DNA of 64,000 bases from Granulibacter bethesdensis CGDNIH1 (GTDB lineage Bacteria; Pseudomonadota; Alphaproteobacteria; Acetobacterales; Acetobacteraceae), in contig NC_008343.2 in assembly GCF_000014285.2 (NCBI RefSeq), positions 2,644,435-2,708,434 of the forward strand, in the 5' to 3' direction. Position numbers and translations under genes: made by a program. The notes beneath the pieces were generated by a model, which made no database searches, was not told where the DNA came from, and saw nothing but the letters and a program-made list of their open reading frames with translations. This document shows positions 1 to 64,000 of this stretch, one piece after another; positions within the stretch are counted from its first letter, which is position 1, and each line of letters starts with the position of its first letter.

Positions 1-1724
1 CAATCCAGCAGATAGCGAATCACAGATGGATCACGCAGCCCATCATCGCTCATGGATTGAAGTCTTTTCCTTAGAATACTTAGAAGTGTCTGTTCCTGTG
101 CGACTCCGTCCAGCACAAGCGTATCAAGAACACCGAACACGGAATTACCGATCAGATAATACCCGATCAGCTGCGGCCCCAATGCGGCATCAATGATATT
201 GTCTGTCCATCGTCCCAACTCTGGCACGTAAGTTCGCAGAGTCTCGATCATATCGGTTGCAATGGCCGTGCCCTGACAATCACGGAACCAGGCCTGTTCG
301 GGCCATCCATTCCGCAGACCAAGCACGACATTCTGCTGATGGGCACTCATCATCACACCATGACGGGCATGGAGATACAGTACCGGTTCCATCAGAATAG
401 AGAGAAAACGGCGAAACCACTCCTCCGCAACATCGGACTGGCTGCGTTTATCGCGTGTAGCGATCATACGGATGATATGGCCGATTCTACTGGGAGCATA
501 CCTGTCGAACAGATCATCCTGACAAAGCGTCGCAAGCATCGCGGCATGACGACCACCCGCATATACGCCCTCTGCTTGATCGGCAAAAGGATTGTCCCTG
601 AATACAACGGAGCTTTCGACCAGAACCTTCCCATCAGGCCCTTTCAGCGACAAATGGGCTGGTTCTTCAATCACTGAAAAACCCTGATAGCGGGCAAAGA
701 CATCCTGCCCGACCGGACCACGCAACAGACGCGCCAGATGCAGGCCGCGATCAAGCTCACGCGGCAAAATTGTACGGATCGAATTGGTAATCCGCATCGA
801 AAGCGAGAATTTCATCATCAATGGAGACTGCGCACTCCATAGACTGCGCAGGGATGCAGTTGCACGGAATTGCGGCCCCATGATACCGAGATCACGAAGT
901 CGATCCTCCATGCGCAGACTGGCAAGTTCGGGCAGGCACAAAAGATGACCGGCTTGCCAGGGATGAACCGGCAACAAGGTCCAGCCTCCCGGAACGGCAT
1001 GCAGTGCTTCCTGACCGGCATCGGTCGATGCAAGCATCTCTTTCAGCAGGGATTGTATGTCGGCCACGTGAACACTGTCGCCAATCATATGATCCGGATG
1101 GACTGCGAACCAGCGTAACGCGAAGCTGTTGCCGTGATCAGGCCCATACGCCGCATCTTCACTTTCAGAGAGGCCTTCACGGAATTTGGGTGCGGGATGA
1201 AACGGATGACCCAGGATCAGCCCCTGTTCCGCCGTGATAAAATCAGGCACCCTGTCTGCCTGATCATCTGTTCTATAGTGATGACTGAGCAAGGCGGCTG
1301 AGACACGTTCGGCACTGTCCATCACGCGTTTTCGGAAAGTCATCCTGGTCGGCAGTGATGCCGTCTGTGCAAAGGCCGTGTGATCCAGCAGAAGATCCAG
1401 CAGCAAACGCACATCCACCGATCGGATGGCACCATGGCGCCTCAGCAAAGGCGGCCCCGCAAATCTGAAACGCCCGGTTTCAGTGGACGCGGCAAGCGGC
1501 AGCAGCAACTCCCCTTCCTGCAACAGAAGGGGAACTGAAATCGCACCTGCCGGACAATGCATATGCGCACCACATCGTGATGCAGCTTCCTGCGGATCGA
1601 GCTTTTTCCAGCCGCGCCATTCACGCAGCAAACCGTTCAGCAATGTCGTCGTCGCCATTCCGGCCTCAAAGTGACGACGTTCAATGCATGCTGACGTATC
1701 GCGGGTTTCCATGGCTTCCAGCAC
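1..1724 (-). CDS. IucA/IucC-family NIS siderophore synthetase (partial, C-terminus outside window)
   Basis: Translating the minus strand gives an uninterrupted frame of about 574 codons that runs off the left edge. It carries the family's ATP/substrate motifs: GHPFHPAPKFREG near residue 170, a later MKFSLSMRITNSIRTILPREL-like stretch, and an HQQN motif. NIS synthetases condense citrate or another carboxylate with amines or alcohols to build siderophores in the cytoplasm. I chose the GTG at 1724 because AAGGG lies 8 nt upstream; an ATG at 1712 is the alternative. The family is usually about 600 residues, so little is missing. It is divergent from an MFS exporter and a FhuF-like reductase, and a Fur-like box lies between. 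The siderophore made cannot be told from this. Confidence 0.9.
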   Translation of the reverse strand, partial: MLEAMETRDTSACIERRHFEAGMATTTLLNGLLREWRGWKKLDPQEAASRCGAHMHCPAGAISVPLLLQEGELLLPLAASTETGRFRFAGPPLLRRHGAIRSVDVRLLLDLLLDHTAFAQTASLPTRMTFRKRVMDSAERVSAALLSHHYRTDDQADRVPDFITAEQGLILGHPFHPAPKFREGLSESEDAAYGPDHGNSFALRWFAVHPDHMIGDSVHVADIQSLLKEMLASTDAGQEALHAVPGGWTLLPVHPWQAGHLLCLPELASLRMEDRLRDLGIMGPQFRATASLRSLWSAQSPLMMKFSLSMRITNSIRTILPRELDRGLHLARLLRGPVGQDVFARYQGFSVIEEPAHLSLKGPDGKVLVESSVVFRDNPFADQAEGVYAGGRHAAMLATLCQDDLFDRYAPSRIGHIIRMIATRDKRSQSDVAEEWFRRFLSILMEPVLYLHARHGVMMSAHQQNVVLGLRNGWPEQAWFRDCQGTAIATDMIETLRTYVPELGRWTDNIIDAALGPQLIGYYLIGNSVFGVLDTLVLDGVAQEQTLLSILRKRLQSMSDDGLRDPSVIRYLLD

Positions 1725-1787
1725 AGGCGTTTCCCTTTCTGTTGCATATCGTGCCGCTTTGCGGAGAATCACCTTGCGGCATATTGC

Positions 1788-1806
1788 AATTGATATTCAT
1801 TCCTAA
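1788..1806. promoter_or_regulatory. Putative Fur box in the divergent siderophore promoter region
   Basis: The stretch ATTGATATTCATTCC matches 11 of 16 aligned positions of the classical GATAATGATAATCATTATC Fur consensus. It sits between the synthetase (start 1724) and the exporter (start 1819), so it could control both. Alphaproteobacterial iron regulators (Fur/Mur, Irr, RirA) differ in preference; which one binds is inference. Confidence 0.45.
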
Positions 1807-1818
1807 TTTAATGCTGAA

Positions 1819-3102
1819 ATGCAACCCCGGAACACCTCCCTCTCTGCGGGCATCAGCCCTGCTGATCCGGCATCGCCCGATGCGATCACTTTGTCGTGCG
1901 CAGATCGCCTCGGCTTTGCTTCGCTTGTCTGCTGTGTAGGGCTGACACAATCATCACTGATTGCATTTTTGCCGATTTTATCGACCAAAACAGGATTATC
2001 GGTTCTGTCACTCGGTATTGTTACCAGTTGTGGAATGCTGGCCATGCTTGGTGGTGCGCCTCTGGCCGGATGGCTGAGCGATCGGGCGGGTCGACGACAG
2101 ACTTTGATGGTCTGCCTTGCTATTTTCTGCGTAGCCCAGCTTTTTCTGGCGGCCATTGTATCGGCTGCGATGAACGGGACTTTATCCCCCTCACTCTGTC
2201 TCTCACTGTTGATGATATGCCGCCTGTTACATGGCATTGCGACAGGCGGCCTGCTTCCAGTGGCACAGGCATGGGTCGCCGATCTGACCGGAATTCAAGG
2301 CCGTATGGCGGGACTTGCAGCCATCAGTGCCGGGTTCAGTGCCGGGCGGCTGGCGGGGCCGTTGCTGGTCTCGGTCACTTTACCACTGGGGGCCACGATG
2401 CCGCTCTGGGTCATGGCGCTGCTGCCATTGCCGCTCGGCAGCATCCTGTTGCACCGCCCGCCCCCGGAAAGCCGTCATAGGAACATCCGGCCCCGATCAG
2501 GGGCTGCCTGCTGGCGCAATCCGGCGATTCTGCGGTTGCTGATATTGGCCGCCATCGTCAACATTGCTTTTGGCACCCTGCATTTCGTGCTTGGCCCCTT
2601 GTTCCAGCAAAGGCTGGGCTGGACTGCACAGATGGCAGGAATCAGGCTGGGCTGGATCACCGCCCTGATGGCAGCCCTGATGCTGGCAAACCAGATGAGC
2701 GTCATTCCCCGGCTGACCGCATGGCCCCGGCACACTCTGGCGGTTGGCATAGCCGTGATCTGGCTCTCCGCACTCTGTCTGACCTGCGGGCAGAGCGTGT
2801 GGAGTCTCGGGGCCGGTGTCTGTCTGCTCGGGCAAGGGCTGGCCTTATCGGGTCCGGCCTGCACGGCCCTGGTCAGCATTGCTGCCGGAGGAAGACAGGG
2901 GGCCGCCTCCGGGCTGTTATCCTCCGTTCTGACGCTGGGATATGCTGCGGGAGCCACGCTGGGCGGTTTTCTGTTCACTTTGGGGGATACATGGCCCGCG
3001 ATGACCGCACTGGTGATCCTGCCGCTGATCCTGCCGTTTTTCCCGCTCCGGGAATCATGGACAAAGCTGTCCGATGAGCGGCAGATAGCAAGCGATGCGT
3101 AA
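1819..3102 (+). CDS. MFS transporter, probable siderophore exporter
   Basis: 427 residues with repeated hydrophobic segments typical of 12-helix major facilitator proteins. The loop 2-3 signature GWLSDRAGRRQ (about residues 84-94) is the classical MFS motif A. It is an inner-membrane carrier, probably driven by the proton gradient. Position, divergent from a NIS synthetase and overlapping a FhuF-like gene by 8 bp, suggests it exports the siderophore. No strong ribosome binding site precedes the ATG at 1819, so a start a little downstream is possible; the first 25 residues are not membrane-like. The substrate is inferred from context only. Confidence 0.85.
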   Translation: MQPRNTSLSAGISPADPASPDAITLSCADRLGFASLVCCVGLTQSSLIAFLPILSTKTGLSVLSLGIVTSCGMLAMLGGAPLAGWLSDRAGRRQTLMVCLAIFCVAQLFLAAIVSAAMNGTLSPSLCLSLLMICRLLHGIATGGLLPVAQAWVADLTGIQGRMAGLAAISAGFSAGRLAGPLLVSVTLPLGATMPLWVMALLPLPLGSILLHRPPPESRHRNIRPRSGAACWRNPAILRLLILAAIVNIAFGTLHFVLGPLFQQRLGWTAQMAGIRLGWITALMAALMLANQMSVIPRLTAWPRHTLAVGIAVIWLSALCLTCGQSVWSLGAGVCLLGQGLALSGPACTALVSIAAGGRQGAASGLLSSVLTLGYAAGATLGGFLFTLGDTWPAMTALVILPLILPFFPLRESWTKLSDERQIASDA

Positions 3103-3853
3103 AGACGAAGACATAGCGGCATGGTGCGAGGCGCGTATGGCCTCTCCCGCCGGGTTTTCTCCGGCAGATGGCGTGGACGTTTCCCTGCTGACACGGCGGG
3201 AGACACTGGCCCCCGGTGTAGAGCGATTCGCCAAAACCCTGCCGGCAGGCGCCGATCCACGTGCCATCGGATCACTCTGGAGCAAGGCCTATACGCGGGC
3301 CGTGCTGCCGCCGCTGTTTATTCTGGCTATTCGGGACGGACGCAACGCTCTCGATCCCGCACAGACCGCGCCACCCGGACTGGTTCTGCTCAAGGATCGC
3401 CCGGATCAGCTGGCGCTGGATGCGGCCACCCTGCCACGTCAAACGCCTGAGCAGATCATGACCATCGCGCTGGGGCAACATATGCAAAGCGTGTTCATCG
3501 CGTTGCGGGACTGCACCGGCCTTTCTCCACGCGTGGCATGGTCCAATGCAGGCAACATGGCCGATTTCCTGTTCCGACGTATGGCCGAAACGCCATCATT
3601 GGCCGATCAGGCCGCACAATATGAGGCCCTGATCATGGAGCCACGGCAGACCCCGTGGTTTCCACACCAGAACTGGCTGCATGCACCGTTGCGAACCGTT
3701 TCCGTCATGCTGGACGGAGAAGCGATTCCGCTGCGCCAGCGCCGGATCTGCTGTCTGCGAGACAAGGTGCCGGGCATGACACTTTGCTCTACCTGCCCCA
3801 GATTATCGGAGGAAGAGCGCCGCGCGCTGGTCGGTCAACGCCACCGCCATTGA
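3095..3853 (+). CDS. FhuF-like siderophore-iron reductase, [2Fe-2S] protein
   Basis: 252 residues. The C-terminus has the FhuF cluster-binding pattern: Cys219-Cys220, ten residues, then Cys231-x2-Cys234 (ICCLRD...LCSTCPR). FhuF-type proteins reduce ferric siderophores in the cytoplasm to release ferrous iron. The start overlaps the last 8 bp of the exporter gene, so the two are probably translationally coupled. Together with the adjacent synthetase this gives a make, export and iron-release set; no TonB-dependent receptor or periplasmic binding protein is visible in the window, though one may lie left of position 1. Confidence 0.85.
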   Translation: MRKDEDIAAWCEARMASPAGFSPADGVDVSLLTRRETLAPGVERFAKTLPAGADPRAIGSLWSKAYTRAVLPPLFILAIRDGRNALDPAQTAPPGLVLLKDRPDQLALDAATLPRQTPEQIMTIALGQHMQSVFIALRDCTGLSPRVAWSNAGNMADFLFRRMAETPSLADQAAQYEALIMEPRQTPWFPHQNWLHAPLRTVSVMLDGEAIPLRQRRICCLRDKVPGMTLCSTCPRLSEEERRALVGQRHRH

Positions 3854-3872
3854 TCCTGTCCGCAGACATTTG

Positions 3873-4043
3873 TCAGGAAGGCGAAGGATAATGAGCCGCC
3901 GTTTCCAGAGCATGCTCCTCACCCCCTGTTGCATCAGGGGTGCCAAACTGCAGAGTATCGTCCAGTAATCGTGGCTCAGCTGGCCGGTTTGCAGCCATCA
4001 GGCTGACAAGAGTGGCAGTGCCAAGTGAAAAAGTGCGTTCCAT
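3873..4043 (-). CDS. Small hypothetical protein (56 aa) downstream of a Fur-like box
   Basis: A minus-strand frame starts at an ATG (complement of 4041-4043) with GGAG six bases upstream, and ends at TGA at 3873. The product starts MERTFSLGTATLVSLMAANR and ends HYPSPS. It has a short, mildly hydrophobic N-terminus, an acidic middle, no cysteine and no family I recognise. It converges on the FhuF-like gene with a 19-bp gap. A strong Fur-box-like site lies 35-53 bp upstream of its start, so it may be an iron-regulated small protein. It could also be chance: the frame is short and the N-terminus is only weakly signal-like. Confidence 0.45.
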   Translation of the reverse strand: MERTFSLGTATLVSLMAANRPAEPRLLDDTLQFGTPDATGGEEHALETAAHYPSPS

Positions 4044-4077
4044 CACACGCTCCAGCCGGTGATCTGCCGAGTATGTC

Positions 4078-4096
4078 GATAATGATAGTGATTCGC
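4078..4096. promoter_or_regulatory. Fur-box-like site in the 3854-4271 spacer
   Basis: GATAATGATAGTGATTCGC matches the Fur consensus GATAATGATAATCATTATC closely, with its first ten bases identical. It lies 35 bp upstream of the 56-codon minus-strand ORF and 176 bp upstream of the HyfB-like gene. Apart from this site and the small ORF, the spacer 3854-4271 holds only a probable ribosome binding site (AAGGGG at 4259-4264) for the gene at 4272. Confidence 0.55.
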
Positions 4097-4271
4097 AACT
4101 AAAGACTGCTGGACCGGCGGTAAAAAGGGAAATAGCCGTCTCGGCCCCTGTCCCGCTAAATTCAACAGGAAGACGCTTCCGTGATGGCGAGGCTCCCGGC
4201 TATGTTTTTGCGGTGATCACATGCACCGTTTTTCAATCGCGCCCGACCTGCCCCTGTAAAGGGGTGTAGGC

Positions 4272-6362
4272 ATGGCCATTCTGCCCATCCTGCTCTGCGC
4301 CGCCACCTGCCTGGGACTGGCGGGGGAAAGGCTGATGGCTGCACCACCGCGGCAGGATCGTCGGATTCTGCCGGCCCGGCTGAGGCGGCTGGTGCTGTGC
4401 CATATCGTGCTGTGTGCCATGGGGGGTCTATCCTGCCTGTCTGTTCTGCTCGGGGGCGCTTCATGGAATGGAACAGCATGGGTTGGGGGCGCCTTGCCCG
4501 CGCTGGTATCGGATACCATTGCCCTGCGTCTGGGGCTGGACGGATTTTCCGCCTTTACAGCGCTGGCCGGATTTTGTGCGCTCGGGCTGGCCAGCGCCAC
4601 CGGGCTGGATCGACCCGGAGGAGCAGCCACGCGGCTGGCCTTTGTAACAGCCGCGTTGATGCTGACCGTCATGGCGGCCGATGTCATGACACTGGCAGGG
4701 GGCATCGCTTTGCTTTTCGTTGCCCTGTGGGCCTGCCCCACGCATGACGGGGCATCCCCTGACACGGAAACGAACACGTCCAACCCGGCCCATACCGCGC
4801 CCCATTCGGGGAATGCGGCTGCCATTGTGGGAATTCCGCTGCTGATCATCTCTACGGTCATGCTGATGCAGCACGCCTCTCCCGCAGATGGGGGTCCGGT
4901 ACAGGCCGTCGGGTCAGCCCGGCCGCTGGTCTGGATTGCCCTGTTACTGCTGACCATCCTCGTTCTGACGACGATGGTTGCCCTGCGCACGCCTTCCTCC
5001 GGGCGATCCCGGATCGTGACGGAGAAGCACCCTTCCGGGTTGGAACCGACCGCCCCGGACCTTGCTGCCATCACCCTTGCTTTGCCAGTACAGCGCAGCC
5101 CGGCACCGAGCCTCGCCACTCCGGCGCAGATCGTCCGGCCCGCCTTGCAGGTGATTGTGCCGGTTTACCTGCTCGGACGGCTGGGACTCGACTTCCTGCG
5201 TGAGGCTGCGGGACCAGGAGAGAGCACTCCCCTGATGCTGGCCGGAGCGATTCTGGCCATGGCCGGTGGAATCGGCACCTTGCGGGGACGCAGCATTGGC
5301 CGCTGCGTGACCGGAATGGCGGACAGTCAGACCGGCCTTGCGATTCTGGGCTGTGGGCTGGCCGTAGCCGCCATGGCGGTTGATCTGCCCGATCTTGCCA
5401 GCCTTTCCCTGGCTTCCGCCCTGATCATCGTCCTGTCCGCCGCCCTGCTGATGCCAGTGCTGGCAACCGGGGCCACATTGATCGAGGAAGGGGCCGGCAC
5501 CACCATGCTGGACCGGCTTGGCGGCATCATCATCGGGATGCCACGCATCGCCCTGCTGACCGGCGGAGCCTGCCTGGCCAGCGCAATGCTGCCGCCTTCT
5601 CCGCTTTATGCCGGGCGCTGGATGCTGGTTCAGGCCCTGATCGGCGGCCAGAGAATTCAGGATGCCGGTCTGGATGCCTTGCTGACGCTCGGACTGGTCG
5701 CCACGGCGCTGGCCTCGGCGTTGGGGATGGTGGCAGTACTGCGCGTGCTCTGCATCGCCATTCTCGGCCGCCCCCGTGCGCCACGGGCTGCCGCCAGCAC
5801 GGAACCGCGCCGTCCCGCCGGGCTGCGGGCCATGCAGGCAGGGCTTGCGGCCTGTATCGTGGCAGGGCTGATCCCGGGCCCTGTGCTGCACCTTCTGCAC
5901 GGGGCGCTGGCGGCGCTGTGCGGTCATACCATGGATGATCGGACTGGCTGGATCGGTATCAGCGCGCAGGTCGATAGTATGCTGAGCTATACCCCGCTGT
6001 GGATCGCGCTGGCATTGATCTGCGGCACCGTCCTGCTGCTGCGCTTCCTGCACGGGCGACGCAGCACGACCCGCAATGCCGTGCCATGGAATGATGGCGA
6101 TGCGCCGCCGCCGCCCTGGCTGCCCTTCGGCGATCCAGCCACCCAGCCTGACCCTGATTCGGTGGCCGATACTTTTCTGGCCCCGCTGCCGCCTCTGAAA
6201 CCCATCCCGCCGGCCCTGTCCGGCCTGCCTTCACGGCTGTGGATGATGCTGACAGCCACGCTGGGCCGGGCAGAACGTTTCATACCGGCCGGGGCCTCTT
6301 TCGGGCTGCTGGCAGTGCTCTGTCTGTTGCTGGCCATGGCCGCTCTGGAGGCACGGCCATGA
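4272..6362 (+). CDS. HyfB-like (complex I NuoL/antiporter-type) membrane subunit
   Basis: 696 residues, close to the usual HyfB length of about 670, and almost entirely hydrophobic helices, with a polar loop near residues 235-265 and a second polar stretch near 590-640. The assignment rests on length, topology and the gene order that follows (C, E, F, G, I-like). AAGGGG about 7 nt before the ATG supports the start. In the family, conserved membrane lysines and a PFHxWLP motif carry protons; I see no such motif here, and lysine is nearly absent (one in the first polar loop, one in the C-terminal polar region). The stop overlaps the next start (ATGA). The protein is therefore a divergent relative whose proton pathway may be lost or altered. 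Confidence 0.7.
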   Translation: MAILPILLCAATCLGLAGERLMAAPPRQDRRILPARLRRLVLCHIVLCAMGGLSCLSVLLGGASWNGTAWVGGALPALVSDTIALRLGLDGFSAFTALAGFCALGLASATGLDRPGGAATRLAFVTAALMLTVMAADVMTLAGGIALLFVALWACPTHDGASPDTETNTSNPAHTAPHSGNAAAIVGIPLLIISTVMLMQHASPADGGPVQAVGSARPLVWIALLLLTILVLTTMVALRTPSSGRSRIVTEKHPSGLEPTAPDLAAITLALPVQRSPAPSLATPAQIVRPALQVIVPVYLLGRLGLDFLREAAGPGESTPLMLAGAILAMAGGIGTLRGRSIGRCVTGMADSQTGLAILGCGLAVAAMAVDLPDLASLSLASALIIVLSAALLMPVLATGATLIEEGAGTTMLDRLGGIIIGMPRIALLTGGACLASAMLPPSPLYAGRWMLVQALIGGQRIQDAGLDALLTLGLVATALASALGMVAVLRVLCIAILGRPRAPRAAASTEPRRPAGLRAMQAGLAACIVAGLIPGPVLHLLHGALAALCGHTMDDRTGWIGISAQVDSMLSYTPLWIALALICGTVLLLRFLHGRRSTTRNAVPWNDGDAPPPPWLPFGDPATQPDPDSVADTFLAPLPPLKPIPPALSGLPSRLWMMLTATLGRAERFIPAGASFGLLAVLCLLLAMAALEARP

Positions 6363-7285
6363 CGGGAAGTATCTCGGGAAGCTTCTTTTCCCCCGCCCTG
6401 CATATCCTGCTGCTGGCCCTGCTGGCACCGCTGGTGTCCGGGATCATCACCAGCATCCGCATCCGGGCCAATGGCGGCGGCTGGCTGTCGCCCGCAGCGC
6501 CTTACACATGGCTCCGGGCGACGATGAAACACGGCATCGTCATTCCCGCACAGGCAACCAGCCTGTTCATGGTCCTGCCATGCGTCTCCCTGATTGCAAC
6601 CGCGCTGGCCGCTTTCCTGACGCCTTCCTTTCTGATCGACGGCCCTGTGACCGGAGAAGGCGACGCCATCCTCATCCTGGGCCTGCTGTCACTGTCCCTG
6701 ATCGCCAGAATGATGGGGAGCATGGATACGGGGCTGAGCCAGAACAGCATTGGCACGCTGCGACAGGGTGGAGAGGGTCTGTGGATGGAGCTGATTGTGA
6801 CCCTCAGCCTCTCCGCCCTGACGATGCTGGGCGGAAACCCGGTCCTGACAGCCCTGCATACGACCGGGATGATGTCCGGTGGAATCTTGCTGACCTCATT
6901 GCTGCTGCTGCCCGGCCTGTGCCTTGCCGCGCTGGCAGGCGCAGGGATGTTGCGCACGCCATCCGATGACATGCCGCATCTCTCCGGCCCGCTGCTGGCC
7001 ATGGCTTCTTATGAACGGTCCCTGCGTCTGCTGACCTGGATCAGCGTCATGGCGGTCGTTTTTCTGCCTTTTGGCATGATCTCCCTTCAGGCCGGCCTCC
7101 TGCACTGGGGCCTCGCCATTCTGACATGGGGCGGCAAAATCCTGTTTCTGGCCGCTCTGCTGGGTCTGGCGCAGGCGCTGCTGCCTTTTCCGGCGGCTGG
7201 ACGGGGAGCTGCGTTCCTGCTGCTGGGCAGCGTCTTTACCCTTCTGGCCGTCCTGTGCCTTCTGGCGGGACAATATCCGGCATGA
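6359..7285 (+). CDS. HyfC-like (NuoH-type) membrane subunit
   Basis: 308 residues from the ATG that overlaps the previous stop (ATGA); a longer upstream frame exists but would run through the HyfB-like gene. The segment MDTGLSQNSIGTLRQGGEGLW corresponds to the LDTGxxFGGxGxSRE region of HyfC/HycD, and the N-terminal APLVSGIITSIRIR resembles the family's first helix and loop. In hydrogenase-4 and complex I this subunit anchors the catalytic arm to the membrane. About eight hydrophobic helices are visible. It is followed by another ATGA overlap. The quinone- or cluster-facing glutamate/arginine loop appears less conserved than usual. Confidence 0.7.
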   Translation: MTGSISGSFFSPALHILLLALLAPLVSGIITSIRIRANGGGWLSPAAPYTWLRATMKHGIVIPAQATSLFMVLPCVSLIATALAAFLTPSFLIDGPVTGEGDAILILGLLSLSLIARMMGSMDTGLSQNSIGTLRQGGEGLWMELIVTLSLSALTMLGGNPVLTALHTTGMMSGGILLTSLLLLPGLCLAALAGAGMLRTPSDDMPHLSGPLLAMASYERSLRLLTWISVMAVVFLPFGMISLQAGLLHWGLAILTWGGKILFLAALLGLAQALLPFPAAGRGAAFLLLGSVFTLLAVLCLLAGQYPA

Positions 7286-7983
7286 CCATCACACCCGGCA
7301 CCATTTTCATCCCGCTTCTGGCGATGATCCTGCTCTTCGCCATAATCGCCGCGCTCTGCACCCGGCTTCGGGCCGCGCGACAGGCGGTACTGGCTCAAGC
7401 CTTGCTGGTGACAATCGTGGCCGCGGTGAATGCCTCGTTGACGGCTTTCAGTCTGCCTGATCGCCCGGCCTGGCCCATGGCCGGAGTTGCCCTGACGGCG
7501 CTGCTGGCAGGATTGTTTCTGGGACACAGATGGCGGAGCAGGCCGCCTGCCCTGTCATCAGAACCGGATCTCAAAACCGGTCAGTCAACCCTGCCCGATA
7601 CAGTCTGGATGATGGGAACCGGCCTGATTATCGCCCTGGTCGTCTCCGGCGGCATCGGAGTGACGCCTGTTGTCTCTCACGCTCCGGTATCCGCCGCGAC
7701 TCTACCCATAGTCGTGCCCGATCCCGCAACGGTGATCGCCATCAGCCTGACGATGGGGATGCTGTCCCTGCTATGGCTGGCCCGAGATAGCAGGGTTGGT
7801 TTCCTCGGCACGGCCCTGCTTCAGGCCGGGCTGGCAATCGCACTGGTCATGAATGCGCTGGATACTCACCTGCTGATGCCGCTCTATGCCCTGCTGGGTC
7901 TGCTGCCCGCCCTGCTGACGGAAGAAGCCGTCCGCCTTCTGCGCCGGCGGGAAACACGGGCTGAGACGGAGGCTGCACCATGA
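7282..7983 (+). CDS. HyfE-like membrane subunit
   Basis: 233 residues made mostly of hydrophobic helices, with a polar loop around residues 90-110. The start is the ATG overlapping the preceding stop. HyfE proteins are small membrane subunits of hydrogenase-4, related to NuoK/MnhC. The assignment depends on gene order (between HyfC-like and HyfF-like genes), size and topology more than on individual motifs. The C-terminal part, ending in a leucine-rich helix and RRRETRAETEAAP, resembles the positively charged end of HyfE. It overlaps the next gene by ATGA, keeping the operon translationally coupled. Confidence 0.6.
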   Translation: MTITPGTIFIPLLAMILLFAIIAALCTRLRAARQAVLAQALLVTIVAAVNASLTAFSLPDRPAWPMAGVALTALLAGLFLGHRWRSRPPALSSEPDLKTGQSTLPDTVWMMGTGLIIALVVSGGIGVTPVVSHAPVSAATLPIVVPDPATVIAISLTMGMLSLLWLARDSRVGFLGTALLQAGLAIALVMNALDTHLLMPLYALLGLLPALLTEEAVRLLRRRETRAETEAAP

Positions 7984-9377
7984 CGGATCACGCCCCCGAT
8001 TGGCTTTCCCTTCTGACCGATCCGGCATGGTGGCCATGGCTGCTGCCACTGCCGTCGCTGTTGACCGCCGCCCTGAGCATGGCGCTGTCCGGCTGGCGGG
8101 GAGCGGCCTGGGCCGGTCTGGTATCCGCCTGTCTGACGCTAGGGTTAGCAGGGGGGGGGCTGGCAGGAGGGGAAATCGCAGGGGCTACATCGACCGCCAT
8201 GGCATCTGATCCGGCTGCGGGAGGAGCGTTGCTCACGGCCCTGATCAGCGTGATGGCCGCCACATCCTGGCTTGGCTGGTGCGCGGATGAAGTCGCGGCC
8301 ATGCGTATCTCCGTCGCCCGATTGAAAATCCTGGCGGTCGGGCAGCAAACCGCATTGGCGGGCATTCTTCTGGCCTTTGCCCCCTCTCCATGGGCAGGCT
8401 GGGCCGGGATCAGCATCGCCATGGCAGTGCTGACTGTTCTGGCTGCTTTATTCCCCTTTGCGGCCACGTCCCGGCGAGGAGAGACGCTGACAGTCGGTAT
8501 GATGGCCTGTCTGCTGTCCCTGTTCGGCCTGATCATCCTTCAGGGGTCCTCCTCCGGCCATCTTTTCTCCGGACAGGAGCACAGTCTGGTTCCCGCCATG
8601 CCGGGCCTGATCTGCCTCGCCGCCGGGCTGGCCGTTCCTGCCGGCCTCGCCCCGGTGCATCAATGGCTGCGGGAGACCGTCAGCGCCCTGCCACCGCCGG
8701 GACAAGCGCTGATCACCGGCGGGCTGCCTGCTGCCGCCCTGCTGTTCATGCTGAAACAGGCCGCGGCGGGCATGCCGCCTTTTATCTATGGCACGCTGGG
8801 GATTCTCTCCGTGCTGGCCGGTGCGGTGCTGGCGATCCGCTCCAGCGTCACCTTTTCATGGCGCTGGAGCGGGCCACTCTCCTGTCTCGGCGGCGGCTGT
8901 CTGGCGGGTGGGAGTCATGGTCTGCTCTATCCGGCACTCGGGCTGCTGGCCCTGTGCGCCTGTCTGCTGCTCGACGGGCGAGCACGGCAGGTCGGCGCCG
9001 TCTCCGATCATACGCCCTCTCCGCAGGGGCATGGCGGGTTGGATGCATTGCGACTCGCCACTCGTTTCAGTCTGGCGGGACTACCGGGTGGCACTCTCGC
9101 GGGACTGGTCGCCCTGCTGTCCGGGACTGCCCTGACGCATCCTCTTCTGGCCCTGCTGCTGGCGGGCGGGCTTGGAAGCAATGGCTATGCGCTGCTCCGT
9201 CAGGCTCCGATGCTGCGACCCACCCGAAGGCCGCCGCCGCCCTCACGCGCCTGTCTGCCGCTTGATATGACCGCAACCCTGCCCGCCCTGATCCTGCTGC
9301 TGACCGGCATCCTGCTGGGGCTTGGGAATGGGCCATCCCGCTGGTTCGCCTCTGCCGTCGCTGCGGTGACGCAATGA
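7980..9377 (+). CDS. HyfF-like (NuoN/M antiporter-type) membrane subunit
   Basis: 465 residues with many hydrophobic helices. The segment GLAPVHQWLRETVSALPPP (about 222-240) matches the family's PFHxWLPxAHxxAPxP motif in altered form, which supports the call. In working antiporter-like subunits a lysine precedes this motif and another lies in the following helix; here the only lysines are at 116 and 259, so the usual proton-relay lysines around helices 7 and 8 are not visible. A run of nine G at 8150-8158 lies inside the gene and should be checked for assembly error, although the frame stays open. It overlaps both neighbours by ATGA. Confidence 0.7.
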   Translation: MTDHAPDWLSLLTDPAWWPWLLPLPSLLTAALSMALSGWRGAAWAGLVSACLTLGLAGGGLAGGEIAGATSTAMASDPAAGGALLTALISVMAATSWLGWCADEVAAMRISVARLKILAVGQQTALAGILLAFAPSPWAGWAGISIAMAVLTVLAALFPFAATSRRGETLTVGMMACLLSLFGLIILQGSSSGHLFSGQEHSLVPAMPGLICLAAGLAVPAGLAPVHQWLRETVSALPPPGQALITGGLPAAALLFMLKQAAAGMPPFIYGTLGILSVLAGAVLAIRSSVTFSWRWSGPLSCLGGGCLAGGSHGLLYPALGLLALCACLLLDGRARQVGAVSDHTPSPQGHGGLDALRLATRFSLAGLPGGTLAGLVALLSGTALTHPLLALLLAGGLGSNGYALLRQAPMLRPTRRPPPPSRACLPLDMTATLPALILLLTGILLGLGNGPSRWFASAVAAVTQ

Positions 9378-10927
9378 GTCTGGACTCCCTGTTGCAAGGT
9401 GCCGACACCGAGGCCACCCACCACGATGCCGCCACCCATGCCGTGGCACGGAGACTCCTGACCGCCTCCCTTTGGCAGGAGCTGGCAGCCAGCCCCCAGG
9501 CCGGGTTGCTGGCGCTCTGGGCCGATCAGGCGCGCTGCCATGCCTTGTATCGTACCGCGCATGGCATCCTGCCGGTGGCAACCCCGATCGAAGGGGGGCG
9601 CTTCCCCGCGCTTTCCCCTTTTCGTCCCGCCGCCGCATGGCAGGAGCGGGCCATCCGAGATTTATGGGGGTATGAGGCCGAGCACGGCGTGGATAGCCGG
9701 CCATGGCTCGATCACGGCAGATGGCCGATAAGTGCCCCGCTTTCCCCCCGGCCCGGACCGCCTTTGCCACCGCCCGAGCAGGCGGAGTGGCGGATGACCT
9801 CGCCCTTCGCCTCCTCCTTTGTCTCGTCCCGGCCCGATATCGCGCTGCACGAGCGCAGTATCGGGCCTGTTCATCCATTGATGCGGGAGCCGGCACAGTT
9901 GCGCCTGCACCTGCATGGCACCCTCATCCGGCAGGCGGAATGGCGGCTCGGCTATACTCATCGTGGCATCCAGTGGCTGATGCGCGGGAAACCCCTGCGG
10001 GACGCGATCAGGATCGCAGCCCGGATCACCGGAGATGCAGCGCTCGCCCACGGTCTGGCCTTCGCCCGTGCCGCCGAAGCCGCCTTGCGGCTGGAGCCGC
10101 CCCCCCGCGCCCTGCTGCTGCGTGGCCTGATGAATGAGCTGGAACGCTGCGCCGTCCATCTGCATGTCCTTGCCGCCACGGCCAGCGCCGCAGGAGCCGA
10201 CACCTATGCCGCGAAACTGTCCGCATGGCGGGAGCGTCTGTTGCGCGCCATTCAGGAGGCGTTTGGCAATCGCATGATGATCGACCTGCTTATTCCTGGC
10301 GGGGTGCTGACCGATCTTCTGGACGGCACCGCGCTGGAAACAGTCTTGCAGGCCCTCGCCCGCACCATGCCGGAGCTGATCGAAGGCTATGAAACGGCTG
10401 CCAGCCTGAGTGGACATGGACTCTGCGCCTGTCTCCGTGGATGCGCGGTCCTGTCCGGGTCGGATGCTGTTTCCCTCGCCGTGCCTGGCCCCGCCGGACG
10501 CGCATCAGGCCGTCCCCATGACCTGCGCACCACCTGGCAGCAGGCTCCTCATGGCACGGTACACAGGCTGGTGCTGGAAAATGGCGATGCGGATGCCAGA
10601 ATGCGGGTACGGCTGGCCGAAATTCAGGAGAGTCTGCGACTGGCACTGCTGTTCCTGGAGTCCCTGCCGGTCGGACCGATTGCCAATCCCATGCCGATCG
10701 GCACAGGCAATGCCAGCGGAGAAGGGTATGGCGGAGTGGAATCGGCCCGTGGCGCATGCTGGCACTGGCTGCGCATCGAAGGCGGAATGGTGGTCTCTGC
10801 CCATGCGGCCGATCCATCATGGCGGCTGATTCCCGCTATTGAGGCCGCTCTCCCCGGCACCGACATTGATCGGCTGGGGGTGGCACTGGCTTCTTTCGCG
10901 CTCTCGCCCGCCGGGGCTGATCTGTGA
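9374..10927 (+). CDS. HyfG-like large subunit (NuoC-NuoD fusion type) lacking NiFe ligands
   Basis: 517 residues. The N-terminal part has a NuoC-like segment (ERAIRDLWGYEAEHG, about 91-105). The C-terminal part is hydrogenase-large-subunit/NuoD-like: GPVHPLMREPAQLR (164-177), RLGYTHRGIQ (191-200) and NELERCAVHLH. The position of the usual RICGICxNAH motif reads RITGDAALAH (217-226), so both first-pair cysteines are replaced (Thr219, Ala222). The C-terminal DPCxxC pair is also missing; the protein ends FALSPAGADL. It cannot bind a NiFe centre in the known way. This places it with energy-converting hydrogenase-related (Ehr-like) proteins rather than hydrogenases. The frame is intact and it overlaps the HyfF-like gene. 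Confidence 0.8.
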   Translation: MSLDSLLQGADTEATHHDAATHAVARRLLTASLWQELAASPQAGLLALWADQARCHALYRTAHGILPVATPIEGGRFPALSPFRPAAAWQERAIRDLWGYEAEHGVDSRPWLDHGRWPISAPLSPRPGPPLPPPEQAEWRMTSPFASSFVSSRPDIALHERSIGPVHPLMREPAQLRLHLHGTLIRQAEWRLGYTHRGIQWLMRGKPLRDAIRIAARITGDAALAHGLAFARAAEAALRLEPPPRALLLRGLMNELERCAVHLHVLAATASAAGADTYAAKLSAWRERLLRAIQEAFGNRMMIDLLIPGGVLTDLLDGTALETVLQALARTMPELIEGYETAASLSGHGLCACLRGCAVLSGSDAVSLAVPGPAGRASGRPHDLRTTWQQAPHGTVHRLVLENGDADARMRVRLAEIQESLRLALLFLESLPVGPIANPMPIGTGNASGEGYGGVESARGACWHWLRIEGGMVVSAHAADPSWRLIPAIEAALPGTDIDRLGVALASFALSPAGADL

Positions 10928-10934
10928 GGCGCTC

Positions 10935-11459
10935 ATGAGGTGGTTGCCGTCCCTTCGTGCCTCCCATCCCGGGCTGTGGGATGATACCGCCAGCCTGCCG
11001 CATGCGGAAACCGTCGCCGCACTGATAGCCCGACGCAGAAGCAGCGCACGGCCAAAGCTGGGACAGGCCCTGTCCATCCTGCACGTTGAGAGCGGCGGCG
11101 GCAGCGCCTGCCTGCTTGAACTGGAGGCATTGCGCGCCGCGCCCGGCCTGCTGGCCCGTCATGGATTACGGTTTGTCACCTCACCGCTGCATGCCGATAT
11201 CCTGCTGATCACCGGCGATGGCTGCCACAATCTGACGAGCGCCATCCATCAGGCATGGGAGGCGATGCCCGGCCCGCGATGGGCCATCGCCGTCGGTGAC
11301 GGAGCCGCAGGGGATGGTCTGCTGCGTGGAAGCTATGCGAGCACCGGCAATATGGAAGAGATCCCTTTTGATCTGGTCATTCCAGGCAGCCCACCGGCAG
11401 CGGATACAATCCTGTCCGGCCTGCGTGCCCTGGTCGCAGCCAATGCTGATCCGCTCTAG
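10935..11459 (+). CDS. HyfI-like small subunit (NuoB type) lacking most cluster cysteines
   Basis: 174 residues from the ATG at 10935, eight bases after the previous stop; a longer frame from 10839 would overlap the HyfG-like gene. Family landmarks are readable but the [4Fe-4S] ligands are changed: the CNGC site is GSAC (56-59), keeping only the last Cys; GDCA is GDGA (121-124); PGCPP is PGSPP (150-154). The surrounding sequence (HADILLITGDG, MPGPRWAIAVGDG, FDLVIPGSPPAADTIL) is otherwise a normal NuoB/HyfI fold. A standard cluster is therefore unlikely. No HyfH- or HyfA-like ferredoxin gene follows. The operon ends here; 11460-11664 contains no gene I can support. Confidence 0.8.
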   Translation: MRWLPSLRASHPGLWDDTASLPHAETVAALIARRRSSARPKLGQALSILHVESGGGSACLLELEALRAAPGLLARHGLRFVTSPLHADILLITGDGCHNLTSAIHQAWEAMPGPRWAIAVGDGAAGDGLLRGSYASTGNMEEIPFDLVIPGSPPAADTILSGLRALVAANADPL

Positions 11460-11664
11460 AAACTGGCCACCACAGCGGCTGATCAGTCGCATCATCCGTG
11501 GTACCCATTCCTGGTCCGGTGCTGTACCGACCGCTTTCCGGTGTCCACCCACGCTGTCATGATCCTCCACAGACGCTGGAACAGGGCTATTTCATCCTTC
11601 CACGCTGGACCCTGATGGCCAGGATTGGGTAAATCGCTTTCCTTCACAGCGATAAGTGATCTTC

Positions 11665-11922
11665 ATGTCCATGACCCGTACTGATATCGACCGCGTGCAG
11701 ACCTACCTGCGCCGCCTGCTTGGCACCGACCGGATTCAACTGATTGTCCCGCCCAAAGCCGGACTGTCCGTAGAAGTGGCCGTTCAGGATGAAGTTATCG
11801 GCACGATCCACAAAGACACCGATGATGGTGAAACCTCCTATTCCGTGCACCTGACCATTCTTGAAGAAGATCTTCCCCCGGCCCCGAAGGCCGCCCCTGT
11901 CAAAACAGCCAGAACACGCTGA
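11665..11922 (+). CDS. DUF3126 family protein
   Basis: About 85 residues beginning MSMTRTDIDRVQTYLRR. The pattern of a TxxDIxRVQxYLRRLxG start, a DEVIGTIHKDTDDGETSYSVHLTIL core and an acidic, proline-rich tail matches the small alphaproteobacterial family DUF3126. Function is unknown; the protein should be cytoplasmic. I prefer the ATG at 11665 over the GTG at 11656 or the ATG at 11671, but no strong ribosome binding site separates them. A long hairpin terminator follows directly, so it appears to be the last or only gene of its transcript. Confidence 0.8.
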   Translation: MSMTRTDIDRVQTYLRRLLGTDRIQLIVPPKAGLSVEVAVQDEVIGTIHKDTDDGETSYSVHLTILEEDLPPAPKAAPVKTARTR

Positions 11923-11935
11923 CCATACGACACGC

Positions 11936-11991
11936 GGGGTTTCGTTTTCAGGGGCAATATTCTACCTGAAGACGAAACCCCTTCATTTTTC
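11936..11991 (+). terminator. Long-stem intrinsic terminator after the DUF3126 gene
   Basis: Arms at 11936-11952 and 11965-11981 pair over 17 bp with one G-U wobble around a 12-nt loop. The 3' side is followed by TTCATTTTT. The stem is longer than most terminators. The sequence from here to 12175 is strikingly AT-rich with no gene. Confidence 0.75.
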
Positions 11992-12175
11992 GGAATTTTC
12001 TTATCTTCTCAAGACAAATAACTACTCAATATTCAACCTGAGGTTTTAAAAATCCATATAATTTATAAATACAACTTATAATAACCAAAAAATTATATTT
12101 GTTTTTTATTAGAAATTTCTTGCCAATAAACGGAAATTTAGCTTTCTTTGGTTCGCGAACATAGGAGCCAAATCC

Positions 12176-12544
12176 ATGGCTATTTCCGTCTGGCAAAAGA
12201 AAAAAATGTTCCAGAATGCTCGCGACATGCAATCCCCGCCATCGGAAACCCCCTCAAATGTGATTTCATTGCGGGGCGGAGACACACTTGCCGTGGAAAA
12301 CATTCTGAACGTGCTGATCTTCGATCCGGATTTCTACCGGTCACGTTACCTTGATGTGGCTGAAGCCGGGATTGATCCCGTTGACCATTACTTTACCGTT
12401 GGCTGGAGAGAAGGGCGTCAGCCCAACGCCGCGTTCGACCCCGAAGCCTACCAGACTGCCAATCCAGATGTCCGGGATGCACAGATTAATCCCTTCGCCC
12501 ATTATCTGCTGAGAGGATACCGGGAAGGTCGCCCGCTGCGGTAA
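12176..12544 (+). CDS. Small protein with two tandem FDxxxYxxxNPDV-type repeats
   Basis: 122 residues with a good AGGAG eight bases before the ATG. After a polar N-terminus come two copies of a roughly 36-residue unit: FDPDFYRSRYLDVAEAGIDP..HYFTVGWREGRQPN and FDPEAYQTANPDVRDAQINP..HYLLRGYREGRPL. This unit is found in many bacterial glycosyltransferases and polysaccharide-modifying proteins, usually fused to a catalytic domain; its role is unknown. Here it stands alone, 150 bp before a large glycosyltransferase, which suggests a related function. The gene follows an AT-rich spacer and is separated from the next gene by a terminator, so it is probably its own transcript. Confidence 0.8.
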   Translation: MAISVWQKKKMFQNARDMQSPPSETPSNVISLRGGDTLAVENILNVLIFDPDFYRSRYLDVAEAGIDPVDHYFTVGWREGRQPNAAFDPEAYQTANPDVRDAQINPFAHYLLRGYREGRPLR

Positions 12545-12634
12545 AGCATGGAATGCCAGGAATAGAAAATAATCTCCTTTTCCGTCCCTTTCTGAGTTTT
12601 ACTTTCATATTATGGTTTCAAACCTGCCTGACTG

Positions 12635-12663
12635 CCTCCATCTTTTTTGATGGAGGGGTTTTC
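12635..12663 (+). terminator. Intrinsic terminator between the repeat protein and glycosyltransferase
   Basis: CCTCCATC (12635-12642) pairs with GATGGAGG (12649-12656) around a TTTTTT loop, followed by GGTTTT. The glycosyltransferase start is only 29 bp further on, so it may also act as an attenuator or mRNA leader hairpin. Confidence 0.6.
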
Positions 12664-12691
12664 GTGCCAATCAAGAAAATGAGGCCGGATT

Positions 12692-15664
12692 TTGACAAGC
12701 AAGATCATAGCCAGGCGGGTTGAAACCGGCCTCAATATTACGTTTAAGCCTTTTCTGGTCTCCACAATGCCGGAATTCGCTTCCGTCGTGCTGGACCAGA
12801 TACTGACCGCCACCATCCCCCTCAAGCACGGCAAAGACGGCACCCTCATCGCCGATATTGCCCTGCCGGAGTGCCAGATTCTTCACACGCTCGAACTGCT
12901 GGATCCCGCTTCCGGACGGTCTCTGTTCGATGCCCCTTATTCACTGGCAGATTTCTACAGCCTTGAAGCTGAAGAACATACCGTGAGCGACGGGCGGCTG
13001 ACCGGGCGCTTTTCCGCCAGCGCCTTTCTGGCAGACCGGCTTCTGGTCGATCTGACCACTGAAAACGATACGATCGTCGCACGCGGTTTCGCCATACGGC
13101 AGAAAAAAACCGCTCGCATCGCCCATTATACGTTCGACATCCCCCTCTCCCTGATGTGCCGCCCGGATGAAAAAATCATCACCATCATCCGCATTGGTGG
13201 AGCCGTCATTCATACCCCGGTGACCATCACCGCACGGGATATCGGATGGCTCGGTTTCGTAGATCTGGTGCAGACTGGTCTGATATCCGGCTGGGCCATT
13301 GATCTGACCGGGGCCGGTCGCCGTGTGGCACTGGATCTGATCGTCAATAACGAGGTCATGTCGCAGATTATCGCAGATGATTTCCGACCCGACCTGCAAC
13401 AGACCGGAATCAGTGATGGGCATTCCGCCTTTTCATTCAGCCTGACGGCAAAACCGGGATTCAAAGGTCCCTCTCCGGCACGCGTCGTCGTCTCCGGAAC
13501 GGAAATGACCCTGATTAATGGATCATTCCAGGCCACGCCCCCTTCCAGTATTCGCGGCTGTTTCGACATTCTGCATGGCATGTCCGCCCATGGTTGGGCC
13601 GTTGATCTGGATAATCCGAAAAAACCGGTCAAGGTGGAAGCCGTCTGCAACGGCAATATCATCGGCACCGCGGAAGCCAAACTGTTTCGTGGCGATCTGC
13701 TGGACGCCGGATATAATAATGGCCTCTGCGCGTTCAAAATCGATATTGGTGCACAGCTGCTCGACCTTCTCGGACAGGACGTGCTGGTGCGTATTGCCGG
13801 AACCGATCAATACCTGATCGGATCACCACGGGTTGCACAGCAGAACAAGCATATTCTGCGTTATCTTCAGCCACACCGGGACGTTTCGCCTGCCGTAGTG
13901 CCCCGTCTGAAACGGATGATGAATTATCGGGCCGGTCCAGTGCGCCTTTCAATCGTCATGCCGGTGTATAATACACCACAGGATTGGCTGATCGAAGCGC
14001 TGAACAGCGTCCGCGCTCAATGGTGCGACAATTGGGAACTTCTGTGCATCAACGATGCCTCTTCCGAGCCGCATGTCGAAACCATCCTGCGGGCCTATGC
14101 ACAGCAGGATCCCCGCATTCGTATCCTGCGCACGGGTAACAATGTCGGCATTGCCCGGGCCACGAATTTCGGCCTGCGTGCCGCATCCGGACAATATGTC
14201 ACCTTCATGGATCATGACGATTATCTGGAGCCTGATGCCGTCTATCATCTGCTGAAAGCAGCCGGAGAAACACAGGCCGATTTCATCTATTCCGATGAAG
14301 CCACCACGGATGAAAACATTGCCAGCATTGCCGAAGTGCGCGGCAGGCCTGCTTTCTCCCATGACTATTATCTGTCCCACCCCTATATCGTGCATATGCT
14401 CTGCCTGAAACGCGAGCTGGCCCACCAGCTGGGCGGGTGGGATGAAAGCATGGCGATTTCAGCGGATGTGGATTTCGTCCTGCGCATCATCGAACATGCC
14501 CGCACCATCGCCCATGTTCCACGGGTGTTGTATCGCTGGCGCACCCATAGCGGCAGCACCGGCCATTCCAAGAAACAGCAGGTTATGGAGGCCACGCAGA
14601 AAGCCATTCAGGCGCATCTCGATCGCCTGAAAACCGGTGCGACGGTCGAGGAAGGTGTGTGGTTCAATCAGTTCCGCATCAACTGGCCGAAAAGTCAGGG
14701 CAGGGTACTGATTGTTATCCCGACCAAGAACAAGGCCGATCTGGTCAAAACCGCGGTCGAATCTATCGAGAAAACCACTCCGCCCGATGTGGATTACCGC
14801 ATTGTCGTGGTCGACCATGAATCCACCGAGCCGGAAAGCCGTAAATATTTCCATGCCCTGGCCAAACGGCATATCGTGATGCCGTATCAAGGCCCGTTCA
14901 ACTATTCGAAAATCAACAATGAAGCCGTAAAAAAGCACGGCGATGATTGTGAATTCGTCCTCTTCCTGAACAACGATGTAGAAGCCATCACAGATAACTG
15001 GATCGACCGTATGCGCAGCCTTGCAAGCCGTCAGGATGTCGGTGCTGTCGGCGCATTGCTGCTGTATCCCGACAAGCGTGTGCAGCATGCGGGCGTCATC
15101 ATGGGATTCAATGAATCTGCCGATCATGCCTTCAAGTTTGTCGATGCCTATCTGAATGACAAGGGGCGTCGCAACCTCGGCTATAATTGCAGCCTGAGTT
15201 CAGTACGAGATTATTCTGCTGTGACCGCAGCCTGCCTGATGATGCGGAAATCCGTATTTGATCAACTGGGTGGCTTCGAGCCCAGATTCGGCGTTGGCTT
15301 CAACGATACCGATCTTTGCTTACGGGTCCGGGAAGCCAATCTGAAAGTACTTTATGATGGCACCACGGTCCTGTTCCATTATGAAAGCGCCACGCGCAGC
15401 CAGACCAAGCAGGTGATGCATCCGGAAGACACCGATTATCTTCTGCAACGCCATGCTGCGATCCTGAAAAACGGTGATCCTTTCTATAACCCCAATCTCA
15501 GCTATGTGACGCAGGATCACGTTCTGCGTGAAGACGATGGCTGCAAATATTTCAGTGTTCGGGTGACGGAAAAGCCGGTTTCCGAAATCACGTCTCCTGT
15601 AACCGCATCGCCGAAACCGGCCAGAAAACAGAAGCGGCAACCGCCAATCGCCATACCAGCCTGA
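12692..15664 (+). CDS. Bifunctional family 2 glycosyltransferase with N-terminal repeat region
   Basis: 990 residues. Two GT2 (GT-A) domains are clear: the first from about 417 (LSIVMPVYNTP, with FMDHDD near 505-510), the second from about 671 (VLIVIPTKNK, with FLNNDVE near 758-764 and GVGFNDTDLCLRVREA later). Such double enzymes build repeating sugar chains such as O-antigen or capsule at the inner membrane face. The first 400 residues contain two related units of about 95 residues (186-280 and 288-383) sharing GWAxDL and FRxDL. The start is a TTG at 12692, supported by GAGG seven bases upstream and an in-frame stop just before; no ATG exists before 12767. No sugar-nucleotide genes are adjacent, so the polymer is unknown. 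Confidence 0.85.
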   Translation: MTSKIIARRVETGLNITFKPFLVSTMPEFASVVLDQILTATIPLKHGKDGTLIADIALPECQILHTLELLDPASGRSLFDAPYSLADFYSLEAEEHTVSDGRLTGRFSASAFLADRLLVDLTTENDTIVARGFAIRQKKTARIAHYTFDIPLSLMCRPDEKIITIIRIGGAVIHTPVTITARDIGWLGFVDLVQTGLISGWAIDLTGAGRRVALDLIVNNEVMSQIIADDFRPDLQQTGISDGHSAFSFSLTAKPGFKGPSPARVVVSGTEMTLINGSFQATPPSSIRGCFDILHGMSAHGWAVDLDNPKKPVKVEAVCNGNIIGTAEAKLFRGDLLDAGYNNGLCAFKIDIGAQLLDLLGQDVLVRIAGTDQYLIGSPRVAQQNKHILRYLQPHRDVSPAVVPRLKRMMNYRAGPVRLSIVMPVYNTPQDWLIEALNSVRAQWCDNWELLCINDASSEPHVETILRAYAQQDPRIRILRTGNNVGIARATNFGLRAASGQYVTFMDHDDYLEPDAVYHLLKAAGETQADFIYSDEATTDENIASIAEVRGRPAFSHDYYLSHPYIVHMLCLKRELAHQLGGWDESMAISADVDFVLRIIEHARTIAHVPRVLYRWRTHSGSTGHSKKQQVMEATQKAIQAHLDRLKTGATVEEGVWFNQFRINWPKSQGRVLIVIPTKNKADLVKTAVESIEKTTPPDVDYRIVVVDHESTEPESRKYFHALAKRHIVMPYQGPFNYSKINNEAVKKHGDDCEFVLFLNNDVEAITDNWIDRMRSLASRQDVGAVGALLLYPDKRVQHAGVIMGFNESADHAFKFVDAYLNDKGRRNLGYNCSLSSVRDYSAVTAACLMMRKSVFDQLGGFEPRFGVGFNDTDLCLRVREANLKVLYDGTTVLFHYESATRSQTKQVMHPEDTDYLLQRHAAILKNGDPFYNPNLSYVTQDHVLREDDGCKYFSVRVTEKPVSEITSPVTASPKPARKQKRQPPIAIPA

Positions 15665-15693
15665 TCTAATCCTTTCAAAAAAAACCTGGATAC

Positions 15694-15727
15694 AAAAAAG
15701 GCCAGACGCTTTTGTCTGGCCTTTTTT
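15694..15727. terminator. Bidirectional terminator between glycosyltransferase and rbfA
   Basis: AAAAAAGGCCAGAC (15694-15707) pairs with GTCTGGCCTTTTTT (15714-15727) around GCTTTT. The A tract and T tract make it functional in both directions, fitting the convergent genes on either side. Confidence 0.85.
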
Positions 15728-15750
15728 ACGATTCGCAGAATTCTGCCGGC

Positions 15751-16167
15751 TTATTCGTCGAGATCCCGCTTAACCTCTGGGCGGCGAAGCAGGGAATCCA
15801 CATGCATTGCGTACTCCAGAGCCGAATCTGGCTGGAAATGCAACTCCGGCGCATAACGCAGCCGCATCACCTTGGCCACTTCTCCACGCAAATAGGTCGC
15901 AACACGCTTCAAATTAGGTAGAAGCGGTTCGATTTCACTGCTGCCCAGACGAGAGATGAACACGGTGGCGTGTTTCAAATCCGGGCTGATCCGCACTTCA
16001 TTGATTGTAAAAGTGGTCGTGGCTAATTCCGGGTCCCGGAATTCCTGACGTGCGAACACCCCGGCCAGCACGTGGCGGATTTCTTCCGCTACACGCAGCT
16101 GACGCTGGGATGGCGCGCCTTTCGGTATACCGGCAGGCCCGGAGGAGGAGGGCGGGCGGCTGCTCAA
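15751..16167 (-). CDS. rbfA: Ribosome-binding factor A
   Basis: 138 residues, typical for RbfA. It binds the 30S subunit and assists 16S rRNA 5'-end maturation. The core [48 protein letters not shown] matches the family KH-like fold. The start is an unusual TTG whose last two bases overlap the infB stop codon (TTGA), so translation is probably coupled to infB. It is the last gene of the rimP-nusA-ylxR-infB-rbfA operon; truB and rpsO, which often follow, are replaced here by a terminator and a convergent gene. Confidence 0.95.
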
Positions 16168-18911
16168 GCGGGAACAAGCTCCGTCTCATAGCATTCAACG
16201 ACATCGCCTTCCTTGATGTCATTGTAGCCTGCAAAGGACAGACCGCATTCGTAATTGCGGGCCACTTCCTTCACATCATCCTTGAAGCGCTTCAACTGGC
16301 TCAATTCACCCGTGTGAATGACAACGTTGTCACGCAACAGACGCACGCCACAGCCACGCTTCACCACACCTTCGGTCACCATGCAGCCAGCGACCTTGCC
16401 GACCTTGGTAATTTCGAAAACCTTGCGGATTTCGGCATAGCCCAGGAACTTCTCGCGCTGTTTCGGCGCGATTTTGCCGCGTACCAGCGCCTCGATATCA
16501 TCCGCCACTTCATAAATGATGGAGTAGTAACGGATATCGACGCCCTCGCGCTGGGCAAGCTCACGCGCCTGATTGGTTGCGCGCACATTGAAGGCGATCA
16601 GCACGGCATTGGAAGCCTTGGCCAGCTGCACATCGCTTTCGCTGATCTGACCGACCGAGGAAAGCAGGGTACGGACCTTGACCTCTTCGTGCTCCTGCTT
16701 CTGCACGGTGGTGGCAATTGCCTCCGCGCTGCCCTGCACGTCGGCCTTGATGACGACAGCAACCTCTTTCTGCGCGCCAGCCTGAATGCGGCTGAGCATC
16801 TGTTCCAACGTACCACGGCCAGCGGCAATACCGGCGGCCATTTTTTCGCGGATCTTGCGCTGACGGAACTCGCTGATTTCCCGCGCCCGGCTTTCATTTT
16901 CCACCGCGACGAAAGGCTCGCCCGCCGACGGAACCCCGGCCAAACCGAGAATCTCGACCGGTGTCGAAGGCAGGGCTTCTTTCATCTGCTGGCCCTTATC
17001 GTCCAGCATGGCACGCACGCGGCCCCATTCCGCCCCGGCGACAACAATGTCGCCCTGACGCAACGTGCCTTTCTGTACCAGCACGGTGGCCACCGGACCG
17101 CGTCCACGATCCAGACGGCTTTCCACCACGGTGCCTTCAGCGGCCCGATCCGGATTGGCCTTCAGATCCAGCACTTCCGCCTGAAGCAGAATGGCCTCTT
17201 CCAGCTTATCCAGATTTTGGCGCTTCAGGGCCGAAACCTCGACATCCTGTGTATCACCGCCCATATCCTCGACCACGATTTCGTGGTGGAGCAGTTCCTG
17301 ACGGACGCGGCCCGGATTGGCACCCGGCTTGTCGCACTTGTTGATGGCGACAATGATGGGCGCGTTCGCGGCCTTGGCATGTTTGATGGCCTCAATCGTC
17401 TGCGGCATCACGCCGTCATCAGCCGCCACCACCAGCACGACGATATCCGTCACCGATGCACCACGAGAGCGCATGGCCGTAAAGGCTTCATGGCCGGGCG
17501 TATCCAGGAAGGTCAGCTTCTGCCGGGAGGGCAGAGTCACCTGATACGCACCGATATGCTGGGTGATACCGCCCGCTTCACCCGCCGCCACATCGGTGGC
17601 GCGCAGCGCATCAAGCAGTGAGGTCTTGCCGTGATCGACATGACCCATGACCGTCACCACAGGCGGGCGCGGCTGAAGGTCGGAGTCGATATCGCTGATC
17701 CCTTCCAGGCCGACTTCCACATCGCTTTCACTGACGCGACGGACGCGATGGCCGAATTCCTGCACGACCAGTTCGGCGGTATCGGCGTCGATGGTCTGGG
17801 TCACAGTGGCCATCATGCCCATGCGCATCAGCTGCTTGATTACATCGGCCGCCCGCACGGCCATACGGTTGGCAAGTTCACCGACCGCAATGGTTTCCGG
17901 CAGCACGACATCGCGCACCACTTTCAGCTGATCAGCGCGCAGACGTTCCAGTTCCGCCTGACGGCGTTCACGGTCACGCTGACGACGCATAGAGGCGATG
18001 GAACGCGTACGCTCATCCTCCCCCTCGATCGCGGCACGCACATCGATGCGGCCACCACGACGCGGCTCAGCAACGGCTTTTTTCGCAACCGGAGCGGCCG
18101 CTTTGCGCGGTGCAGGTGCACCGCCACCGCCTGCGCGGCGCGGCTTGCGTTCTTCCTCACCCTCATCCCCACGTTCCCGCAGACGCAGCGTCTGCGGAGC
18201 GGACGGTGCTGCAACAGGAACCTTGGAGGGAATCGGCGCGGGGCGGGAGGGACGACGAATATCGTCCGACGGTGCTGTGCGAGAGGGGGCAGACCGCGAA
18301 GAAGGGGCAGCCGTACGCTCACGCTGGGCCGGAGGAGGCACAGGAGGAGCCTCGGCCGGCGGCGCGGATTCAGCTGCCTTACGGGCCGCTTCTGCGGCAA
18401 TCCGGTCGGCCTCTTCCTGTTCCTTGCGACGTGCCTCTTCTTCAGCGGCGCGTTTGGCTTCTTCCTCGCGACGGCGTGCTTCCTCGGCAGCAGAGAGGAT
18501 CGAGATCTTCTCCTGCTCCCGGCGCTCCACCTCACGGCGCGCAGCCTCAACACGTTGCTGTTCCAGCACGCGCTGGCGAATAGCCAGTTCCTGCGCCGTC
18601 AGAGCGCGGCCTGCGCCCCCGGCACCACCACGACCGGAGCCGCGATTACCACCACCGCTGCGTGGCGTACCCTGTGGGGCATTGCCACTCTGTGGGGCGG
18701 GTGCGCTGCTGCTGCCGCCTTCCGGGGCCGAAGGGGTGCCGGGCTGCAATCCGCGCTTCTTGCGGACCTCAACCTGCACAACCTTCGAACGTCCGTGGCT
18801 GAAGCTTTGCCGCACGGATCCGGCATCCACGGTACGGCCCAGCTCCATTCGGCCAGCTGGCCGAAGCGACAGCCGGCCCTTGCCCGCGTCCTGATCGTTG
18901 CCTTCGCTCAT
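16164..18911 (-). CDS. infB: Translation initiation factor IF-2
   Basis: 915 residues, the long alphaproteobacterial form. The G-domain motifs are [21 protein letters not shown] and SALK. Upstream is a low-complexity Ala/Glu/Arg/Pro-rich region with a charged coiled-coil stretch (about residues 90-180), and before it the short N-terminal domain. IF-2 is the GTPase that places formyl-Met-tRNA on the 30S subunit and promotes subunit joining. AAGG lies six bases before the ATG. It sits in the conserved nusA-infB operon. The repeats in the low-complexity region produce long open frames on the opposite strand that are not genes. Confidence 0.97.
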
Positions 18912-18919
18912 CTAACGCC

Positions 18920-19579
18920 TTAACCCTCAATCGTGTCGCCGGTGAGTCCGGCCAACCGTTCCGCCTCAATCTCCAGCCGCGTGGCCAGAGCCCCCGGCGT
19001 AACCGCGATATGCACAGCATGATCGCGGCCAAATATCCGTCCCAGTTCCTCACCGCTCAGCGGCGAGATGACCGGCACGGTCCTCTGTCCCGACAGGAAA
19101 CGCGCCCTTTCGTCCGGACTGCCATCCGCAGCCTGCACAATCAGCGCCGCCCGACCGGCGACCAGCCATTCGCGGGCTTTGGTATAACCCGCCACTGCCT
19201 GCCCGGCGCGTCGCGCCAGACCAAGGCAATCCGTAACCCGCCGTAGAAGGCCGTGCCGCACCCTATCGGTCAGATCGGACGGAACAACCACCTGTGCGCG
19301 CGCAGCCCTGGCGAAAGCACCCCGGCGCTGGGCCGTTTCTAGCACATCGCGCCGTGCGCTCAACCATATTCCCCTGCCCGGCAGGGTTGCCGTCAGGTCG
19401 GGGACCACCGAGCCGTCAGGACCAATGACAAAACGGAGCATGCGGGCGCGTTCACCCTGCACCCGCGTCACGACACAACGGCGCAGTGGCCCCCGCTCGT
19501 CCTGCTCATCATCCGCGTTGTCCAGCGAATCGTCCGGCACTGTGGGCACGTCAGGCGTGGTCAGCCTCCTGTTCCTCAT
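18920..19579 (-). CDS. YlxR (DUF448) / L7Ae-like RNA-binding protein
   Basis: About 219 residues from the ATG at 19579, which overlaps the nusA end by 29 bp; the frame stays open further upstream and the start is uncertain. The N-terminal half is YlxR-like: RRCVVTR, a conserved LPGRGIWLSARRD segment and a basic helix. The C-terminal half (about LLRRVTDCLGLARRAGQAVAGYTK onward) resembles L7Ae/L30e RNA-binding proteins. Proteins of this kind sit between nusA and infB in many bacteria; YlxR has been linked to transcription or RNase P regulation in some species, but the role in this group is not established. Confidence 0.88.
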   Translation of the reverse strand: MRNRRLTTPDVPTVPDDSLDNADDEQDERGPLRRCVVTRVQGERARMLRFVIGPDGSVVPDLTATLPGRGIWLSARRDVLETAQRRGAFARAARAQVVVPSDLTDRVRHGLLRRVTDCLGLARRAGQAVAGYTKAREWLVAGRAALIVQAADGSPDERARFLSGQRTVPVISPLSGEELGRIFGRDHAVHIAVTPGALATRLEIEAERLAGLTGDTIEG

Positions 19580-21074
19580 CGGTGAACCAATGGGCGCGGG
19601 CGGCCATGATGATCTCGTTGGCCGTCTCTTCGTCCATGGCATCGCTGCCGACGATTTCCACCAGCTCGTCACCGGCCAGATCGGCCAGATCGTCCAGGGT
19701 TTTCACGCCCTTTTCACCCAGCGCCACCAGCATGGCAGGCGTCAGCGTTTCGATATCGGCGATCTCGTCGGTCACACCCAGCGCCTTGCGCTTGTCATCC
19801 ATCTCATTCGCACGACGGGTCAGATCGACTTCGGCGCGGCGGATCAGCTCTTCCGCCACGTTCTCGTCAAAGCCCTCGATTTCGCTGAGTTCTTCCACGG
19901 GTGAGAAAGCCAGCTCCTCGACCGTGGTAAAGCCTTCCGTCACCAGCAGGCCGGCGATCACGTCATCGACATCCAGCGCATCCACGAACAGGCTGGTACG
20001 CTTGCGGAATTCTTCCTGCCGGCGCTCGCTTTCCTCGGCCTCGGTCAGGATGTCGATATCCCAACGGGTCAACTGGCTGGCGAGGCGGACATTCTGGCCA
20101 CGACGGCCAATGGCCAGACTGAGCTGATCATCCGGCACGACGACTTCAACACGGCCTGCTTCCTCATCCATCACCACCTTGGTGACTTCAGCCGGAGCAA
20201 GCGCGTTCACCACGAAGGTTGCGGCCTGCGGGCTCCAGGGGATGATGTCGATTTTCTCGCCCTGCAACTCCGCCACCACAGCCTGAACACGGCTACCGCG
20301 CATACCGACGCAGGCGCCGACCGGGTCGATGGACTGGTCACGGCTGATCACCGCCATTTTCGCACGGCTGCCGGGATCGCGGGAAACCGCCTTGATCTCG
20401 ATAATGCCATCGTAGATTTCCGGCACCTCCTGCGCGAACAGCTTGGCCAGAAAATTCGGATGCGTGCGGCTGAGGAAAATTTGCGGGCCGCGCGGCTCCT
20501 CACGCACATCGTAGATATAGGCGCGCACACGATCGCCATTGCGGAAGCTTTCACGGGCAATCAGCTCGTCACGGCGCAGCAGCGCTTCGGACTTGCCAAG
20601 ATCGACCATCAGATTGCCGTATTCGGTCCGCTTGACCACACCGTTGATGATCTCGCCGACGCGATCCTTGAATTCGTCATACTGACGGCGACGCTCATAT
20701 TCGCGCACGCGCTGCACGATCACCTGCTTGGCGGTCTGCGCGGCAATGCGTCCGAAGTCAATCGGCGGCAGAGGATCGACCAGATGGCCGCCAAGCTCGA
20801 TATCCGGCTTGAATTTACGGGCGATATGGATCGGGATCTGAGTCTCCTCATTTTCCACGACCTCGACCGCCTCGGTCCAGCGGGACAGGCGCACATCACC
20901 GGTTTTACGGTCGATGGTGGCGCGGATATCCTTTTCGTGCCCGTATTTCGCGCGACCAGCCTTCTGGATGGCCTGCTCCATCGCCTCGAGCACTTCTTCT
21001 CGGTCGATCGACTTTTCCCGCGCCACAGCATCGGCGACGAGAAGCAGTTCGGGACGGGAAATCGCCGTATCCAT
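19551..21074 (-). CDS. nusA: Transcription termination/antitermination factor NusA
   Basis: 507 residues from the ATG at 21074, chosen because GAGG lies five bases upstream; a TTG at 21089 would add five residues. Domains in order: N-terminal RNA-polymerase-binding domain, S1 (INGVVKRTEYGNLMVDLG), two KH domains (including VVVPDDQLSLAIGRRGQNVRLASQL) and two C-terminal helix-hairpin acidic repeats (VTEGFTTVEEL and LGEKGVKTLDDLADLAGDEL). NusA binds RNA polymerase and nascent RNA, modulating pausing, termination and antitermination. It lies 11 bp after rimP and overlaps the ylxR start. Confidence 0.97.
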   Translation of the reverse strand: MDTAISRPELLLVADAVAREKSIDREEVLEAMEQAIQKAGRAKYGHEKDIRATIDRKTGDVRLSRWTEAVEVVENEETQIPIHIARKFKPDIELGGHLVDPLPPIDFGRIAAQTAKQVIVQRVREYERRRQYDEFKDRVGEIINGVVKRTEYGNLMVDLGKSEALLRRDELIARESFRNGDRVRAYIYDVREEPRGPQIFLSRTHPNFLAKLFAQEVPEIYDGIIEIKAVSRDPGSRAKMAVISRDQSIDPVGACVGMRGSRVQAVVAELQGEKIDIIPWSPQAATFVVNALAPAEVTKVVMDEEAGRVEVVVPDDQLSLAIGRRGQNVRLASQLTRWDIDILTEAEESERRQEEFRKRTSLFVDALDVDDVIAGLLVTEGFTTVEELAFSPVEELSEIEGFDENVAEELIRRAEVDLTRRANEMDDKRKALGVTDEIADIETLTPAMLVALGEKGVKTLDDLADLAGDELVEIVGSDAMDEETANEIIMAARAHWFTDEEQEADHA

Positions 21075-21085
21075 GCGGTCCTCTA

Positions 21086-21622
21086 TCAATTCGGCTGCTG
21101 CGGGGAATCGGCCACGCCTGCGTCCTGGGCGGTGGCGTCGATCAATGCATCCGTCAGCACCAGTTTAGCCTTCTTCAGCCCATCCATCGGCAAGCTGACT
21201 TCCTCGCCATCATCCAGCCGGAGACGGGCAGCGGTTTCATCAGCCCCCAGCACCGTGCCGGAAAAACGCCGGCGACCGCCGGGGCCGGGAATCGACATCT
21301 CGACCTTTGCCAGATGGCCGGCAAAACGCACCCAGTCCTTCACCCTGGTCAGCGGACGGTCGATCCCTGCGGAGCTGACCTCCAGATTCCAGGTGGACTG
21401 GATCACATCCTCCACATCCAGCAGCGCACCGGCAGCGTGGCTGATGGCCTCGCAATCGTCGATGCCGATCAGGGAACCGTCGGCACGATCGGCCATGATC
21501 TGCACCGTGGGTTGCTCCCGCCCCAGCACGGCCACACGCACCAGTTCGAATCCCATATCGGCCAGACCGGGAGCGATCAATCCGGCAATACGCTGTTCGA
21601 GAGGAGTTTGCGCCACGCTCAT
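21086..21622 (-). CDS. rimP: Ribosome maturation factor RimP
   Basis: 178 residues with the RimP pattern: [16 protein letters not shown] near the N-terminus, [23 protein letters not shown], then the signature [18 protein letters not shown] and the C-terminal SH3-like domain ([25 protein letters not shown]). RimP is needed for 30S subunit assembly. It is the first gene of the nusA-infB operon, and a terminator of the preceding unit lies 21-50 bp upstream of its start, so the operon promoter must be in or near this short gap. Confidence 0.95.
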
Positions 21623-21642
21623 ATGGTCATGCGTCCAGAAAG

Positions 21643-21672
21643 AAAAAGGGCGGCCCGTGGGCCACCCTTTTA
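21643..21672 (-). terminator. Intrinsic terminator after the YihY-like gene
   Basis: On the minus strand AAAAGGGTGGCCC pairs with GGGCCGCCCTTTTT around a short loop, ending in a T run. It ends the AI-2E-transporter/YihY unit and separates it from rimP. Confidence 0.8.
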
Positions 21673-21698
21673 CAGGCTGAATATCTTGAAAAGGGTTC

Positions 21699-22568
21699 TT
21701 ACGCCTTTACCGTGTCCGGTGCAACACCTGCCTGTCGGCGGGCGTGCCGGTCATCGGAATAGGCACGGGTCAACTCGGCCCCGAACAGGAAAATCTGCGC
21801 GGAATAATAAACCCACAGCAGCATGATCACCAGCGCCCCGGCAGCGCCATAAGAAGTCGCCGCATTGCTGGAACCGATATACATGCCGATCAGCATCTTG
21901 CCGACGCTGAACAGGAGCGCGGTCGTCACGGCCCCCATCCCCACATCACGCCATGCAATCACCCGGTCCGGCAGGATTTTGTAGGTTGCTCCGAAAATCA
22001 GGGCGATGATGAAAAAGGACATCCCGGCATTGGCCAGTTGCAGCAGCAATCTGGTTTCCGGAATAAAACTGTCGAGCCAATCACCGATGGCGGCCAGCAC
22101 AGCACTGGCCACCAGCGAGACCATCAGTAAAAAACCCATCGTCATCACCAGCCCAAGGCTGAGCAATCTGACCCTGACCAATTGTCCGACCGTGGAACGT
22201 GGCGGCTCCGCCCGCCAGATCACATTCAACGTCGCCTGAATTTCGCCGAACACCCCACTGGCGGTTATCAGCAATGTCCCGATGCCGATCACCGTCGCAA
22301 TCGGTCCCGCGCCATGCCGACCGGCACTGGCAATCATGGCCTGCAATGCCTCGGCGGCCTGCTTGCCCATCAGACCGCCCAGCTGGCTGACGATCGCACC
22401 GCGCGCGGCCTCCTCACCGAACAAGGTGCCTGCCACGGCAATGACGATCACCAGCACCGGCGACATCGAAAACACCGTGTAATACGCAATCGCCGCCCCG
22501 CGGCTGAGGCAGTTATCGGCGAGGTAACCCCCCGCCGCATCCTTGAGAATAGCAAGAATACGCTTCAT
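21699..22568 (-). CDS. YihY/BrkB family inner-membrane protein
   Basis: 289 residues with about six hydrophobic helices. Family landmarks: [30 protein letters not shown] at the N-terminus, [21 protein letters not shown] in the middle, and [29 protein letters not shown] with [38 protein letters not shown] at the C-terminus. Family members were once annotated as ribonuclease BN, which is not supported; the function remains unclear, possibly transport or envelope related. It overlaps the upstream AI-2E-type transporter by ATGA and so is co-transcribed with it. Confidence 0.88.
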
Positions 22569-24601
22569 GCCGCCATTCCCGACTGCTGCTCCAGCGCTGC
22601 CGCATGCGCCTGCCGCACCGCATCCCGCAAGGAGGTCACATAGTAGTCCGCCCCGATCATGTCCCGCTGTGCTTCATCAGACAGAATCGGGTTTCCCGTC
22701 GGCCATAGCCCGACCATCAGCTTCGCATGAGGGGCATGGGTACGCAGGCGCTGCATCAGCATGCGCAGATGGGCCGGGCGGCTGGTGACTTCCAGATAGG
22801 AAACGCACACCAGATCGACCGCCCCCAGATCAGTCTGGGCAATACGGACGCCCCGCACGGCATGGCGTGACAGAACCCGTGCCGGCAGACCATGCTTGGC
22901 CATCAACTGAGCCAGCATGATGGCAGCCCCCTCATCCAGTGGTCCCCGCCCCGCGACACAGACAACCGAATAGGATCCGGCCGAAACAGGCTCGACATGC
23001 GTATCCGGTGGTAAAGCAGCAGTCCCGGCCATGAGCACCCCCGTTTCTTCAGGCAACAGGGCTTCATCATCGAAATCAGCCAGCTCATCCGTCAGATCGC
23101 GCACCTGCTGAAGGATGACTTCTACCCGATCCGGCGCCAGAACACCGCGCTGGGCGTCTCTACCGGCCAGTTGCAGCGCCTTCAGCGCGACCTCATCGTA
23201 ATAGGAAGACAGGCTCCGCTCCCTCAGCAGGATCTCGGCATGGTCCTGGACCTCGTCGGAATCACCGGCAAGCATGCGCTGATAAAAACTCTCCACCGGT
23301 GTCAATGCCGGCCTGTCCCCCAGCAGAACATCCAGAAATTCCAGTTTCGGGATATGCCGCCCCATCACCACCAGACAGACCGTCAACGGCGTGGACAGGA
23401 TCAGCCCGATTGAACCCCACAGCCAGGTCCAGAAAATCGCCGACAGCATGACCGCCAGAGGCGACAGCCCGGTCGAATGACCATAGAGCAGTGGCTCCAC
23501 CACCTGCCCCATCAGGCTTTCCGCCACCAGAAACATACCCGCTGCCCACAGCGCCATGCTCCAGCCCGGATCAACCGCCGCCGCCAGCGCGATCGGCGGA
23601 ATGGCTGCCAGGGGTGTACCGATATAAGGCACGAACCGCATCAGCCCGGCGATCACTCCCCACAAAGCCGGGCTGGGCACCCCGATCATCCACAGACCAA
23701 GCCCGGTGATCAGACCGAAAGCCGCATTCAGTCCAAGCTGCGCCAGAAAATACCGGCTCAGTCGGCTGGCCGCATCATCCATCGCCAGAGTCGTACGATG
23801 CAGATCAGACGAACCGAACAGGCGGATCATCCGGTCCCGCAGATCCTCCAGCCTCATCAACATGAAAATTGCGACAATGAACACAATTCCTGTGGACGCC
23901 AGCGGGGCGATAATGGGCGACAGATACCGCTCCGCAATTTCCAGCGGAGAAGGATTGACGGGCGCAATGGTGACCGGAACAGGCTGGACTTCCTTCCCCG
24001 CCCCTTCCCGTCCCACATGAGGCTGAAGATTGCTGTCGGCCATTCGCTGGGGCGGCGGCAGAGCAGTCTGATTATGGGTCGACTGAGCTGGAGAAGTCGG
24101 GGAAGCCTGATTCTCCGGCGTTGATGTCTGGGAAGAAGGCGGCCTGGCGCTCCGCTCGTGACCGAATGAACCAAAACGCTCGGCAAGATGCCCCGCACGG
24201 GTCATCGCCCAGTCCCTCAGCAAGTCCGCCTTGTCGAGAATGGTCGACTGATAGCGCGGAACGTTATCAGCCAGCTGCGCCAACTGGGTGCCGATCAGAC
24301 CGCCCAAGGCCAGAATGATACCCAGAGCCAGCACGACGGCCAGCACCACCGCGATAAATCGCGGCATCCACAACCGGCGCAGCACCGAGACCAGCGGCGA
24401 CAGTACGAAGCTGAGCAGCACGGCCAGCGTGATCGGCACCAGCACCTCTCGCCCCAGATACAGGGCCGCCACCACGACCACGCCGATCACCACAGCGCGC
24501 AAATCGTTACTGCTGGGCGTTTCGGCGGCGGGGATGCGGACGCGATTGTCTGCGACCGGCGGCAGCAGGGAGGACGAGGAGGAAGATGGCGCGTCGGGCA
24601 T
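22565..24601 (-). CDS. AI-2E family (PerM-type) transporter with long soluble C-terminal extension
   Basis: 678 residues; typical family members have 340-400. The membrane part has an N-terminal helix pair (LRAVVIGVVVVAALYLGREVLVPITLAVLLSFVLSPLV) and a later core with FVPYIGTPLAAIPPIALA and VVEPLLYGHSTGLSPLAVMLSAIFWTWLWGSIGLILSTPLTVCLVVMGRHIP, which is diagnostic. A proline/serine-rich insert lies near residues 150-215. After about residue 430 comes a soluble region whose last 130 residues look like a Rossmann-type, B12-binding-like fold (VVCVAGRGPLDEGAAIMLAQLM, VDLVCVSYLEVTSRPAHLRMLMQRLR). Substrate unknown; family members export small signals or exchange ions. Confidence 0.85.
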   Translation of the reverse strand: MPDAPSSSSSSLLPPVADNRVRIPAAETPSSNDLRAVVIGVVVVAALYLGREVLVPITLAVLLSFVLSPLVSVLRRLWMPRFIAVVLAVVLALGIILALGGLIGTQLAQLADNVPRYQSTILDKADLLRDWAMTRAGHLAERFGSFGHERSARPPSSQTSTPENQASPTSPAQSTHNQTALPPPQRMADSNLQPHVGREGAGKEVQPVPVTIAPVNPSPLEIAERYLSPIIAPLASTGIVFIVAIFMLMRLEDLRDRMIRLFGSSDLHRTTLAMDDAASRLSRYFLAQLGLNAAFGLITGLGLWMIGVPSPALWGVIAGLMRFVPYIGTPLAAIPPIALAAAVDPGWSMALWAAGMFLVAESLMGQVVEPLLYGHSTGLSPLAVMLSAIFWTWLWGSIGLILSTPLTVCLVVMGRHIPKLEFLDVLLGDRPALTPVESFYQRMLAGDSDEVQDHAEILLRERSLSSYYDEVALKALQLAGRDAQRGVLAPDRVEVILQQVRDLTDELADFDDEALLPEETGVLMAGTAALPPDTHVEPVSAGSYSVVCVAGRGPLDEGAAIMLAQLMAKHGLPARVLSRHAVRGVRIAQTDLGAVDLVCVSYLEVTSRPAHLRMLMQRLRTHAPHAKLMVGLWPTGNPILSDEAQRDMIGADYYVTSLRDAVRQAHAAALEQQSGMAA

Positions 24602-24705
24602 GAGGGTCGCTTTGCTGCGAAAAAGGCTTCACCCTAATGCGCAGTAAAGCGTGTCAGGTTCCCGATTACGACCATGCTGTACGCAATTGGCAACGAATGG
24701 TGGCG

Positions 24706-25389
24706 TCAGCGCCGCACATAGCGCCAATAAAGCGGCTGACGGCCCGCCCTGATCGCCTTGGCCTCATAACGCGTCGGCGGCCAGCCTTCCGGCCTTTCAT
24801 TGCTCACGGCAAGCAGCTCGAAAGCAGTCTGACGCTCCATGACCTCCGGCACCCAGGCCTGGTAGGTAGGATCATCAGAGGCAATCCGCCATTCTGCTCC
24901 CGGCTTCATCACCCGCGCCAGCGTAGCGGCGTTTTCAGGATGCACGAAGCGCCGTTTCGCGTGTCGCGCCTTCGGCCATGGGTCGGGAAACATCAGAAAA
25001 ACCCGGTCCAGTACCTGATCCGGCAGATCGCGCAGCAATGGGCGCGCATCATCATCCCAGACGCGCAGATTACCGGGCAGCGGCGCAGTTTCCTCATCCA
25101 GCGGCTCCGGCAGGAGGCGTGACAGCAGGGAACACAGACCGTTTTCGAATACTTCGCAGGCGATCAGGGTCACATCCGGATGCGCCTCGATCTGGGCAAC
25201 GGCATGCTCACCGCCCCCGAACCCGATTTCCAGCCAGAGTGGAGAAACACCCCGAAGAGAGGACGGTCCGGCATAGCGCAGGCGCGGCAGGGTCAGGTCC
25301 AGCAGACGCTGCTGACGAGGCCGGAGCGCATGGCCACGCTGGCGGCCATAAAGTCGATCGGGTTGGGATTTCATCGTCATGTCAGGCAT
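24706..25389 (-). CDS. trmB: tRNA (guanine-N7-)-methyltransferase
   Basis: 227 residues with the SAM-binding motif LEIGFGGGEHAVAQ, the acidic EVFENG segment, and the family-specific LMFPDPWPKARHAKRRFV and TRYEAKAIRAGRQPLYWRYVRR C-terminus. TrmB methylates G46 in the variable loop of many tRNAs using SAM. It lies downstream of metK on the same strand but a terminator stands between them, so it is probably transcribed separately. The start at 25389 is one of two nearby ATGs (MPDMTMKSQ). Confidence 0.95.
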   Translation of the reverse strand: MPDMTMKSQPDRLYGRQRGHALRPRQQRLLDLTLPRLRYAGPSSLRGVSPLWLEIGFGGGEHAVAQIEAHPDVTLIACEVFENGLCSLLSRLLPEPLDEETAPLPGNLRVWDDDARPLLRDLPDQVLDRVFLMFPDPWPKARHAKRRFVHPENAATLARVMKPGAEWRIASDDPTYQAWVPEVMERQTAFELLAVSNERPEGWPPTRYEAKAIRAGRQPLYWRYVRR

Positions 25390-25429
25390 CGATTCAAATC
25401 GGACAGAAGCAGATGACCGAGATCAAATG

Positions 25430-25459
25430 AAAAGGTCAGGGATTGCTCCCTGACCTTTC
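25430..25459 (-). terminator. Intrinsic terminator after metK
   Basis: AAAGGTCAGGGA (25431-25442) pairs exactly with TCCCTGACCTTT (25447-25458) around TTGC. It lies 32 bp past the metK stop and has a T-rich end on the minus strand. Confidence 0.85.
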
Positions 25460-25490
25460 ATATCATCCAGTCAGCCGGAAGCGTCTGGTC

Positions 25491-26678
25491 TCAGCGGTTG
25501 AAGGCGGAGCGGAGGGCTGCCGCAATATCCGTCTGCTCCCAGGTGAAGTTATCCAGCGCCATATCCGGGGTACGGCCAAAATGACCGTACGCGGAGGTCG
25601 GCACATAAATCGGACGGTTCAGACGCAGATGCTCACGGATGCCGCGCGGAGACAGGTTCACCAGCTCCCGCAAGGTTTTTTCCAGCTTCACTTCGTCCAC
25701 ATCATGGCCCGTGCCGTGCAGATCGACATAGACGGACAGTGGATGCGACACGCCGATCGCGTAGCTGATCTGCAGGGTCACACGGTCCGCCAGCTCGGCC
25801 GCCACCACGTTCTTCGCCAGATAGCGGGCGACATACGCGGCGGAACGGTCCACCTTGGTGGGGTCCTTGCCGCTGAAAGCTCCGCCGCCATGCGGGGCCG
25901 CACCGCCATAGGTGTCGACGATGATCTTGCGGCCCGTCAGACCTGCATCACCATCCGGACCACCGATAACGAACTTGCCGGTCGGGTTGACGTAGATTTC
26001 CTGCTCCGGCGGCATCCAGCCATCCGGCAAAACCTGACCGATCACACCGGTTACGATACGGCGCAGCTCGTCCTGAGAGGCGGCTTCACCATGCTGAGTG
26101 GACACAACGACACTGGTCGCACCGACCGGGCGGCCATCCACATAACGCAGGGTCACCTGGCTCTTCGCATCCGGCTCCAGCAGCTTGCCTTCGGTGGAGC
26201 CGCTTTTACGCAGCTCCGTCAGACGGCGCAGAATTTCATGAGAATAATAGATCGGGGCCGGCATCAGGGCCGGAGTCTCGCGGCAGGCATAGCCGAACAT
26301 GATGCCCTGATCGCCCGCGCCTTCATCCTTATTACCCGTGCTATCGACGCCAACAGCGATATCGGCGGATTGCGCATGCAGGTGAATGGCCACGTCGGCA
26401 TTCTTCCAGGAAAAGCCTTCCTGATCGTAACCAATGTCCTTGATCGCCTCACGGGTGAGGTTTTCGAGCAGTTCCGGCGTCACCGAAGCAGGGCCGCGTG
26501 TTTCACCCGCGAGAACGACACGGTTGGTGGTTACCAACGTTTCACAGGCCACACGGGCGTAAGGATCAGCCTTCAGAAAGGCATCCAGCACCGTATCACT
26601 GATCCGGTCTGCCACCTTGTCGGGATGACCTTCCGAAACGGATTCGGAGGTGAAAAGATATTCGCCCTTATCGCGCAT
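25491..26678 (-). CDS. metK: S-adenosylmethionine synthetase
   Basis: 395 residues with all MetK landmarks: [13 protein letters not shown] at the N-terminus, [12 protein letters not shown] in the middle and [22 protein letters not shown] in the phosphate-binding loop. It makes SAM from methionine and ATP. AGAGG lies upstream of the ATG. The 140 bp between it and hpnK (26679-26818) contain no gene, and I recognise no SAM-responsive riboswitch there. Its position beside two radical-SAM hopanoid genes suggests, but does not prove, a supply role for those enzymes. Confidence 0.97.
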
Positions 26679-26818
26679 GGAGTTTTTTCCTCTTGTCGCG
26701 AGCGTGAACCGCTACGATCGCCATGGTGGGGGGTGTGGCTGAAACCGGTCATATCGTCAAGGCGCGATGGCCTGCCAGACCTGCCGGAACCGGCTGACAG
26801 CATAATGTCAGCGATCTG

Positions 26819-27658
26819 TCACAGATCATTCCAGCCTGTGAACTGCACCTGTCTGCCCGTGAACGCGTCCCTTACCTGTGGATCGATCAGGGCTGCGTAT
26901 TCACCGGTCTGGTCGTATTCCGGCATCAGCGCCTGCAGTGTCGCATCTGGCCGGGATGCCGGATGCGTGTAGATTTCGGTGACACCGGACGGCAAATGCC
27001 TGCTCAGCCGCAACAGCTTGTCGGATGTCATGTGCCCGCTCCAGCGCAGGCCGAACACGTGATCGTTGACCGAAAGACCCGCTTTGCGCGCCTGCGCCCG
27101 CAGCATACCGGTCCAGCGATATAACAGCGTATCACTCAGGCCCGTCTTTTCCCCGCAGGCCGCCATGATGGCAGGCGGCTCGGCAGGAATACGGATGGCA
27201 CGCAGACCATAATCCCGCCCGATCTCGCACAGCAGCTTCCCCACCGTCGGATGCAGATGCATGTGCTTGTGCGCATTGGCGTGATCCAGCGTCAGCCCGG
27301 TGGCGCGAAAAGCCGCGAACTGGGCGTCGATCTCCTCCGCCAGTTGCCGCCTCGCCGAGGGGGAAAAGAAATAGGTGAAGCCCCGCCGCACCTGATCGGA
27401 GCCGAAGCGCCCCTGCTGATCAACCAGGGCCGGAATCCGGGCATGCGGCAGCACCGCATCCCCTTCTACCAGCACCAGGTGCAGACCGACCCGCAGGGAG
27501 GGTGTCGCCCGTGCCATGGCCACGGCCTCTGCCGCCGCCGGTGCCGCCACCATCAGGCTGCATGTCGACAGGATTCCGTTGCGGTGGGCATCCAGCACCG
27601 CCTCATTTACCGTCGAGGTCAGGCCGAAATCATCAGCCGAGACGATGATCCGTCTCAT
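26819..27658 (-). CDS. hpnK: HpnK, hopanoid biosynthesis deacetylase (YdjC/ChbG-like)
   Basis: 279 residues starting MRRIIVSADDFGLTSTVNEAV, the ChbG/YdjC fold's metal-binding SADDFG motif, with a second metal-binding region DHANAHKHMHLHPTVG. In hopanoid producers HpnK removes the acetyl group from the N-acetylglucosamine-hopanetriol/tetrol product of HpnI, giving the glucosamine form. It follows hpnJ and hpnI on the same strand; an 88-bp gap with a GC-rich 9-bp hairpin (27683-27714) but no T run separates it from hpnJ. Confidence 0.92.
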   Translation of the reverse strand: MRRIIVSADDFGLTSTVNEAVLDAHRNGILSTCSLMVAAPAAAEAVAMARATPSLRVGLHLVLVEGDAVLPHARIPALVDQQGRFGSDQVRRGFTYFFSPSARRQLAEEIDAQFAAFRATGLTLDHANAHKHMHLHPTVGKLLCEIGRDYGLRAIRIPAEPPAIMAACGEKTGLSDTLLYRWTGMLRAQARKAGLSVNDHVFGLRWSGHMTSDKLLRLSRHLPSGVTEIYTHPASRPDATLQALMPEYDQTGEYAALIDPQVRDAFTGRQVQFTGWNDL

Positions 27659-27746
27659 AACCCGTCCTCATCCTTCATAAGCGACAGGGCCAGAGAATGA
27701 ACTCCGGCCCTGTCCCGTTACCCTTGTTTCAACCCGTGCGGATCAA

Positions 27747-29183
27747 TCAGGCAGCGTTACGCTGGGTCTTGCGTTCCTTGAGGAATTGGAAGAACTCCAC
27801 ACCCTCGCGCAGGCGACGCTTCATCATCTGCGGGCTGGTGATCATCTCGCCGACGATGGAGGCGATCTTCGGCGCACGGAAATAGAATTTCCGGTAGAAT
27901 TCCTCGACGCTCTGGAACATCTCGGTATGGCTGAGATGATCGTAATGCAGCGGCGCCATCTGGATGCCATGCTCGTCGATCAGTTCCGCATGCTCGGCAT
28001 CCAGCCAGCCATTCTCAACCGCCTGATTATACAGGAACGTGCCCGGATACGGCGCGGCAAGGCTCACCTGCAAGGTATGCGGGTTCACTTCCTTCGCGTA
28101 TTCGATCGTCTCCTGAATGGTCTCCTTCGTCTCACCCGGCAGGCCGAGGATGAAGGTGCCATGAATCTTGATGCCGAGATCGTGGCAATCCTTGGAGAAT
28201 TTCTTCGCCACCTCGATCCGCAGACCCTTCTTGATGTTGTGGAGGATCTGCTGGTTGCCGCTCTCATAACCGACGAGCAACAGGCGCAGGCCGTTATCCT
28301 TCAGAATCTTAAGGGTTTCGCGCGGCACATTGGCCTTGGCATTGCAGGACCATGTGACACCCAGCTTGCCCATTTCACGCGCGATGGCCTCAGCGCGGGG
28401 CAGATCGTCGGTGAAGGTATCGTCGTCGAAGAAGAATTCCTTCACCTGCGGGAAGTATTTCTTCGCCAGCGCGATTTCCTCCGCCACATGCTGCGGGCTG
28501 CGCACCCGGTAGCGATGGCCACCAACCGTCTGCGGCCAAAGGCAGAAGGTGCAGCGGGATTTACAGCCGCGCCCGGTATACAGGCTCAGATAGGGATGCT
28601 TCAGATAGCCGATGAAGTAATCCTCGATCTTCAGATCACGCTTGTAGACCTCGGTCACGAAGGGAAGCTGGTCCATATCCTCCAGGATTTCACGATCCGG
28701 GTTATGGATGATCTCACCATTCGCATTACGCCAGGACAGGCCGGCAATGGTGGCCAGATCACGGCCCTCTGCCACTTCCTTGACGGTGAAGTCGAATTCG
28801 TTGCGCGCCACCCAGTCAACCGGACCACCGCTTTTCAGGCTTTCTTCCGGCTGCACCGCCACCTTCGCGCCGACGAAACCGATCTTGAGAGATGGATTCG
28901 CGTCTTTCAGGGCCTGCGCTACCTTCACATCGGAGGCAAAGGAGGGGGAGGAAGTGTGCATCACACACAGCTCATAATCTTTGATCTGCGCCGTCACCGT
29001 CTCCAGCGTGATCCCGGCTGGCGGAGCGTCGATCAGCTTGCTGCCCGGCACCATCGCGGCAGGCTGGGCCAGCCATGTCGGATACCAGAAGGATCGGATC
29101 TCGCGCCGCGCCTGATAACGGGAGCCGGCTCCGCCATCAAATCCATCGAAGGAAGGGGGGTGCAGAAAAAGGGTCTTCATCAT
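27747..29183 (-). CDS. hpnJ: HpnJ, radical-SAM hopanoid cyclitol-ether enzyme
   Basis: 478 residues. The radical-SAM cluster motif is GRGCKSRCTFCLWP (Cys207, 211, 214). The N-terminal 150 residues look like a B12-binding-type Rossmann domain (VCVMHTSSPSFASDVKVAQAL and IGFVGAKVAVQPEESL), as in other class B radical-SAM proteins. HpnJ is needed to convert the glucosamine side chain of bacteriohopanetetrol to the cyclitol ether by ring contraction. It lies 120 bp after hpnI and before hpnK. The protein is soluble or loosely membrane-associated. Confidence 0.93.
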   Translation of the reverse strand: MMKTLFLHPPSFDGFDGGAGSRYQARREIRSFWYPTWLAQPAAMVPGSKLIDAPPAGITLETVTAQIKDYELCVMHTSSPSFASDVKVAQALKDANPSLKIGFVGAKVAVQPEESLKSGGPVDWVARNEFDFTVKEVAEGRDLATIAGLSWRNANGEIIHNPDREILEDMDQLPFVTEVYKRDLKIEDYFIGYLKHPYLSLYTGRGCKSRCTFCLWPQTVGGHRYRVRSPQHVAEEIALAKKYFPQVKEFFFDDDTFTDDLPRAEAIAREMGKLGVTWSCNAKANVPRETLKILKDNGLRLLLVGYESGNQQILHNIKKGLRIEVAKKFSKDCHDLGIKIHGTFILGLPGETKETIQETIEYAKEVNPHTLQVSLAAPYPGTFLYNQAVENGWLDAEHAELIDEHGIQMAPLHYDHLSHTEMFQSVEEFYRKFYFRAPKIASIVGEMITSPQMMKRRLREGVEFFQFLKERKTQRNAA

Positions 29184-29303
29184 GAGCGTCGGTACCTCTC
29201 CATGAGTCGGCGCCGACAGGCCCGGCTCCGCTTACGCAATCTTACGCAGTCATTGTCTTACGTCATTGTGGCGCGGATACGTATGCCCGCACTGCAATCG
29301 ACC

Positions 29304-30491
29304 TCAGCCCTTCAGGAGGGGCTGGGCCGCCAGCGTCGCCTGCTGCATGGCCGGAGACGAGCGATAGGTCATCCGCGTCACCTGCACCACCTGCCCACGC
29401 CATTTGACCTCCCCTTTGCGGAAGGTGGCGAGAATGGTGGCCATCGACAACAGCTCCCGCACAGGCAGAAGCAGAAGAGAGGTCGCGGGAGCAAGCTTCA
29501 ACAGACGGTCGATCCCGCGACTGACCAGAAAACGCACCATCCAGAAAGCAAAAAACACCGCCAGCGCCCACCCCGCCAGACCGGACAGCGCCACACTCAG
29601 CATGGCCCAGAATAACGGGAACTGAAGCATGGAAAGAATGAACCCGACCGGGGCCACGGACTGAATAGTGCGTTGCCAGCGCAGCTCATGATCGAACAGG
29701 GCACGGATCGTGGTCTCCGGCACGGTGGTGGCGGGAACGGTATCCGCCAGACCGACGCGCAGCCCCTGCCCCACCATTAAATGGCCCAGCACCGCATCAT
29801 CGGCGATATGATGCGAAAGCACTGCCAGACCACCCAGATTTTCCAGCGTCTCCCGCCGCAGCGCCATGGTGGCGCCCAGGCAATCCTGACGGCCCAGCAG
29901 GCGCGCAACCAGCGCACCGGGCAGGAATTGATGGGAAATACCTGCCATGCCCAGAGTACCGATCAGGCCGGATTGTGGCGACACCCCGGAATACAGAGTA
30001 GTTACCAGCCCGATTTGAGGCTGCTCCAGCGCAGTCACCAGACGTCGGAGATAATCCCGTGTGACATGTACATCGCTATCCGCAATCACCAGCACATCAT
30101 GCCGGGCGCTTGGATACATATTGATGAGATTGGCAATTTTCCGGTTTTCGCCATGGGGGGTGGGGTCAACCACCATCACGATATCCAGATGGGGAAACCG
30201 TCCCTGCAAACGACGCACGACGTGACGGGCGGGATCATCCGCGCTCTGCACACCGAAAACCAGCTGATAACGCGGGTAATCTTGCTGACAGAAGCTTTCC
30301 AGCGCCTGTTCGAGCAGCGGCTCCTCACCATGCAACGGTTTCATGATGGTGACGGCGGGCCAGTCCTGCCGGGGGGGCAGAGGCTGCCTTGCATGCCGGG
30401 CAAATTTCCACACAGCCCCAAGGCCGAGAACGGTCTGCACCATCCCGATCCCGGCCAGAGCCATGGTCGTATCAGCGAAAAAAAGCATCAC
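29304..30491 (-). CDS. hpnI: HpnI, hopanoid N-acetylglucosaminyltransferase
   Basis: 395 residues, GT21-like (ceramide glucosyltransferase type). An N-terminal membrane helix (MMLFFADTTMALAGIGMVQTVLGLGAVW) precedes a GT-A domain with VLVIADSDVHV as the metal-binding D-x-D, LGATMALRRETLENLGG, and the (Q/R)xxRW-like HELRWQRTIQ. Two or three hydrophobic helices follow. HpnI transfers N-acetylglucosamine to bacteriohopanetetrol at the membrane. It lies 48 bp after hpnM and before hpnJ in the same direction. Confidence 0.93.
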   Translation of the reverse strand: MMLFFADTTMALAGIGMVQTVLGLGAVWKFARHARQPLPPRQDWPAVTIMKPLHGEEPLLEQALESFCQQDYPRYQLVFGVQSADDPARHVVRRLQGRFPHLDIVMVVDPTPHGENRKIANLINMYPSARHDVLVIADSDVHVTRDYLRRLVTALEQPQIGLVTTLYSGVSPQSGLIGTLGMAGISHQFLPGALVARLLGRQDCLGATMALRRETLENLGGLAVLSHHIADDAVLGHLMVGQGLRVGLADTVPATTVPETTIRALFDHELRWQRTIQSVAPVGFILSMLQFPLFWAMLSVALSGLAGWALAVFFAFWMVRFLVSRGIDRLLKLAPATSLLLLPVRELLSMATILATFRKGEVKWRGQVVQVTRMTYRSSPAMQQATLAAQPLLKG

Positions 30492-30539
30492 TCAAAAAAC
30501 CGGATTAAAATCTTGAGGAACACACCAGGACACGCTTCA

Positions 30540-31178
30540 TCACATCGTGCCACCGGAGAGGTCCGATATTTTCTGACGGAGTTTGTCCAGCAGATTATCC
30601 GGTCCGGCTGCCAGCAATGTCCGGAAATCGGAGCGTGTTACGGCCACCTGGCTGATCGAGCCATCCAGCAGAACATCGACAACTTTCCACTGCCCCCCAT
30701 CATTGCGCATCAGATAGTCAATGCGATTGGCGGTGCCGTCACTCACGATCTGGCTCTGTACAACCTGATCGCTGCCTGATGCCACCGGGTTAGGCGAGAC
30801 CCGGAAAGACTGGCCATCAAAGCTCGAGAATTCGGAAACGTAACGCGCCACGGTAAAGCGCGTAAAAACATCCAGCAGCTGGGATTGCTGTTCCGGCGTC
30901 AGGCTGTTCCATTTCAGACCAACGGAGTTTTTCAGCAGCAGCGGCAGGTCCAGAACCTGCTGCACCACCGGAGCCAGTGTCTGGTAACGCTGAGGAAAAG
31001 GGACCGCACTACCCTGTTTCATGATACCGAGCAGCGCCTGATTGAGCCGCTCGATCTGGGCGGACGGACCTGCCGCCTGGGCCGCAACGGGAACCAGGCT
31101 TGCCGTGAAGGAAAGCCCGGCGACGGGTGCCCACAACACCAGCCCCTGTAACAGAGACGCGCGGATGATCGTTTTCAT
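30540..31178 (-). CDS. hpnM: HpnM, MlaC/Ttg2D-like periplasmic protein of the hopanoid cluster
   Basis: 212 residues. A signal peptide is visible ([24 protein letters not shown]... to about residue 36). The mature part has the MlaC/Ttg2D pattern: [73 protein letters not shown] and a C-terminal [20 protein letters not shown]. Family members carry phospholipids across the periplasm; in hopanoid loci HpnM is thought to act with the HpnN exporter to move hopanoids to the outer membrane. hpnN is not in this window. It overlaps the dxs stop by 4 bp. Confidence 0.92.
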
Positions 31179-33184
31179 CGTGACGGCACCTTCTGAGTCA
31201 TTGGCTGCTCCAGCAGTTTCAGGACGGTATCTCGAATGGCCTGGTGGTCAAGTCCAGCCTGTCTGATCTGGTTTGGCTGGGTATCATGGTCGATATAGCG
31301 ATCAGGCAGGATCATGGAACGAAGTTTCAGCGCATGGCCATCGCGCGCATCCAGCAGGCCGGCCTGCGCCAGATGCTGCATCACGTGGCTGGCATAGCCG
31401 CCGATCGAGCCTTCCTCAACAACCACAAGAACGTCGTTCTCCCGCGCCAGACGCTCCACCAGCGCCGTGTCCAGCGGCTTCACGAAGCGGCCATCCGCAA
31501 CCGTCACCGTCAGCCCATGCGCGGCAAGATCATCCGCAGCCAACAGAGCATCCTGCAACCGGGTGCCAATGCTCAGGATCGCGATCCCGCTCCGGCCCTC
31601 CCGCACGATGCGGCCCCGGCCGATCGGCAGAACATCCCCGCGCAGACGGCCTTTCTCATCACGCGGCAGCGCAACGCCTACGCCTTCACCACGCGGATAG
31701 CGCACCGCACTCGGCCCAGAATCATAGGCCGCAACCGTCGCCACAGCATGCACAAGCTCCGCCTCATCGGACGGAGACATGATCATCATCCCGGGCAGAC
31801 AACCCAGATACGCCATGTCGAAGCTGCCGGCATGCGTTGCGCCATCGGCCCCCACCAGCCCCGCACGGTCAATCGCAAAGCGCACCGGAAGGTGCTGGAT
31901 CGCAACGTCATGCACCAGCTGGTCATAACCGCGCTGCAGGAAGGTCGAATACAGCGCGCAGAACGGAACCATCCCCTCCACCGCCAGACCAGCCGCAAAC
32001 GTCACCGCATGCTGCTCCGCGATCCCGACATCAAAGCAACGATCCGGGAAGCGCTTCTCGAACGCGTCCAGACCCGTGCCGGACGGCATCGCCGCATTGA
32101 TCGCAACCACCCGGGGATTATCCTCCGCCGCCGCAATCAGCGCCTCCGCAAACACTTTCGTGTAGGTCGGCGGTGCAGGCTTCGCCCCCGGAACAGGCGC
32201 AGGCTTGATCTGCTCGCCCGTCACCACGTTGAAACGGCTCACCGCGTGATATTTGTCCGCAGATGCCTCCGCCGGCGCATAGCCATGACCCTTCCGCGTG
32301 ATCGCATGCACCAGAATCGGACCCGTCTCCTCCGCATCCCGCACATTGCGCAGAACCGGCAGAAGATGATCCAGATTATGACCGTCAATCGGACCCACGT
32401 AATAGAAGCCAAGCTCCTCGAACAACGTCCCGCCCGTCAGGATGCCGCGGGCATATTCCTCCGCTCGACGGGCCGTCCGCTCGATCCCGCGCGGAAAATG
32501 GCGCGCCATCTTCCCCGCCAGATCCCGCAGGTTCAGGAAGCTCCGCGAGGACAGCAGACGAGACAGATACGCCGACATCGCCCCAACAGGAGGCGCGATT
32601 GACATGTCATTGTCGTTCAGGATCACCACCAGGCGCGACTTCAGGCTGCCGGCATTGTTCATCGCCTCATACACCATCCCGGCGCTCATCGCACCGTCGC
32701 CGATCACCGCGATCACATGCTCCGGTCCCGCACCGACCTCGCCCGCCGCACGACGCAGATCGCGCGCCACCGCCATCCCGAGACCAGCCGAGATCGAGGT
32801 CGAGCTGTGGCCCGCACCAAACGGGTCGTATTCACTCTCCGAACGCTTCGTGAAGCCGGACAGACCGCCTCCCATCCGCAAGGTCCGGATGCGATCGCGA
32901 CGGCCCGTCAGGATCTTGTGAGGATAAGCCTGATGACCGACATCCCAGATCAGACGGTCGGACGGCGTGTCGAACACCGCATGGATCGCAACCGTCAGCT
33001 CGATCACCCCAAGCGCCGCGCCAAGATGCCCGCCCGTTACCGAAACAGCGTCCACCGTCTCCGCTCGAAGCTCATCCGCAACCGCGCGCAGTTGCTCCGA
33101 TGACATGTTCCGTAAGTCAGACGGGTAACGTACTCGGTCCAGTGTCGGAGTCTCATGGCAACGGACAGGGGTTGTTTCAGTCAT
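31175..33184 (-). CDS. dxs: 1-deoxy-D-xylulose-5-phosphate synthase
   Basis: 669 residues, thiamine-diphosphate enzyme. Landmarks: [29 protein letters not shown], the ThDP-binding [19 protein letters not shown] with [13 protein letters not shown], and the transketolase pyrimidine domain with [17 protein letters not shown]. It condenses pyruvate and glyceraldehyde-3-phosphate, the first step of the MEP isoprenoid pathway, and so feeds squalene and hopanoid synthesis. It is the first gene of the dxs-hpnM-hpnI-hpnJ-hpnK run. xseB and ispA, common neighbours, are absent here. Confidence 0.97.
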
Positions 33185-33918
33185 GCGAACTTTTCATCCT
33201 GCGGCGTGTGGCCGCTTCAATTCTTGAACACCACCCGGACCTCCCGTCGATTCTTCCCCCCGGAAGACCCAACGGCCCGAATTCCCTCACGGGCTGGACC
33301 CTGTCCGAGCTGAGCGGTGGCAGCGGCAGGCATGACCATAGACCACTCGCGCAGTTCGCATTCCCCTCTATCCAAATCCGGCAACTCTTTGATTGCATGT
33401 TTCATGTGGAACGGTCTGCGGCAACCCCAAACCCGCAGCCAGCCCGGCCACAATGTCCGAATCCATCAAGAAGCGTGCTTTATAAGCAACACTGTGCCGA
33501 TAACCTGTCCTGCTTTTAATGGAAGACTCTCAATCCAGGAATGGAATGATTTACTGCTTGTGAATTGAATGATTTGGCTTTCAAACCCGGCACTGACAGG
33601 CGGTCATGCCCCGACAAAAAACTTTCCTGATCCTGAACAGAACAGCCCGCTCCTGCTTTACACACCGTGCTGCCGCGCATTTCCAGTCTGGACCCATGCG
33701 GTCGGGATGGTGTAGCGAAACCGGTCTCATGCCCGGCCTGAACTGCCCGGGCATACAGCATGATGAGGCTATCATTTATCGTTCCGTCATATCGTGTTCC
33801 AGAGCATCCATGGCCAACCGGTCAGATTTACCCGGACCGTATGATTGGTTTATCCCTGATGCCCGGTCCGCGACCGGTCATCCGACCGCAGTTTTGACCA
33901 AAGGCTGAGGAAGTCCGT
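33185..33918. other. 734-bp divergent intergenic region between dxs and hpnH
   Basis: No gene is convincing here. Open frames exist (for example 33606-33908 on the plus strand) but lack family features. Seen in it: a hairpin at 33729-33754 (ATGCCCGG/CCGGGCAT, 10-nt loop, no T run), an AT-richer patch at 33530-33590, and GAGGAAG just before the hpnH ATG. The promoters of both hopanoid units should lie here. Confidence 0.6.
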
Positions 33919-35100
33919 ATGGCTGTGCCGCTGCACCAGGCGATCCGCGTAGGCGCCTATGTGATGAAGCAACATCTGCTGGGGCGGAAACGCTATCCGC
34001 TGGTCCTGATGCTGGAACCACTGTTCCGTTGCAATCTGGCCTGCGCGGGTTGCGGCAAGATCGATTACCCGGCGGAAATCCTCAACCAGCGCCTGTCCGT
34101 GGCAGAGTGCCTCGAAGCCGTCGATGAATGCGGCGCGCCGGTGGTGGTGATCGCCGGTGGTGAGCCACTGCTCCATAAGGAACTGGATCAGGTGGTCGAG
34201 GGCATCATTGCCCGCAAGAAATTCGTGATCGTCTGCACCAATGCCTTGCTGCTCGAAAAGAAGATGCATCTTTTCAAGCCGAGCAAATGGTTCTCCTGGT
34301 CCGTCCATCTGGATGGAGACCGGGAAGATCACGATAAATCGGTCTGTCAGGATGGCGTCTACGAACGCGCGGTGGAAGCTATCCGCCGCGTGAAACAGGC
34401 CGGATTCCGCACCATCATCAACTCCACTCTGTTCGACACTGCCGATCCGGAGCGCATGGCGCGTTTCTTCGACGATGTCATGGAAATCGGCGTGGACGGG
34501 ATCAGCGTCTCCCCCGGCTATGCTTATGAGCGTGCGCCGGATCAGCAGCACTTCCTGAACCGTCGTCGCACGAAAGATCTGTTCCGCGGGATTTTTGCCC
34601 GTGCGGACAAGTCAAAGAAGAAGTGGGAGTTCAATCAGTCCTCCCTGTTCCTGGATTTTCTGGCCGGAAACCAGACTTTCAAGTGCACCCCATGGGGTAA
34701 CCCGACGCGCACCTATTTCGGCTGGCAGCGCCCCTGCTATCTGCTCGGTGAAGGCTATGCCAAATCCTTCAAGGAGCTGATGGAGGAAACCGACTGGGAT
34801 GCCTACGGCACCGGCAATTACGAAAAATGCGCCGACTGCATGGTGCATTCCGGATATGAAGCGACCGCCGTGGCCGAGGCCGTCAGCAAGCCGTGGAAAG
34901 CCGCCAAGGTCGCTTTGACCGGTATCAGGACGACCGGCGACATGGCTCCTGACATTCCGCTGACCAACCAGCGTCCAGCCCAGTATGTTTTCAGCCGGCA
35001 TGTTGAAACGGCACTGGAAAAAATCCGCGCCGAGCAGGCCGGGGCCTCCAAACCCCCCAAGACAGTGGTTCGCCATGTGGCCGCCGAGGCTGGAGACTGA
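33919..35100 (+). CDS. hpnH: HpnH, radical-SAM adenosylhopane synthase
   Basis: 393 residues. The radical-SAM motif FRCNLACAGCGKIDYP has Cys38, 42 and 45 in the C-x3-C-x2-C spacing. Further HpnH landmarks are VVVIAGGEPLLHKELDQ, WSVHLDGDREDHDKSVC and a C-terminal cysteine region (CADCMVHSGYEATAV). HpnH joins the 5'-deoxyadenosyl radical to diploptene, giving adenosylhopane, the first step of side-chain building. GAGGAAG precedes the start. A terminator follows, so it is its own transcript, divergent from dxs and convergent with hpnG, which acts on its product. Confidence 0.96.
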   Translation: MAVPLHQAIRVGAYVMKQHLLGRKRYPLVLMLEPLFRCNLACAGCGKIDYPAEILNQRLSVAECLEAVDECGAPVVVIAGGEPLLHKELDQVVEGIIARKKFVIVCTNALLLEKKMHLFKPSKWFSWSVHLDGDREDHDKSVCQDGVYERAVEAIRRVKQAGFRTIINSTLFDTADPERMARFFDDVMEIGVDGISVSPGYAYERAPDQQHFLNRRRTKDLFRGIFARADKSKKKWEFNQSSLFLDFLAGNQTFKCTPWGNPTRTYFGWQRPCYLLGEGYAKSFKELMEETDWDAYGTGNYEKCADCMVHSGYEATAVAEAVSKPWKAAKVALTGIRTTGDMAPDIPLTNQRPAQYVFSRHVETALEKIRAEQAGASKPPKTVVRHVAAEAGD

Positions 35101-35110
35101 ACTGATTTCT

Positions 35111-35145
35111 CCCCCGATCGTGCAAACGGTCGGGGGTTTTCTTTT
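35111..35145 (+). terminator. Intrinsic terminator after hpnH
   Basis: CCCCCGATCG (35111-35120) pairs with CGGTCGGGGG (35127-35136) with one wobble pair, followed by TTTTCTTTTT. Confidence 0.88.
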
Positions 35146-35766
35146 TCAACCCTGTTTTGGCCACTGAAAACGACGCAGGGTCTGCCGGGCCGCCGCAGCA
35201 TCCCGTGCCAGTGCCATCAGGGAACCTATCTGGGACGGCTGACGCAGAATTGATCCCGCCACCCTGAACACGCCGATCGCACCGGCCTGATCCAGTGCCA
35301 GCAACGCCGCAGGCGGCAGATCCCTGTCCGCCGGATCACACACTGCCCGGACAATCGAAAACGGGATGCCATACCGGGCCGCCACCCGCGCCACCGCCCC
35401 GCTTTCCAGATCAACCGCCCCCGCCCCGGTCTGACGGAAAAGCGCTGCCTTATCCGTCCGGCTGGCCACGACCTGCCGGGTTGCGACCATACGACGCACA
35501 GTCATACCACCCGCCCAGGATGGATCGGTCTGATAAAGGGCCCCTTCCTCAATCAACTCGGCGGGAATCAACAGGGCACCCGGCAGAATGGCCGGATCGA
35601 GGCCACCTGCCAGACCGAAACTGACCAGCCGATCCACACCGCTTTCAACCAGATGAATGGCAGCCCGTTCCGCTCCCTCTGGCTCCCCTCCACCGACCGC
35701 GGCAATACCGAACCCGCGCAGGAGTCTTGCTTCAGCCTGTAAGCCCACGACCACGCCGGTTTTCAT
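35146..35766 (-). CDS. hpnG: HpnG, hopanoid-associated nucleoside phosphorylase
   Basis: 206 residues from the ATG at 35766; the frame continues upstream to 36177 but that part lies antisense to dapB and lacks family sequence. The start MKTGVVVGLQAEARLL and the motifs LVSFGLAGGLDPAILPGALLIP and AVDLESGAVARVAARYGIPFSIVRAVCDPADRDLP match purine-nucleoside/MTA phosphorylase-like HpnG. HpnG removes adenine from adenosylhopane by phosphorolysis, giving phosphoribosyl-hopane. It is convergent with hpnH rather than in one operon, and divergent from dapB (136-bp gap). Confidence 0.92.
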   Translation of the reverse strand: MKTGVVVGLQAEARLLRGFGIAAVGGGEPEGAERAAIHLVESGVDRLVSFGLAGGLDPAILPGALLIPAELIEEGALYQTDPSWAGGMTVRRMVATRQVVASRTDKAALFRQTGAGAVDLESGAVARVAARYGIPFSIVRAVCDPADRDLPPAALLALDQAGAIGVFRVAGSILRQPSQIGSLMALARDAAAARQTLRRFQWPKQG

Positions 35767-35902
35767 AACCGCATCCCGCCTGCATCCTCTGTTCAGGACT
35801 GTTTGAAGCAAAACACGCCCCCTCCGGCAAATACGGCGCATCATAGCCTGCGGGCTTCTGTCCCCTCTCGTCATTCCGTGCAGTCTGTGCCACCACAGGG
35901 TC

Positions 35903-36688
35903 ATGAGCACAGATCGCAGCATACGCATTGGAATTGCCGGCATGGCCGGTCGGATGGGCAGCCTGCTGGTTGAAGAAGCGGCTGCACAGGGTACGGTCTC
36001 CGGGGGAACGCTCCGACCCGGATCAAACAGCCCGGCCCCAGTCGGCATTCCTGCCTTTGCTGATATAAACACGCTGGCTGAAGCTTCCGACGCGGTGATT
36101 GATTTTACCTCCGCCTCCACCGTGCAGGCGCATGCCAGAGCGTTGAGCAAGGCGGGGACGGCATGGATTCTCGGCACGTCCGGCCTTTCCCCTGCCGATG
36201 AAAAGGCTGTCGAGGAAATCGCCGCCCTTGTTCCAGTGGTTTATGCGCCCAATTTCGCGCCGGGGGTCAATCTGGTGCTGGCACTGGCCGAAAAAATGGC
36301 CGCTGCGCTGCCCGGTAACCGCTATGATGCCGAAATCGTGGAAATGCACCATCGCCGCAAGATCGATTCACCCTCCGGCACGGCCATTGGTCTGGGCCGC
36401 GCGGTGGCCGCCGGTCGCGGTGTGATGCTGGAGGAAGTGATCGAAAGCGGCCGGCACGGGCATGTCGGACCGCGGCAGCCTGGCGCCATCGGCTTTGCGG
36501 CCCTGCGGGGCGGCCAGGTCGTCGGCGAACACACCCTGCTGTTTGCCGCTGATGACGAGCATATCGCCCTGACCCACCGCGCCTTCGACCGTCGTGCTTT
36601 CGCGCGCGGTGCGGTGCAGGCAGCCTTATGGGTGCAGGGTAAGCCGCCCGGATTGTATTCAATGATGGATGTACTGGGCATGCGCTGA
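35903..36688 (+). CDS. dapB: 4-hydroxy-tetrahydrodipicolinate reductase
   Basis: 261 residues. The nucleotide-binding motif is IRIGIAGMAGRMGSLL, and the active-site signature EMHHRRKIDSPSGTA (about 151-165) is diagnostic. FAPGVNLVLALAEKMA and the C-terminal GLYSMMDVLGMR also match. DapB reduces the dihydrodipicolinate precursor with NAD(P)H in lysine and diaminopimelate synthesis. It is 14 bp before murJ, so the two peptidoglycan-linked genes are probably co-transcribed. The nearby start codon at 35903 comes straight after a short spacer with no strong ribosome binding site. Confidence 0.96.
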   Translation: MSTDRSIRIGIAGMAGRMGSLLVEEAAAQGTVSGGTLRPGSNSPAPVGIPAFADINTLAEASDAVIDFTSASTVQAHARALSKAGTAWILGTSGLSPADEKAVEEIAALVPVVYAPNFAPGVNLVLALAEKMAAALPGNRYDAEIVEMHHRRKIDSPSGTAIGLGRAVAAGRGVMLEEVIESGRHGHVGPRQPGAIGFAALRGGQVVGEHTLLFAADDEHIALTHRAFDRRAFARGAVQAALWVQGKPPGLYSMMDVLGMR

Positions 36689-36702
36689 AAGCGACTGCGC
36701 CG

Positions 36703-38244
36703 ATGCTGAAAGGAATTCTGACCGTCGGCGGCTGGACCATGGCCAGCCGTATTCTGGGCCTGCTGCGGGAAATGCTGATCGCGGCACTGGTCGGCACAGG
36801 GCCAGTCGCGGAAGCTTTCATCATCGCGAACAAGGTCCCGAATCTGTTCCGGCGGCTGTTCGGGGAAGGGGCCTTCAACGCCGCCTTCGTCCCTTCTTTC
36901 TCCGGACTGCTGCAAACGGAAGGTCACGACGCCGCCCAGCGCTTTGCCAGCGAGGCCATGGCCGTCATGACGTTCTGGCTGGTCTCCCTGACCATTCTCG
37001 GCGAAATCTGTATGCCGTGGATGATGACGGTGCTGGCCAACGGCTTTGTCGATGATCCTTCCAAATTCGCCCTGACCGTTACACTCAGCCGTATCACCTT
37101 TCCCTATCTGCCCCTGATCTGCCTGTGCGCGCTGGTCGGCGGCGTGCTGAACGGGCTGAACCGCTTCACTGCCGCCAGCGCAAGCTATGTGCTGTTCAAC
37201 GTGGTCTCCATCGTGTTCATGCTCTGGGCCACGCCGTTCATGCCGGGGGTAGGACATGCGCTGGCATGGGGTGTGACGGTCTCAGGCGTGCTGCAACTCT
37301 CGCTGATGCTGTGGGCGGCGAAGCGGGCCGGCATGGCGCTGCATCTGCCGCGCCCGCGCCTGACCCCGCGCATGCGTATCCTGCTGCGCCGCATGGGACC
37401 GGGGCTGATCGGGGCCGGGGTCACCCAGATCAATTTCCTGATCGATGTGGTCATCACCACTTTGCTGCCCGCCGGATCGGTGGCGCTGCTGGGCTATGCC
37501 GACCGTGTTAATCAGCTACCGCTTGGTGTCGTGGGTCTGGCCACCAGCACAGCCTCCCTGCCTGTATTATCCCGGCTGGTCCATGCGGGGGATGAGCAAG
37601 GCGCGAACCACGCCATGAACCGGGCGCTGGAATATGCGATGACGCTGATCCTGCCTGCCGCCGTAGCGCTGATAGTCATCGCCCAACCAATCATGGCCGT
37701 GCTGTATGAGCGCGGAGCCTTTACAGCCGAAGCCACCTATCTGTCGTCACAATCTCTGGCAGCGTATGCAATCGGGCTGCCAGCCTTCGTGGCCGTACGC
37801 ATCATCACCAACGGTTTTTTCGCGCGGGGCGATACCGCAACGCCTGTTAAAATCAGCATTTTCATCATCGCCCTGAATCTGGGACTCAATCTGCTGCTGA
37901 TGAATCGGCTGCATCATATGGGACCGCCTCTGGCCTCCAGCATCGCGGCCTATGTGAATGTGCTGGTGCTGAGTGCAATGCTGGGCAGGCGTGGTCATTT
38001 CTCAGCAGACGCCGCATTACGCCGCGCCTTGTCCCGCATGGGTCTGGCGGCACTGGCGATGGGGGCCGTGCTGGCCGTGTTCAGACCGCTTTTGTTCGAT
38101 ACGCTGCCTGATATTCACGGCGCACGCTGGGTGGCACTGGCTTTGTTAATGGCCATTGGCGGGGGCGCCTATGTGCTCAGCGGCCAAATGCTGGGGGCGT
38201 TCCGGATCAGGGATACGCTGGCGAAAATCCGCCGTCGCCGCTGA
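36703..38244 (+). CDS. murJ: Lipid II flippase MurJ
   Basis: 513 residues with about 14 hydrophobic helices. N-terminal landmarks are GGWTMASRILGLLREMLIAALVGTGPVAEAFIIANKVPNLFRRLFGEGAFNAAFVPSF; later segments TQINFLIDVVITTLLPAGSVALLGYADRVNQLPLGVVGLATSTASLPVLSRL and YERGAFTAEAT are also typical of MviN/MurJ. It flips lipid II across the inner membrane for peptidoglycan assembly. It follows dapB closely and is convergent with a small minus-strand gene 4 bp away. Confidence 0.96.
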   Translation: MLKGILTVGGWTMASRILGLLREMLIAALVGTGPVAEAFIIANKVPNLFRRLFGEGAFNAAFVPSFSGLLQTEGHDAAQRFASEAMAVMTFWLVSLTILGEICMPWMMTVLANGFVDDPSKFALTVTLSRITFPYLPLICLCALVGGVLNGLNRFTAASASYVLFNVVSIVFMLWATPFMPGVGHALAWGVTVSGVLQLSLMLWAAKRAGMALHLPRPRLTPRMRILLRRMGPGLIGAGVTQINFLIDVVITTLLPAGSVALLGYADRVNQLPLGVVGLATSTASLPVLSRLVHAGDEQGANHAMNRALEYAMTLILPAAVALIVIAQPIMAVLYERGAFTAEATYLSSQSLAAYAIGLPAFVAVRIITNGFFARGDTATPVKISIFIIALNLGLNLLLMNRLHHMGPPLASSIAAYVNVLVLSAMLGRRGHFSADAALRRALSRMGLAALAMGAVLAVFRPLLFDTLPDIHGARWVALALLMAIGGGAYVLSGQMLGAFRIRDTLAKIRRRR

Positions 38245-38248
38245 AGGG

Positions 38249-38602
38249 TCAGGTCCGCCATTTCACATGGCAGGTCTGGTCCAGCGGATGGCAGAACCGG
38301 CCATAGCGATAGGGAACGATCTCGGCCGGAGCCAGCAATTCCACCGGACGCGAGGGCGGAGAAGAAAAATCTGCCGCCACGGCAGGGGGGCGTTCAGACC
38401 GGGAGACAGATGGGAAAGGGGCAAACCCACCTGCCTGACGATCCGACACAACCGTGGCGGCAGACCTGACCGGACCGTAGCTGCCACCGACCAACGCAGC
38501 TGTTCCGACCGTCAGCAGGACCGGAAAAAGAGCCAGGCTCCGGGTCTGCACAACCCGAGAGGACGTGAAAAACATCCGCATGACCGTGTCATCCTTTTCC
38601 AT
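38249..38602 (-). CDS. Hypothetical membrane-anchored small protein
   Basis: 117 residues. One hydrophobic segment (about residues 20-43: TRSLALFPVLLTVGTAALVGGSY) follows a short basic N-terminus, so it is either an uncleaved anchor or a signal peptide. The rest is proline/serine-rich and ends with two cysteines in RFCHPLDQTCHVKWRT, which could form a disulfide in the periplasm. I recognise no family. It stands alone between murJ (convergent) and a TetR gene (same strand, 107-bp AT-rich gap). Another start at the second methionine (MRMFFTSS) would be closer to a normal signal peptide. Confidence 0.6.
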   Translation of the reverse strand: MEKDDTVMRMFFTSSRVVQTRSLALFPVLLTVGTAALVGGSYGPVRSAATVVSDRQAGGFAPFPSVSRSERPPAVAADFSSPPSRPVELLAPAEIVPYRYGRFCHPLDQTCHVKWRT

Positions 38603-38709
38603 ACTGGCTGACAGAGGTGTTCTAGCAGATGAAGAACAAAAACAGAACTGTTATTTTCAAAAATCAGAACAAAAAAAGTACAAATTCACCTCCATGGGGT
38701 GAGGAAACG

Positions 38710-39324
38710 CTACACGGCACTGTTGAGGTAGCCGTAAACAGCCCTTGAAACCCGCCTGACAAGACCGGATCGATCCCGCTCGCCCTTTTCCCCGGCAGTA
38801 TCGACCATGCCTTTCACAATCGCCATCACATCCTGTGCCGCCATGTCGTATTGAGGCTGGGGAGGCAGATCATGACGGCTGAGTACCTCCCGCAGGATTG
38901 TCAGAAACCGGCTTGTGACGCGCTGCGTATCCTCATCCAAGGGAAGCCGTGCTTCCTCGATATCGAGTAACCGGGCCAGAACCGGTCGGCGTAGCTGATG
39001 AGCCACCGCAGCCTCGATCATGCCGGACAAAGCCGCCCGCCCGGTCGGAGCAGCAAGAGACTGTTCACATTCCGCGAGCAGAATCGAGGTCTCCCTCACG
39101 ATCAACGCCGCAATCAATGCCTCCTTGCCGGGGAAATACTGGTAGAGCGAGCCGATACTGACACCGGCCCGCTCCGCGACTGCATTGGTCGTGAAATCCC
39201 CCAGCCCTTTGCGCTCCAGAATGTGAGCTGCGGCCTCAATGATGATGCGTACCGTCTCCTCCGAACGCGCCTGACGGGGCATTTTTCTGGGAGAGGGGCG
39301 CCGGGAGGAAGGTGACTGCGGCAT
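38710..39324 (-). CDS. TetR family transcriptional regulator
   Basis: About 204 residues from the ATG at 39324; a GTG at 39363 is an alternative, but it would place a likely operator inside the coding region. The N-terminal DNA-binding domain is SEETVRIIIEAAAHILERKGLGDFTTNAVAERAGVSIGSLYQYFPGKEALIAAL, typical of TetR. The ligand-binding part has no recognisable specificity. It is divergent from a darcynin-family gene with only tens of bases between, the usual arrangement for local repression. Confidence 0.9.
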   Translation of the reverse strand: MPQSPSSRRPSPRKMPRQARSEETVRIIIEAAAHILERKGLGDFTTNAVAERAGVSIGSLYQYFPGKEALIAALIVRETSILLAECEQSLAAPTGRAALSGMIEAAVAHQLRRPVLARLLDIEEARLPLDEDTQRVTSRFLTILREVLSRHDLPPQPQYDMAAQDVMAIVKGMVDTAGEKGERDRSGLVRRVSRAVYGYLNSAV

Positions 39325-39341
39325 CAGTACATATGCGAGTA

Positions 39342-39363
39342 GTGAATATAAGGATTTACTCAC
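39342..39363. promoter_or_regulatory. Imperfect inverted repeat, candidate TetR operator
   Basis: GTGAATAT at one end and ATTTACTCAC at the other form an imperfect palindrome between the TetR start and the darcynin gene. Its position would let the regulator control both directions. Binding is inferred only from placement and symmetry. Confidence 0.35.
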
Positions 39364-39385
39364 ATTATGACAGCCTCACACGAAG

Positions 39386-39760
39386 ATGCAAAGGACGTAC
39401 ACCGTGACCATACCTTCTTTCGAACCTGCCCTGACCGTTTTCATGCTGGTCAAGACCTCGCCCGAATGGCTTGGCTTTCCGGTGGAGCGACGCTTCGCGC
39501 TGCTGGAGGAGCAATTCACCCCCATCCTTCGAAAACATGCGGCGCATGTCACCTTACGCTTTTTCGATGTGGAGTTCTACGCAACCCGCGTCACCGACCT
39601 ATGGATGTGGGATGCCAGGGATCACCACTCCTATCAGCTTCTGGTCGAAGACCTCCGCGAAACCGCTTTCTGGGATCGCTATTTCGAGATCGTGGAAATC
39701 CTGCCCGGTGTCGAAAACGCCTACGCCCGGAATTACGGCAGGCCGGCCATCAATGCCTGA
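39386..39760 (+). CDS. Darcynin-family protein
   Basis: 124 residues. The segment FMLVKTSPEWLGFPVERRFALLEEQFTPILRKHAAHVTLRFFDVEFYATRVTDLWMWDARDHHSYQLLVEDLRETAFWDRYFEIVEILPGVENAYARNY resembles darcynin, a small protein family of unknown function that looks like a ferredoxin-like dimeric fold related to chlorite-dismutase or monooxygenase-like proteins. I see no catalytic motif. It is likely controlled by the divergent TetR regulator. The next small ORF overlaps its end by 8 bp. Confidence 0.75.
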   Translation: MQRTYTVTIPSFEPALTVFMLVKTSPEWLGFPVERRFALLEEQFTPILRKHAAHVTLRFFDVEFYATRVTDLWMWDARDHHSYQLLVEDLRETAFWDRYFEIVEILPGVENAYARNYGRPAINA

Positions 39761-40022
39761 CGTGATCGGGAAAGAGTCAGACCTCGCTCATGGTCAGGCG
39801 GCGGCAGTATCGTATGTCGGCATCAGGATACTATCGGCAGAGCAGGCGGCCCGTGATCTGGATGAGCGCAGCGAGTATCGCCTGTCACCTGAAGATATGG
39901 ACGATATGTTGGCCGCCCTTGATAGTGATCAGGCGCAGGATACGCAGGATGGGGCTTCTGCTGCTGGCTATGAGGCTGATCCGTCTGCGTTGCCGACTGA
40001 CGCTCTCGTGCCGTCACGCTGA
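39753..40022 (+). CDS. Small acidic hypothetical protein
   Basis: 89 residues starting MPDVIGKESDLAHGQAAAVSYVG, overlapping the end of the darcynin gene by 8 bp in another frame. The second half is strongly acidic (DERSEYRLSPEDMDDMLAALDSDQAQDTQDG). No membrane segment, no cysteine, no known family. The tight overlap and shared direction suggest an operon with the darcynin gene. There is no clear ribosome binding site, so it may rely on coupling, or the frame may be chance. Confidence 0.4.
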   Translation: MPDVIGKESDLAHGQAAAVSYVGIRILSAEQAARDLDERSEYRLSPEDMDDMLAALDSDQAQDTQDGASAAGYEADPSALPTDALVPSR

Positions 40023-40041
40023 CATGGATACAATTTCGACC

Positions 40042-40407
40042 ATGCGCATTCTGGCAGCCATTAGCCTTCTCTCTTTCATCCCGGCAGCCGCTTCGGCTGA
40101 GCCGCTGGCAGGGATTTCAACGGAGGTGGTCATGCTGCCATCGACGAAGGAGACCGACGCTGTCGGCGATCTGGCGTGGCAGGCTCTGGTAAAGCGTCTG
40201 GGACCGGAGACGTATACAGGGACCAGCTATGTCACTTTTGGCTATCATCATTTTTTTGTCTGTGGTGCCGGACACAAAGGCACAAATACGAAATTTACCT
40301 TTGTCTATGTGGCGGCCGAACAAAAGTCCGAAACGGCGTTGTTTATCTCCACGATTGATCACGCCGATTACCTGCTTGCCGATCAACGTTTTTGCCATCC
40401 GCGCTGA
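40042..40407 (+). CDS. Small secreted hypothetical protein
   Basis: 121 residues from the ATG at 40042 (an in-frame ATG at 40024 adds six). A clear signal peptide is present, MRILAAISLLSFIPAAASA, with cleavage expected after ASA. The mature protein has two cysteines (VCGAGH and RFCHPR) that could form a disulfide, and a hydrophobic, aromatic middle (TSYVTFGYHHFFVCG). I recognise no family. It follows the small acidic ORF by 19 bp in the same direction, so it may belong to the same TetR-controlled unit. Confidence 0.6.
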   Translation: MRILAAISLLSFIPAAASAEPLAGISTEVVMLPSTKETDAVGDLAWQALVKRLGPETYTGTSYVTFGYHHFFVCGAGHKGTNTKFTFVYVAAEQKSETALFISTIDHADYLLADQRFCHPR

Positions 40408-40530
40408 GTGCGCCATTTCCCCTTCCGATGCGTCTCTGATTGAGCAGCTACAAATTCCACGCGCAGACCAGCGGCATAGGGTATTGCGTATCTATCGAGG
40501 TATCCCATGGAAACATCGCGATATAAAAAG

Positions 40531-40558
40531 AAAGGGGCAGGTTTTGCCTGCCCCTTTT
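40531..40558. terminator. Bidirectional terminator between the small secreted protein and glgP
   Basis: GGGGCAGG (40534-40541) pairs with CCTGCCCC (40547-40554), flanked by AAA and TTTT, so it can work for the convergent genes on both sides. Confidence 0.85.
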
Positions 40559-40587
40559 CAGTTTTTCCGATCACACTATGGATCGAC

Positions 40588-43044
40588 TCACGGCGAAGGA
40601 TGCGGAGCGGCTTGCCAGATATCACGCGCATATTCGCGGATGGTCCGGTCGGAAGAGAACCAGCCCATCGCCGCCGTGTTGAGCAGCGCTTTACGCCGCC
40701 ATTCCAGCGGCGTGCGATACAGGGCCGCTCCCCGCTTGTGCGTTTCCTCATAGCTTTCGAAATCAGCGGTCACGAGAAACACGTCATCGTTCAGCAGATG
40801 ATCAATCAGCCCCGCATAACGTGACGGATCATCCGGGGAGAATACGCCAGAGCGGATCGCCTCGATCGCCTGCGCCAGGCTGGGGCACGCAGCGACTTTG
40901 GCACGGGCATCGTATCCGGATGCCTTGATATCCGCCACCTCATCAGCCCGCAGCCCGAAGATCAGAATATTGTCGTCCCCGACGTGATCGCGAATTTCGA
41001 TATTCGCACCGTCCAGCGTGCCGATGGTCAGCGCACCGTTCAGCGCCATTTTCATGTTGCCGGTGCCGGATGCCTCCAACCCCGCCGTCGAAATCTGCTC
41101 CGAGAGATCGGCCGCCGGAATGATGACCTCCGCCAGGCTGACATTATAATTGGGCAGGAACACCACCCGCAGCCGATCACGCACCACCGGATCATTGTTG
41201 ACGACACGGGCGATATCATTGGCCAGCTTGATGATCAGCTTGGCACGGTGATAGCTGGCCGCCGCCTTGCCCGCGAATATCTTGACGCGCGGTGTCCAGT
41301 TACGGCCCGGCTCGGCACGCATCTTGTCATACAGCGCCACCGTCTCGATCAGATTGAGCAATTGCCGCTTGTATTCGTGGATACGCTTGATCTGCACATC
41401 GAACAGCGCATCGGGATCAAGCCGGATGCCCATCCGGTCCTGCACCAGGGCCGCCAGCCGCTGCTTGTTTTCACGCTTTACAGCGCTGTAGCGGTCCATG
41501 AAGGGGGTATCATCGACAAATCGGGCCAGTTCCGACAGTTCTTCCGCATCCGCGACCCAGCGATTCCCGATCGAGTCGTTGATCAGCGCGGTCAGGCCGG
41601 GATTGCACTCCACCAACCAGCGGCGGAAGGTGATGCCGTTGGTGATGGCGGTGATCCGATCGGGAAACAACTTGTGAAAATCACGGAACACCGTGGTCTT
41701 CATCAGATCGCCATGCAGCGCCGAAACGCCATTCACTTTCTTCGATCCGACGAAAGCGAGATGACCCATGCGCACCTGACGCCCGTTGCTCTCATCGATC
41801 AGAGAGATGGAGCGCCGCAACTCGGGAGAACTGACCGGACGAGGCGTTGCGGTATCCAGATGCAGCGCGTTGATCTCATAGATAATCTGCATATGGCGCG
41901 GCAGAAGACGTTCGAACAATGTCACCGGCCAGCTTTCCAGCGCCTCCGGCAACAGGGTGTGATTGGTATAGCCCAGCGTGCCGCGGGCGATGGAAAAAGC
42001 GCGTTCCAGCGTCAAGCCGTATTCATCCACCAGCAGGCGCACCAGTTCCGCCACTGCCACCGCGGGATGGGTATCGTTCAGCTGGATGGAAGCCGTATCC
42101 GGCAGCCTCTCCACCGATCCCTGCTGCGCCATGTGACGCCTGACCAGATCCTGCAGGGAGGCAGAGGTAAAGAAAAACTCCTGCTTCAGCCGTAATTCCC
42201 GGCCAGCCTCGCTGCTGTCATCGGGATAGAGCACGCGGCTGATATTGGTGGCATTCAGCTGGGCGGCAAAAGCATCGGCATGGTGACCGCGATTGAAGGC
42301 ATCCAGCCGCATCGGCTCCACCGAGCGGGCGCGCCACAGACGCAGCGTATTGATGTGTGTGCCCTGCCAGCCCACCACCGGTGTATCATATGCCACAGCC
42401 CGCACCCGCTCCGCCGGCATCCAGACCAGACGGGAGGAGCCATCCGGCTGATCCTGCGGCAGCACGCGGCCTCCGAAGCCGATATCATAGGCAATTTCGG
42501 GGCGCTCGAATTCCCACGGATTGCCGAAGACCAGCCAGTCTTCCGGCATCTCGACCTGATAGCCATCGCGGATCACCTGCCTGAACAGGCCGTGATCATA
42601 GCGGATGCCATAGCCGAGCCCCGCCAGCCCGACCGTGGCCATACTTTCCATGAAGCAGGCCGCCAGACGGCCCAGACCGCCATTGCCCAGCGCCGCATCC
42701 GGCTCCAGATCCTTGATCTGATCAAAGGAGACGCCATGCAGGGCGAGGGCTTCCTTCGCCGCCGTCATCAGGTTCAGATTGGTGAGACTGTCGGTCAGCA
42801 ACCGCCCGATCAGGAATTCGAGGCTCAGATAATAGACCCGCTTGGCATTGGCCTCATCAGCGGAGCGGGCGGTCGCATGCCAGCGATCCACGATCCGGTC
42901 GCGCACAGCGAGGGCGGTCGCGGCATACCAGTCGTGCAACCGGGCATGGCGGGGATCGCGCCCCACCGCGTACCGCATCTTGTCCTCGATGGCACGGTGC
43001 AGTTCGGCAACCTGTGCGGTGTAAGGCGTGTTGGCGGCGTCCAT
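40588..43044 (-). CDS. glgP: Glycogen/starch/alpha-glucan phosphorylase
   Basis: 818 residues, family-typical length. The PLP-lysine signature EASGTGNMKMALNGALTIGTLDGANIEI is near the C-terminus, and N-terminal landmarks include VYYLSLEFLIGRLLTDSLTNL and ALGNGGLGRLAACFMESMATVGLAGLGYGIRYDHGLF. The enzyme releases glucose-1-phosphate from glycogen-type polymers. No glgA, B, C or X gene lies in the window, so it is an isolated copy here. A 211-bp spacer with a 15-bp tandem duplication lies between it and trpS. Confidence 0.96.
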   Translation of the reverse strand: MDAANTPYTAQVAELHRAIEDKMRYAVGRDPRHARLHDWYAATALAVRDRIVDRWHATARSADEANAKRVYYLSLEFLIGRLLTDSLTNLNLMTAAKEALALHGVSFDQIKDLEPDAALGNGGLGRLAACFMESMATVGLAGLGYGIRYDHGLFRQVIRDGYQVEMPEDWLVFGNPWEFERPEIAYDIGFGGRVLPQDQPDGSSRLVWMPAERVRAVAYDTPVVGWQGTHINTLRLWRARSVEPMRLDAFNRGHHADAFAAQLNATNISRVLYPDDSSEAGRELRLKQEFFFTSASLQDLVRRHMAQQGSVERLPDTASIQLNDTHPAVAVAELVRLLVDEYGLTLERAFSIARGTLGYTNHTLLPEALESWPVTLFERLLPRHMQIIYEINALHLDTATPRPVSSPELRRSISLIDESNGRQVRMGHLAFVGSKKVNGVSALHGDLMKTTVFRDFHKLFPDRITAITNGITFRRWLVECNPGLTALINDSIGNRWVADAEELSELARFVDDTPFMDRYSAVKRENKQRLAALVQDRMGIRLDPDALFDVQIKRIHEYKRQLLNLIETVALYDKMRAEPGRNWTPRVKIFAGKAAASYHRAKLIIKLANDIARVVNNDPVVRDRLRVVFLPNYNVSLAEVIIPAADLSEQISTAGLEASGTGNMKMALNGALTIGTLDGANIEIRDHVGDDNILIFGLRADEVADIKASGYDARAKVAACPSLAQAIEAIRSGVFSPDDPSRYAGLIDHLLNDDVFLVTADFESYEETHKRGAALYRTPLEWRRKALLNTAAMGWFSSDRTIREYARDIWQAAPHPSP

Positions 43045-43154
43045 ACTCGCTCCCTGGTTTGAACAGACCGTTCAGAATCCGGCGGTAGCGAGCCGGCTCC
43101 TGCGGCACCACCACGATACAGAGACAAACGCATCTGTCACGCACTTGTGCTGTA

Positions 43155-43184
43155 CCAATGGTCATCAGGCCAATGGTCATCAGG
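43155..43184. repeat. Tandem duplication of a 15-bp unit
   Basis: CCAATGGTCATCAGG occurs twice head to tail in the spacer upstream of glgP. It looks like a recent slippage duplication; no known regulator site is recognised in it. Confidence 0.8.
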
Positions 43185-43255
43185 AAGGCAAGCAATCCCC
43201 GTGCCGTAGCTCCGGCCACAGCGGGGAGGCATGTCAGAAGAAAGAAAAAAGAGAG

Positions 43256-44254
43256 TCAGACCCGCAGAAAACCAACCAGTTTTTCCGCCTCGGCGACGAT
43301 GGGCTCAGCGATGGCTTCGGCCCGACGGCCACCGTCATGCAGCAGCCGGTCCAGCTCTGCCTCATCTGCCAGCAACCGCCTCGTTTCCGCGGCAATGGGG
43401 GAAAGCTCCTGCACCAGCAACTCGGTCAGGGCCTCCTTATAGGGGCCGAAGCCCTTTCCGCCATGCTCGCGCAACACGGTTGCGGTGTCACTGTTGGTCA
43501 GCGCCGCATAAATACCTACCAGATTGCGGGCTTCCGGACGCCCTTCCAGCCCGTCAATATCCTCGGGCAGAGGCTCGGGATCGGTTTTCGCCCGACGGAT
43601 TTTCATGGCGATGGTATCGGCATCGTCCGAAAGATTAATGCGGCTCTGATCGGATGGATCGGATTTGGACATTTTCCGTAAACCATCCCGCAGGCTCATC
43701 ACCCGCGCTGCCGGCCCCTGAATCAGCGGCTCCACATGCGGGAAAAATGCCACGCCGAAATCATGATTGAATTTCTCGGCAATGTCGTTGGTCAGTTCCA
43801 GATGCTGGCGCTGATCATCGCCCACCGGGACCAGCGTGGCATGGTAAGCCAGAATATCCGCCGCCATCAGATTGGGATATACATACAACCCGGCAGACGC
43901 ATTCTCACGGTCCTTGCCTGCCTTGTCCTTGAACTGCGTCATGCGGTTCAACCAGCCCAGCCGGGCCACGCAGTTGAAAATCCAGGCCAGCCGAGCATGG
44001 GCACTGACGGAACTCTGCACGAACAGAATGTTGCGGGCCGGGTCCACGCCGCAGGCAATCACCGATGCTGCCATTTCCCGCGTGGACTGACGCAGCTTTT
44101 CCGGGTCCTGCGCCACCGTGATCGCATGCATGTCGACCACGCAGTAAAGGCATTCATGCGTATCCTGCAGCGTCACCCAGTTGCGCAGAGCGCCCAGATA
44201 ATTGCCAAGGGTCGGGATGCCGGAAGGCTGGATGCCGGAGAATATGCGCTTCAT
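43256..44254 (-). CDS. trpS: Tryptophanyl-tRNA synthetase
   Basis: 332 residues, class I. The HIGH-like motif is [12 protein letters not shown] (with IQPSG just before), and the KMSKS motif is [24 protein letters not shown] and the ATP/Trp-site segments match bacterial TrpRS. The enzyme charges tRNA-Trp. It lies 53 bp after a glycosyltransferase gene on the same strand; this neighbour is not a usual one, so co-transcription may be incidental. Confidence 0.97.
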
Positions 44255-44307
44255 ACCGCGTTCTTTCTCTCATGAGGCGTTATCGCGTCAACGGGCGATA
44301 TGAGGGT

Positions 44308-45117
44308 TCAACTGCGTTGGGGTCGGGTGAAAAGCAGCCGGGCCAGACCAACGGGGCAAAATCCGGTGCGCCACAGACGGCCCCATGTCATGGCGCCGAT
44401 ACATCCGACATCCTTCAGCGGCCTGAAATGGCTTGGCCGATGCAAGGCAGGGCCATGGATACGGGGAATATCGACCGAGACGGTCCGAATCCCCTGCCGC
44501 CCTGCCTCAATCAGCAACTCGCTTTCATAGGCAAAACCGCCCGACCTGATCCGATCCAGCAAGGGCGGCAAAACTGGGGCAGGGTAAACCCGCATCCCGC
44601 TCTGTGTATCCTCAATCGGCCAGCCGGATGCCCATGAAACGACAGCATCCGCCACACGGTTGGCAGCACGGCGAATCCAAGGTCCGGGTGCATGATCACG
44701 ACGGCGGGAGCCGATGACGATCATGTCCGGATAGCGTTCGGAAACCTGGATCAGACGCGGCAGATCCTCCGGCCTGTGCTGGCCATCTGCATCGAGCGTC
44801 ACGATCAGGGGAACCTCCATGGCGCAGGCCGCCGCCAGACCGGCCGCAAGGCTCGCCCCCTTGCCCGCATTGGTGGGGAAGCGCAGCACCTCTGCCCCGG
44901 CTGCTTCCGCATGCTGTGCCGTTGCATCACGGGAGCCATCATCGACCACCAGAATCCGTGCATCCCGCACAGACGCACGGCAGCGCATCACAATATCGCC
45001 AACCGATTTTTCTTCCTGATAGGCGGGAATGACGATGACGATGCGCGATACGCTTTCATCCCCGGGCATCTTCCTGCCAGGACCAGTTGAAAACGAAACA
45101 GAGGTTGGATGGGTCAC
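44308..45117 (-). CDS. Family 2 glycosyltransferase, dolichyl/undecaprenyl-phosphate type
   Basis: 269 residues. The GT-A domain begins RIVIVIPAYQEEKSVGDIV, with ILVVDDGSRDATAQ, FPTNAGKGASLAAGLAAA and the metal-binding TLDADGQH. This is the DPM1/GtrB/UDP-glucose:lipid-phosphate type that makes polyprenyl-phosphate sugars at the cytoplasmic face. No C-terminal membrane helices are obvious, unlike GtrB. It is the first gene of its strand unit (followed by trpS) and divergent from a FAD oxidoreductase across 106 bp. Confidence 0.88.
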   Translation of the reverse strand: MTHPTSVSFSTGPGRKMPGDESVSRIVIVIPAYQEEKSVGDIVMRCRASVRDARILVVDDGSRDATAQHAEAAGAEVLRFPTNAGKGASLAAGLAAACAMEVPLIVTLDADGQHRPEDLPRLIQVSERYPDMIVIGSRRRDHAPGPWIRRAANRVADAVVSWASGWPIEDTQSGMRVYPAPVLPPLLDRIRSGGFAYESELLIEAGRQGIRTVSVDIPRIHGPALHRPSHFRPLKDVGCIGAMTWGRLWRTGFCPVGLARLLFTRPQRS

Positions 45118-45163
45118 AGAACGTGTTTTTGATTACAAAGGCGCAAGGAATAGCAGCATTCCG

Positions 45164-45192
45164 GTTACAAAAGATCCTGAATAATCTATACT
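45164..45192 (+). promoter_or_regulatory. Putative sigma-70 promoter for the FAD oxidoreductase
   Basis: GTTACA (45164-45169) as -35 and TATACT (45187-45192) as -10 are separated by 17 bp and lie 32 bp before the start codon at 45224. Confidence 0.5.
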
Positions 45193-45223
45193 AGTCCGGT
45201 CAAGGACAGATGGTAAACTCTTC

Positions 45224-46573
45224 ATGCTGGACAGCGCATCGATCTCCATGAAAATGGGCGAATCAACCAGTGACACACGGCTTTGTGATGTGCTGATCGT
45301 CGGCGCCGGTCCAGCCGGATGCACCGCAGCCTACCTGCTGGCAGAAAAAGGGCGTGATGTCGTTCTGCTGGAGAAAGAACGCCATCCGCGCTTTCATATC
45401 GGGGAGAGCTTGCTGCCACGCAACCTTCAATTAATAGAGCGGCTTGGCCTGACCGAAGATATCGCCACATTCGGCGTGTTCAAACCCGGTGCGGAATTCA
45501 TCTCGGATGATCATGGCGGGAAGGATACAAAATTCTGTTTCGCGGATGCTCTGGACAAGACTTTTACCCATTCCTGGCAAGTGAAACGCGCCGATTTCGA
45601 TGCCGCCCTGTTCCGTAGCGCACGTGACAAGGGGGCGGATGTCATCGATGGCATGCGTGTCACCACCATCCGTTTTCCCGAAGGCGTGCCGGAAGGATCG
45701 GCCCGCGCCATCGTGGAAGCCGTGGACGAAGCCGGAAACGCGCATCATTTTGCTCCCCGCTATGTGATCGACGCTTCGGGACGAGATACGTTTCTGGGCA
45801 GCAAGGTTGGTGGCAAAAAACGGAATCCTCATAACAACACGGCCGCTCTCTACGCCCATTTCCGTCATGTAACGCCACGCCCCTGCGACCGTACCGGTTA
45901 CATTACCATTTGTCTGGTGGAAGGCGGATGGTTCTGGATGATCCCTCTTCCTGACGACATCACCAGCGTCGGCTTTGTCGGCACGCAGGAGGCTTTCAAA
46001 CAACGCAAAGGCTCACTGGAAGATTTCCTCGACACCCGCATCGCCGCCAGCCCGAGTGTCAGCAGCCGCATGATGCAGGCTGAACGGATCTCCAAAGTCA
46101 CCGCCACCGGCAATTACTCCTATTCCTGCGAGCGGCTGTCGGGGCCGGGCTGGATGATGATTGGCGATGCCTTCGCATTTCTGGACCCGGTTTTTTCCTC
46201 CGGTGTCCTGCTGGCCATGACCAGTGGCGAAATGGGGGCGGAGGTCGCCGATCTCTGGCTGGACAATCCTGCTGCCGCCCGGAAAAAGCTGAAAAAAGTC
46301 GAAGCCAAAATCCGTCACGCGATCGGCACGCTGTCCTGGCTGGTTTATCGCATCAATAAACCGGTGCTGCGTGACATGTTCATGTCCCCCAACAACCGTT
46401 TTCGCATGCGGGATGGTCTGGTGTCGCTGCTGGCCGGGAATGTTCATGGGACATTGCCACGCAATCCGGTCCGCGCATTCAAGGGGGCGTATTATTTCCT
46501 GACCACTCTGGCAAAAATCGGTATCAGGCTGACACCGGACGGCGATCTGAAGCGAGGCCCCCGTATCGACTAA
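45224..46573 (+). CDS. FAD-dependent oxidoreductase (halogenase/geranylgeranyl-reductase-like)
   Basis: 449 residues. The Rossmann FAD motif VLIVGAGPAGCTAAYLLAEKG (about 24-44) and LLEKERHPRFHIGESLLPRN match the flavin-dependent halogenase/prenyl reductase branch; GPGWMMIGDAFAFLDPVFSSGVLLAM is the second FAD-binding site. I do not see the WxWxIP motif of true halogenases in full form (WFWMIPLPD is present instead, close to it). Likely substrates are lipids or aromatics, not defined by context. It stands alone behind its own promoter, convergent with a Mop-domain gene. The ribosome binding site is weak. Confidence 0.85.
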   Translation: MLDSASISMKMGESTSDTRLCDVLIVGAGPAGCTAAYLLAEKGRDVVLLEKERHPRFHIGESLLPRNLQLIERLGLTEDIATFGVFKPGAEFISDDHGGKDTKFCFADALDKTFTHSWQVKRADFDAALFRSARDKGADVIDGMRVTTIRFPEGVPEGSARAIVEAVDEAGNAHHFAPRYVIDASGRDTFLGSKVGGKKRNPHNNTAALYAHFRHVTPRPCDRTGYITICLVEGGWFWMIPLPDDITSVGFVGTQEAFKQRKGSLEDFLDTRIAASPSVSSRMMQAERISKVTATGNYSYSCERLSGPGWMMIGDAFAFLDPVFSSGVLLAMTSGEMGAEVADLWLDNPAAARKKLKKVEAKIRHAIGTLSWLVYRINKPVLRDMFMSPNNRFRMRDGLVSLLAGNVHGTLPRNPVRAFKGAYYFLTTLAKIGIRLTPDGDLKRGPRID

Positions 46574-46614
46574 TTGACCAATCAGATACGGAGAAGCCTG
46601 CTTCAGAGTCTCGA

Positions 46615-46821
46615 TCAAACTCCAACCATCACATCCGATGCCTTGATAACGGCTGTCGCTGTATCGCCGATTTTCAGGCCCAGCTCCTCGGATGCTTCGT
46701 TGGTGATCGAGGCCGTCAGGACTACGCCGTCAGCGATTTCAATCTTCACATGCGTGGTCGTGGCCCCCGGCCTGACCTCGACAATGCGGCCCTGAATCTG
46801 ATTACGGGCAGATAATCTCAT
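46615..46821 (-). CDS. Molbindin-type (Mop/TOBE) molybdate-binding protein
   Basis: 68 residues from the ATG at 46821: MRLSARNQIQGRIVEVRPGATTTHVKIEIADGVVLTASITNEASEELGLKIGDTATAVIKASDVMVGV (quoted in parts by motif: SARNQIQG, EVRPGATTTHV, TASITNEA, GDTATAVIKASDVMV). This is a single Mop (TOBE) domain, as in molbindins that bind molybdate or tungstate. No modABC transporter or molybdoenzyme gene lies nearby. A longer frame to 46971 exists but its extra N-terminus is not Mop-like. It may store molybdate in the cytoplasm. Confidence 0.9.
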   Translation of the reverse strand: MRLSARNQIQGRIVEVRPGATTTHVKIEIADGVVLTASITNEASEELGLKIGDTATAVIKASDVMVGV

Positions 46822-46880
46822 TGTAGCCGTCTCCTGTAACGATTGAAGCATCCCTATGGAGGCTTCCTCATTGGGAGCCG

Positions 46881-47432
46881 TCAAGCATGGTTCGGAGATA
46901 TGTTGGCCCTGACATGATCGGCCGCATGTTTTCGGAAAGCACGTACTTTGGGTGCAATCACCGCCTGACAATACGCCGCCTCGGGATGGCGTGCGAAATA
47001 ATCCACGTGCTCCGGTTCGGCTGGATAGAAAATCTGTAAAGGCTCGATCGTCGTCGACAATGGGGCCTGCCAGATTTGCGCAGCCTCGACCTCTGCCAGC
47101 ACCCCACGCGCTGCATTCTCCTGCTCTGTCGAGGCTGGCATGATGACGGAGCGATACTGTGTTCCTACATCCGCACCCTGCCGGTTTGGTGTGGTCGGAT
47201 CGTGAATCGTCAGAAAAATCCTCAGCAGATCGACATAGGAGAGAATAGCCGGATCAAATGTAACCTCGACCACTTCGGCATGGAACGTCGTACCGGTGCA
47301 TACCTCCTTGTAAGTGGGATTGGCCGTATGTCCGCCCGCATAGCCGGGACGGATCGAGGCAACCCCGTTCAATTCCCTCAGCACCGCTTCCACACACCAG
47401 AAGCAGCCGCCCCCTATGACCGCCGTTTCCAT
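46881..47432 (-). CDS. msrA: Peptide methionine sulfoxide reductase MsrA
   Basis: 183 residues from the ATG at 47432, which has AGGAG seven bases upstream; a GTG two codons earlier lacks proper spacing. The catalytic GGGCFWCVEAVLREL motif is at residues 8-22, with GYAGGHTANPTYKEVCTGTTFHAEVVEVTFDP following. MsrA reduces methionine-S-sulfoxide in proteins. The fold is complete. Distal cysteines for thiol recycling are less obvious (one in EAAYCQAVI). It is not fused to msrB. Confidence 0.96.
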   Translation of the reverse strand: METAVIGGGCFWCVEAVLRELNGVASIRPGYAGGHTANPTYKEVCTGTTFHAEVVEVTFDPAILSYVDLLRIFLTIHDPTTPNRQGADVGTQYRSVIMPASTEQENAARGVLAEVEAAQIWQAPLSTTIEPLQIFYPAEPEHVDYFARHPEAAYCQAVIAPKVRAFRKHAADHVRANISPNHA

Positions 47433-47506
47433 CCACACTCTCCTGCCGATTTGCCTTGCTGCAATGTCGGCACGGCAACGCCCGGATAAAAGAGGCCGAA
47501 TGATAT

Positions 47507-48889
47507 TCAGGCAGCCAGCGTGCGGGATGTGGCACGGAATGTATGGGCGGGATGGGTTTCACCCAGCCGGTCGCCCTGACCGAACAGCTTGTTGCGCAGA
47601 CTGCCTTCGGCATAGGCGGTCTTATAGACACCGCGCCGCTGGAGTTCAGGGATCACCAGATCGACAAAATCCTCGAACGTTTCGGGTGTGACGGCGTAGG
47701 CGAGGTTGAAGCCGTCAATGCCGGTCTCCTCGATCCATGCCTGCAATTCGTCCGCTACACGCTCTGGCGAGCCGATGACGATCGGGCCTGTCCCACCAAT
47801 GGCCGCGAATTCGGCAATTTCCCTGATCGTCCAGACTTTACCGGGATCGGCGACCGTGAAAGCATCCACCGCCGAGTGAATCGCGTCATTCCGGATCTGC
47901 TTCAACTCATCATCCAGCCCGTATTGGGAAAAGTCGATCCCGGTCCAGCCCGACATCAATGTCAAGGCTCCCCGGTGACTGACATAACGCCGATATTCGT
48001 CAAATTTCGCCTGTGCTTCCTCATCAGTGCGACCAACGATCACAGTCATGAGGGTAAAAATCAGAATATCCGATGGATCGCGGCCCTGCTCGCCAGCCTG
48101 CTTGCGAATATCGGCAACACTGGGTGCAATCACCTGTTTCGAGGGGCCCGCAATGAAAACGCATTCCGCATGTCGTGCCGCAAAGGCCCGGCCTTTGCGA
48201 GAGGCGCCCGCCTGATAAAGCACGGGTGTACGCTGCTTCGATGGTTCACACAGATGCATGGCATCCACACGGAAATAGGCGCCGTCATGATGCACTTTCC
48301 TCACCTTGTCCGGCTGGGTGAATACCCCGCTGACAGGATCGCGCAGAACGGCATCATCATCCCAACTTCCTTCCCACAGCTTGTAGGTCAGTTGCATGTA
48401 TTCCTCGGCAATATCGTATCGCGTATCGTGCTCCGGCTGCTTCGCCAGCCCGGAGCCTTTCGCCGCACTGTTCAGATAGCCGGTGACGATGTTCCAGCCG
48501 ATCCTTCCCTCCGTCAGGTGATCGAGCGTTGACATGCGCCGCGCAAACGGAAAAGGCGGTTCATAGGAAAGGGTGCAGGTCAGACCAAACCCCAGATGCC
48601 GGGTGACCGCGGCCATAGCAGGAATAAGCATCGCCGGATCATTGACGGGAATCTGTGCCGCATCGATCAGCGCAGCATGCGCGTTCCCGCCATAAACATC
48701 ATACACACCCAGCACATCGGCCAGAAACAGGCCATCGAACAATCCCCGCTCCAGCGTTTGGGCCAGATCGGTCCAGTACCCAAGCGTGTTATACATGCCC
48801 GACCGATCACGCGGATGACGCCAGAGGCCGGAGGATTGATGGCCGACACAATTCATGTCGAACGCGTTCAGACGGATCTGCTTCGCCAT
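47507..48889 (-). CDS. LLM-class flavin-dependent monooxygenase (NtaA/SnaA/DszA family)
   Basis: 460 residues. The start KQIRLNAFDMNCVGHQSSGLWRHPRDRSGMY and the segments ARRMSTLDHLTEGRIGWNIVTGYLNSAAKG and QAGASRKGRAFAARHAECVFIAGPSKQ are typical of FMNH2-dependent monooxygenases such as nitrilotriacetate monooxygenase component A. They oxidise organosulfur or amino-acid-like compounds with flavin supplied by a separate reductase, which is not in the window. An AT-rich promoter with a palindrome lies upstream. Substrate unknown. Confidence 0.9.
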   Translation of the reverse strand: MAKQIRLNAFDMNCVGHQSSGLWRHPRDRSGMYNTLGYWTDLAQTLERGLFDGLFLADVLGVYDVYGGNAHAALIDAAQIPVNDPAMLIPAMAAVTRHLGFGLTCTLSYEPPFPFARRMSTLDHLTEGRIGWNIVTGYLNSAAKGSGLAKQPEHDTRYDIAEEYMQLTYKLWEGSWDDDAVLRDPVSGVFTQPDKVRKVHHDGAYFRVDAMHLCEPSKQRTPVLYQAGASRKGRAFAARHAECVFIAGPSKQVIAPSVADIRKQAGEQGRDPSDILIFTLMTVIVGRTDEEAQAKFDEYRRYVSHRGALTLMSGWTGIDFSQYGLDDELKQIRNDAIHSAVDAFTVADPGKVWTIREIAEFAAIGGTGPIVIGSPERVADELQAWIEETGIDGFNLAYAVTPETFEDFVDLVIPELQRRGVYKTAYAEGSLRNKLFGQGDRLGETHPAHTFRATSRTLAA

Positions 48890-48922
48890 TGTCCGGCCCT
48901 GCTTAAATAACGATTCCTTAAC

Positions 48923-48982
48923 GTTATATCAATAATAAATGTAAAATTGTCAAGATTAATAAATAAAACGATTTTAAATCGT
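48923..48982 (-). promoter_or_regulatory. Promoter and palindromic site upstream of the LLM monooxygenase
   Basis: On the minus strand TTGACA (complement of 48948-48953) and TATAAC (complement of 48923-48928) form -35/-10 elements with a rather long 19-bp spacer. Just upstream lies the palindrome ACGATTTTAAATCGT (48968-48982), a possible activator or repressor site. The 48905-48990 stretch is far more AT-rich than its surroundings. Confidence 0.4.
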
Positions 48983-49030
48983 ATTAATTTCTCTTCAGAG
49001 CAGGGACGAGCCGGCTGCCCGGGGTCCATA

Positions 49031-49063
49031 ACAAAACTGCCGTCCCATGGTCTGGAACGGCAG
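49031..49063 (-). terminator. Intrinsic terminator after the HemY-like gene
   Basis: On the minus strand CTGCCGTTCC pairs with GGGACGGCAG (one mismatch) followed by TTTTGTT, 23 bp past the gene's stop. Confidence 0.7.
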
Positions 49064-49085
49064 CCTGAATGGAAGAAGATAGATA

Positions 49086-50390
49086 TCAGCGGAGGGCCAG
49101 AAACGGCTCCTTGACTGTCGAGGACAGTACAGGCGGTAACGCCACACCAGCGTCGCCCGGCGTAGTCCAGCGTATCTGACCGGGCGTATGACAGGCCGGA
49201 CAGGCAGCCGCCCAATGCGTCGTGGCATGACCGCAGTGCAGGCAGCGCCACCCCGGATCGGGGCTGGCCTCCGAGGCGCGACGCAGCGCGGCCTGCATGG
49301 CGGCACCGGGGCCATGCTCCTTTTCCTCGATATCAGCCAACAGCAGCCAGACCCGCTTCTGGTCGATCAGGCGACTGGCCTGTTCGGCATGGCTGCGGGC
49401 TTCGCCGGTCAGCCCGGCAGCCAGATTTTCCCGTGCCAGTAACAGATGCGACTCGGGATGACCGGGATTGCCAGCCACCAGACGCTTGACCGTGCGCACC
49501 CGTGTCAGTGGATCCGTCACACCGGACAGGGCCACCACCGCCAGATCGGGTTGCGGATGGGCGGCCCATGCCTTGACCAGCACGGCATCGGAACGTCTCT
49601 GCCGACCGGCTGCCCGCAGCGTAGTCGCATAGGCAATGGCCGCTGAGGTCAGGCTGGGATCCAGACGAAACGCCTGCCGGGCCGTGCGCAGCTTTTCGGC
49701 CTGATCCAGCTCCGCCTGCGCTGCTGCCGTAGCAAAGGCCGCCCGTTGTTGATCGTTTTCCGCCAAAGACAGCGCATCCATCCAGCGACCACCACGGATC
49801 GCCAGATTGACACGCTCGGTCCGCAGCCAGGCTGCACCGGGGTGGGCCAGTTCCGCCTTGCGCGCCAGTTCCGCGGCACTTGTCCAGTCCTCGCGCGTGA
49901 TAGCCTCCCTCAGCAGGCCGCGATAGCCGAGGAAAGAGGCATCTTCAGTCCGGGTCAGCGCATGGAAGGCCTGCGTGGCCTCACTCTCCCGGCCGGAGAG
50001 ACGCGCCGCCTCGGCCATCAACAGCAGAGTTTGAGCGGTATCGCCGAGACAGGCACGAGCCTTGCCTGCCTCGCGCCATGCTCCGCCCGCATCCCCCGCC
50101 GCCAGCGAGACCAGCGCACGGGAAACGGCATAATCCCCGGCCTGCCGCGTCCGCGCCTGCCGCCAGCGGCGGATTGTGCGGGGGAGGCCCAGAATGGCGC
50201 CGACAGCCCGCAGCAACAGATGCACGGCCAGAACCAGAATGACGACCGCAACGATGGCCGCTGGCACCGACATGTCGATGGTCAGATCATCCCCGACCGT
50301 CATGCCGACATGGCCGGGCAGTCCGGCGACATACCACGCGGCGGCAACGACCACCGCTGCGGGGAGAACAATTTTGATGATACGGCGCAT
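49086..50390 (-). CDS. HemY-like tetratricopeptide membrane protein with C-terminal zinc ribbon
   Basis: 434 residues. Two N-terminal hydrophobic helices (IKIVLPAAVVVAAAWYVAGL and VPAAIVAVVILVLAVHLLLRAVGAILGLP) match the HemY N-terminal domain, followed by TPR-like helical repeats. Near the C-terminus is a four-cysteine ribbon, CLHCGHATTHWAAACPACHTPG. HemY proteins are genetically linked to haem synthesis but their biochemical role is unproven; this is not the HemY protoporphyrinogen oxidase of Bacillus. It overlaps the COG4223-type gene by one base and ends the hemC-hemD unit. Confidence 0.85.
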   Translation of the reverse strand: MRRIIKIVLPAAVVVAAAWYVAGLPGHVGMTVGDDLTIDMSVPAAIVAVVILVLAVHLLLRAVGAILGLPRTIRRWRQARTRQAGDYAVSRALVSLAAGDAGGAWREAGKARACLGDTAQTLLLMAEAARLSGRESEATQAFHALTRTEDASFLGYRGLLREAITREDWTSAAELARKAELAHPGAAWLRTERVNLAIRGGRWMDALSLAENDQQRAAFATAAAQAELDQAEKLRTARQAFRLDPSLTSAAIAYATTLRAAGRQRRSDAVLVKAWAAHPQPDLAVVALSGVTDPLTRVRTVKRLVAGNPGHPESHLLLARENLAAGLTGEARSHAEQASRLIDQKRVWLLLADIEEKEHGPGAAMQAALRRASEASPDPGWRCLHCGHATTHWAAACPACHTPGQIRWTTPGDAGVALPPVLSSTVKEPFLALR

Positions 50391-51520
50391 CAGGCGTGTG
50401 CCGCCATATCGGACAGCGCAGCCTGCGCATCCAGCAGAGCCTGTGCCTGCGCTTTCCAGCCACTGACAGCCTGCACCGCCGGCCCCGTCAGCGCATCCAG
50501 TGTCCTGACGGCCCCGGCAAGATCACCCGCATCCAATGCTTTTCTGGCCCGGGCAATGACACCAGCCGCAGGATCACCCACCAGAACCTGATCCCCCCGC
50601 CGGACGGTGACCAGCGTTTCGGCTTTTTGTTTTACAGTTTCCCAGAAGGAAGCATGACTCACATCCGGGCGGGATGCTTCCAGAGCACGCTGTGCCACAG
50701 TCTCGAAAGACAAGGTCAGCGCCGCCAAGGTCGGAGGGGCCTCCTGCGCAAAGCGGGTCAAGGCAGGCGGCGCATTTGGAATATCACCCAGCTTCTCGCC
50801 CCGGCCAAGAGCAGAGGAGGCAGCCTGAAGACGGGCCAGCCTGCCCGCCCGATCGGCCAGCGCCGTTACTTTTCCGGCCTCCCCGGCGATTTCGTTCAGG
50901 CGTTCACGCGCCTGTTGCAGCGCCTGCACCGCCCCTTGCTGCTCTGCATCCAGTTTCGTGAGGCGAGATTCCAGTACGTGAAGCGCGGCCTGCATCCGAT
51001 CGCGTTCAGAATCGGAAAGATCCCTGAATCGCTTTTGCTCTGCCGTGATGTCATCCACGCGCTTCGTCAACGCATCAACCGCAGTCACGGTCGCTTCATC
51101 GCGGGCGGCAGGGCGGTGTTCAAGCGTGTCGAGACGCGCTGTATGAGCACGTACAAAGCCCGCAAGTGATTGCATCTGCCGGTGAAGCGTGGTGCCAAGA
51201 TCCTCGATCTGTTCCTCCATCTTCTTGATGGCAGGCCGTTCGGTGTCATGGCGGCTGGTGACGTTTTCCTCCAGCGCCTCCAATCGTGCCAGCAGCACGG
51301 GATCGGTCGGCTGCGATTGTACGCCCAGATACAACGATACTCCCCCAAGAACGAGCGCACCCACCGCCAGGACCAGCGCAGCACGGGGAAGAGTTTCCTG
51401 CCGGTTCGTGCTGTCCGGTTTCTGCGTGGATGAAGGCTGAGGGGAAGAAGAGGGAATTGCCCCGCTCATCTCGTCCGCATGGCCATCAATCTGCGGCCCG
51501 GTCTTGTCTGACTCATTCAT
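50390..51520 (-). CDS. Mitofilin-like (COG4223) single-pass membrane protein of the hem cluster
   Basis: 376 residues. A proline/serine-rich cytoplasmic N-terminus is followed by one membrane helix (LPRAALVLAVGALVLGGVSLYLGVQ, about 44-68), a long coiled-coil region (residues ~80-215, heptad-like with many Ala, Leu, Glu and Arg) and a C-terminal helical domain. This layout resembles the HemX-like/mitofilin proteins that follow hemD in alphaproteobacteria. Role in haem synthesis is inferred from position between hemD (4-bp overlap) and the HemY-like gene. Confidence 0.8.
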   Translation of the reverse strand: MNESDKTGPQIDGHADEMSGAIPSSSPQPSSTQKPDSTNRQETLPRAALVLAVGALVLGGVSLYLGVQSQPTDPVLLARLEALEENVTSRHDTERPAIKKMEEQIEDLGTTLHRQMQSLAGFVRAHTARLDTLEHRPAARDEATVTAVDALTKRVDDITAEQKRFRDLSDSERDRMQAALHVLESRLTKLDAEQQGAVQALQQARERLNEIAGEAGKVTALADRAGRLARLQAASSALGRGEKLGDIPNAPPALTRFAQEAPPTLAALTLSFETVAQRALEASRPDVSHASFWETVKQKAETLVTVRRGDQVLVGDPAAGVIARARKALDAGDLAGAVRTLDALTGPAVQAVSGWKAQAQALLDAQAALSDMAAHA

Positions 51521-52281
51521 CGCAGGAGGGCCAGAAGATCGTCCTGAGTAGGCTGCGCTGCGACACGTATATCCCTCCAGGTTAAAGCAGTGATGGCCTC
51601 CACGACCGCGGGGGAGATGACACAGGCCACCAGCCCCGACGCCGCATCGGCCAATCCGGCCCTGTCCAGAAGACGCACGAAACTCCGTGCCGTTTCCGGT
51701 GAAAAGAACAGGACCGCCTTCAATCCGGCCACCCCCGCAGAGGGGGCAGCCCCTTCCATCAGAATGCGCAGAGCCTGCTCCGCCTGTTCGGGCAGAGCCT
51801 GCACCGGGCGGGCGCAGTATACGAAACGATGCAGAACGGTGAACCCGCTCTGGCTCAATCCTTGATACAAAAACGCGCCCTGTTCCTCTCCCGAGGCAAG
51901 CAGCAGCGGCTTTCCAGCCGGGTCAAGCCGGGCACGAACAAGCATCAGCAGACGGTCTGCATCTTTTCCGGCACTGGTCACATCCTGATGACCTGCCGCC
52001 TGCGCCGCCCTTGCTGTGGCATCCCCTACTGCGAACAGAGGCAAAGAACGCAGCGGATCAAGCGCGGGAATCGCATTGGCGCTGGTCACCAGCACCGCCT
52101 GCAAATCAGGCAGTGCCTCCTCCACCAGCGCATCGGCGCGGATTTCAACCTCCAGCGCAGGGGCCAGCACCGGCGTAAAACCGAGTGCGTCCAGCCGTCG
52201 CGCCGTCGCCGAAGCACCCGGCTCGGGCCGGGTAACCAGGATGGCGGGCCGTTCAATGCGGGACGAGATCGGAAGGCTCAT
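51517..52281 (-). CDS. hemD: Uroporphyrinogen-III synthase
   Basis: 254 residues. This family has low sequence conservation, but the start RPAILVTRPEPGASATARRLDALGFTPVLAPALEVEI, the middle VLVTSANAIPAL.. and GDATARAAQAAGHQDV segments, and the position directly after hemC on the same strand make the call firm. HemD cyclises and isomerises hydroxymethylbilane into uroporphyrinogen III. It is 18 bp after hemC and overlaps the next gene by 4 bp. Confidence 0.92.
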   Translation of the reverse strand: MSLPISSRIERPAILVTRPEPGASATARRLDALGFTPVLAPALEVEIRADALVEEALPDLQAVLVTSANAIPALDPLRSLPLFAVGDATARAAQAAGHQDVTSAGKDADRLLMLVRARLDPAGKPLLLASGEEQGAFLYQGLSQSGFTVLHRFVYCARPVQALPEQAEQALRILMEGAAPSAGVAGLKAVLFFSPETARSFVRLLDRAGLADAASGLVACVISPAVVEAITALTWRDIRVAAQPTQDDLLALLR

Positions 52282-52299
52282 ACCCCGCTTTGCCCCCTG

Positions 52300-53334
52300 T
52301 TAATCGAGGAAAATATCGGGCGGGCTGTCGGCACGCAGGCTGCGCCCGAGTTCGGCGCCCAGCGCCTCCGCTTCCGAAACCGCACCCTGCAACGTCCGGC
52401 GCAGCAGAAAGCTGCCATCCTCAGCGGCGACCAGACCGGTCAGATGCAGCACACCCCCCGACAATATCCGCGCATGTCCGCCGATCGGCGTACGGCAGGA
52501 CCCATCCAGCAGATTGAGCAACGCGCGTTCCGCGGTGGAGACCGCCTTGGCTTCCCGATCCTCGATCCCGGCCAGCAGGTCGCGCAGAGCGTAATCGTCT
52601 TCCCGCACCGTGACGCCGACAATGCCCTGACAGGCGGCAGGCACCATGATTTCGGTATCCAGCACCACGCTTGCCGCCTGCTCCATATCCAGCCGCCGCA
52701 GCCCGGCCAGAGCGAGAAGGCTGGCATCGCATTCCCCCCGCGCCAGCTTGGCAAGGCGGGTCTGGACATTGCCACGGATCGTTGCAAAACGAAGATCAGG
52801 GCGGGCATGGGCCAGCTGGGCCTGTCTCCGTACCGATGAGGTGCCGACCAGCGCGCCCTGTTGCAGCACGCTGAACGGATCTCCCGGCGGGGGCGGGGTG
52901 AAGCCGGGGGGAAGGATAATCGCATCCCGCGCGTCTTCGCGCTTGAGGGTGCAGGCCAGTACGATGCCGGGGGGAAGCTGGGTTTCCAGATCCTTCAGGC
53001 TGTGAACCGCGAAGTCGATCCGCCGGTCAGCCAGCGCTTCGTGAATTTCCTTGGCAAACAGACCTTTGCCGCCAATCTCCGCCAGACGCCGGTCCTGCAC
53101 ACGATCGCCGGTGGTGTTGATCTGATGTTCCTCGAACACCTCCATATCCCGCAGGATCGGGCAGAAGCTGCGCAGCCGGGCGAGAAAGGCACGGGTTTGC
53201 ACCAGGGCAAGAGGAGAAGCGCGTGTGCCGACCCGTAAAGGCAGGCCATGCATCCCCACATGGGAGGATGGCGGCGTAGAAGAGGGCGTTGTGGGGCCAG
53301 AGGGATGACCAGAGGGGGGGTGGGCGGGTTGCAT
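52300..53334 (-). CDS. hemC: Porphobilinogen deaminase (hydroxymethylbilane synthase)
   Basis: 344 residues. LRVGTRASPLALVQTRAFL begins the fold, RDARDAIIL and GTSSVRRQAQL follow, and LLDGSCRTPIGGHA holds the cysteine that carries the dipyrromethane cofactor. It joins four porphobilinogens into hydroxymethylbilane. The ATG at 53334 has AGGA seven bases upstream and gives a Pro/Ser-rich extension of about 27 residues; an internal ATG at 53253 would give the normal length. It is divergent from tsaD across 43 bp. Confidence 0.95.
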   Translation of the reverse strand: MQPAHPPSGHPSGPTTPSSTPPSSHVGMHGLPLRVGTRASPLALVQTRAFLARLRSFCPILRDMEVFEEHQINTTGDRVQDRRLAEIGGKGLFAKEIHEALADRRIDFAVHSLKDLETQLPPGIVLACTLKREDARDAIILPPGFTPPPPGDPFSVLQQGALVGTSSVRRQAQLAHARPDLRFATIRGNVQTRLAKLARGECDASLLALAGLRRLDMEQAASVVLDTEIMVPAACQGIVGVTVREDDYALRDLLAGIEDREAKAVSTAERALLNLLDGSCRTPIGGHARILSGGVLHLTGLVAAEDGSFLLRRTLQGAVSEAEALGAELGRSLRADSPPDIFLD

Positions 53335-53377
53335 GCATGTGTCCTAAAACCCGTACAGAGGAAAGGAAAGAGTACAG

Positions 53378-54523
53378 ATGACCCCCAATCTGCCGGAAAC
53401 GCATGAAGCAGTGGATTTTCCGGCTTCCGAAAACCTTTTTCCGGGTCCGGTCCTGGGTATCGAGACCTCCTGCGATGAAACCGCCGCTGCCGTCCTGGAC
53501 GGATCTGGCCGTATTCTGGCGGAAATCGTGTTGAGCCAGTACGACGATCATGCCCGCTTCGGCGGGGTGGTGCCGGAAATCGCCGCCCGTGCCCATCTGG
53601 CCTATCTGCCCGGCATGGTGACAGAGGTAATGGACAAAGCCGGACTCCGTTTTCAGGATCTGGCCGCGATTGCCGCAACCTCCGGTCCGGGGCTGATCGG
53701 TGGATTGCTGGTGGGGGCGGGGTTGGGCAAAGGTCTGGCTCTGGCGGCAAAACGACCCTTTATCGCCATCAATCATCTGGAAGCTCATGCTCTGGCCGCG
53801 CTGCTGCCGGCATTGGGTGGGGTGGCGGAAATAACCTCCGGTGAGCATTTCCCTTTCCTGCTGATGCTGCTGTCCGGCGGTCATTGCCAGTGCATTCTGG
53901 TCGAGGGGGTCGGACGTTACCGGCGGCTCGGCGGCACGATCGACGATGCGGTCGGGGAGGCCTTCGACAAGGTCGGCAAGCTGCTGGGGCTGGGCTGGCC
54001 CGGCGGTCCGGCGCTGGAGCGGCTGGCCTTGCAGGGCAATCCACACGCCCTTGCTTTTCCCCGCCCCATGAAGGGCAGGGTGGGGTGCGATTTCAGTTTT
54101 TCGGGACTGAAGACGGCGGTGGCCCAGTATGTTGCCCGGTTTCCGGACGGGCCGCTGCCTTTATCCGATGCTGCCGACATAGCCGCCAGTTTTCAGGCCG
54201 CCGTTGCCGATGTCATGGCCGACCGCGCCACCGCCGCCCTTGCTATGGCGGATGAGATCGCGCCCGCGAAAATGCTCGTCGTCTCCGGCGGGGTCGCGGC
54301 CAATGCAGCGATCCGGGCGGCGCTTTCCACCGCCGCCGAGCATCGTGGCATTGCCATGCTCGCCCCACCACCCCGGCTGTGCACCGATAATGCCGTTATG
54401 GTGGCCTGGGCCGGGCTGCATCGTCTGAAATATGGCGCGGTCTCCGGTCTGGATCATGCCCCCCTGCCACGCTGGCCGCTGGATGCGCCGGATATGGCGC
54501 TGCCGGAATCGACCACGCCATGA
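53378..54523 (+). CDS. tsaD: tRNA N6-adenosine threonylcarbamoyltransferase
   Basis: 381 residues. The family motif GPVLGIETSCDETAAAVLDG opens the ASKHA fold; the metal-binding NHLEAHALA, LLSGGHCQCILVEG, GEAFDKVGKLLGLGWPGGP and VVSGGVAANAAIRAAL segments follow. TsaD transfers threonylcarbamoyl to A37 of ANN-decoding tRNAs (t6A), with TsaB and TsaE. An N-terminal extension of about 24 residues precedes the core. It overlaps rlmJ by 4 bp, forming tsaD-rlmJ-gpsA, and is divergent from hemC. Confidence 0.97.
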   Translation: MTPNLPETHEAVDFPASENLFPGPVLGIETSCDETAAAVLDGSGRILAEIVLSQYDDHARFGGVVPEIAARAHLAYLPGMVTEVMDKAGLRFQDLAAIAATSGPGLIGGLLVGAGLGKGLALAAKRPFIAINHLEAHALAALLPALGGVAEITSGEHFPFLLMLLSGGHCQCILVEGVGRYRRLGGTIDDAVGEAFDKVGKLLGLGWPGGPALERLALQGNPHALAFPRPMKGRVGCDFSFSGLKTAVAQYVARFPDGPLPLSDAADIAASFQAAVADVMADRATAALAMADEIAPAKMLVVSGGVAANAAIRAALSTAAEHRGIAMLAPPPRLCTDNAVMVAWAGLHRLKYGAVSGLDHAPLPRWPLDAPDMALPESTTP

Positions 54524-55404
54524 ATTATCGCCATGCTTTCCACGCTGGAAACTTCGCCGATTGCCATAAGCATGCCCTGATGGTCGCATTGCTGACTGCT
54601 CTGCGACAAAAAGAGGCTCCGTTCTTCGTGCTCGATACCCATGCGGGCACCGGCGAGACCCTGCTGACGGACGGACCAGCCGCCCGGACCGGCGAATGGA
54701 GGGAGGGAATCGGTCTGCTGCTGGATGATCCGGCTCCGGTGCTGGCGTCTTATCTGGCACTGGTCACATCATTGGGCATGGAGCGGAGCCTCTATCCCGG
54801 TTCTCCCCTGATTGCCCGCGCCATGCTGCGTCCTCAGGACCGTATGGCGGTGTGTGAACTCCATCCCGAAGATTGCGCCAGCCTCGCCGAGCGGTTCAGA
54901 GGAGACCCCTATTGCGCCATCCATCGCCGTGACGGGTGGAAAGCGCTGGAAACCATGTTGCCTCCGAAAACCGCTTCCTCCGGCGGTGTCCTGCCCAGAC
55001 GCGGCCTGACCCTGATCGATCCGCCTTTCGAGCAACCGGATGAACACCGCCGCCTGGCCGATGCCATGCTGAGGGCGCAACAACGCTTTCCTACCGGCAT
55101 GGTCGCCGGGTGGTATCCGATCAAGGGCGGTGCTCCGGCCCGGTTGCTGCGGCATCAGTTGCAGGATGCCGGGCTGAAACGGGTGCTGATCGCCGAATTA
55201 TTCCTTCACCCGCCCACGGATACGACACGTCTTAACGGAAGTGGCATGGCCATCCTCAACCCACCCTGGCAATTTGGCGATGACGCCCGCGCGATCATGC
55301 AGGCTCTGAAAACCGGATTGAAGGCGTGTGAGATCCGCGTGGATGAATTCGGAACTGATTGTGCGCCTTCTGCCCCGGGGGCCATGGAACATAAAACACA
55401 ATGA
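54520..55404 (+). CDS. rlmJ: 23S rRNA (adenine(2030)-N6)-methyltransferase RlmJ
   Basis: 294 residues. The start MNYRHAFHAGNFADCHKHALMVALL and LDTHAGTGETLL are characteristic, and LIDPPFEQPDEH is the DPPF/Y catalytic motif of N6-adenine methyltransferases. RlmJ methylates A2030 of 23S rRNA using SAM. It overlaps tsaD and gpsA by 4 bp on each side, so the three are co-transcribed. The C-terminal part after residue 275 is divergent. Confidence 0.94.
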   Translation: MNYRHAFHAGNFADCHKHALMVALLTALRQKEAPFFVLDTHAGTGETLLTDGPAARTGEWREGIGLLLDDPAPVLASYLALVTSLGMERSLYPGSPLIARAMLRPQDRMAVCELHPEDCASLAERFRGDPYCAIHRRDGWKALETMLPPKTASSGGVLPRRGLTLIDPPFEQPDEHRRLADAMLRAQQRFPTGMVAGWYPIKGGAPARLLRHQLQDAGLKRVLIAELFLHPPTDTTRLNGSGMAILNPPWQFGDDARAIMQALKTGLKACEIRVDEFGTDCAPSAPGAMEHKTQ

Positions 55405-56372
55405 CGGATGCCGGTTTGAACGATGTTCTGGTTGTCGGTGCCGGTGCGTGGGGCACCGCCCTGGCCATTCAGGCAGCAAGGGCGGGGCGGCGCGTGCGGC
55501 TGTGGGCACGCAGCGAGGAGACAGCCATCCGTTTGCAGAAAACCCGCCACAATCCCCGGCTGCCCGGTATCGTGATACACGACACGGTAACAGTCACTCA
55601 CCAGCTGGATCAAGCCGCCTTCGCCCTGCTGGCTGTGCCGATGCAGCATATGCGGGCGGTCGCACAAAACCTGCCGCCCATGCGACTGATCACCTGCTGC
55701 AAGGGGGTGGAGAGTAAGACCGGACTGTTTCCGCTGGAAATTCTGGCAACCCTGTTTCCCGCTCTGCCCCATGCCGTGCTCAGTGGCCCGAATTTCGCGC
55801 ATGAAGTCGCTGCCGGGCTGCCGGCGGCTTCCGTCATCGCCAGCACGGATGCCGGATTGAGAAGCGATCTTATCCATGCTCTCGGCAGTGCCGGATTCCG
55901 ACTATACGGCAATGCCGATCCTGTCGGTGCGCAGGTGGGCGGCGCAGCCAAAAACGTCATCGCCATCGCCGCAGGGGCCACGATCGGTGCAGGCTTGGGG
56001 GAAAATGCCCGTGCCGCGCTGGTGACCCGCGGCATTGCCGAATTGTCGCGTCTGGCTGTCATGCTGGGGGGGCAGGCCGCAACAGTGGCCGGTTTATCGG
56101 GGCTGGGCGATCTGCTGCTGACCTGTACCGGAAAAGCCAGCCGCAATTTCCGCCTCGGCTTCGCGCTTGGACAAGGGATGGCGCTGGATCAGGCGCTGGC
56201 CACCAGTGAAGGGGTGGTGGAAGGCGTCATGACTGCCCCCGCCTTGCTGCAGCGGGCCGGGCCGGATGCCGATTTGCCAGTCATTTCCGCTGTTGCCGCG
56301 ATGGTCTCCGGCCAAGCCGATTTTCAGGAAGCCATGAGCGCATTGCTGTCCCGTCCGGTCAGAGACGAATAA
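55401..56372 (+). CDS. gpsA: Glycerol-3-phosphate dehydrogenase [NAD(P)+]
   Basis: 323 residues. NAD-binding motif VVGAGAWGTALAIQAARAG, then VLSGPNFAHEVAAGLPAASVIAS and the catalytic lysine region GGAAKNVIAIAAGATIGAGLGENARAALVTRGIAEL with LSGLGDLLLTCTGKASRNFRLG. It reduces dihydroxyacetone phosphate to glycerol-3-phosphate for phospholipid synthesis. It is the last gene of the tsaD-rlmJ-gpsA unit and converges on nth with an 11-bp gap. Confidence 0.97.
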   Translation: MTDAGLNDVLVVGAGAWGTALAIQAARAGRRVRLWARSEETAIRLQKTRHNPRLPGIVIHDTVTVTHQLDQAAFALLAVPMQHMRAVAQNLPPMRLITCCKGVESKTGLFPLEILATLFPALPHAVLSGPNFAHEVAAGLPAASVIASTDAGLRSDLIHALGSAGFRLYGNADPVGAQVGGAAKNVIAIAAGATIGAGLGENARAALVTRGIAELSRLAVMLGGQAATVAGLSGLGDLLLTCTGKASRNFRLGFALGQGMALDQALATSEGVVEGVMTAPALLQRAGPDADLPVISAVAAMVSGQADFQEAMSALLSRPVRDE

Positions 56373-56383
56373 AGCGCTGTGCT

Positions 56384-57085
56384 TTACCTGACAGGCGGCA
56401 CCAGCACCTTGGCCGGGTAACGGCACCATTCTGCCCCCACACATCGCCAGCATTCCGGACGGCGCGCCTTGCAGACATAGCGTCCATGCAAGATCAGCCA
56501 GTGATGCGCCATGCCCAGCCTGTCCGCCGGGATACGCGCCACCAGTGCATCCTCGACCATGCGCGTGGTCTTGCCGGGCGCAATGCCAGTACGGTTACCC
56601 AGCCGAAACACATGCGTATCCACCGCCATGGTCGGCTGATCGAACGCCACGCTCAGCACAACATTCGCGGTCTTGCGGCCAACACCCGGCAGAGATTCCA
56701 GAGCCTCCCGATCGGCAGGAACCTCCCCGCCGAAACGATCCAGCAATTGCTGCGACAAGGCCGCGACATTCCGCGCTTTTGCCTGCCATAGCCCGATGGA
56801 ACGGATATGACGGGCAATCCCTTCCTCCCCCAGCGCCACCATCGAAGCAGGATCGGGGGCCTGTTCAAACAGGCTCCGTGTGGCCTTGTTCACCGCCACA
56901 TCCGTGGTCTGGGCCGACAACACGACCGCAACCAGCAACGTGAAATTGGAGGTGTAGATCAGCTCACTTTTCGGATCTGGATTGGCTTTGGCAAGCGCAT
57001 CCAGAAAACCGATTACCTGCGCCCTGGTCATACGCGGGCTGGCAGAAACAGGATCGGCAGCAGAAAGAGAAGAAGAGGTGGACAT
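56384..57085 (-). CDS. nth: Endonuclease III
   Basis: 233 residues. The helix-hairpin-helix ESLPGVGRKTANVVL with the catalytic Lys, the catalytic Asp in VDTHVFRLGNR, and the C-terminal [4Fe-4S] loop C-x6-C-x2-C-x5-C (CKARRPECWRCVGAEWC) are all present. It removes oxidised pyrimidines and cuts at abasic sites in base-excision repair. A Ser/Pro-rich N-terminal extension of about 18 residues precedes the conserved core, which starts near MTRAQVIGFLDAL. It is divergent from the DUF2244 gene. Confidence 0.97.
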   Translation of the reverse strand: MSTSSSLSAADPVSASPRMTRAQVIGFLDALAKANPDPKSELIYTSNFTLLVAVVLSAQTTDVAVNKATRSLFEQAPDPASMVALGEEGIARHIRSIGLWQAKARNVAALSQQLLDRFGGEVPADREALESLPGVGRKTANVVLSVAFDQPTMAVDTHVFRLGNRTGIAPGKTTRMVEDALVARIPADRLGMAHHWLILHGRYVCKARRPECWRCVGAEWCRYPAKVLVPPVR

Positions 57086-57137
57086 GGAAAGGAAACACCA
57101 CGCGTGACCCGATCATGGCAAGAGGCAGGCAAATGTA

Positions 57138-57701
57138 GTGGCGTTTCAGGACGAAAGCAGGAATGATACGCGCCTTATGTGGCGATTGACGGAAAAAAAC
57201 TCCGACGGGTTTCCGGTCACGGAAGCCATCATTATCCCGCATCGCAGCCTGTCCCGCCGCGGGCTGGCGCTGGTGTGTGGGGGGCTGTGCCTGTTATCCG
57301 GGCTGGGTGTCCTCTTTTCCCTGATGATTCATGCCTGGCCCGTGGCCGGATTTGCCGGGCTGGAAGCCCCGCTGGCCATCGCTGCTTTGCTATGGAATGC
57401 CAGAGCTGTCCGCCAAACCGAGATCGTCACCCTGAGCGGAACTGGTCCCGGCATTGCCCATATCGATGCAAGGGGACGCAGCCGCCATATGAAAATAAGG
57501 CCGGGATGGCTGCGTTTGCGGCTGGAGGAATGTCCGGGGCGCGTGCCGCAACTGATCCTGTCATCCCGTGATGGTGAATTCGAACTGGCACGTTCACTGG
57601 GGGAGGACGAAAAACGCGCCCTGGCGGAAACTCTCCAGGACGCGTTGTACAGGGTTCAGAACCCGGTTTTCGATAATCCCCAGCTTGTTACTGCAGATTA
57701 A
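57138..57701 (+). CDS. DUF2244 integral membrane protein
   Basis: Up to 187 residues; the GTG at 57138 has a purine-rich GGCAGG upstream, and an ATG at 57177 is the alternative. Two hydrophobic helices (LALVCGGLCLLSGLGVLFSLMIHAWPVAGFAGLEAPLAIAALLW) follow EAIIIPHRSLSRRG, and the C-terminal half is soluble (IDARGRSRHMKIRPGWLRLRLEE, ELARSLGEDEKRALAETLQDAL). This is the DUF2244 layout, common in alphaproteobacteria, of unknown function. Its stop overlaps the end of the convergent phosphate transporter gene by 4 bp. Confidence 0.85.
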   Translation: MAFQDESRNDTRLMWRLTEKNSDGFPVTEAIIIPHRSLSRRGLALVCGGLCLLSGLGVLFSLMIHAWPVAGFAGLEAPLAIAALLWNARAVRQTEIVTLSGTGPGIAHIDARGRSRHMKIRPGWLRLRLEECPGRVPQLILSSRDGEFELARSLGEDEKRALAETLQDALYRVQNPVFDNPQLVTAD

Positions 57702-59314
57702 CCGGTAAACATACTGCGGAAAGCCCAGAACAGACCGCCCGCCAGAAGGATCGAGGCAGGCAGGGTCAGCACCCAAGCCATGAGCAGACTGCGCACTGTT
57801 TTCGCCTGCAGGCCGGATCCGTTTGCTGCCATCGTACCCGCCACACCGGATGTCAGCACATGGGTGGTGCTGACCGGCAGGTGATACATATCGGCTGCCT
57901 GAATCAGGCCCATTGCCACGCTTTCAGCAACCGCACCCTGCGCATAAGTCAGATGCTCCTTGCCGATGCGCTCCCCGACCGTCACCACGATGCGACGCCA
58001 GCCGACCATGGTGCCAAGCCCGAGCGCAAGAGCCACACAGACCTTGACCCAGAGGGGAATGAACTGGGTAGCGTTGTTCGCCTGAGCCGTGAAACTCTCG
58101 AAAACCGATTTCTGCTGCGGCGTCAGAGTGGCGGTTTTTTCCACGAACGGCAGGGCATGGCTGATCAGGTAGAAATCATTACGGATATTGCCTGCCTGAT
58201 CATGCGGCACATCGCGCAGTGCAACCCGGCTTTCCAGCTTTGCATTCACATCTTTGATCAAGGCGGCCAGCGCGGATGCCGTATCAGACAGGGCTTTCTT
58301 TTTCTGTATCGCAGCCGTCACCCTGTTGCGGGCCGCATCCAGTGACACGGCAGGAGCATGTCTGGCAGCAGACAGGTCATCAAGTATCTGGACCGTCTGC
58401 AGGGACGAATGGTGCAGCGCGATCAGTTTCTGACCATCAACGGTATGGTTCAGCGCATAAGCCGTGGGAACCGTGCCGATCAGGATCAGCATGATCAGGC
58501 CCATACCTTTCTGACCATCATTGGAGCCATGGCTGAAGCTGACGCCGGTGCAGGTCAGAACCAGCAGAGCACGGATCGGCCAGGGTGGCGGCTGTTTTCC
58601 TTCCGGTGCCTTGTACAAGGTCGGGATTTTCACCAGCCCGCGCAGCAGCAGCATCCCCAGACCAGCCAGCAAAAATCCGGCAACAGGACTGAACAGCAGG
58701 GAACGCAGGACATTCAGAGCCTGTGCCCAGTCCACGCCGCTGGTGCCATTCGGACCGGCCATCAGCTGATTCATCAGACCGACCCCGATAATGGAGCCAA
58801 TCAGAGTATGAGAGGAAGAATTGGGAATACCGACATACCAGGTAGCCAGATTCCACAAAATCGCTGCCACCAGCAGCGCAAATACCATCGCAAATCCGGC
58901 ATCGCTGCCAACCTGAAGGATGAGTTCAACCGGCAGCAAAGAGACGACTGTGAAGGCGACACCACCCGAGGAAGCCAGAACACCCAGGAAGTTCCATATG
59001 CCCGACCAGACCACAGCGAAATGGGCGGGCAGGGAATTGGTATAGATCACTGTCGCCACAGCATTGGCGGTATCGTGAAAACCGTTGACGAATTCAAAGC
59101 CAAGCGCAATCGCCAGAGCAATCCCGAGCAGAACAAAGGGCAGAGCAGTGGGATAACTGACACCCTCAAGATCATTCGACAGATGAAAAGCGGCATATAC
59201 GACACCAATAACCAGCAGCAGGCTGACGATAATCCCGGTCAGCTGCCCGGCTTTGCTTGTTGTCGGCATAACCATGTCTGTACCATTCTGGGTTGGGTTC
59301 CACCCGGACATCAT
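57698..59314 (-). CDS. Inorganic phosphate transporter, PiT family
   Basis: 538 residues with about ten hydrophobic helices. The duplicated PiT signature is visible: GFEFVNGFHDTANAVATVIYT near residue 74-94 and AESVAMGLIQAADMYHLPVSTTHVLTSGVAG near the C-terminus. PIPNSS-type GIPNSSSHTLIGSIIG is also present. It is a low-affinity, ion-coupled phosphate (or metal-phosphate) importer. A large cytoplasmic loop with coiled-coil character (about 300-400) divides the halves. Several start codons lie close together (MMSGW, MVMPTT). Nothing like a clear Pho box is seen upstream. Confidence 0.94.
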   Translation of the reverse strand: MMSGWNPTQNGTDMVMPTTSKAGQLTGIIVSLLLVIGVVYAAFHLSNDLEGVSYPTALPFVLLGIALAIALGFEFVNGFHDTANAVATVIYTNSLPAHFAVVWSGIWNFLGVLASSGGVAFTVVSLLPVELILQVGSDAGFAMVFALLVAAILWNLATWYVGIPNSSSHTLIGSIIGVGLMNQLMAGPNGTSGVDWAQALNVLRSLLFSPVAGFLLAGLGMLLLRGLVKIPTLYKAPEGKQPPPWPIRALLVLTCTGVSFSHGSNDGQKGMGLIMLILIGTVPTAYALNHTVDGQKLIALHHSSLQTVQILDDLSAARHAPAVSLDAARNRVTAAIQKKKALSDTASALAALIKDVNAKLESRVALRDVPHDQAGNIRNDFYLISHALPFVEKTATLTPQQKSVFESFTAQANNATQFIPLWVKVCVALALGLGTMVGWRRIVVTVGERIGKEHLTYAQGAVAESVAMGLIQAADMYHLPVSTTHVLTSGVAGTMAANGSGLQAKTVRSLLMAWVLTLPASILLAGGLFWAFRSMFTG

Positions 59315-59431
59315 GCTTTCGCTTTCACATCGATATGCTGCAACGGAAAAGCATATCCATCGAAGATATTGTAAGATTGTTTAGTGACACATTGCGATGG
59401 ATCAAAAAGCACCGGAGATTTTTGACTCTGG

Positions 59432-59470
59432 AAAAGACAGGCTTTTTTCAGGTCCGTTATTCTGTCTTTT
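59432..59470 (-). terminator. Weak terminator-like hairpin after hemJ
   Basis: AAAAGACAG (59432-59440) pairs with CTGTCTTTT (59462-59470) over 9 bp around a 21-nt loop, 27 bp past the hemJ stop. The T run is part of the stem, so it is less certain than the others. Confidence 0.4.
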
Positions 59471-59496
59471 GAAGACAAAAATGACCTTCCACCCGA

Positions 59497-59949
59497 TCAG
59501 AAAGGTCTTACGATCACCATCGTTACGATGATCAGCATCAGAAGAGTCGGAACTTCATTGGCAATTCTGTAAAATCTGTGCGTCCGTGTGTTGCGGTCTT
59601 CCAGAAAATCACGCCGCCATTTCGACATCGCGCCATGAAAACCGCTCATCAGCAGCACACAAAGCAGTTTGACATGCCACCAGCCGCGGCTCCAGTCGAT
59701 AACACCGGGCGTCAGCACAAGAAGAATTCCAAATAACCATGTCGCCATCATCGCCGGATTGATGATCTGCTTCAGCAAACGACGCTCCATGATCTTGAAA
59801 CGTTCGCTTTCCTCGCTCCCGCGCTTTAATCCGCAATGATAGACATACAGTCGGGGCAGATAAAACAAACCAGCCATCCAGGCGATCATGCTGGCGATAT
59901 GGGCCGTTTTGATCCACAGATAAAAAGGGGTCAGAAATGAAACGGTCAT
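59497..59949 (-). CDS. hemJ: Protoporphyrinogen IX oxidase HemJ
   Basis: 150 residues with four hydrophobic helices. KTAHIASMIAWMAGLFYLPRLYVYH holds the conserved histidine, followed by KIMERRLLKQIINPAMMATWLFG and WWHVKLLCVLLMSGFHG, which match HemJ (UPF0093). HemJ oxidises protoporphyrinogen IX in many alphaproteobacteria that lack HemG and HemY. It overlaps the HAD gene by 4 bp and belongs to the hemH-HAD-hemJ unit, which suits its place just before ferrochelatase in the pathway. Confidence 0.94.
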   Translation of the reverse strand: MTVSFLTPFYLWIKTAHIASMIAWMAGLFYLPRLYVYHCGLKRGSEESERFKIMERRLLKQIINPAMMATWLFGILLVLTPGVIDWSRGWWHVKLLCVLLMSGFHGAMSKWRRDFLEDRNTRTHRFYRIANEVPTLLMLIIVTMVIVRPF

Positions 59950-60638
59950 GCTGTCACCGTGCTATCCACCTGCATCCGTTGCCGGAATAACACCGGCAGT
60001 TCGGACAAGGCCCTGAACACTGTAGCGCCTTCCGCTTTCAGGGCTGCACCATCGCCATACGGTGCGAAACCCAGAACCTCCATACCGGCAGCATGCGCAC
60101 CGCGTGAGCCAGGGATACTGTCTTCCACCACAACACATGCCTCAGCTGGAATGCCCGCATCGGCCGCCGCAGCCAGAAATACATCCGGGGCAGGTTTCGG
60201 TTTGAGGGAACCTCCCGGCCCGCCGCTGAAAGTCCGGCCTTCTGTCAGATAGCTAAGACCGGTCCGAGCAAATTTGACGGCCATTTCTGCCTGGGAACTG
60301 TTGGAGGCAACCCGCCATTCCAGACCCAGCGCCGCCATCCCCTCCAGAACCTCTTTTGCCCCCGGCACAGGGACGGATTCCGTTTCCAGTGCTTTCAGCA
60401 ACGCGCTTGCCAAGGCCGGGCGCCAGCCGGGCGACACCGGACGGCCCAGCATTTTTTCGATCAGGGGCACCATATCAATCAACGACATGCCCAGAAAAAT
60501 ACGGTGTGCCTCATCAGGCGTCATCGGCAACCCTTCTTCGGTCAGGCTGGCTGCCACAACACGGGAAGCAATGGTTTCGCTGTCGATCAGCACGCCATCA
60601 CAATCGAAGATCACCATGCGCAGAGGTACTGTTCTCAT
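59946..60638 (-). CDS. HAD-superfamily hydrolase (beta-phosphoglucomutase/phosphatase type)
   Basis: 230 residues. The nucleophile motif is RMVIFDCDGVLIDSETIA, motif II RVASNSS and the motif III/IV region KPKPAPDVFLAAAADAGIPAEACVVVEDSIPGSRGAHAAG, with a cap domain between I and II. Such enzymes hydrolyse small phosphate esters in the cytoplasm; the substrate is not evident. It overlaps hemH and hemJ by 4 bp each, so its expression is tied to late haem synthesis, which could be accidental or functional. Confidence 0.92.
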   Translation of the reverse strand: MRTVPLRMVIFDCDGVLIDSETIASRVVAASLTEEGLPMTPDEAHRIFLGMSLIDMVPLIEKMLGRPVSPGWRPALASALLKALETESVPVPGAKEVLEGMAALGLEWRVASNSSQAEMAVKFARTGLSYLTEGRTFSGGPGGSLKPKPAPDVFLAAAADAGIPAEACVVVEDSIPGSRGAHAAGMEVLGFAPYGDGAALKAEGATVFRALSELPVLFRQRMQVDSTVTA

Positions 60639-61768
60639 GCAGCATCTTCCTGTTCACCATGGGGGCAATCACGATGAATACGCGGGCAGACACGGCCCCC
60701 TGCAAAACTGCACAAACCAGGTCCATGCTCTCTCACCCGCCTTACCAGCCCGGCCAGAGAGTCGATAAATTCCGGATCGGAATTCTGCGTAGGCACCCGG
60801 AAATAACCCTTGATGTTTTTTCCGTGTGCCAATTCCGCATACTCGACATCGAGTTCAACCAGCGTTTCCGAATGTTCGCTGACGAAGGCAATCGGCACTA
60901 CCAGCACCGCAACCCCATCCTCTACCGCCCGATCAATCGCTTCTTCCGTCGAGGGGCCCAGCCAGACCTGCGGCGTGGCGCGGGACTGATAGCAGATCTG
61001 ATGATCAAGACCGGGTATATTCATAGCCCGCAGAACGGCTGCCGTGCTCCGCTCCACCTGAAACTGATAAGGATCGCCTTTTTTGACGATGACCTCCGGC
61101 AGACCATGCGCCGAGAATAACAGCCGTAAAGGCACGTCATCCGGCAGGGTGTTGCGGGCTTCATCATACGCTTTCCGCACCAAAGCCGCTGTTGCGGAAG
61201 CAAAATCACGATCACTGTGATAGCAGCACAGGGAAAAGGTCTGCTTTGCCAACCCTGCTGCAGCGGCGGCTTCCCGCCAGTCTGTCAGCGAACTGCCCGT
61301 CGTCGTTGTGGAATATTGCGGATAGAGCGGCAGCAGGATAATTTCGTCCGGGTCCCAGTCTTTCACTTCCCGCACTGTTTCATGGGCAAACGGGTGCCAG
61401 TATCGCATGGCAATGAAACAGCGGGCCTCGAATTCCGGTAAAGCCTGTTCCAGCGTGCGTGCCTGTTCCTGTGTCAGCTCCAGCAGCGGAGATTTGCCGC
61501 CTAGCAGCGCATAATTCTCGCTGGCCGGTTTGACACGCGCTTTCGCGATAATTCTCGCCAGAATGGGGCGGACGAAAAACGGGACCCTCAGAATGGCGGG
61601 ATCTTTGAATAAATTCAGCAGAAAGGGCCGGATGGCGGCCGGGCTGTCCGGGCCGCCAAGGTTGAACAGCACCACCGCAAGCTTGCGCCGCTTGCCCGAT
61701 CCAACAGGCGGAAGAGAGTCATCATGCGGGGAGGGCGGGGTACAGGAAACATTGCTGATCATTGGCAT
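60635..61768 (-). CDS. hemH: Ferrochelatase
   Basis: 377 residues. LAVVLFNLGGPDSPAAIRPFLLNLFKDPAI opens the fold; LPLYPQYSTTTTGSS and the active-site LLFSAHGLPEVIVKKGDPY follow, with YCYQSR-like ICYQSRATPQVWLGPSTEE and VPIAFVSEHSETLVELD. It inserts iron into protoporphyrin IX. Three cysteines near the C-terminus (CSFAGGRVCPRIHRDC) suggest a [2Fe-2S] site, as seen in several alphaproteobacterial ferrochelatases. It heads the hemH-HAD-hemJ unit and lies 65 bp after a DEAD-box helicase gene. Confidence 0.96.
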   Translation of the reverse strand: MPMISNVSCTPPSPHDDSLPPVGSGKRRKLAVVLFNLGGPDSPAAIRPFLLNLFKDPAILRVPFFVRPILARIIAKARVKPASENYALLGGKSPLLELTQEQARTLEQALPEFEARCFIAMRYWHPFAHETVREVKDWDPDEIILLPLYPQYSTTTTGSSLTDWREAAAAAGLAKQTFSLCCYHSDRDFASATAALVRKAYDEARNTLPDDVPLRLLFSAHGLPEVIVKKGDPYQFQVERSTAAVLRAMNIPGLDHQICYQSRATPQVWLGPSTEEAIDRAVEDGVAVLVVPIAFVSEHSETLVELDVEYAELAHGKNIKGYFRVPTQNSDPEFIDSLAGLVRRVREHGPGLCSFAGGRVCPRIHRDCPHGEQEDAA

Positions 61769-61833
61769 GGCTTCGCAAGTGTTGTCCCGTACCCGACCGG
61801 TAAGTCAATCAGGCAAGTTGAGCGGAGTGAAAA

Positions 61834-63042
61834 TCAGGCCGCATTGCGCCAGCGCGGACGATGACGGCGCGCCTGCGGCTGCTTGCGCGGTTCTTCAGCC
61901 GGAAGATCACTTTCGACACCACCGGCAACCGACATTTTCACGCGGGTGAGCTTCTCGATAGCTTTCAGGAACGGACGCTCGCTGCCGTCACAGAAGGAAA
62001 TCGCGATCCCTCTCTGTCCAGCCCGCGCCGTGCGGCCGATACGATGGACATAGCTTTCCGGCTCGTTCGGCAGTTCGAAATTGACGACATGCGACACACC
62101 GGCAACGTCGATCCCACGCGCGGCGATATCGGTGGCCACCAGAACCCGGGCCTCTCCGCTACGAAAACGCTCCAGAGCGCGCTGACGAGCATTTTGGCTT
62201 TTGTTGCCATGAATGGCATCGGCCGGAATACCGGATTCTTCCAGATGTTCAGCGACGCGATTGGCACCATGCTTGGTACGGGTAAACACGATGACCTTTT
62301 CCAACGCCCGATCCGCCAGCAGACGGGTCAACAGCACGCGCTTGCCGGTGCTTTCGATAAAATGAACATGCTGGGCAATCCGGTCGGGAGTCGGCTCCTC
62401 CACCGCGATCCGCACGCGCGCGGGATTACGCAGCAGCCCTTCTGCCAGACGTCCGATTTCACCGGGCATGGTGGCTGAGAACAACAGGGATTGCCGCTTT
62501 TCCGGCAGGGAGGCCAGAACCTTGCGGATGTCGCGCATAAAGCCGAGATCAAGCATCCGGTCCGCTTCATCCAGAACGAAATGCGACACCTGATCCAGCA
62601 GCAGTTCATTGGTGCTCATCAGATCACAGATACGGCCCGGCGTGCCGATCACGATATCGGCACCGCGCTGCATGCGCTGCACCTGCGGCTTGCGGCCAAC
62701 GCCACCCAGAATCAGAACACGGCGAATCGGCAGCTCACCACCCAGCATGCGCAGATTATCGTCAATCTGCACGGCCAGTTCACGGGTCGGGGCCAGAATC
62801 AGAGCGCGGGTTGAAAAGGCCCGCGGACGCTCCCGTTTCTGCATCAGGTGCTGCAATAAAGGCAGGGAAAAAGCCGCCGTCTTGCCGGTTCCAGTCTGGG
62901 CGATCCCCAGCAGGTCACGTCCTTCCAGCAAAGGAGGAATGGCACCGGCCTGAATCGGGGTCGGCTTGTGGAAACTGGCCGCCTGAAGCGCCTGAAGAAT
63001 AGGCTCGGCCAGTCCAAAACTATCAAATGTCACGTCTGTCAC
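61834..63042 (-). CDS. DEAD-box ATP-dependent RNA helicase, RhlE-like
   Basis: About 402 residues from the GTG at 63042, chosen because CTGGAG lies six bases upstream; an ATG at 63081 gives 13 more. Helicase motifs run in order: Q motif (PTPIQAGAIPPLL), AQTGTGKTAAF, PTRELAVQ, TPGRICDLM, VLDEADRMLDLGF, FSATMP, VATDIAARGIDV and YVHRIGRTARAG. The C-terminal tail is basic (RKQPQARRHRPRWRNAA). It unwinds structured RNA in ribosome assembly or decay. The leader upstream contains a palindrome, which may matter for its own regulation. Confidence 0.95.
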   Translation of the reverse strand: MTDVTFDSFGLAEPILQALQAASFHKPTPIQAGAIPPLLEGRDLLGIAQTGTGKTAAFSLPLLQHLMQKRERPRAFSTRALILAPTRELAVQIDDNLRMLGGELPIRRVLILGGVGRKPQVQRMQRGADIVIGTPGRICDLMSTNELLLDQVSHFVLDEADRMLDLGFMRDIRKVLASLPEKRQSLLFSATMPGEIGRLAEGLLRNPARVRIAVEEPTPDRIAQHVHFIESTGKRVLLTRLLADRALEKVIVFTRTKHGANRVAEHLEESGIPADAIHGNKSQNARQRALERFRSGEARVLVATDIAARGIDVAGVSHVVNFELPNEPESYVHRIGRTARAGQRGIAISFCDGSERPFLKAIEKLTRVKMSVAGGVESDLPAEEPRKQPQARRHRPRWRNAA

Positions 63043-63150
63043 AGTCGTCTCCAGCCGGCATATGCATGCCGGATCGGTCACGATCCACGCGCGATGCTGG
63101 AACGGGACAGGTCATCTATGGATCGTTCAGGAAACGCCAACCCTTGCAGG

Positions 63151-63169
63151 ACCTTGCCTGCAGGCAGGT
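63151..63169. repeat. Palindrome in the leader of the helicase gene
   Basis: ACCTTGCCTGCAGGCAGGT reads nearly the same on both strands (two mismatched positions). It lies about 110 bp upstream of the helicase start in a 196-bp spacer with no gene. It could fold in RNA or bind a dimeric regulator; neither can be shown here. Confidence 0.35.
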
Positions 63170-63277
63170 CGGCTCGACAGGTCTGACTTATCGCGCGCAG
63201 CGAACGATGCGGGCTTCATGCGCCGGAGAAGGGCCTGAAAGCAAGTCTCTTGAGAAAGTGGCTGTTGCCCGGATTCG

Positions 63278-63991
63278 TCAGGGCTTGGCATCCGGCAGCA
63301 CCAGTCTGGCAGCCATCGTGGCCAATTTTACCAAGGGCGAATCGCCGGGCAGGGCAGCAGGTAAAGCGCTGAGCGGAGATGGAAGCGGGGTAGATGTCAC
63401 ATCTGGCCGGGTTTCCGCGGGCTGTGTCGAATCAGTCGCGGGTTTTTCCGCGGATGGGGTCGCAACAGCAGGTTTACCATCTGTTTTGCCGTCCGGCAGG
63501 GGAACCGTGTAATCAGGCACAATTCGGGCCTGATTGCCGCCGATCACCAGCACCTTACGCCCGATCGCCAGAGGTTTTTCATCCTTCTGGGTAACGGAGA
63601 CCATATCACCGCTGGTTTTCCGGACGATGTATTCCCATGCTTTCGTATCACCCACCACATGGGTTGCGGTGGTTCCGACAATCCCACCGACCAGCGCGCC
63701 ACCCAGCGCCCCGAAAGCCGATCCGACTCCACCCGGCGTTTGTGCCCCGGCGATACCGCCAGCCGCAGCCCCGGTCGCAGTGCCCATCGATGAATCAATA
63801 CTGACCCCGATCGGCCTGACACCAACAATGACCCCCTGTTCGACCTTGTTGGCCTGCTGCATCGCGCGGTCGGCATAGGTATCGGGGGAATAGCTGGGTC
63901 CACATCCCGCCAGAAACGGGACAGCAACCGCACAGAGCGCAGCGGACAGCACCGAAAGGCAGTGACGAGCTGAAACAGACTGACGAAACAC
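63278..63991 (-). CDS. Glycine-zipper outer-membrane lipoprotein (SlyB/17-kDa-antigen type)
   Basis: 237 residues from a GTG at 63991, nine bases from the window edge. A lipoprotein signal is clear: a hydrophobic stretch ending FLAGC, with the lipid-bearing Cys near residue 30. A glycine-zipper region follows (SSMGTATGAAAGGIAGAQTPGGVGSAFGALGGALVGGIVGTT), as in SlyB/Pcp-type lipoproteins, then a small beta domain (YIVRKTSGDMVSVTQKDEKPLAIGRKVLVIGGNQARIVPDY). The last 70 residues are Pro/Thr/Ser-rich and disordered, unlike the usual short family members. Probable outer-membrane stability role. Confidence 0.85.
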   Translation of the reverse strand: MFRQSVSARHCLSVLSAALCAVAVPFLAGCGPSYSPDTYADRAMQQANKVEQGVIVGVRPIGVSIDSSMGTATGAAAGGIAGAQTPGGVGSAFGALGGALVGGIVGTTATHVVGDTKAWEYIVRKTSGDMVSVTQKDEKPLAIGRKVLVIGGNQARIVPDYTVPLPDGKTDGKPAVATPSAEKPATDSTQPAETRPDVTSTPLPSPLSALPAALPGDSPLVKLATMAARLVLPDAKP

Positions 63992-64000
63992 GGCAAACCC

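Follow-up and report, generated by a model that had tools for sequence, protein, structure and literature searches.

A Granulibacter operon for an Ehr-type relative of complex I has lost cluster ligands and channel residues yet remains under purifying selection

Introduction

What keeps an operon for a complex I-like membrane machine in a genome once the ligands of its metal centres are gone? The question is raised by six genes in a stretch of 64,000 nucleotides of Granulibacter bethesdensis DNA (the window), which a preliminary description, made from the sequence, took for a selected Hyf-like operon that might couple conformational or ion movement to something else. Except for Mbx, which is cited as a ferredoxin:NADP+ oxidoreductase, Ehr complexes have a role that is only hypothesised or else untested in the excerpts of the literature available here. 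Literature searches returned nothing on Ehr in Acetobacteraceae, only apparently off-topic matches on hydrogenase in Granulibacter and a single, apparently off-topic, match on pseudoenzymes in connection with both complex I and hydrogenase. The locus separates what selection keeps (HyfG and, seemingly, assembly) from the presumed essentials of redox and ion coupling, and opens the direct questions of what Ehr complexes are for and whether complex I-like assemblies can persist as pseudo-enzymes.

Results

The operon consists of six open genes in the order HyfB, C, E, F, G and I-like (Table 1), as first described. The ATGA overlaps reported for most of them are found among the first five genes (HyfB to HyfG); HyfI starts 7 bases past the HyfG stop. 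Against Pfam, HyfG matches PF00346 (3e-23) and also PF00374, HyfI matches PF01058 (3e-12), HyfF matches Proton_antipo_M weakly (0.0013, under the cut-off), and no family is matched by HyfB, HyfC or HyfE. The NCBIfam models give hydrogenase 4 subunit B for HyfB (1e-32, below the model's cut-off) and a weak match to NuoH for HyfC. Homology is shown by sequence or fold for five subunits; HyfE is assigned by position only. All six genes are present in 3/3 genomes of the genus (the window's and two others), and this recurrence makes sequencing error very unlikely.

Table 1. Positions in the window of the operon (4272-11459) and of two upstream features, with dN/dS from three genomes of the genus
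Feature	Position	Strand	Length	Basis or conservation	dN/dS
56-aa ORF	3873..4043	-	56 aa	conserved in three genomes of the genus	
Fur-box-like site	4078..4096	+		15/19 to the consensus assumed for Fur; identical in 3/3 genomes of the genus	
HyfB/NuoL-like antiporter-type membrane subunit	4272..6362	+	696 aa	NCBIfam, alignment with relatives	0.21-0.24
HyfC/NuoH-like membrane anchor	6359..7285	+	308 aa	NCBIfam, alignment	0.25-0.38
HyfE-like membrane subunit, very diverged	7282..7983	+	233 aa	named by position	0.25-0.39
HyfF/NuoM-N/MrpD-like membrane subunit	7980..9377	+	465 aa	weak Pfam match, fold match	0.22-0.34
HyfG, NuoC-like plus NuoD/large-subunit-like	9374..10927	+	517 aa	PF00346, PF00374	0.09-0.14
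HyfI, NuoB/small-subunit-like (ATG start)	10935..11459	+	174 aa	PF01058	0.29-0.39

No HyfA/HyfH ferredoxin subunit had been seen, and the operon indeed lacks the ferredoxin-type motif; when the window is scanned in all six frames, a single match appears, at 35927, which is interrupted by a stop. Pfam and the motif scan reveal no ferredoxin or flavoprotein gene as part of the operon. In the relatives' stretches such motifs are convincing only in a true hydrogenase locus (L048), and the lone matches seen in L043 and L055, within small ORFs, appear fortuitous; the absence of HyfA/HyfH is therefore common to the sampled Ehr relatives.

Both [NiFe] cysteine pairs of HyfG are gone: the first CxxC reads TGDA (residues 219-222), and the C-terminus, SFALSPAGADL, has no DPCxxC. 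The positive control L048, a true [NiFe] enzyme, reads RVCGIC and DPCYSC at the same sites. The expectation that Ehr-type complexes lack these ligands is borne out in 119/119 HyfG relatives examined among the matches listed (120 of 1248, minus the self cluster), so the large-subunit loss is not part of the novelty. As a large subunit of the group 4 hydrogenase type that lacks the [NiFe] cysteines, HyfG agrees with what characterises Ehr, and its tree places the genus as sister to seven acetic-acid-type Ehr (L043-L047, L049 and L050) in one clade (99/99). That tree consists of family rows without [NiFe] cysteines, with long branches, two rows of zero branch length (L053 and P0013) and no published Ehr reference set. 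The two CxxC pairs of a group 4 [NiFe] hydrogenase (Hyf/Hyc) are missing, as are the tandem-cysteine N2 site and NADH module of respiratory complex I from the operon. HypD has no match in this genome (0/1); as a control, the search does find it in 4/14 genomes. The E. coli hydrogenase-4/formate hydrogenlyase system, as described in the part of the source available (PMC9474812), has the same gene order and homologous subunits, and its structure 7z0s is the best PDB match of HyfG and HyfI; the operon differs from it in having no [NiFe] ligands, proximal cluster ligand set or ferredoxin subunits, and its genome gives no HypD match.

In HyfI, three of the four [4Fe-4S] cysteines are replaced, as had been noticed: relatives carry C at residues 56, 123 and 152, which in HyfI are G, G and S, and C59 is retained, so that C-C-C-C has become G-C-G-S. 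The loss at this site, which we take to be that of cluster N2, is fixed across the genus as sampled: the proposed check for shared cysteine losses gives G-C-G-S in 3/3 genomes. Among 109 aligned small subunits, 98 retain all four cysteines and G-C-G-S is confined to this genus; this set counts L048, a true hydrogenase, and 8 copies that are identical to others, and the part of it drawn from the best 30 of 235 matching genomes' loci favours intact small subunits. The other deviating rows are one truncated small subunit, one S-C-C-C sequence in two copies and four members of a ferredoxin-fused class, which read D-E-D-S or D-E-S-S. Of the 21 columns with at least 95% conservation, HyfI retains 16, and the cluster cysteines account for three of the five it has lost; its predicted structure (pLDDT 83) best matches HycG of formate hydrogenlyase. 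C59 and C97 are invariant in 3/3 genomes of the genus and His98 is not conserved. The two conserved cysteines leave room for another cofactor.

With the N2-type ligands gone as well as the [NiFe] ligands, the earlier statement that the complex has no visible redox centre is supported. Unlike the [NiFe] loss, the N2-ligand loss is not ordinary for Ehr-type complexes, in which these ligands are a usual, perhaps not defining, feature: all four ligands are present in 16 of the 17 distinct small subunits compared from Ehr relatives, and the remaining one lost a single ligand, against three lost here. The Nitrospirota Ehr small subunit keeps all four, and the acetic-acid-type Ehr keep theirs apart from one of four lost in G003. 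In the latter group HyfI is unlinked in G003, G010 and G024. A ferredoxin-HyfI fusion class shares the loss, with no N2 cysteine in 122/122 members examined (119/122 read D-E-D-S) among the matches listed, namely 120 of 4640 from a profile built from cluster-less sequences, plus P0143 and P0146. Its replacements are acidic, its N-terminal ferredoxin-type cysteines are kept and its lineage is another (three members are named Solirubrobacteraceae); the loss is separate from that in the window.

The membrane arm has antiporter-like subunits, as in other Ehr, and has lost most of its conserved charges. Of the columns that are invariant in relatives at nine loci (L058 yielded no B, C, E or F match), it keeps 20 of 80 that are ionizable and 117 of the 299 others. 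HyfB does not retain the conserved channel columns of Glu, two Lys, His/Lys and Glu, E146, K254, K295 and E449 among them, which we take to lie in TM5 (Glu), TM7 and TM8 (Lys) and TM12 (His/Lys, Glu). HyfF keeps 3 of 19 invariant ionizable columns and has lost E145, K220 and E376, HyfC keeps 8 of 25, and in HyfE the Glu of the SLENGL motif is aligned to Q. HyfB and HyfF have 2 Lys each, against 4-10 and 5-8 in eight relatives, with at most one buried Lys in either. Some of the counted losses may be misalignment, because identities to relatives are low (HyfF 21-29%; HyfC about 26-33% locally) and the relatives' profiles for HyfE and HyfF did not recover the window's proteins at 1e-5. A moderate model of HyfF (pLDDT 61) resembles MrpD/NuoM/NuoN (TM about 0.7). 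Canonical Ehr keep the channel residues, whereas this operon has neither these nor the N2 ligands.

Buried lysine alone separates the acetic-acid-type operons, the window's genus included, from canonical ones: HyfB has 0-1 in 9/9 against 3-4, and HyfF has 0-1 in 8/9 (L045 has 4) against 2-5. Charge stripping judged by buried ionizable density alone is not clear-cut for the acetic-acid-type genera, which with the window's genus span 5.1-8.6 per 100 in HyfB and 3.8-9.7 in HyfF, against 7.0-10.6 in canonical loci.

HyfG is the best conserved subunit. It keeps 100 of 112 conserved columns, against 64-80 in acetic-acid-type Ehr (some loci in this comparison are identical or close to the defining rows), and 36 of 38 conserved ionizable residues. 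Of the 149 columns with 90% conservation, it departs from 27; relatives depart from 4 in the median and from 16 at most. Changes lie near the former active site in 9/27 against 18/122 conserved columns (Fisher p 0.049, for a region picked after the list of changes was seen). A new metal site at CxCx3C (351-357) was considered and rejected, the middle cysteine, C353, being R in genome G002.

Selection still acts on all six genes. They contain no in-frame stop in the three genomes, where 300 neutral simulations gave a mean of 37 and a minimum of 22, and dN/dS, the check suggested for purifying selection, is below 1 in every gene (0.09-0.39, with upper bootstrap limits of 0.15-0.84). The claim that the operon is selected, not decayed, is supported; the disrupted frames and dN/dS near 1 of a pseudogene are not found. 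Flank ORFs have median dN/dS of 0.087 and 0.081 (38 and 43 ORFs, selected for coverage above 0.9 and dS above 0.03, a few of them likely spurious). Spurious-looking ORFs of the window exceed 1, some with stops, and the flank ORF at 35146-36177 shows 0.23-0.24 yet carries 2-3 stops in the other two genomes. HyfG, at 0.094 and 0.117, is above the flank median and below the upper quartile; the membrane genes and HyfI sit in the upper tail of the window's values, as early decay would give. Acetic-acid-type Ehr are also under purifying selection in the one genus tested, where N2 is kept and HyfI dN/dS is 0.04-0.09, so constraint on HyfI is clearly weaker here.

Discussion

The complex encoded here is of the Ehr type, related to group 4 hydrogenases and complex I. 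Metal-ligand cysteines and most conserved membrane-arm charges are gone in all three sampled genomes while purifying selection persists, and for this reason the reading to which we give an even chance is that of a pseudo-complex, silent in both redox chemistry and pumping, which is retained and would serve as a scaffold at the membrane. HyfG and HyfI may still dock without the cluster, by analogy with Y. lipolytica complex I: as far as the available part of the source goes (PMC8042128), the variant NDUFS2-R121M, without N2, has native-like assembly and no quinone reductase activity, and N2-less variants reach only about 25-40% of normal complex content in membranes. The same interface without its cluster can thus assemble yet be inactive, although R121M is a laboratory mutant with its other clusters present, and in the natural case described here it is the cysteines themselves that have been lost. 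The pair would sit on an inert membrane arm, and the useful part would be a HyfG-centred soluble module, held at the membrane and binding a putative partner or ligand. The lineage probably lost the pumping residues first and the last cluster later, yet kept the operon, since the cysteines persist in related acetic-acid-type operons whose buried lysines are few.

Slow decay of an Ehr operon, with cofactor and pump lost, selection relaxed, and frames kept open by the youth of the genus or by the harm that broken subunits would do, is an unlikely explanation that nevertheless accounts for several results. It fits the dN/dS values, which are raised relative to the flanks in the membrane genes and HyfI, and in HyfI relative to the N2-keeping genus; it also fits HyfG changes at 90% columns beyond the range of relatives, and loops of HyfB, C and F that have changed in length without a shift of frame. 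The preliminary description had named intact orthologues together with relaxed selection as signs of decay, and these are half in evidence: there are orthologues, about 42-47% identical, whose cysteines are intact, and constraint on HyfI is weaker here than in the N2-keeping genus, but no gene reaches a dN/dS of 1. Against decay also stand the unbroken frames, the flank-like dN/dS of HyfG, the contrast with the window's spurious-looking ORFs and the presence of all six genes in 3/3 genomes.

Other readings keep a working complex. Redox activity with a different cofactor, for example a metal that HyfI C59 and C97 hold together with residues of HyfG, or else flavin or quinone in bound form, would agree with the invariance of both cysteines and with the ionizable residues retained in HyfG; two cysteines alone are no usual Fe-S site, however, His98 and HyfG C353 vary, the operon includes no ferredoxin or flavoprotein gene, and HyfG changes are somewhat enriched at the former active site in the post hoc comparison, which leaves this quite improbable. 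The earlier idea that ion movement or conformational change is coupled to something else could draw on the antiporter-like subunits and on the antiporter fold that HyfF appears to keep in its moderate model. It is unsupported because the channel lysines and glutamates are missing from HyfB and HyfF, and the scarcity of lysine in both, buried or not, makes it highly improbable.

That the retained pseudo-complex is a natural one in the complex I superfamily, a complete assembly of soluble and membrane arms with no redox centre or proton channel, selected for a non-energy role that possibly concerns iron supply, is a doubtful and tentative extension. The tie to iron is suggested by the adjoining siderophore cluster and the conserved Fur-box-like site. 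By the consensus that we assume for Fur, 0.05 sites of such a score are expected per 64 kb by chance (20 shuffles). The site could serve hyfB or the adjoining minus-strand 56-aa ORF, whose start is about 35 bases away; as it may belong to that ORF, iron control of the operon is put forward only as a candidate.

A conserved genomic partner was sought and rejected, since no neighbour type of the relatives is found among the window's neighbours tested (by Pfam, MFS, FhuF and DUF3126). Canonical loci adjoin methyltransferase, luciferase-like, HMGL-like and CoA-transferase genes (Pfam). As read from translations, an aldo/keto reductase-like ORF precedes HyfB in four acetic-acid-type loci (L044-L047), and HolC-like, PepA-like or TonB-receptor-like ORFs adjoin the others. 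Another NuoD- and NuoB-type pair sits elsewhere in the genome.

Operon organization and subunit identity

The operon occupies 4272-11459 on the plus strand and consists of six genes, all with open frames. HyfB, C, E, F and G are joined by ATGA overlaps, in keeping with the preliminary description of an open and mostly ATGA-overlapped Hyf-like operon, with the exception of HyfI, which starts 7 bases past the HyfG stop. HyfG is a fusion of NuoC and NuoD/large-subunit domains (Pfam PF00329, weak; PF00346, 3e-23; PF00374, 3e-10) with E. coli HycE (7z0s) as its closest PDB match, and HyfI is NuoB-like (PF01058, 3e-12) and closest to HycG. HyfB is recognized through residues 295-609, which match the NCBIfam model for hydrogenase 4 subunit B at 1e-32, under that model's own cut-off. 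HyfC has a weak NuoH match and aligns with its counterparts in relatives at up to 2e-16. HyfF has a BLAST match to one relative (27%, 2e-6), and its model (pLDDT 61) resembles MrpD, NuoM and NuoN by fold (TM about 0.7). The name HyfE rests on gene position, and neither HyfE nor HyfF of the window is recovered by profiles of relatives at 1e-5.

Metal-ligand cysteines

HyfG reads TGDA at 219-222, where the large-subunit CxxC is expected, and lacks the C-terminal pair, as had been noted from the sequence. Among the matches listed, both CxxC positions and the C-terminal pair (511, 514) are non-cysteine in 119/119 relatives, none of which has a CxxC in residues 214-229 or the last 25; cysteine occurs one place earlier, at 510, in 42 of the 119. 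This shared absence places HyfG in the Ehr condition, and the same large-subunit loss is described for Ehr complexes of Nitrospira, Riflemargulisbacteria and CPR. The true group 4 [NiFe] hydrogenase used as a control (locus L048) has both pairs (RVCGIC, DPCYSC). Its operon, carried by another member of the family with a 1.9-Mb genome (G031), includes ferredoxin subunits.

The N2-type ligand positions of HyfI (56, 59, 123, 152) read G-C-G-S, confirming that three of four [4Fe-4S] cysteines are replaced. In an alignment of 109 small subunits that favours intact ones, 98 have C-C-C-C and one more is truncated after C-C-C. Four read G-C-G-S, namely HyfI of the window, those of its two congeners and the protein cluster that matches it, so the loss is common to these three genomes; S-C-C-C is found in two copies of one G003 sequence, and four belong to the ferredoxin-fused class. 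HyfI keeps 16 of 21 columns conserved at at least 95% in 100 other rows, the cysteines being three of the five losses.

N2 loss by itself is not unique to this genus, because all four cysteines are also absent in 122/122 members examined, among the matches listed, of a large class of NuoB-like small subunits fused to a ferredoxin domain (P0143-P0264, gathered with a profile built from such sequences), 119 of which have D-E-D-S at the ligand positions. The fused class differs in keeping another redox domain, whereas none is visible in the window operon. The conserved carboxylates of the fused class could hold another metal. Three members are named Solirubrobacteraceae.

Relatives and membrane arm

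In the HyfG tree, where long branches call for caution, the genus and seven acetic-acid-type Ehr loci form one clade (99/99), whose membrane subunits are diverged, in many cases short, and poor in buried lysines. In those seven loci, from several genera, Pfam gives one weak match among five membrane proteins tested. HyfI is matched at 1e-36 or better in 235/299 genomes of the family; its gene is not linked to the operon in three of them, G003, G010 and G024 (L067, L069, L070), and the G003 copy no longer has the first of the four cluster cysteines. In the simplest order, channel residues would have been lost in the common ancestor and the cluster later in this genus, the G003 loss being a separate event.

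Compared with nine relatives with canonical operons, the membrane arm keeps 20/80 invariant ionizable columns (HyfB 6/23, HyfC 8/25, HyfE 3/13, HyfF 3/19) against 117/299 other invariant columns (Fisher p 0.025). Both HyfB and HyfF are missing, among others, what we take to be the glutamates of TM5 and TM12 and the lysine of TM7, and HyfB also lacks the lysine assigned to TM8. An alignment-free lysine count agrees (HyfB 2 versus 4-10 in eight relatives; HyfF 2 versus 5-8). In the HyfB loop following the TM5 region, after residue 155, a PTHDG repeat is expanded in one congener (G002) relative to the others.

HyfG keeps 100/112 columns conserved at 95%, including 36/38 ionizable ones, which is within the range of the nine canonical loci (91-112) and above that of the seven acetic-acid-type loci (64-80). 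When the threshold is relaxed to 90%, HyfG becomes an outlier, with 27/149 columns changed (relatives' median 4, maximum 16); nine of these changes fall among 27 conserved columns in residues 185-226 near the former active site, a region picked post hoc (p 0.049).

Selection

The operon is present, with open frames, in 3/3 genomes of the genus examined. Pairwise dN/dS (NG86, three congeneric genomes) is 0.21-0.24 for HyfB, 0.25-0.38 for HyfC, 0.25-0.39 for HyfE, 0.22-0.34 for HyfF, 0.09-0.14 for HyfG and 0.29-0.39 for HyfI. Flanking ORFs in the window have medians of 0.087 and 0.081 (38 and 43 ORFs), and several spurious-looking ORFs exceed 1, some with stops. ORF 35146-36177 (minus strand, phosphorylase-superfamily match PF01048) has 2-3 in-frame stops in both congeners and dN/dS of 0.23-0.24.

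The main rival explanation, slow decay of the operon, is judged less likely than the reading favoured below. The selection proposed earlier is borne out, all upper bootstrap limits being below 1 (highest 0.84, HyfI), and in 300 runs of neutral simulation on a three-branch tree in-frame stops average 37 and never fall below 22, with 0 observed. What decay would better fit is the weaker constraint on HyfI: in a second genus (G034 versus G143 and G266, dS 0.6-1.2, four HyfI cysteines intact as seen in G034), dN/dS is 0.04-0.09 for HyfI, 0.08-0.10 for HyfG and 0.08-0.19 for the membrane genes. HyfI is thus less constrained where the cluster is gone, yet not free of constraint.

Proposed function

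Electron transfer requires a centre, and none is visible in the sequence of the operon-encoded complex. No HypD match turns up in the genome, which encodes another NuoD- and NuoB-type pair away from the operon. HyfI is modelled well (pLDDT 83, pTM 0.82), its weakest ten-residue block (131-140, 57) adjoining the lost third ligand at 123. According to PMC8042128, Yarrowia complex I without N2 assembles in native-like form, in smaller amount, and is inactive. Together these points favour a redox-silent, pump-silent pseudo-complex, a reading given about an even chance. Such a complex would carry no electrons; HyfG would be its functional portion and the membrane arm an anchor that does not pump.

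The literature search found no description of the combination of cluster loss, no other redox domain, a stripped membrane arm and continuing selection. Nor did it yield any report on Ehr from this family or, judged by title and abstract, on a pseudo-enzyme in the complex I superfamily.

Genomic surroundings

Features upstream of the operon (negative coordinates count back from the window start)
Feature	Position	Strand	Basis or location
Ornithine/lysine monooxygenase, siderophore cluster	-4362..-2983		PF13434
Second IucA/IucC synthetase, siderophore cluster	-3037..-1151	minus	L148 (locus)
Acetyltransferase, siderophore cluster	-1163..3		PF13523
IucA/IucC synthetase, siderophore cluster	-120..1772	minus	Window/L148
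MFS-type transporter, siderophore cluster	1819-3102
FhuF-type reductase, siderophore cluster	3095-3853
Conserved 56-aa ORF	3873-4043	minus
Fur-box-like site	4078-4096		Between FhuF and HyfB; score 15/19, best in window

The Fur-box-like site was called with what we take to be the consensus, and 0.05 sites scoring this high are expected per 64 kb. Since it adjoins not only HyfB (about 175 bases ahead) but also the 56-aa ORF (about 35 bases ahead of its start), the idea that the operon is tied to iron is offered only as a hypothesis. The site is identical in 3/3 genomes of the genus.
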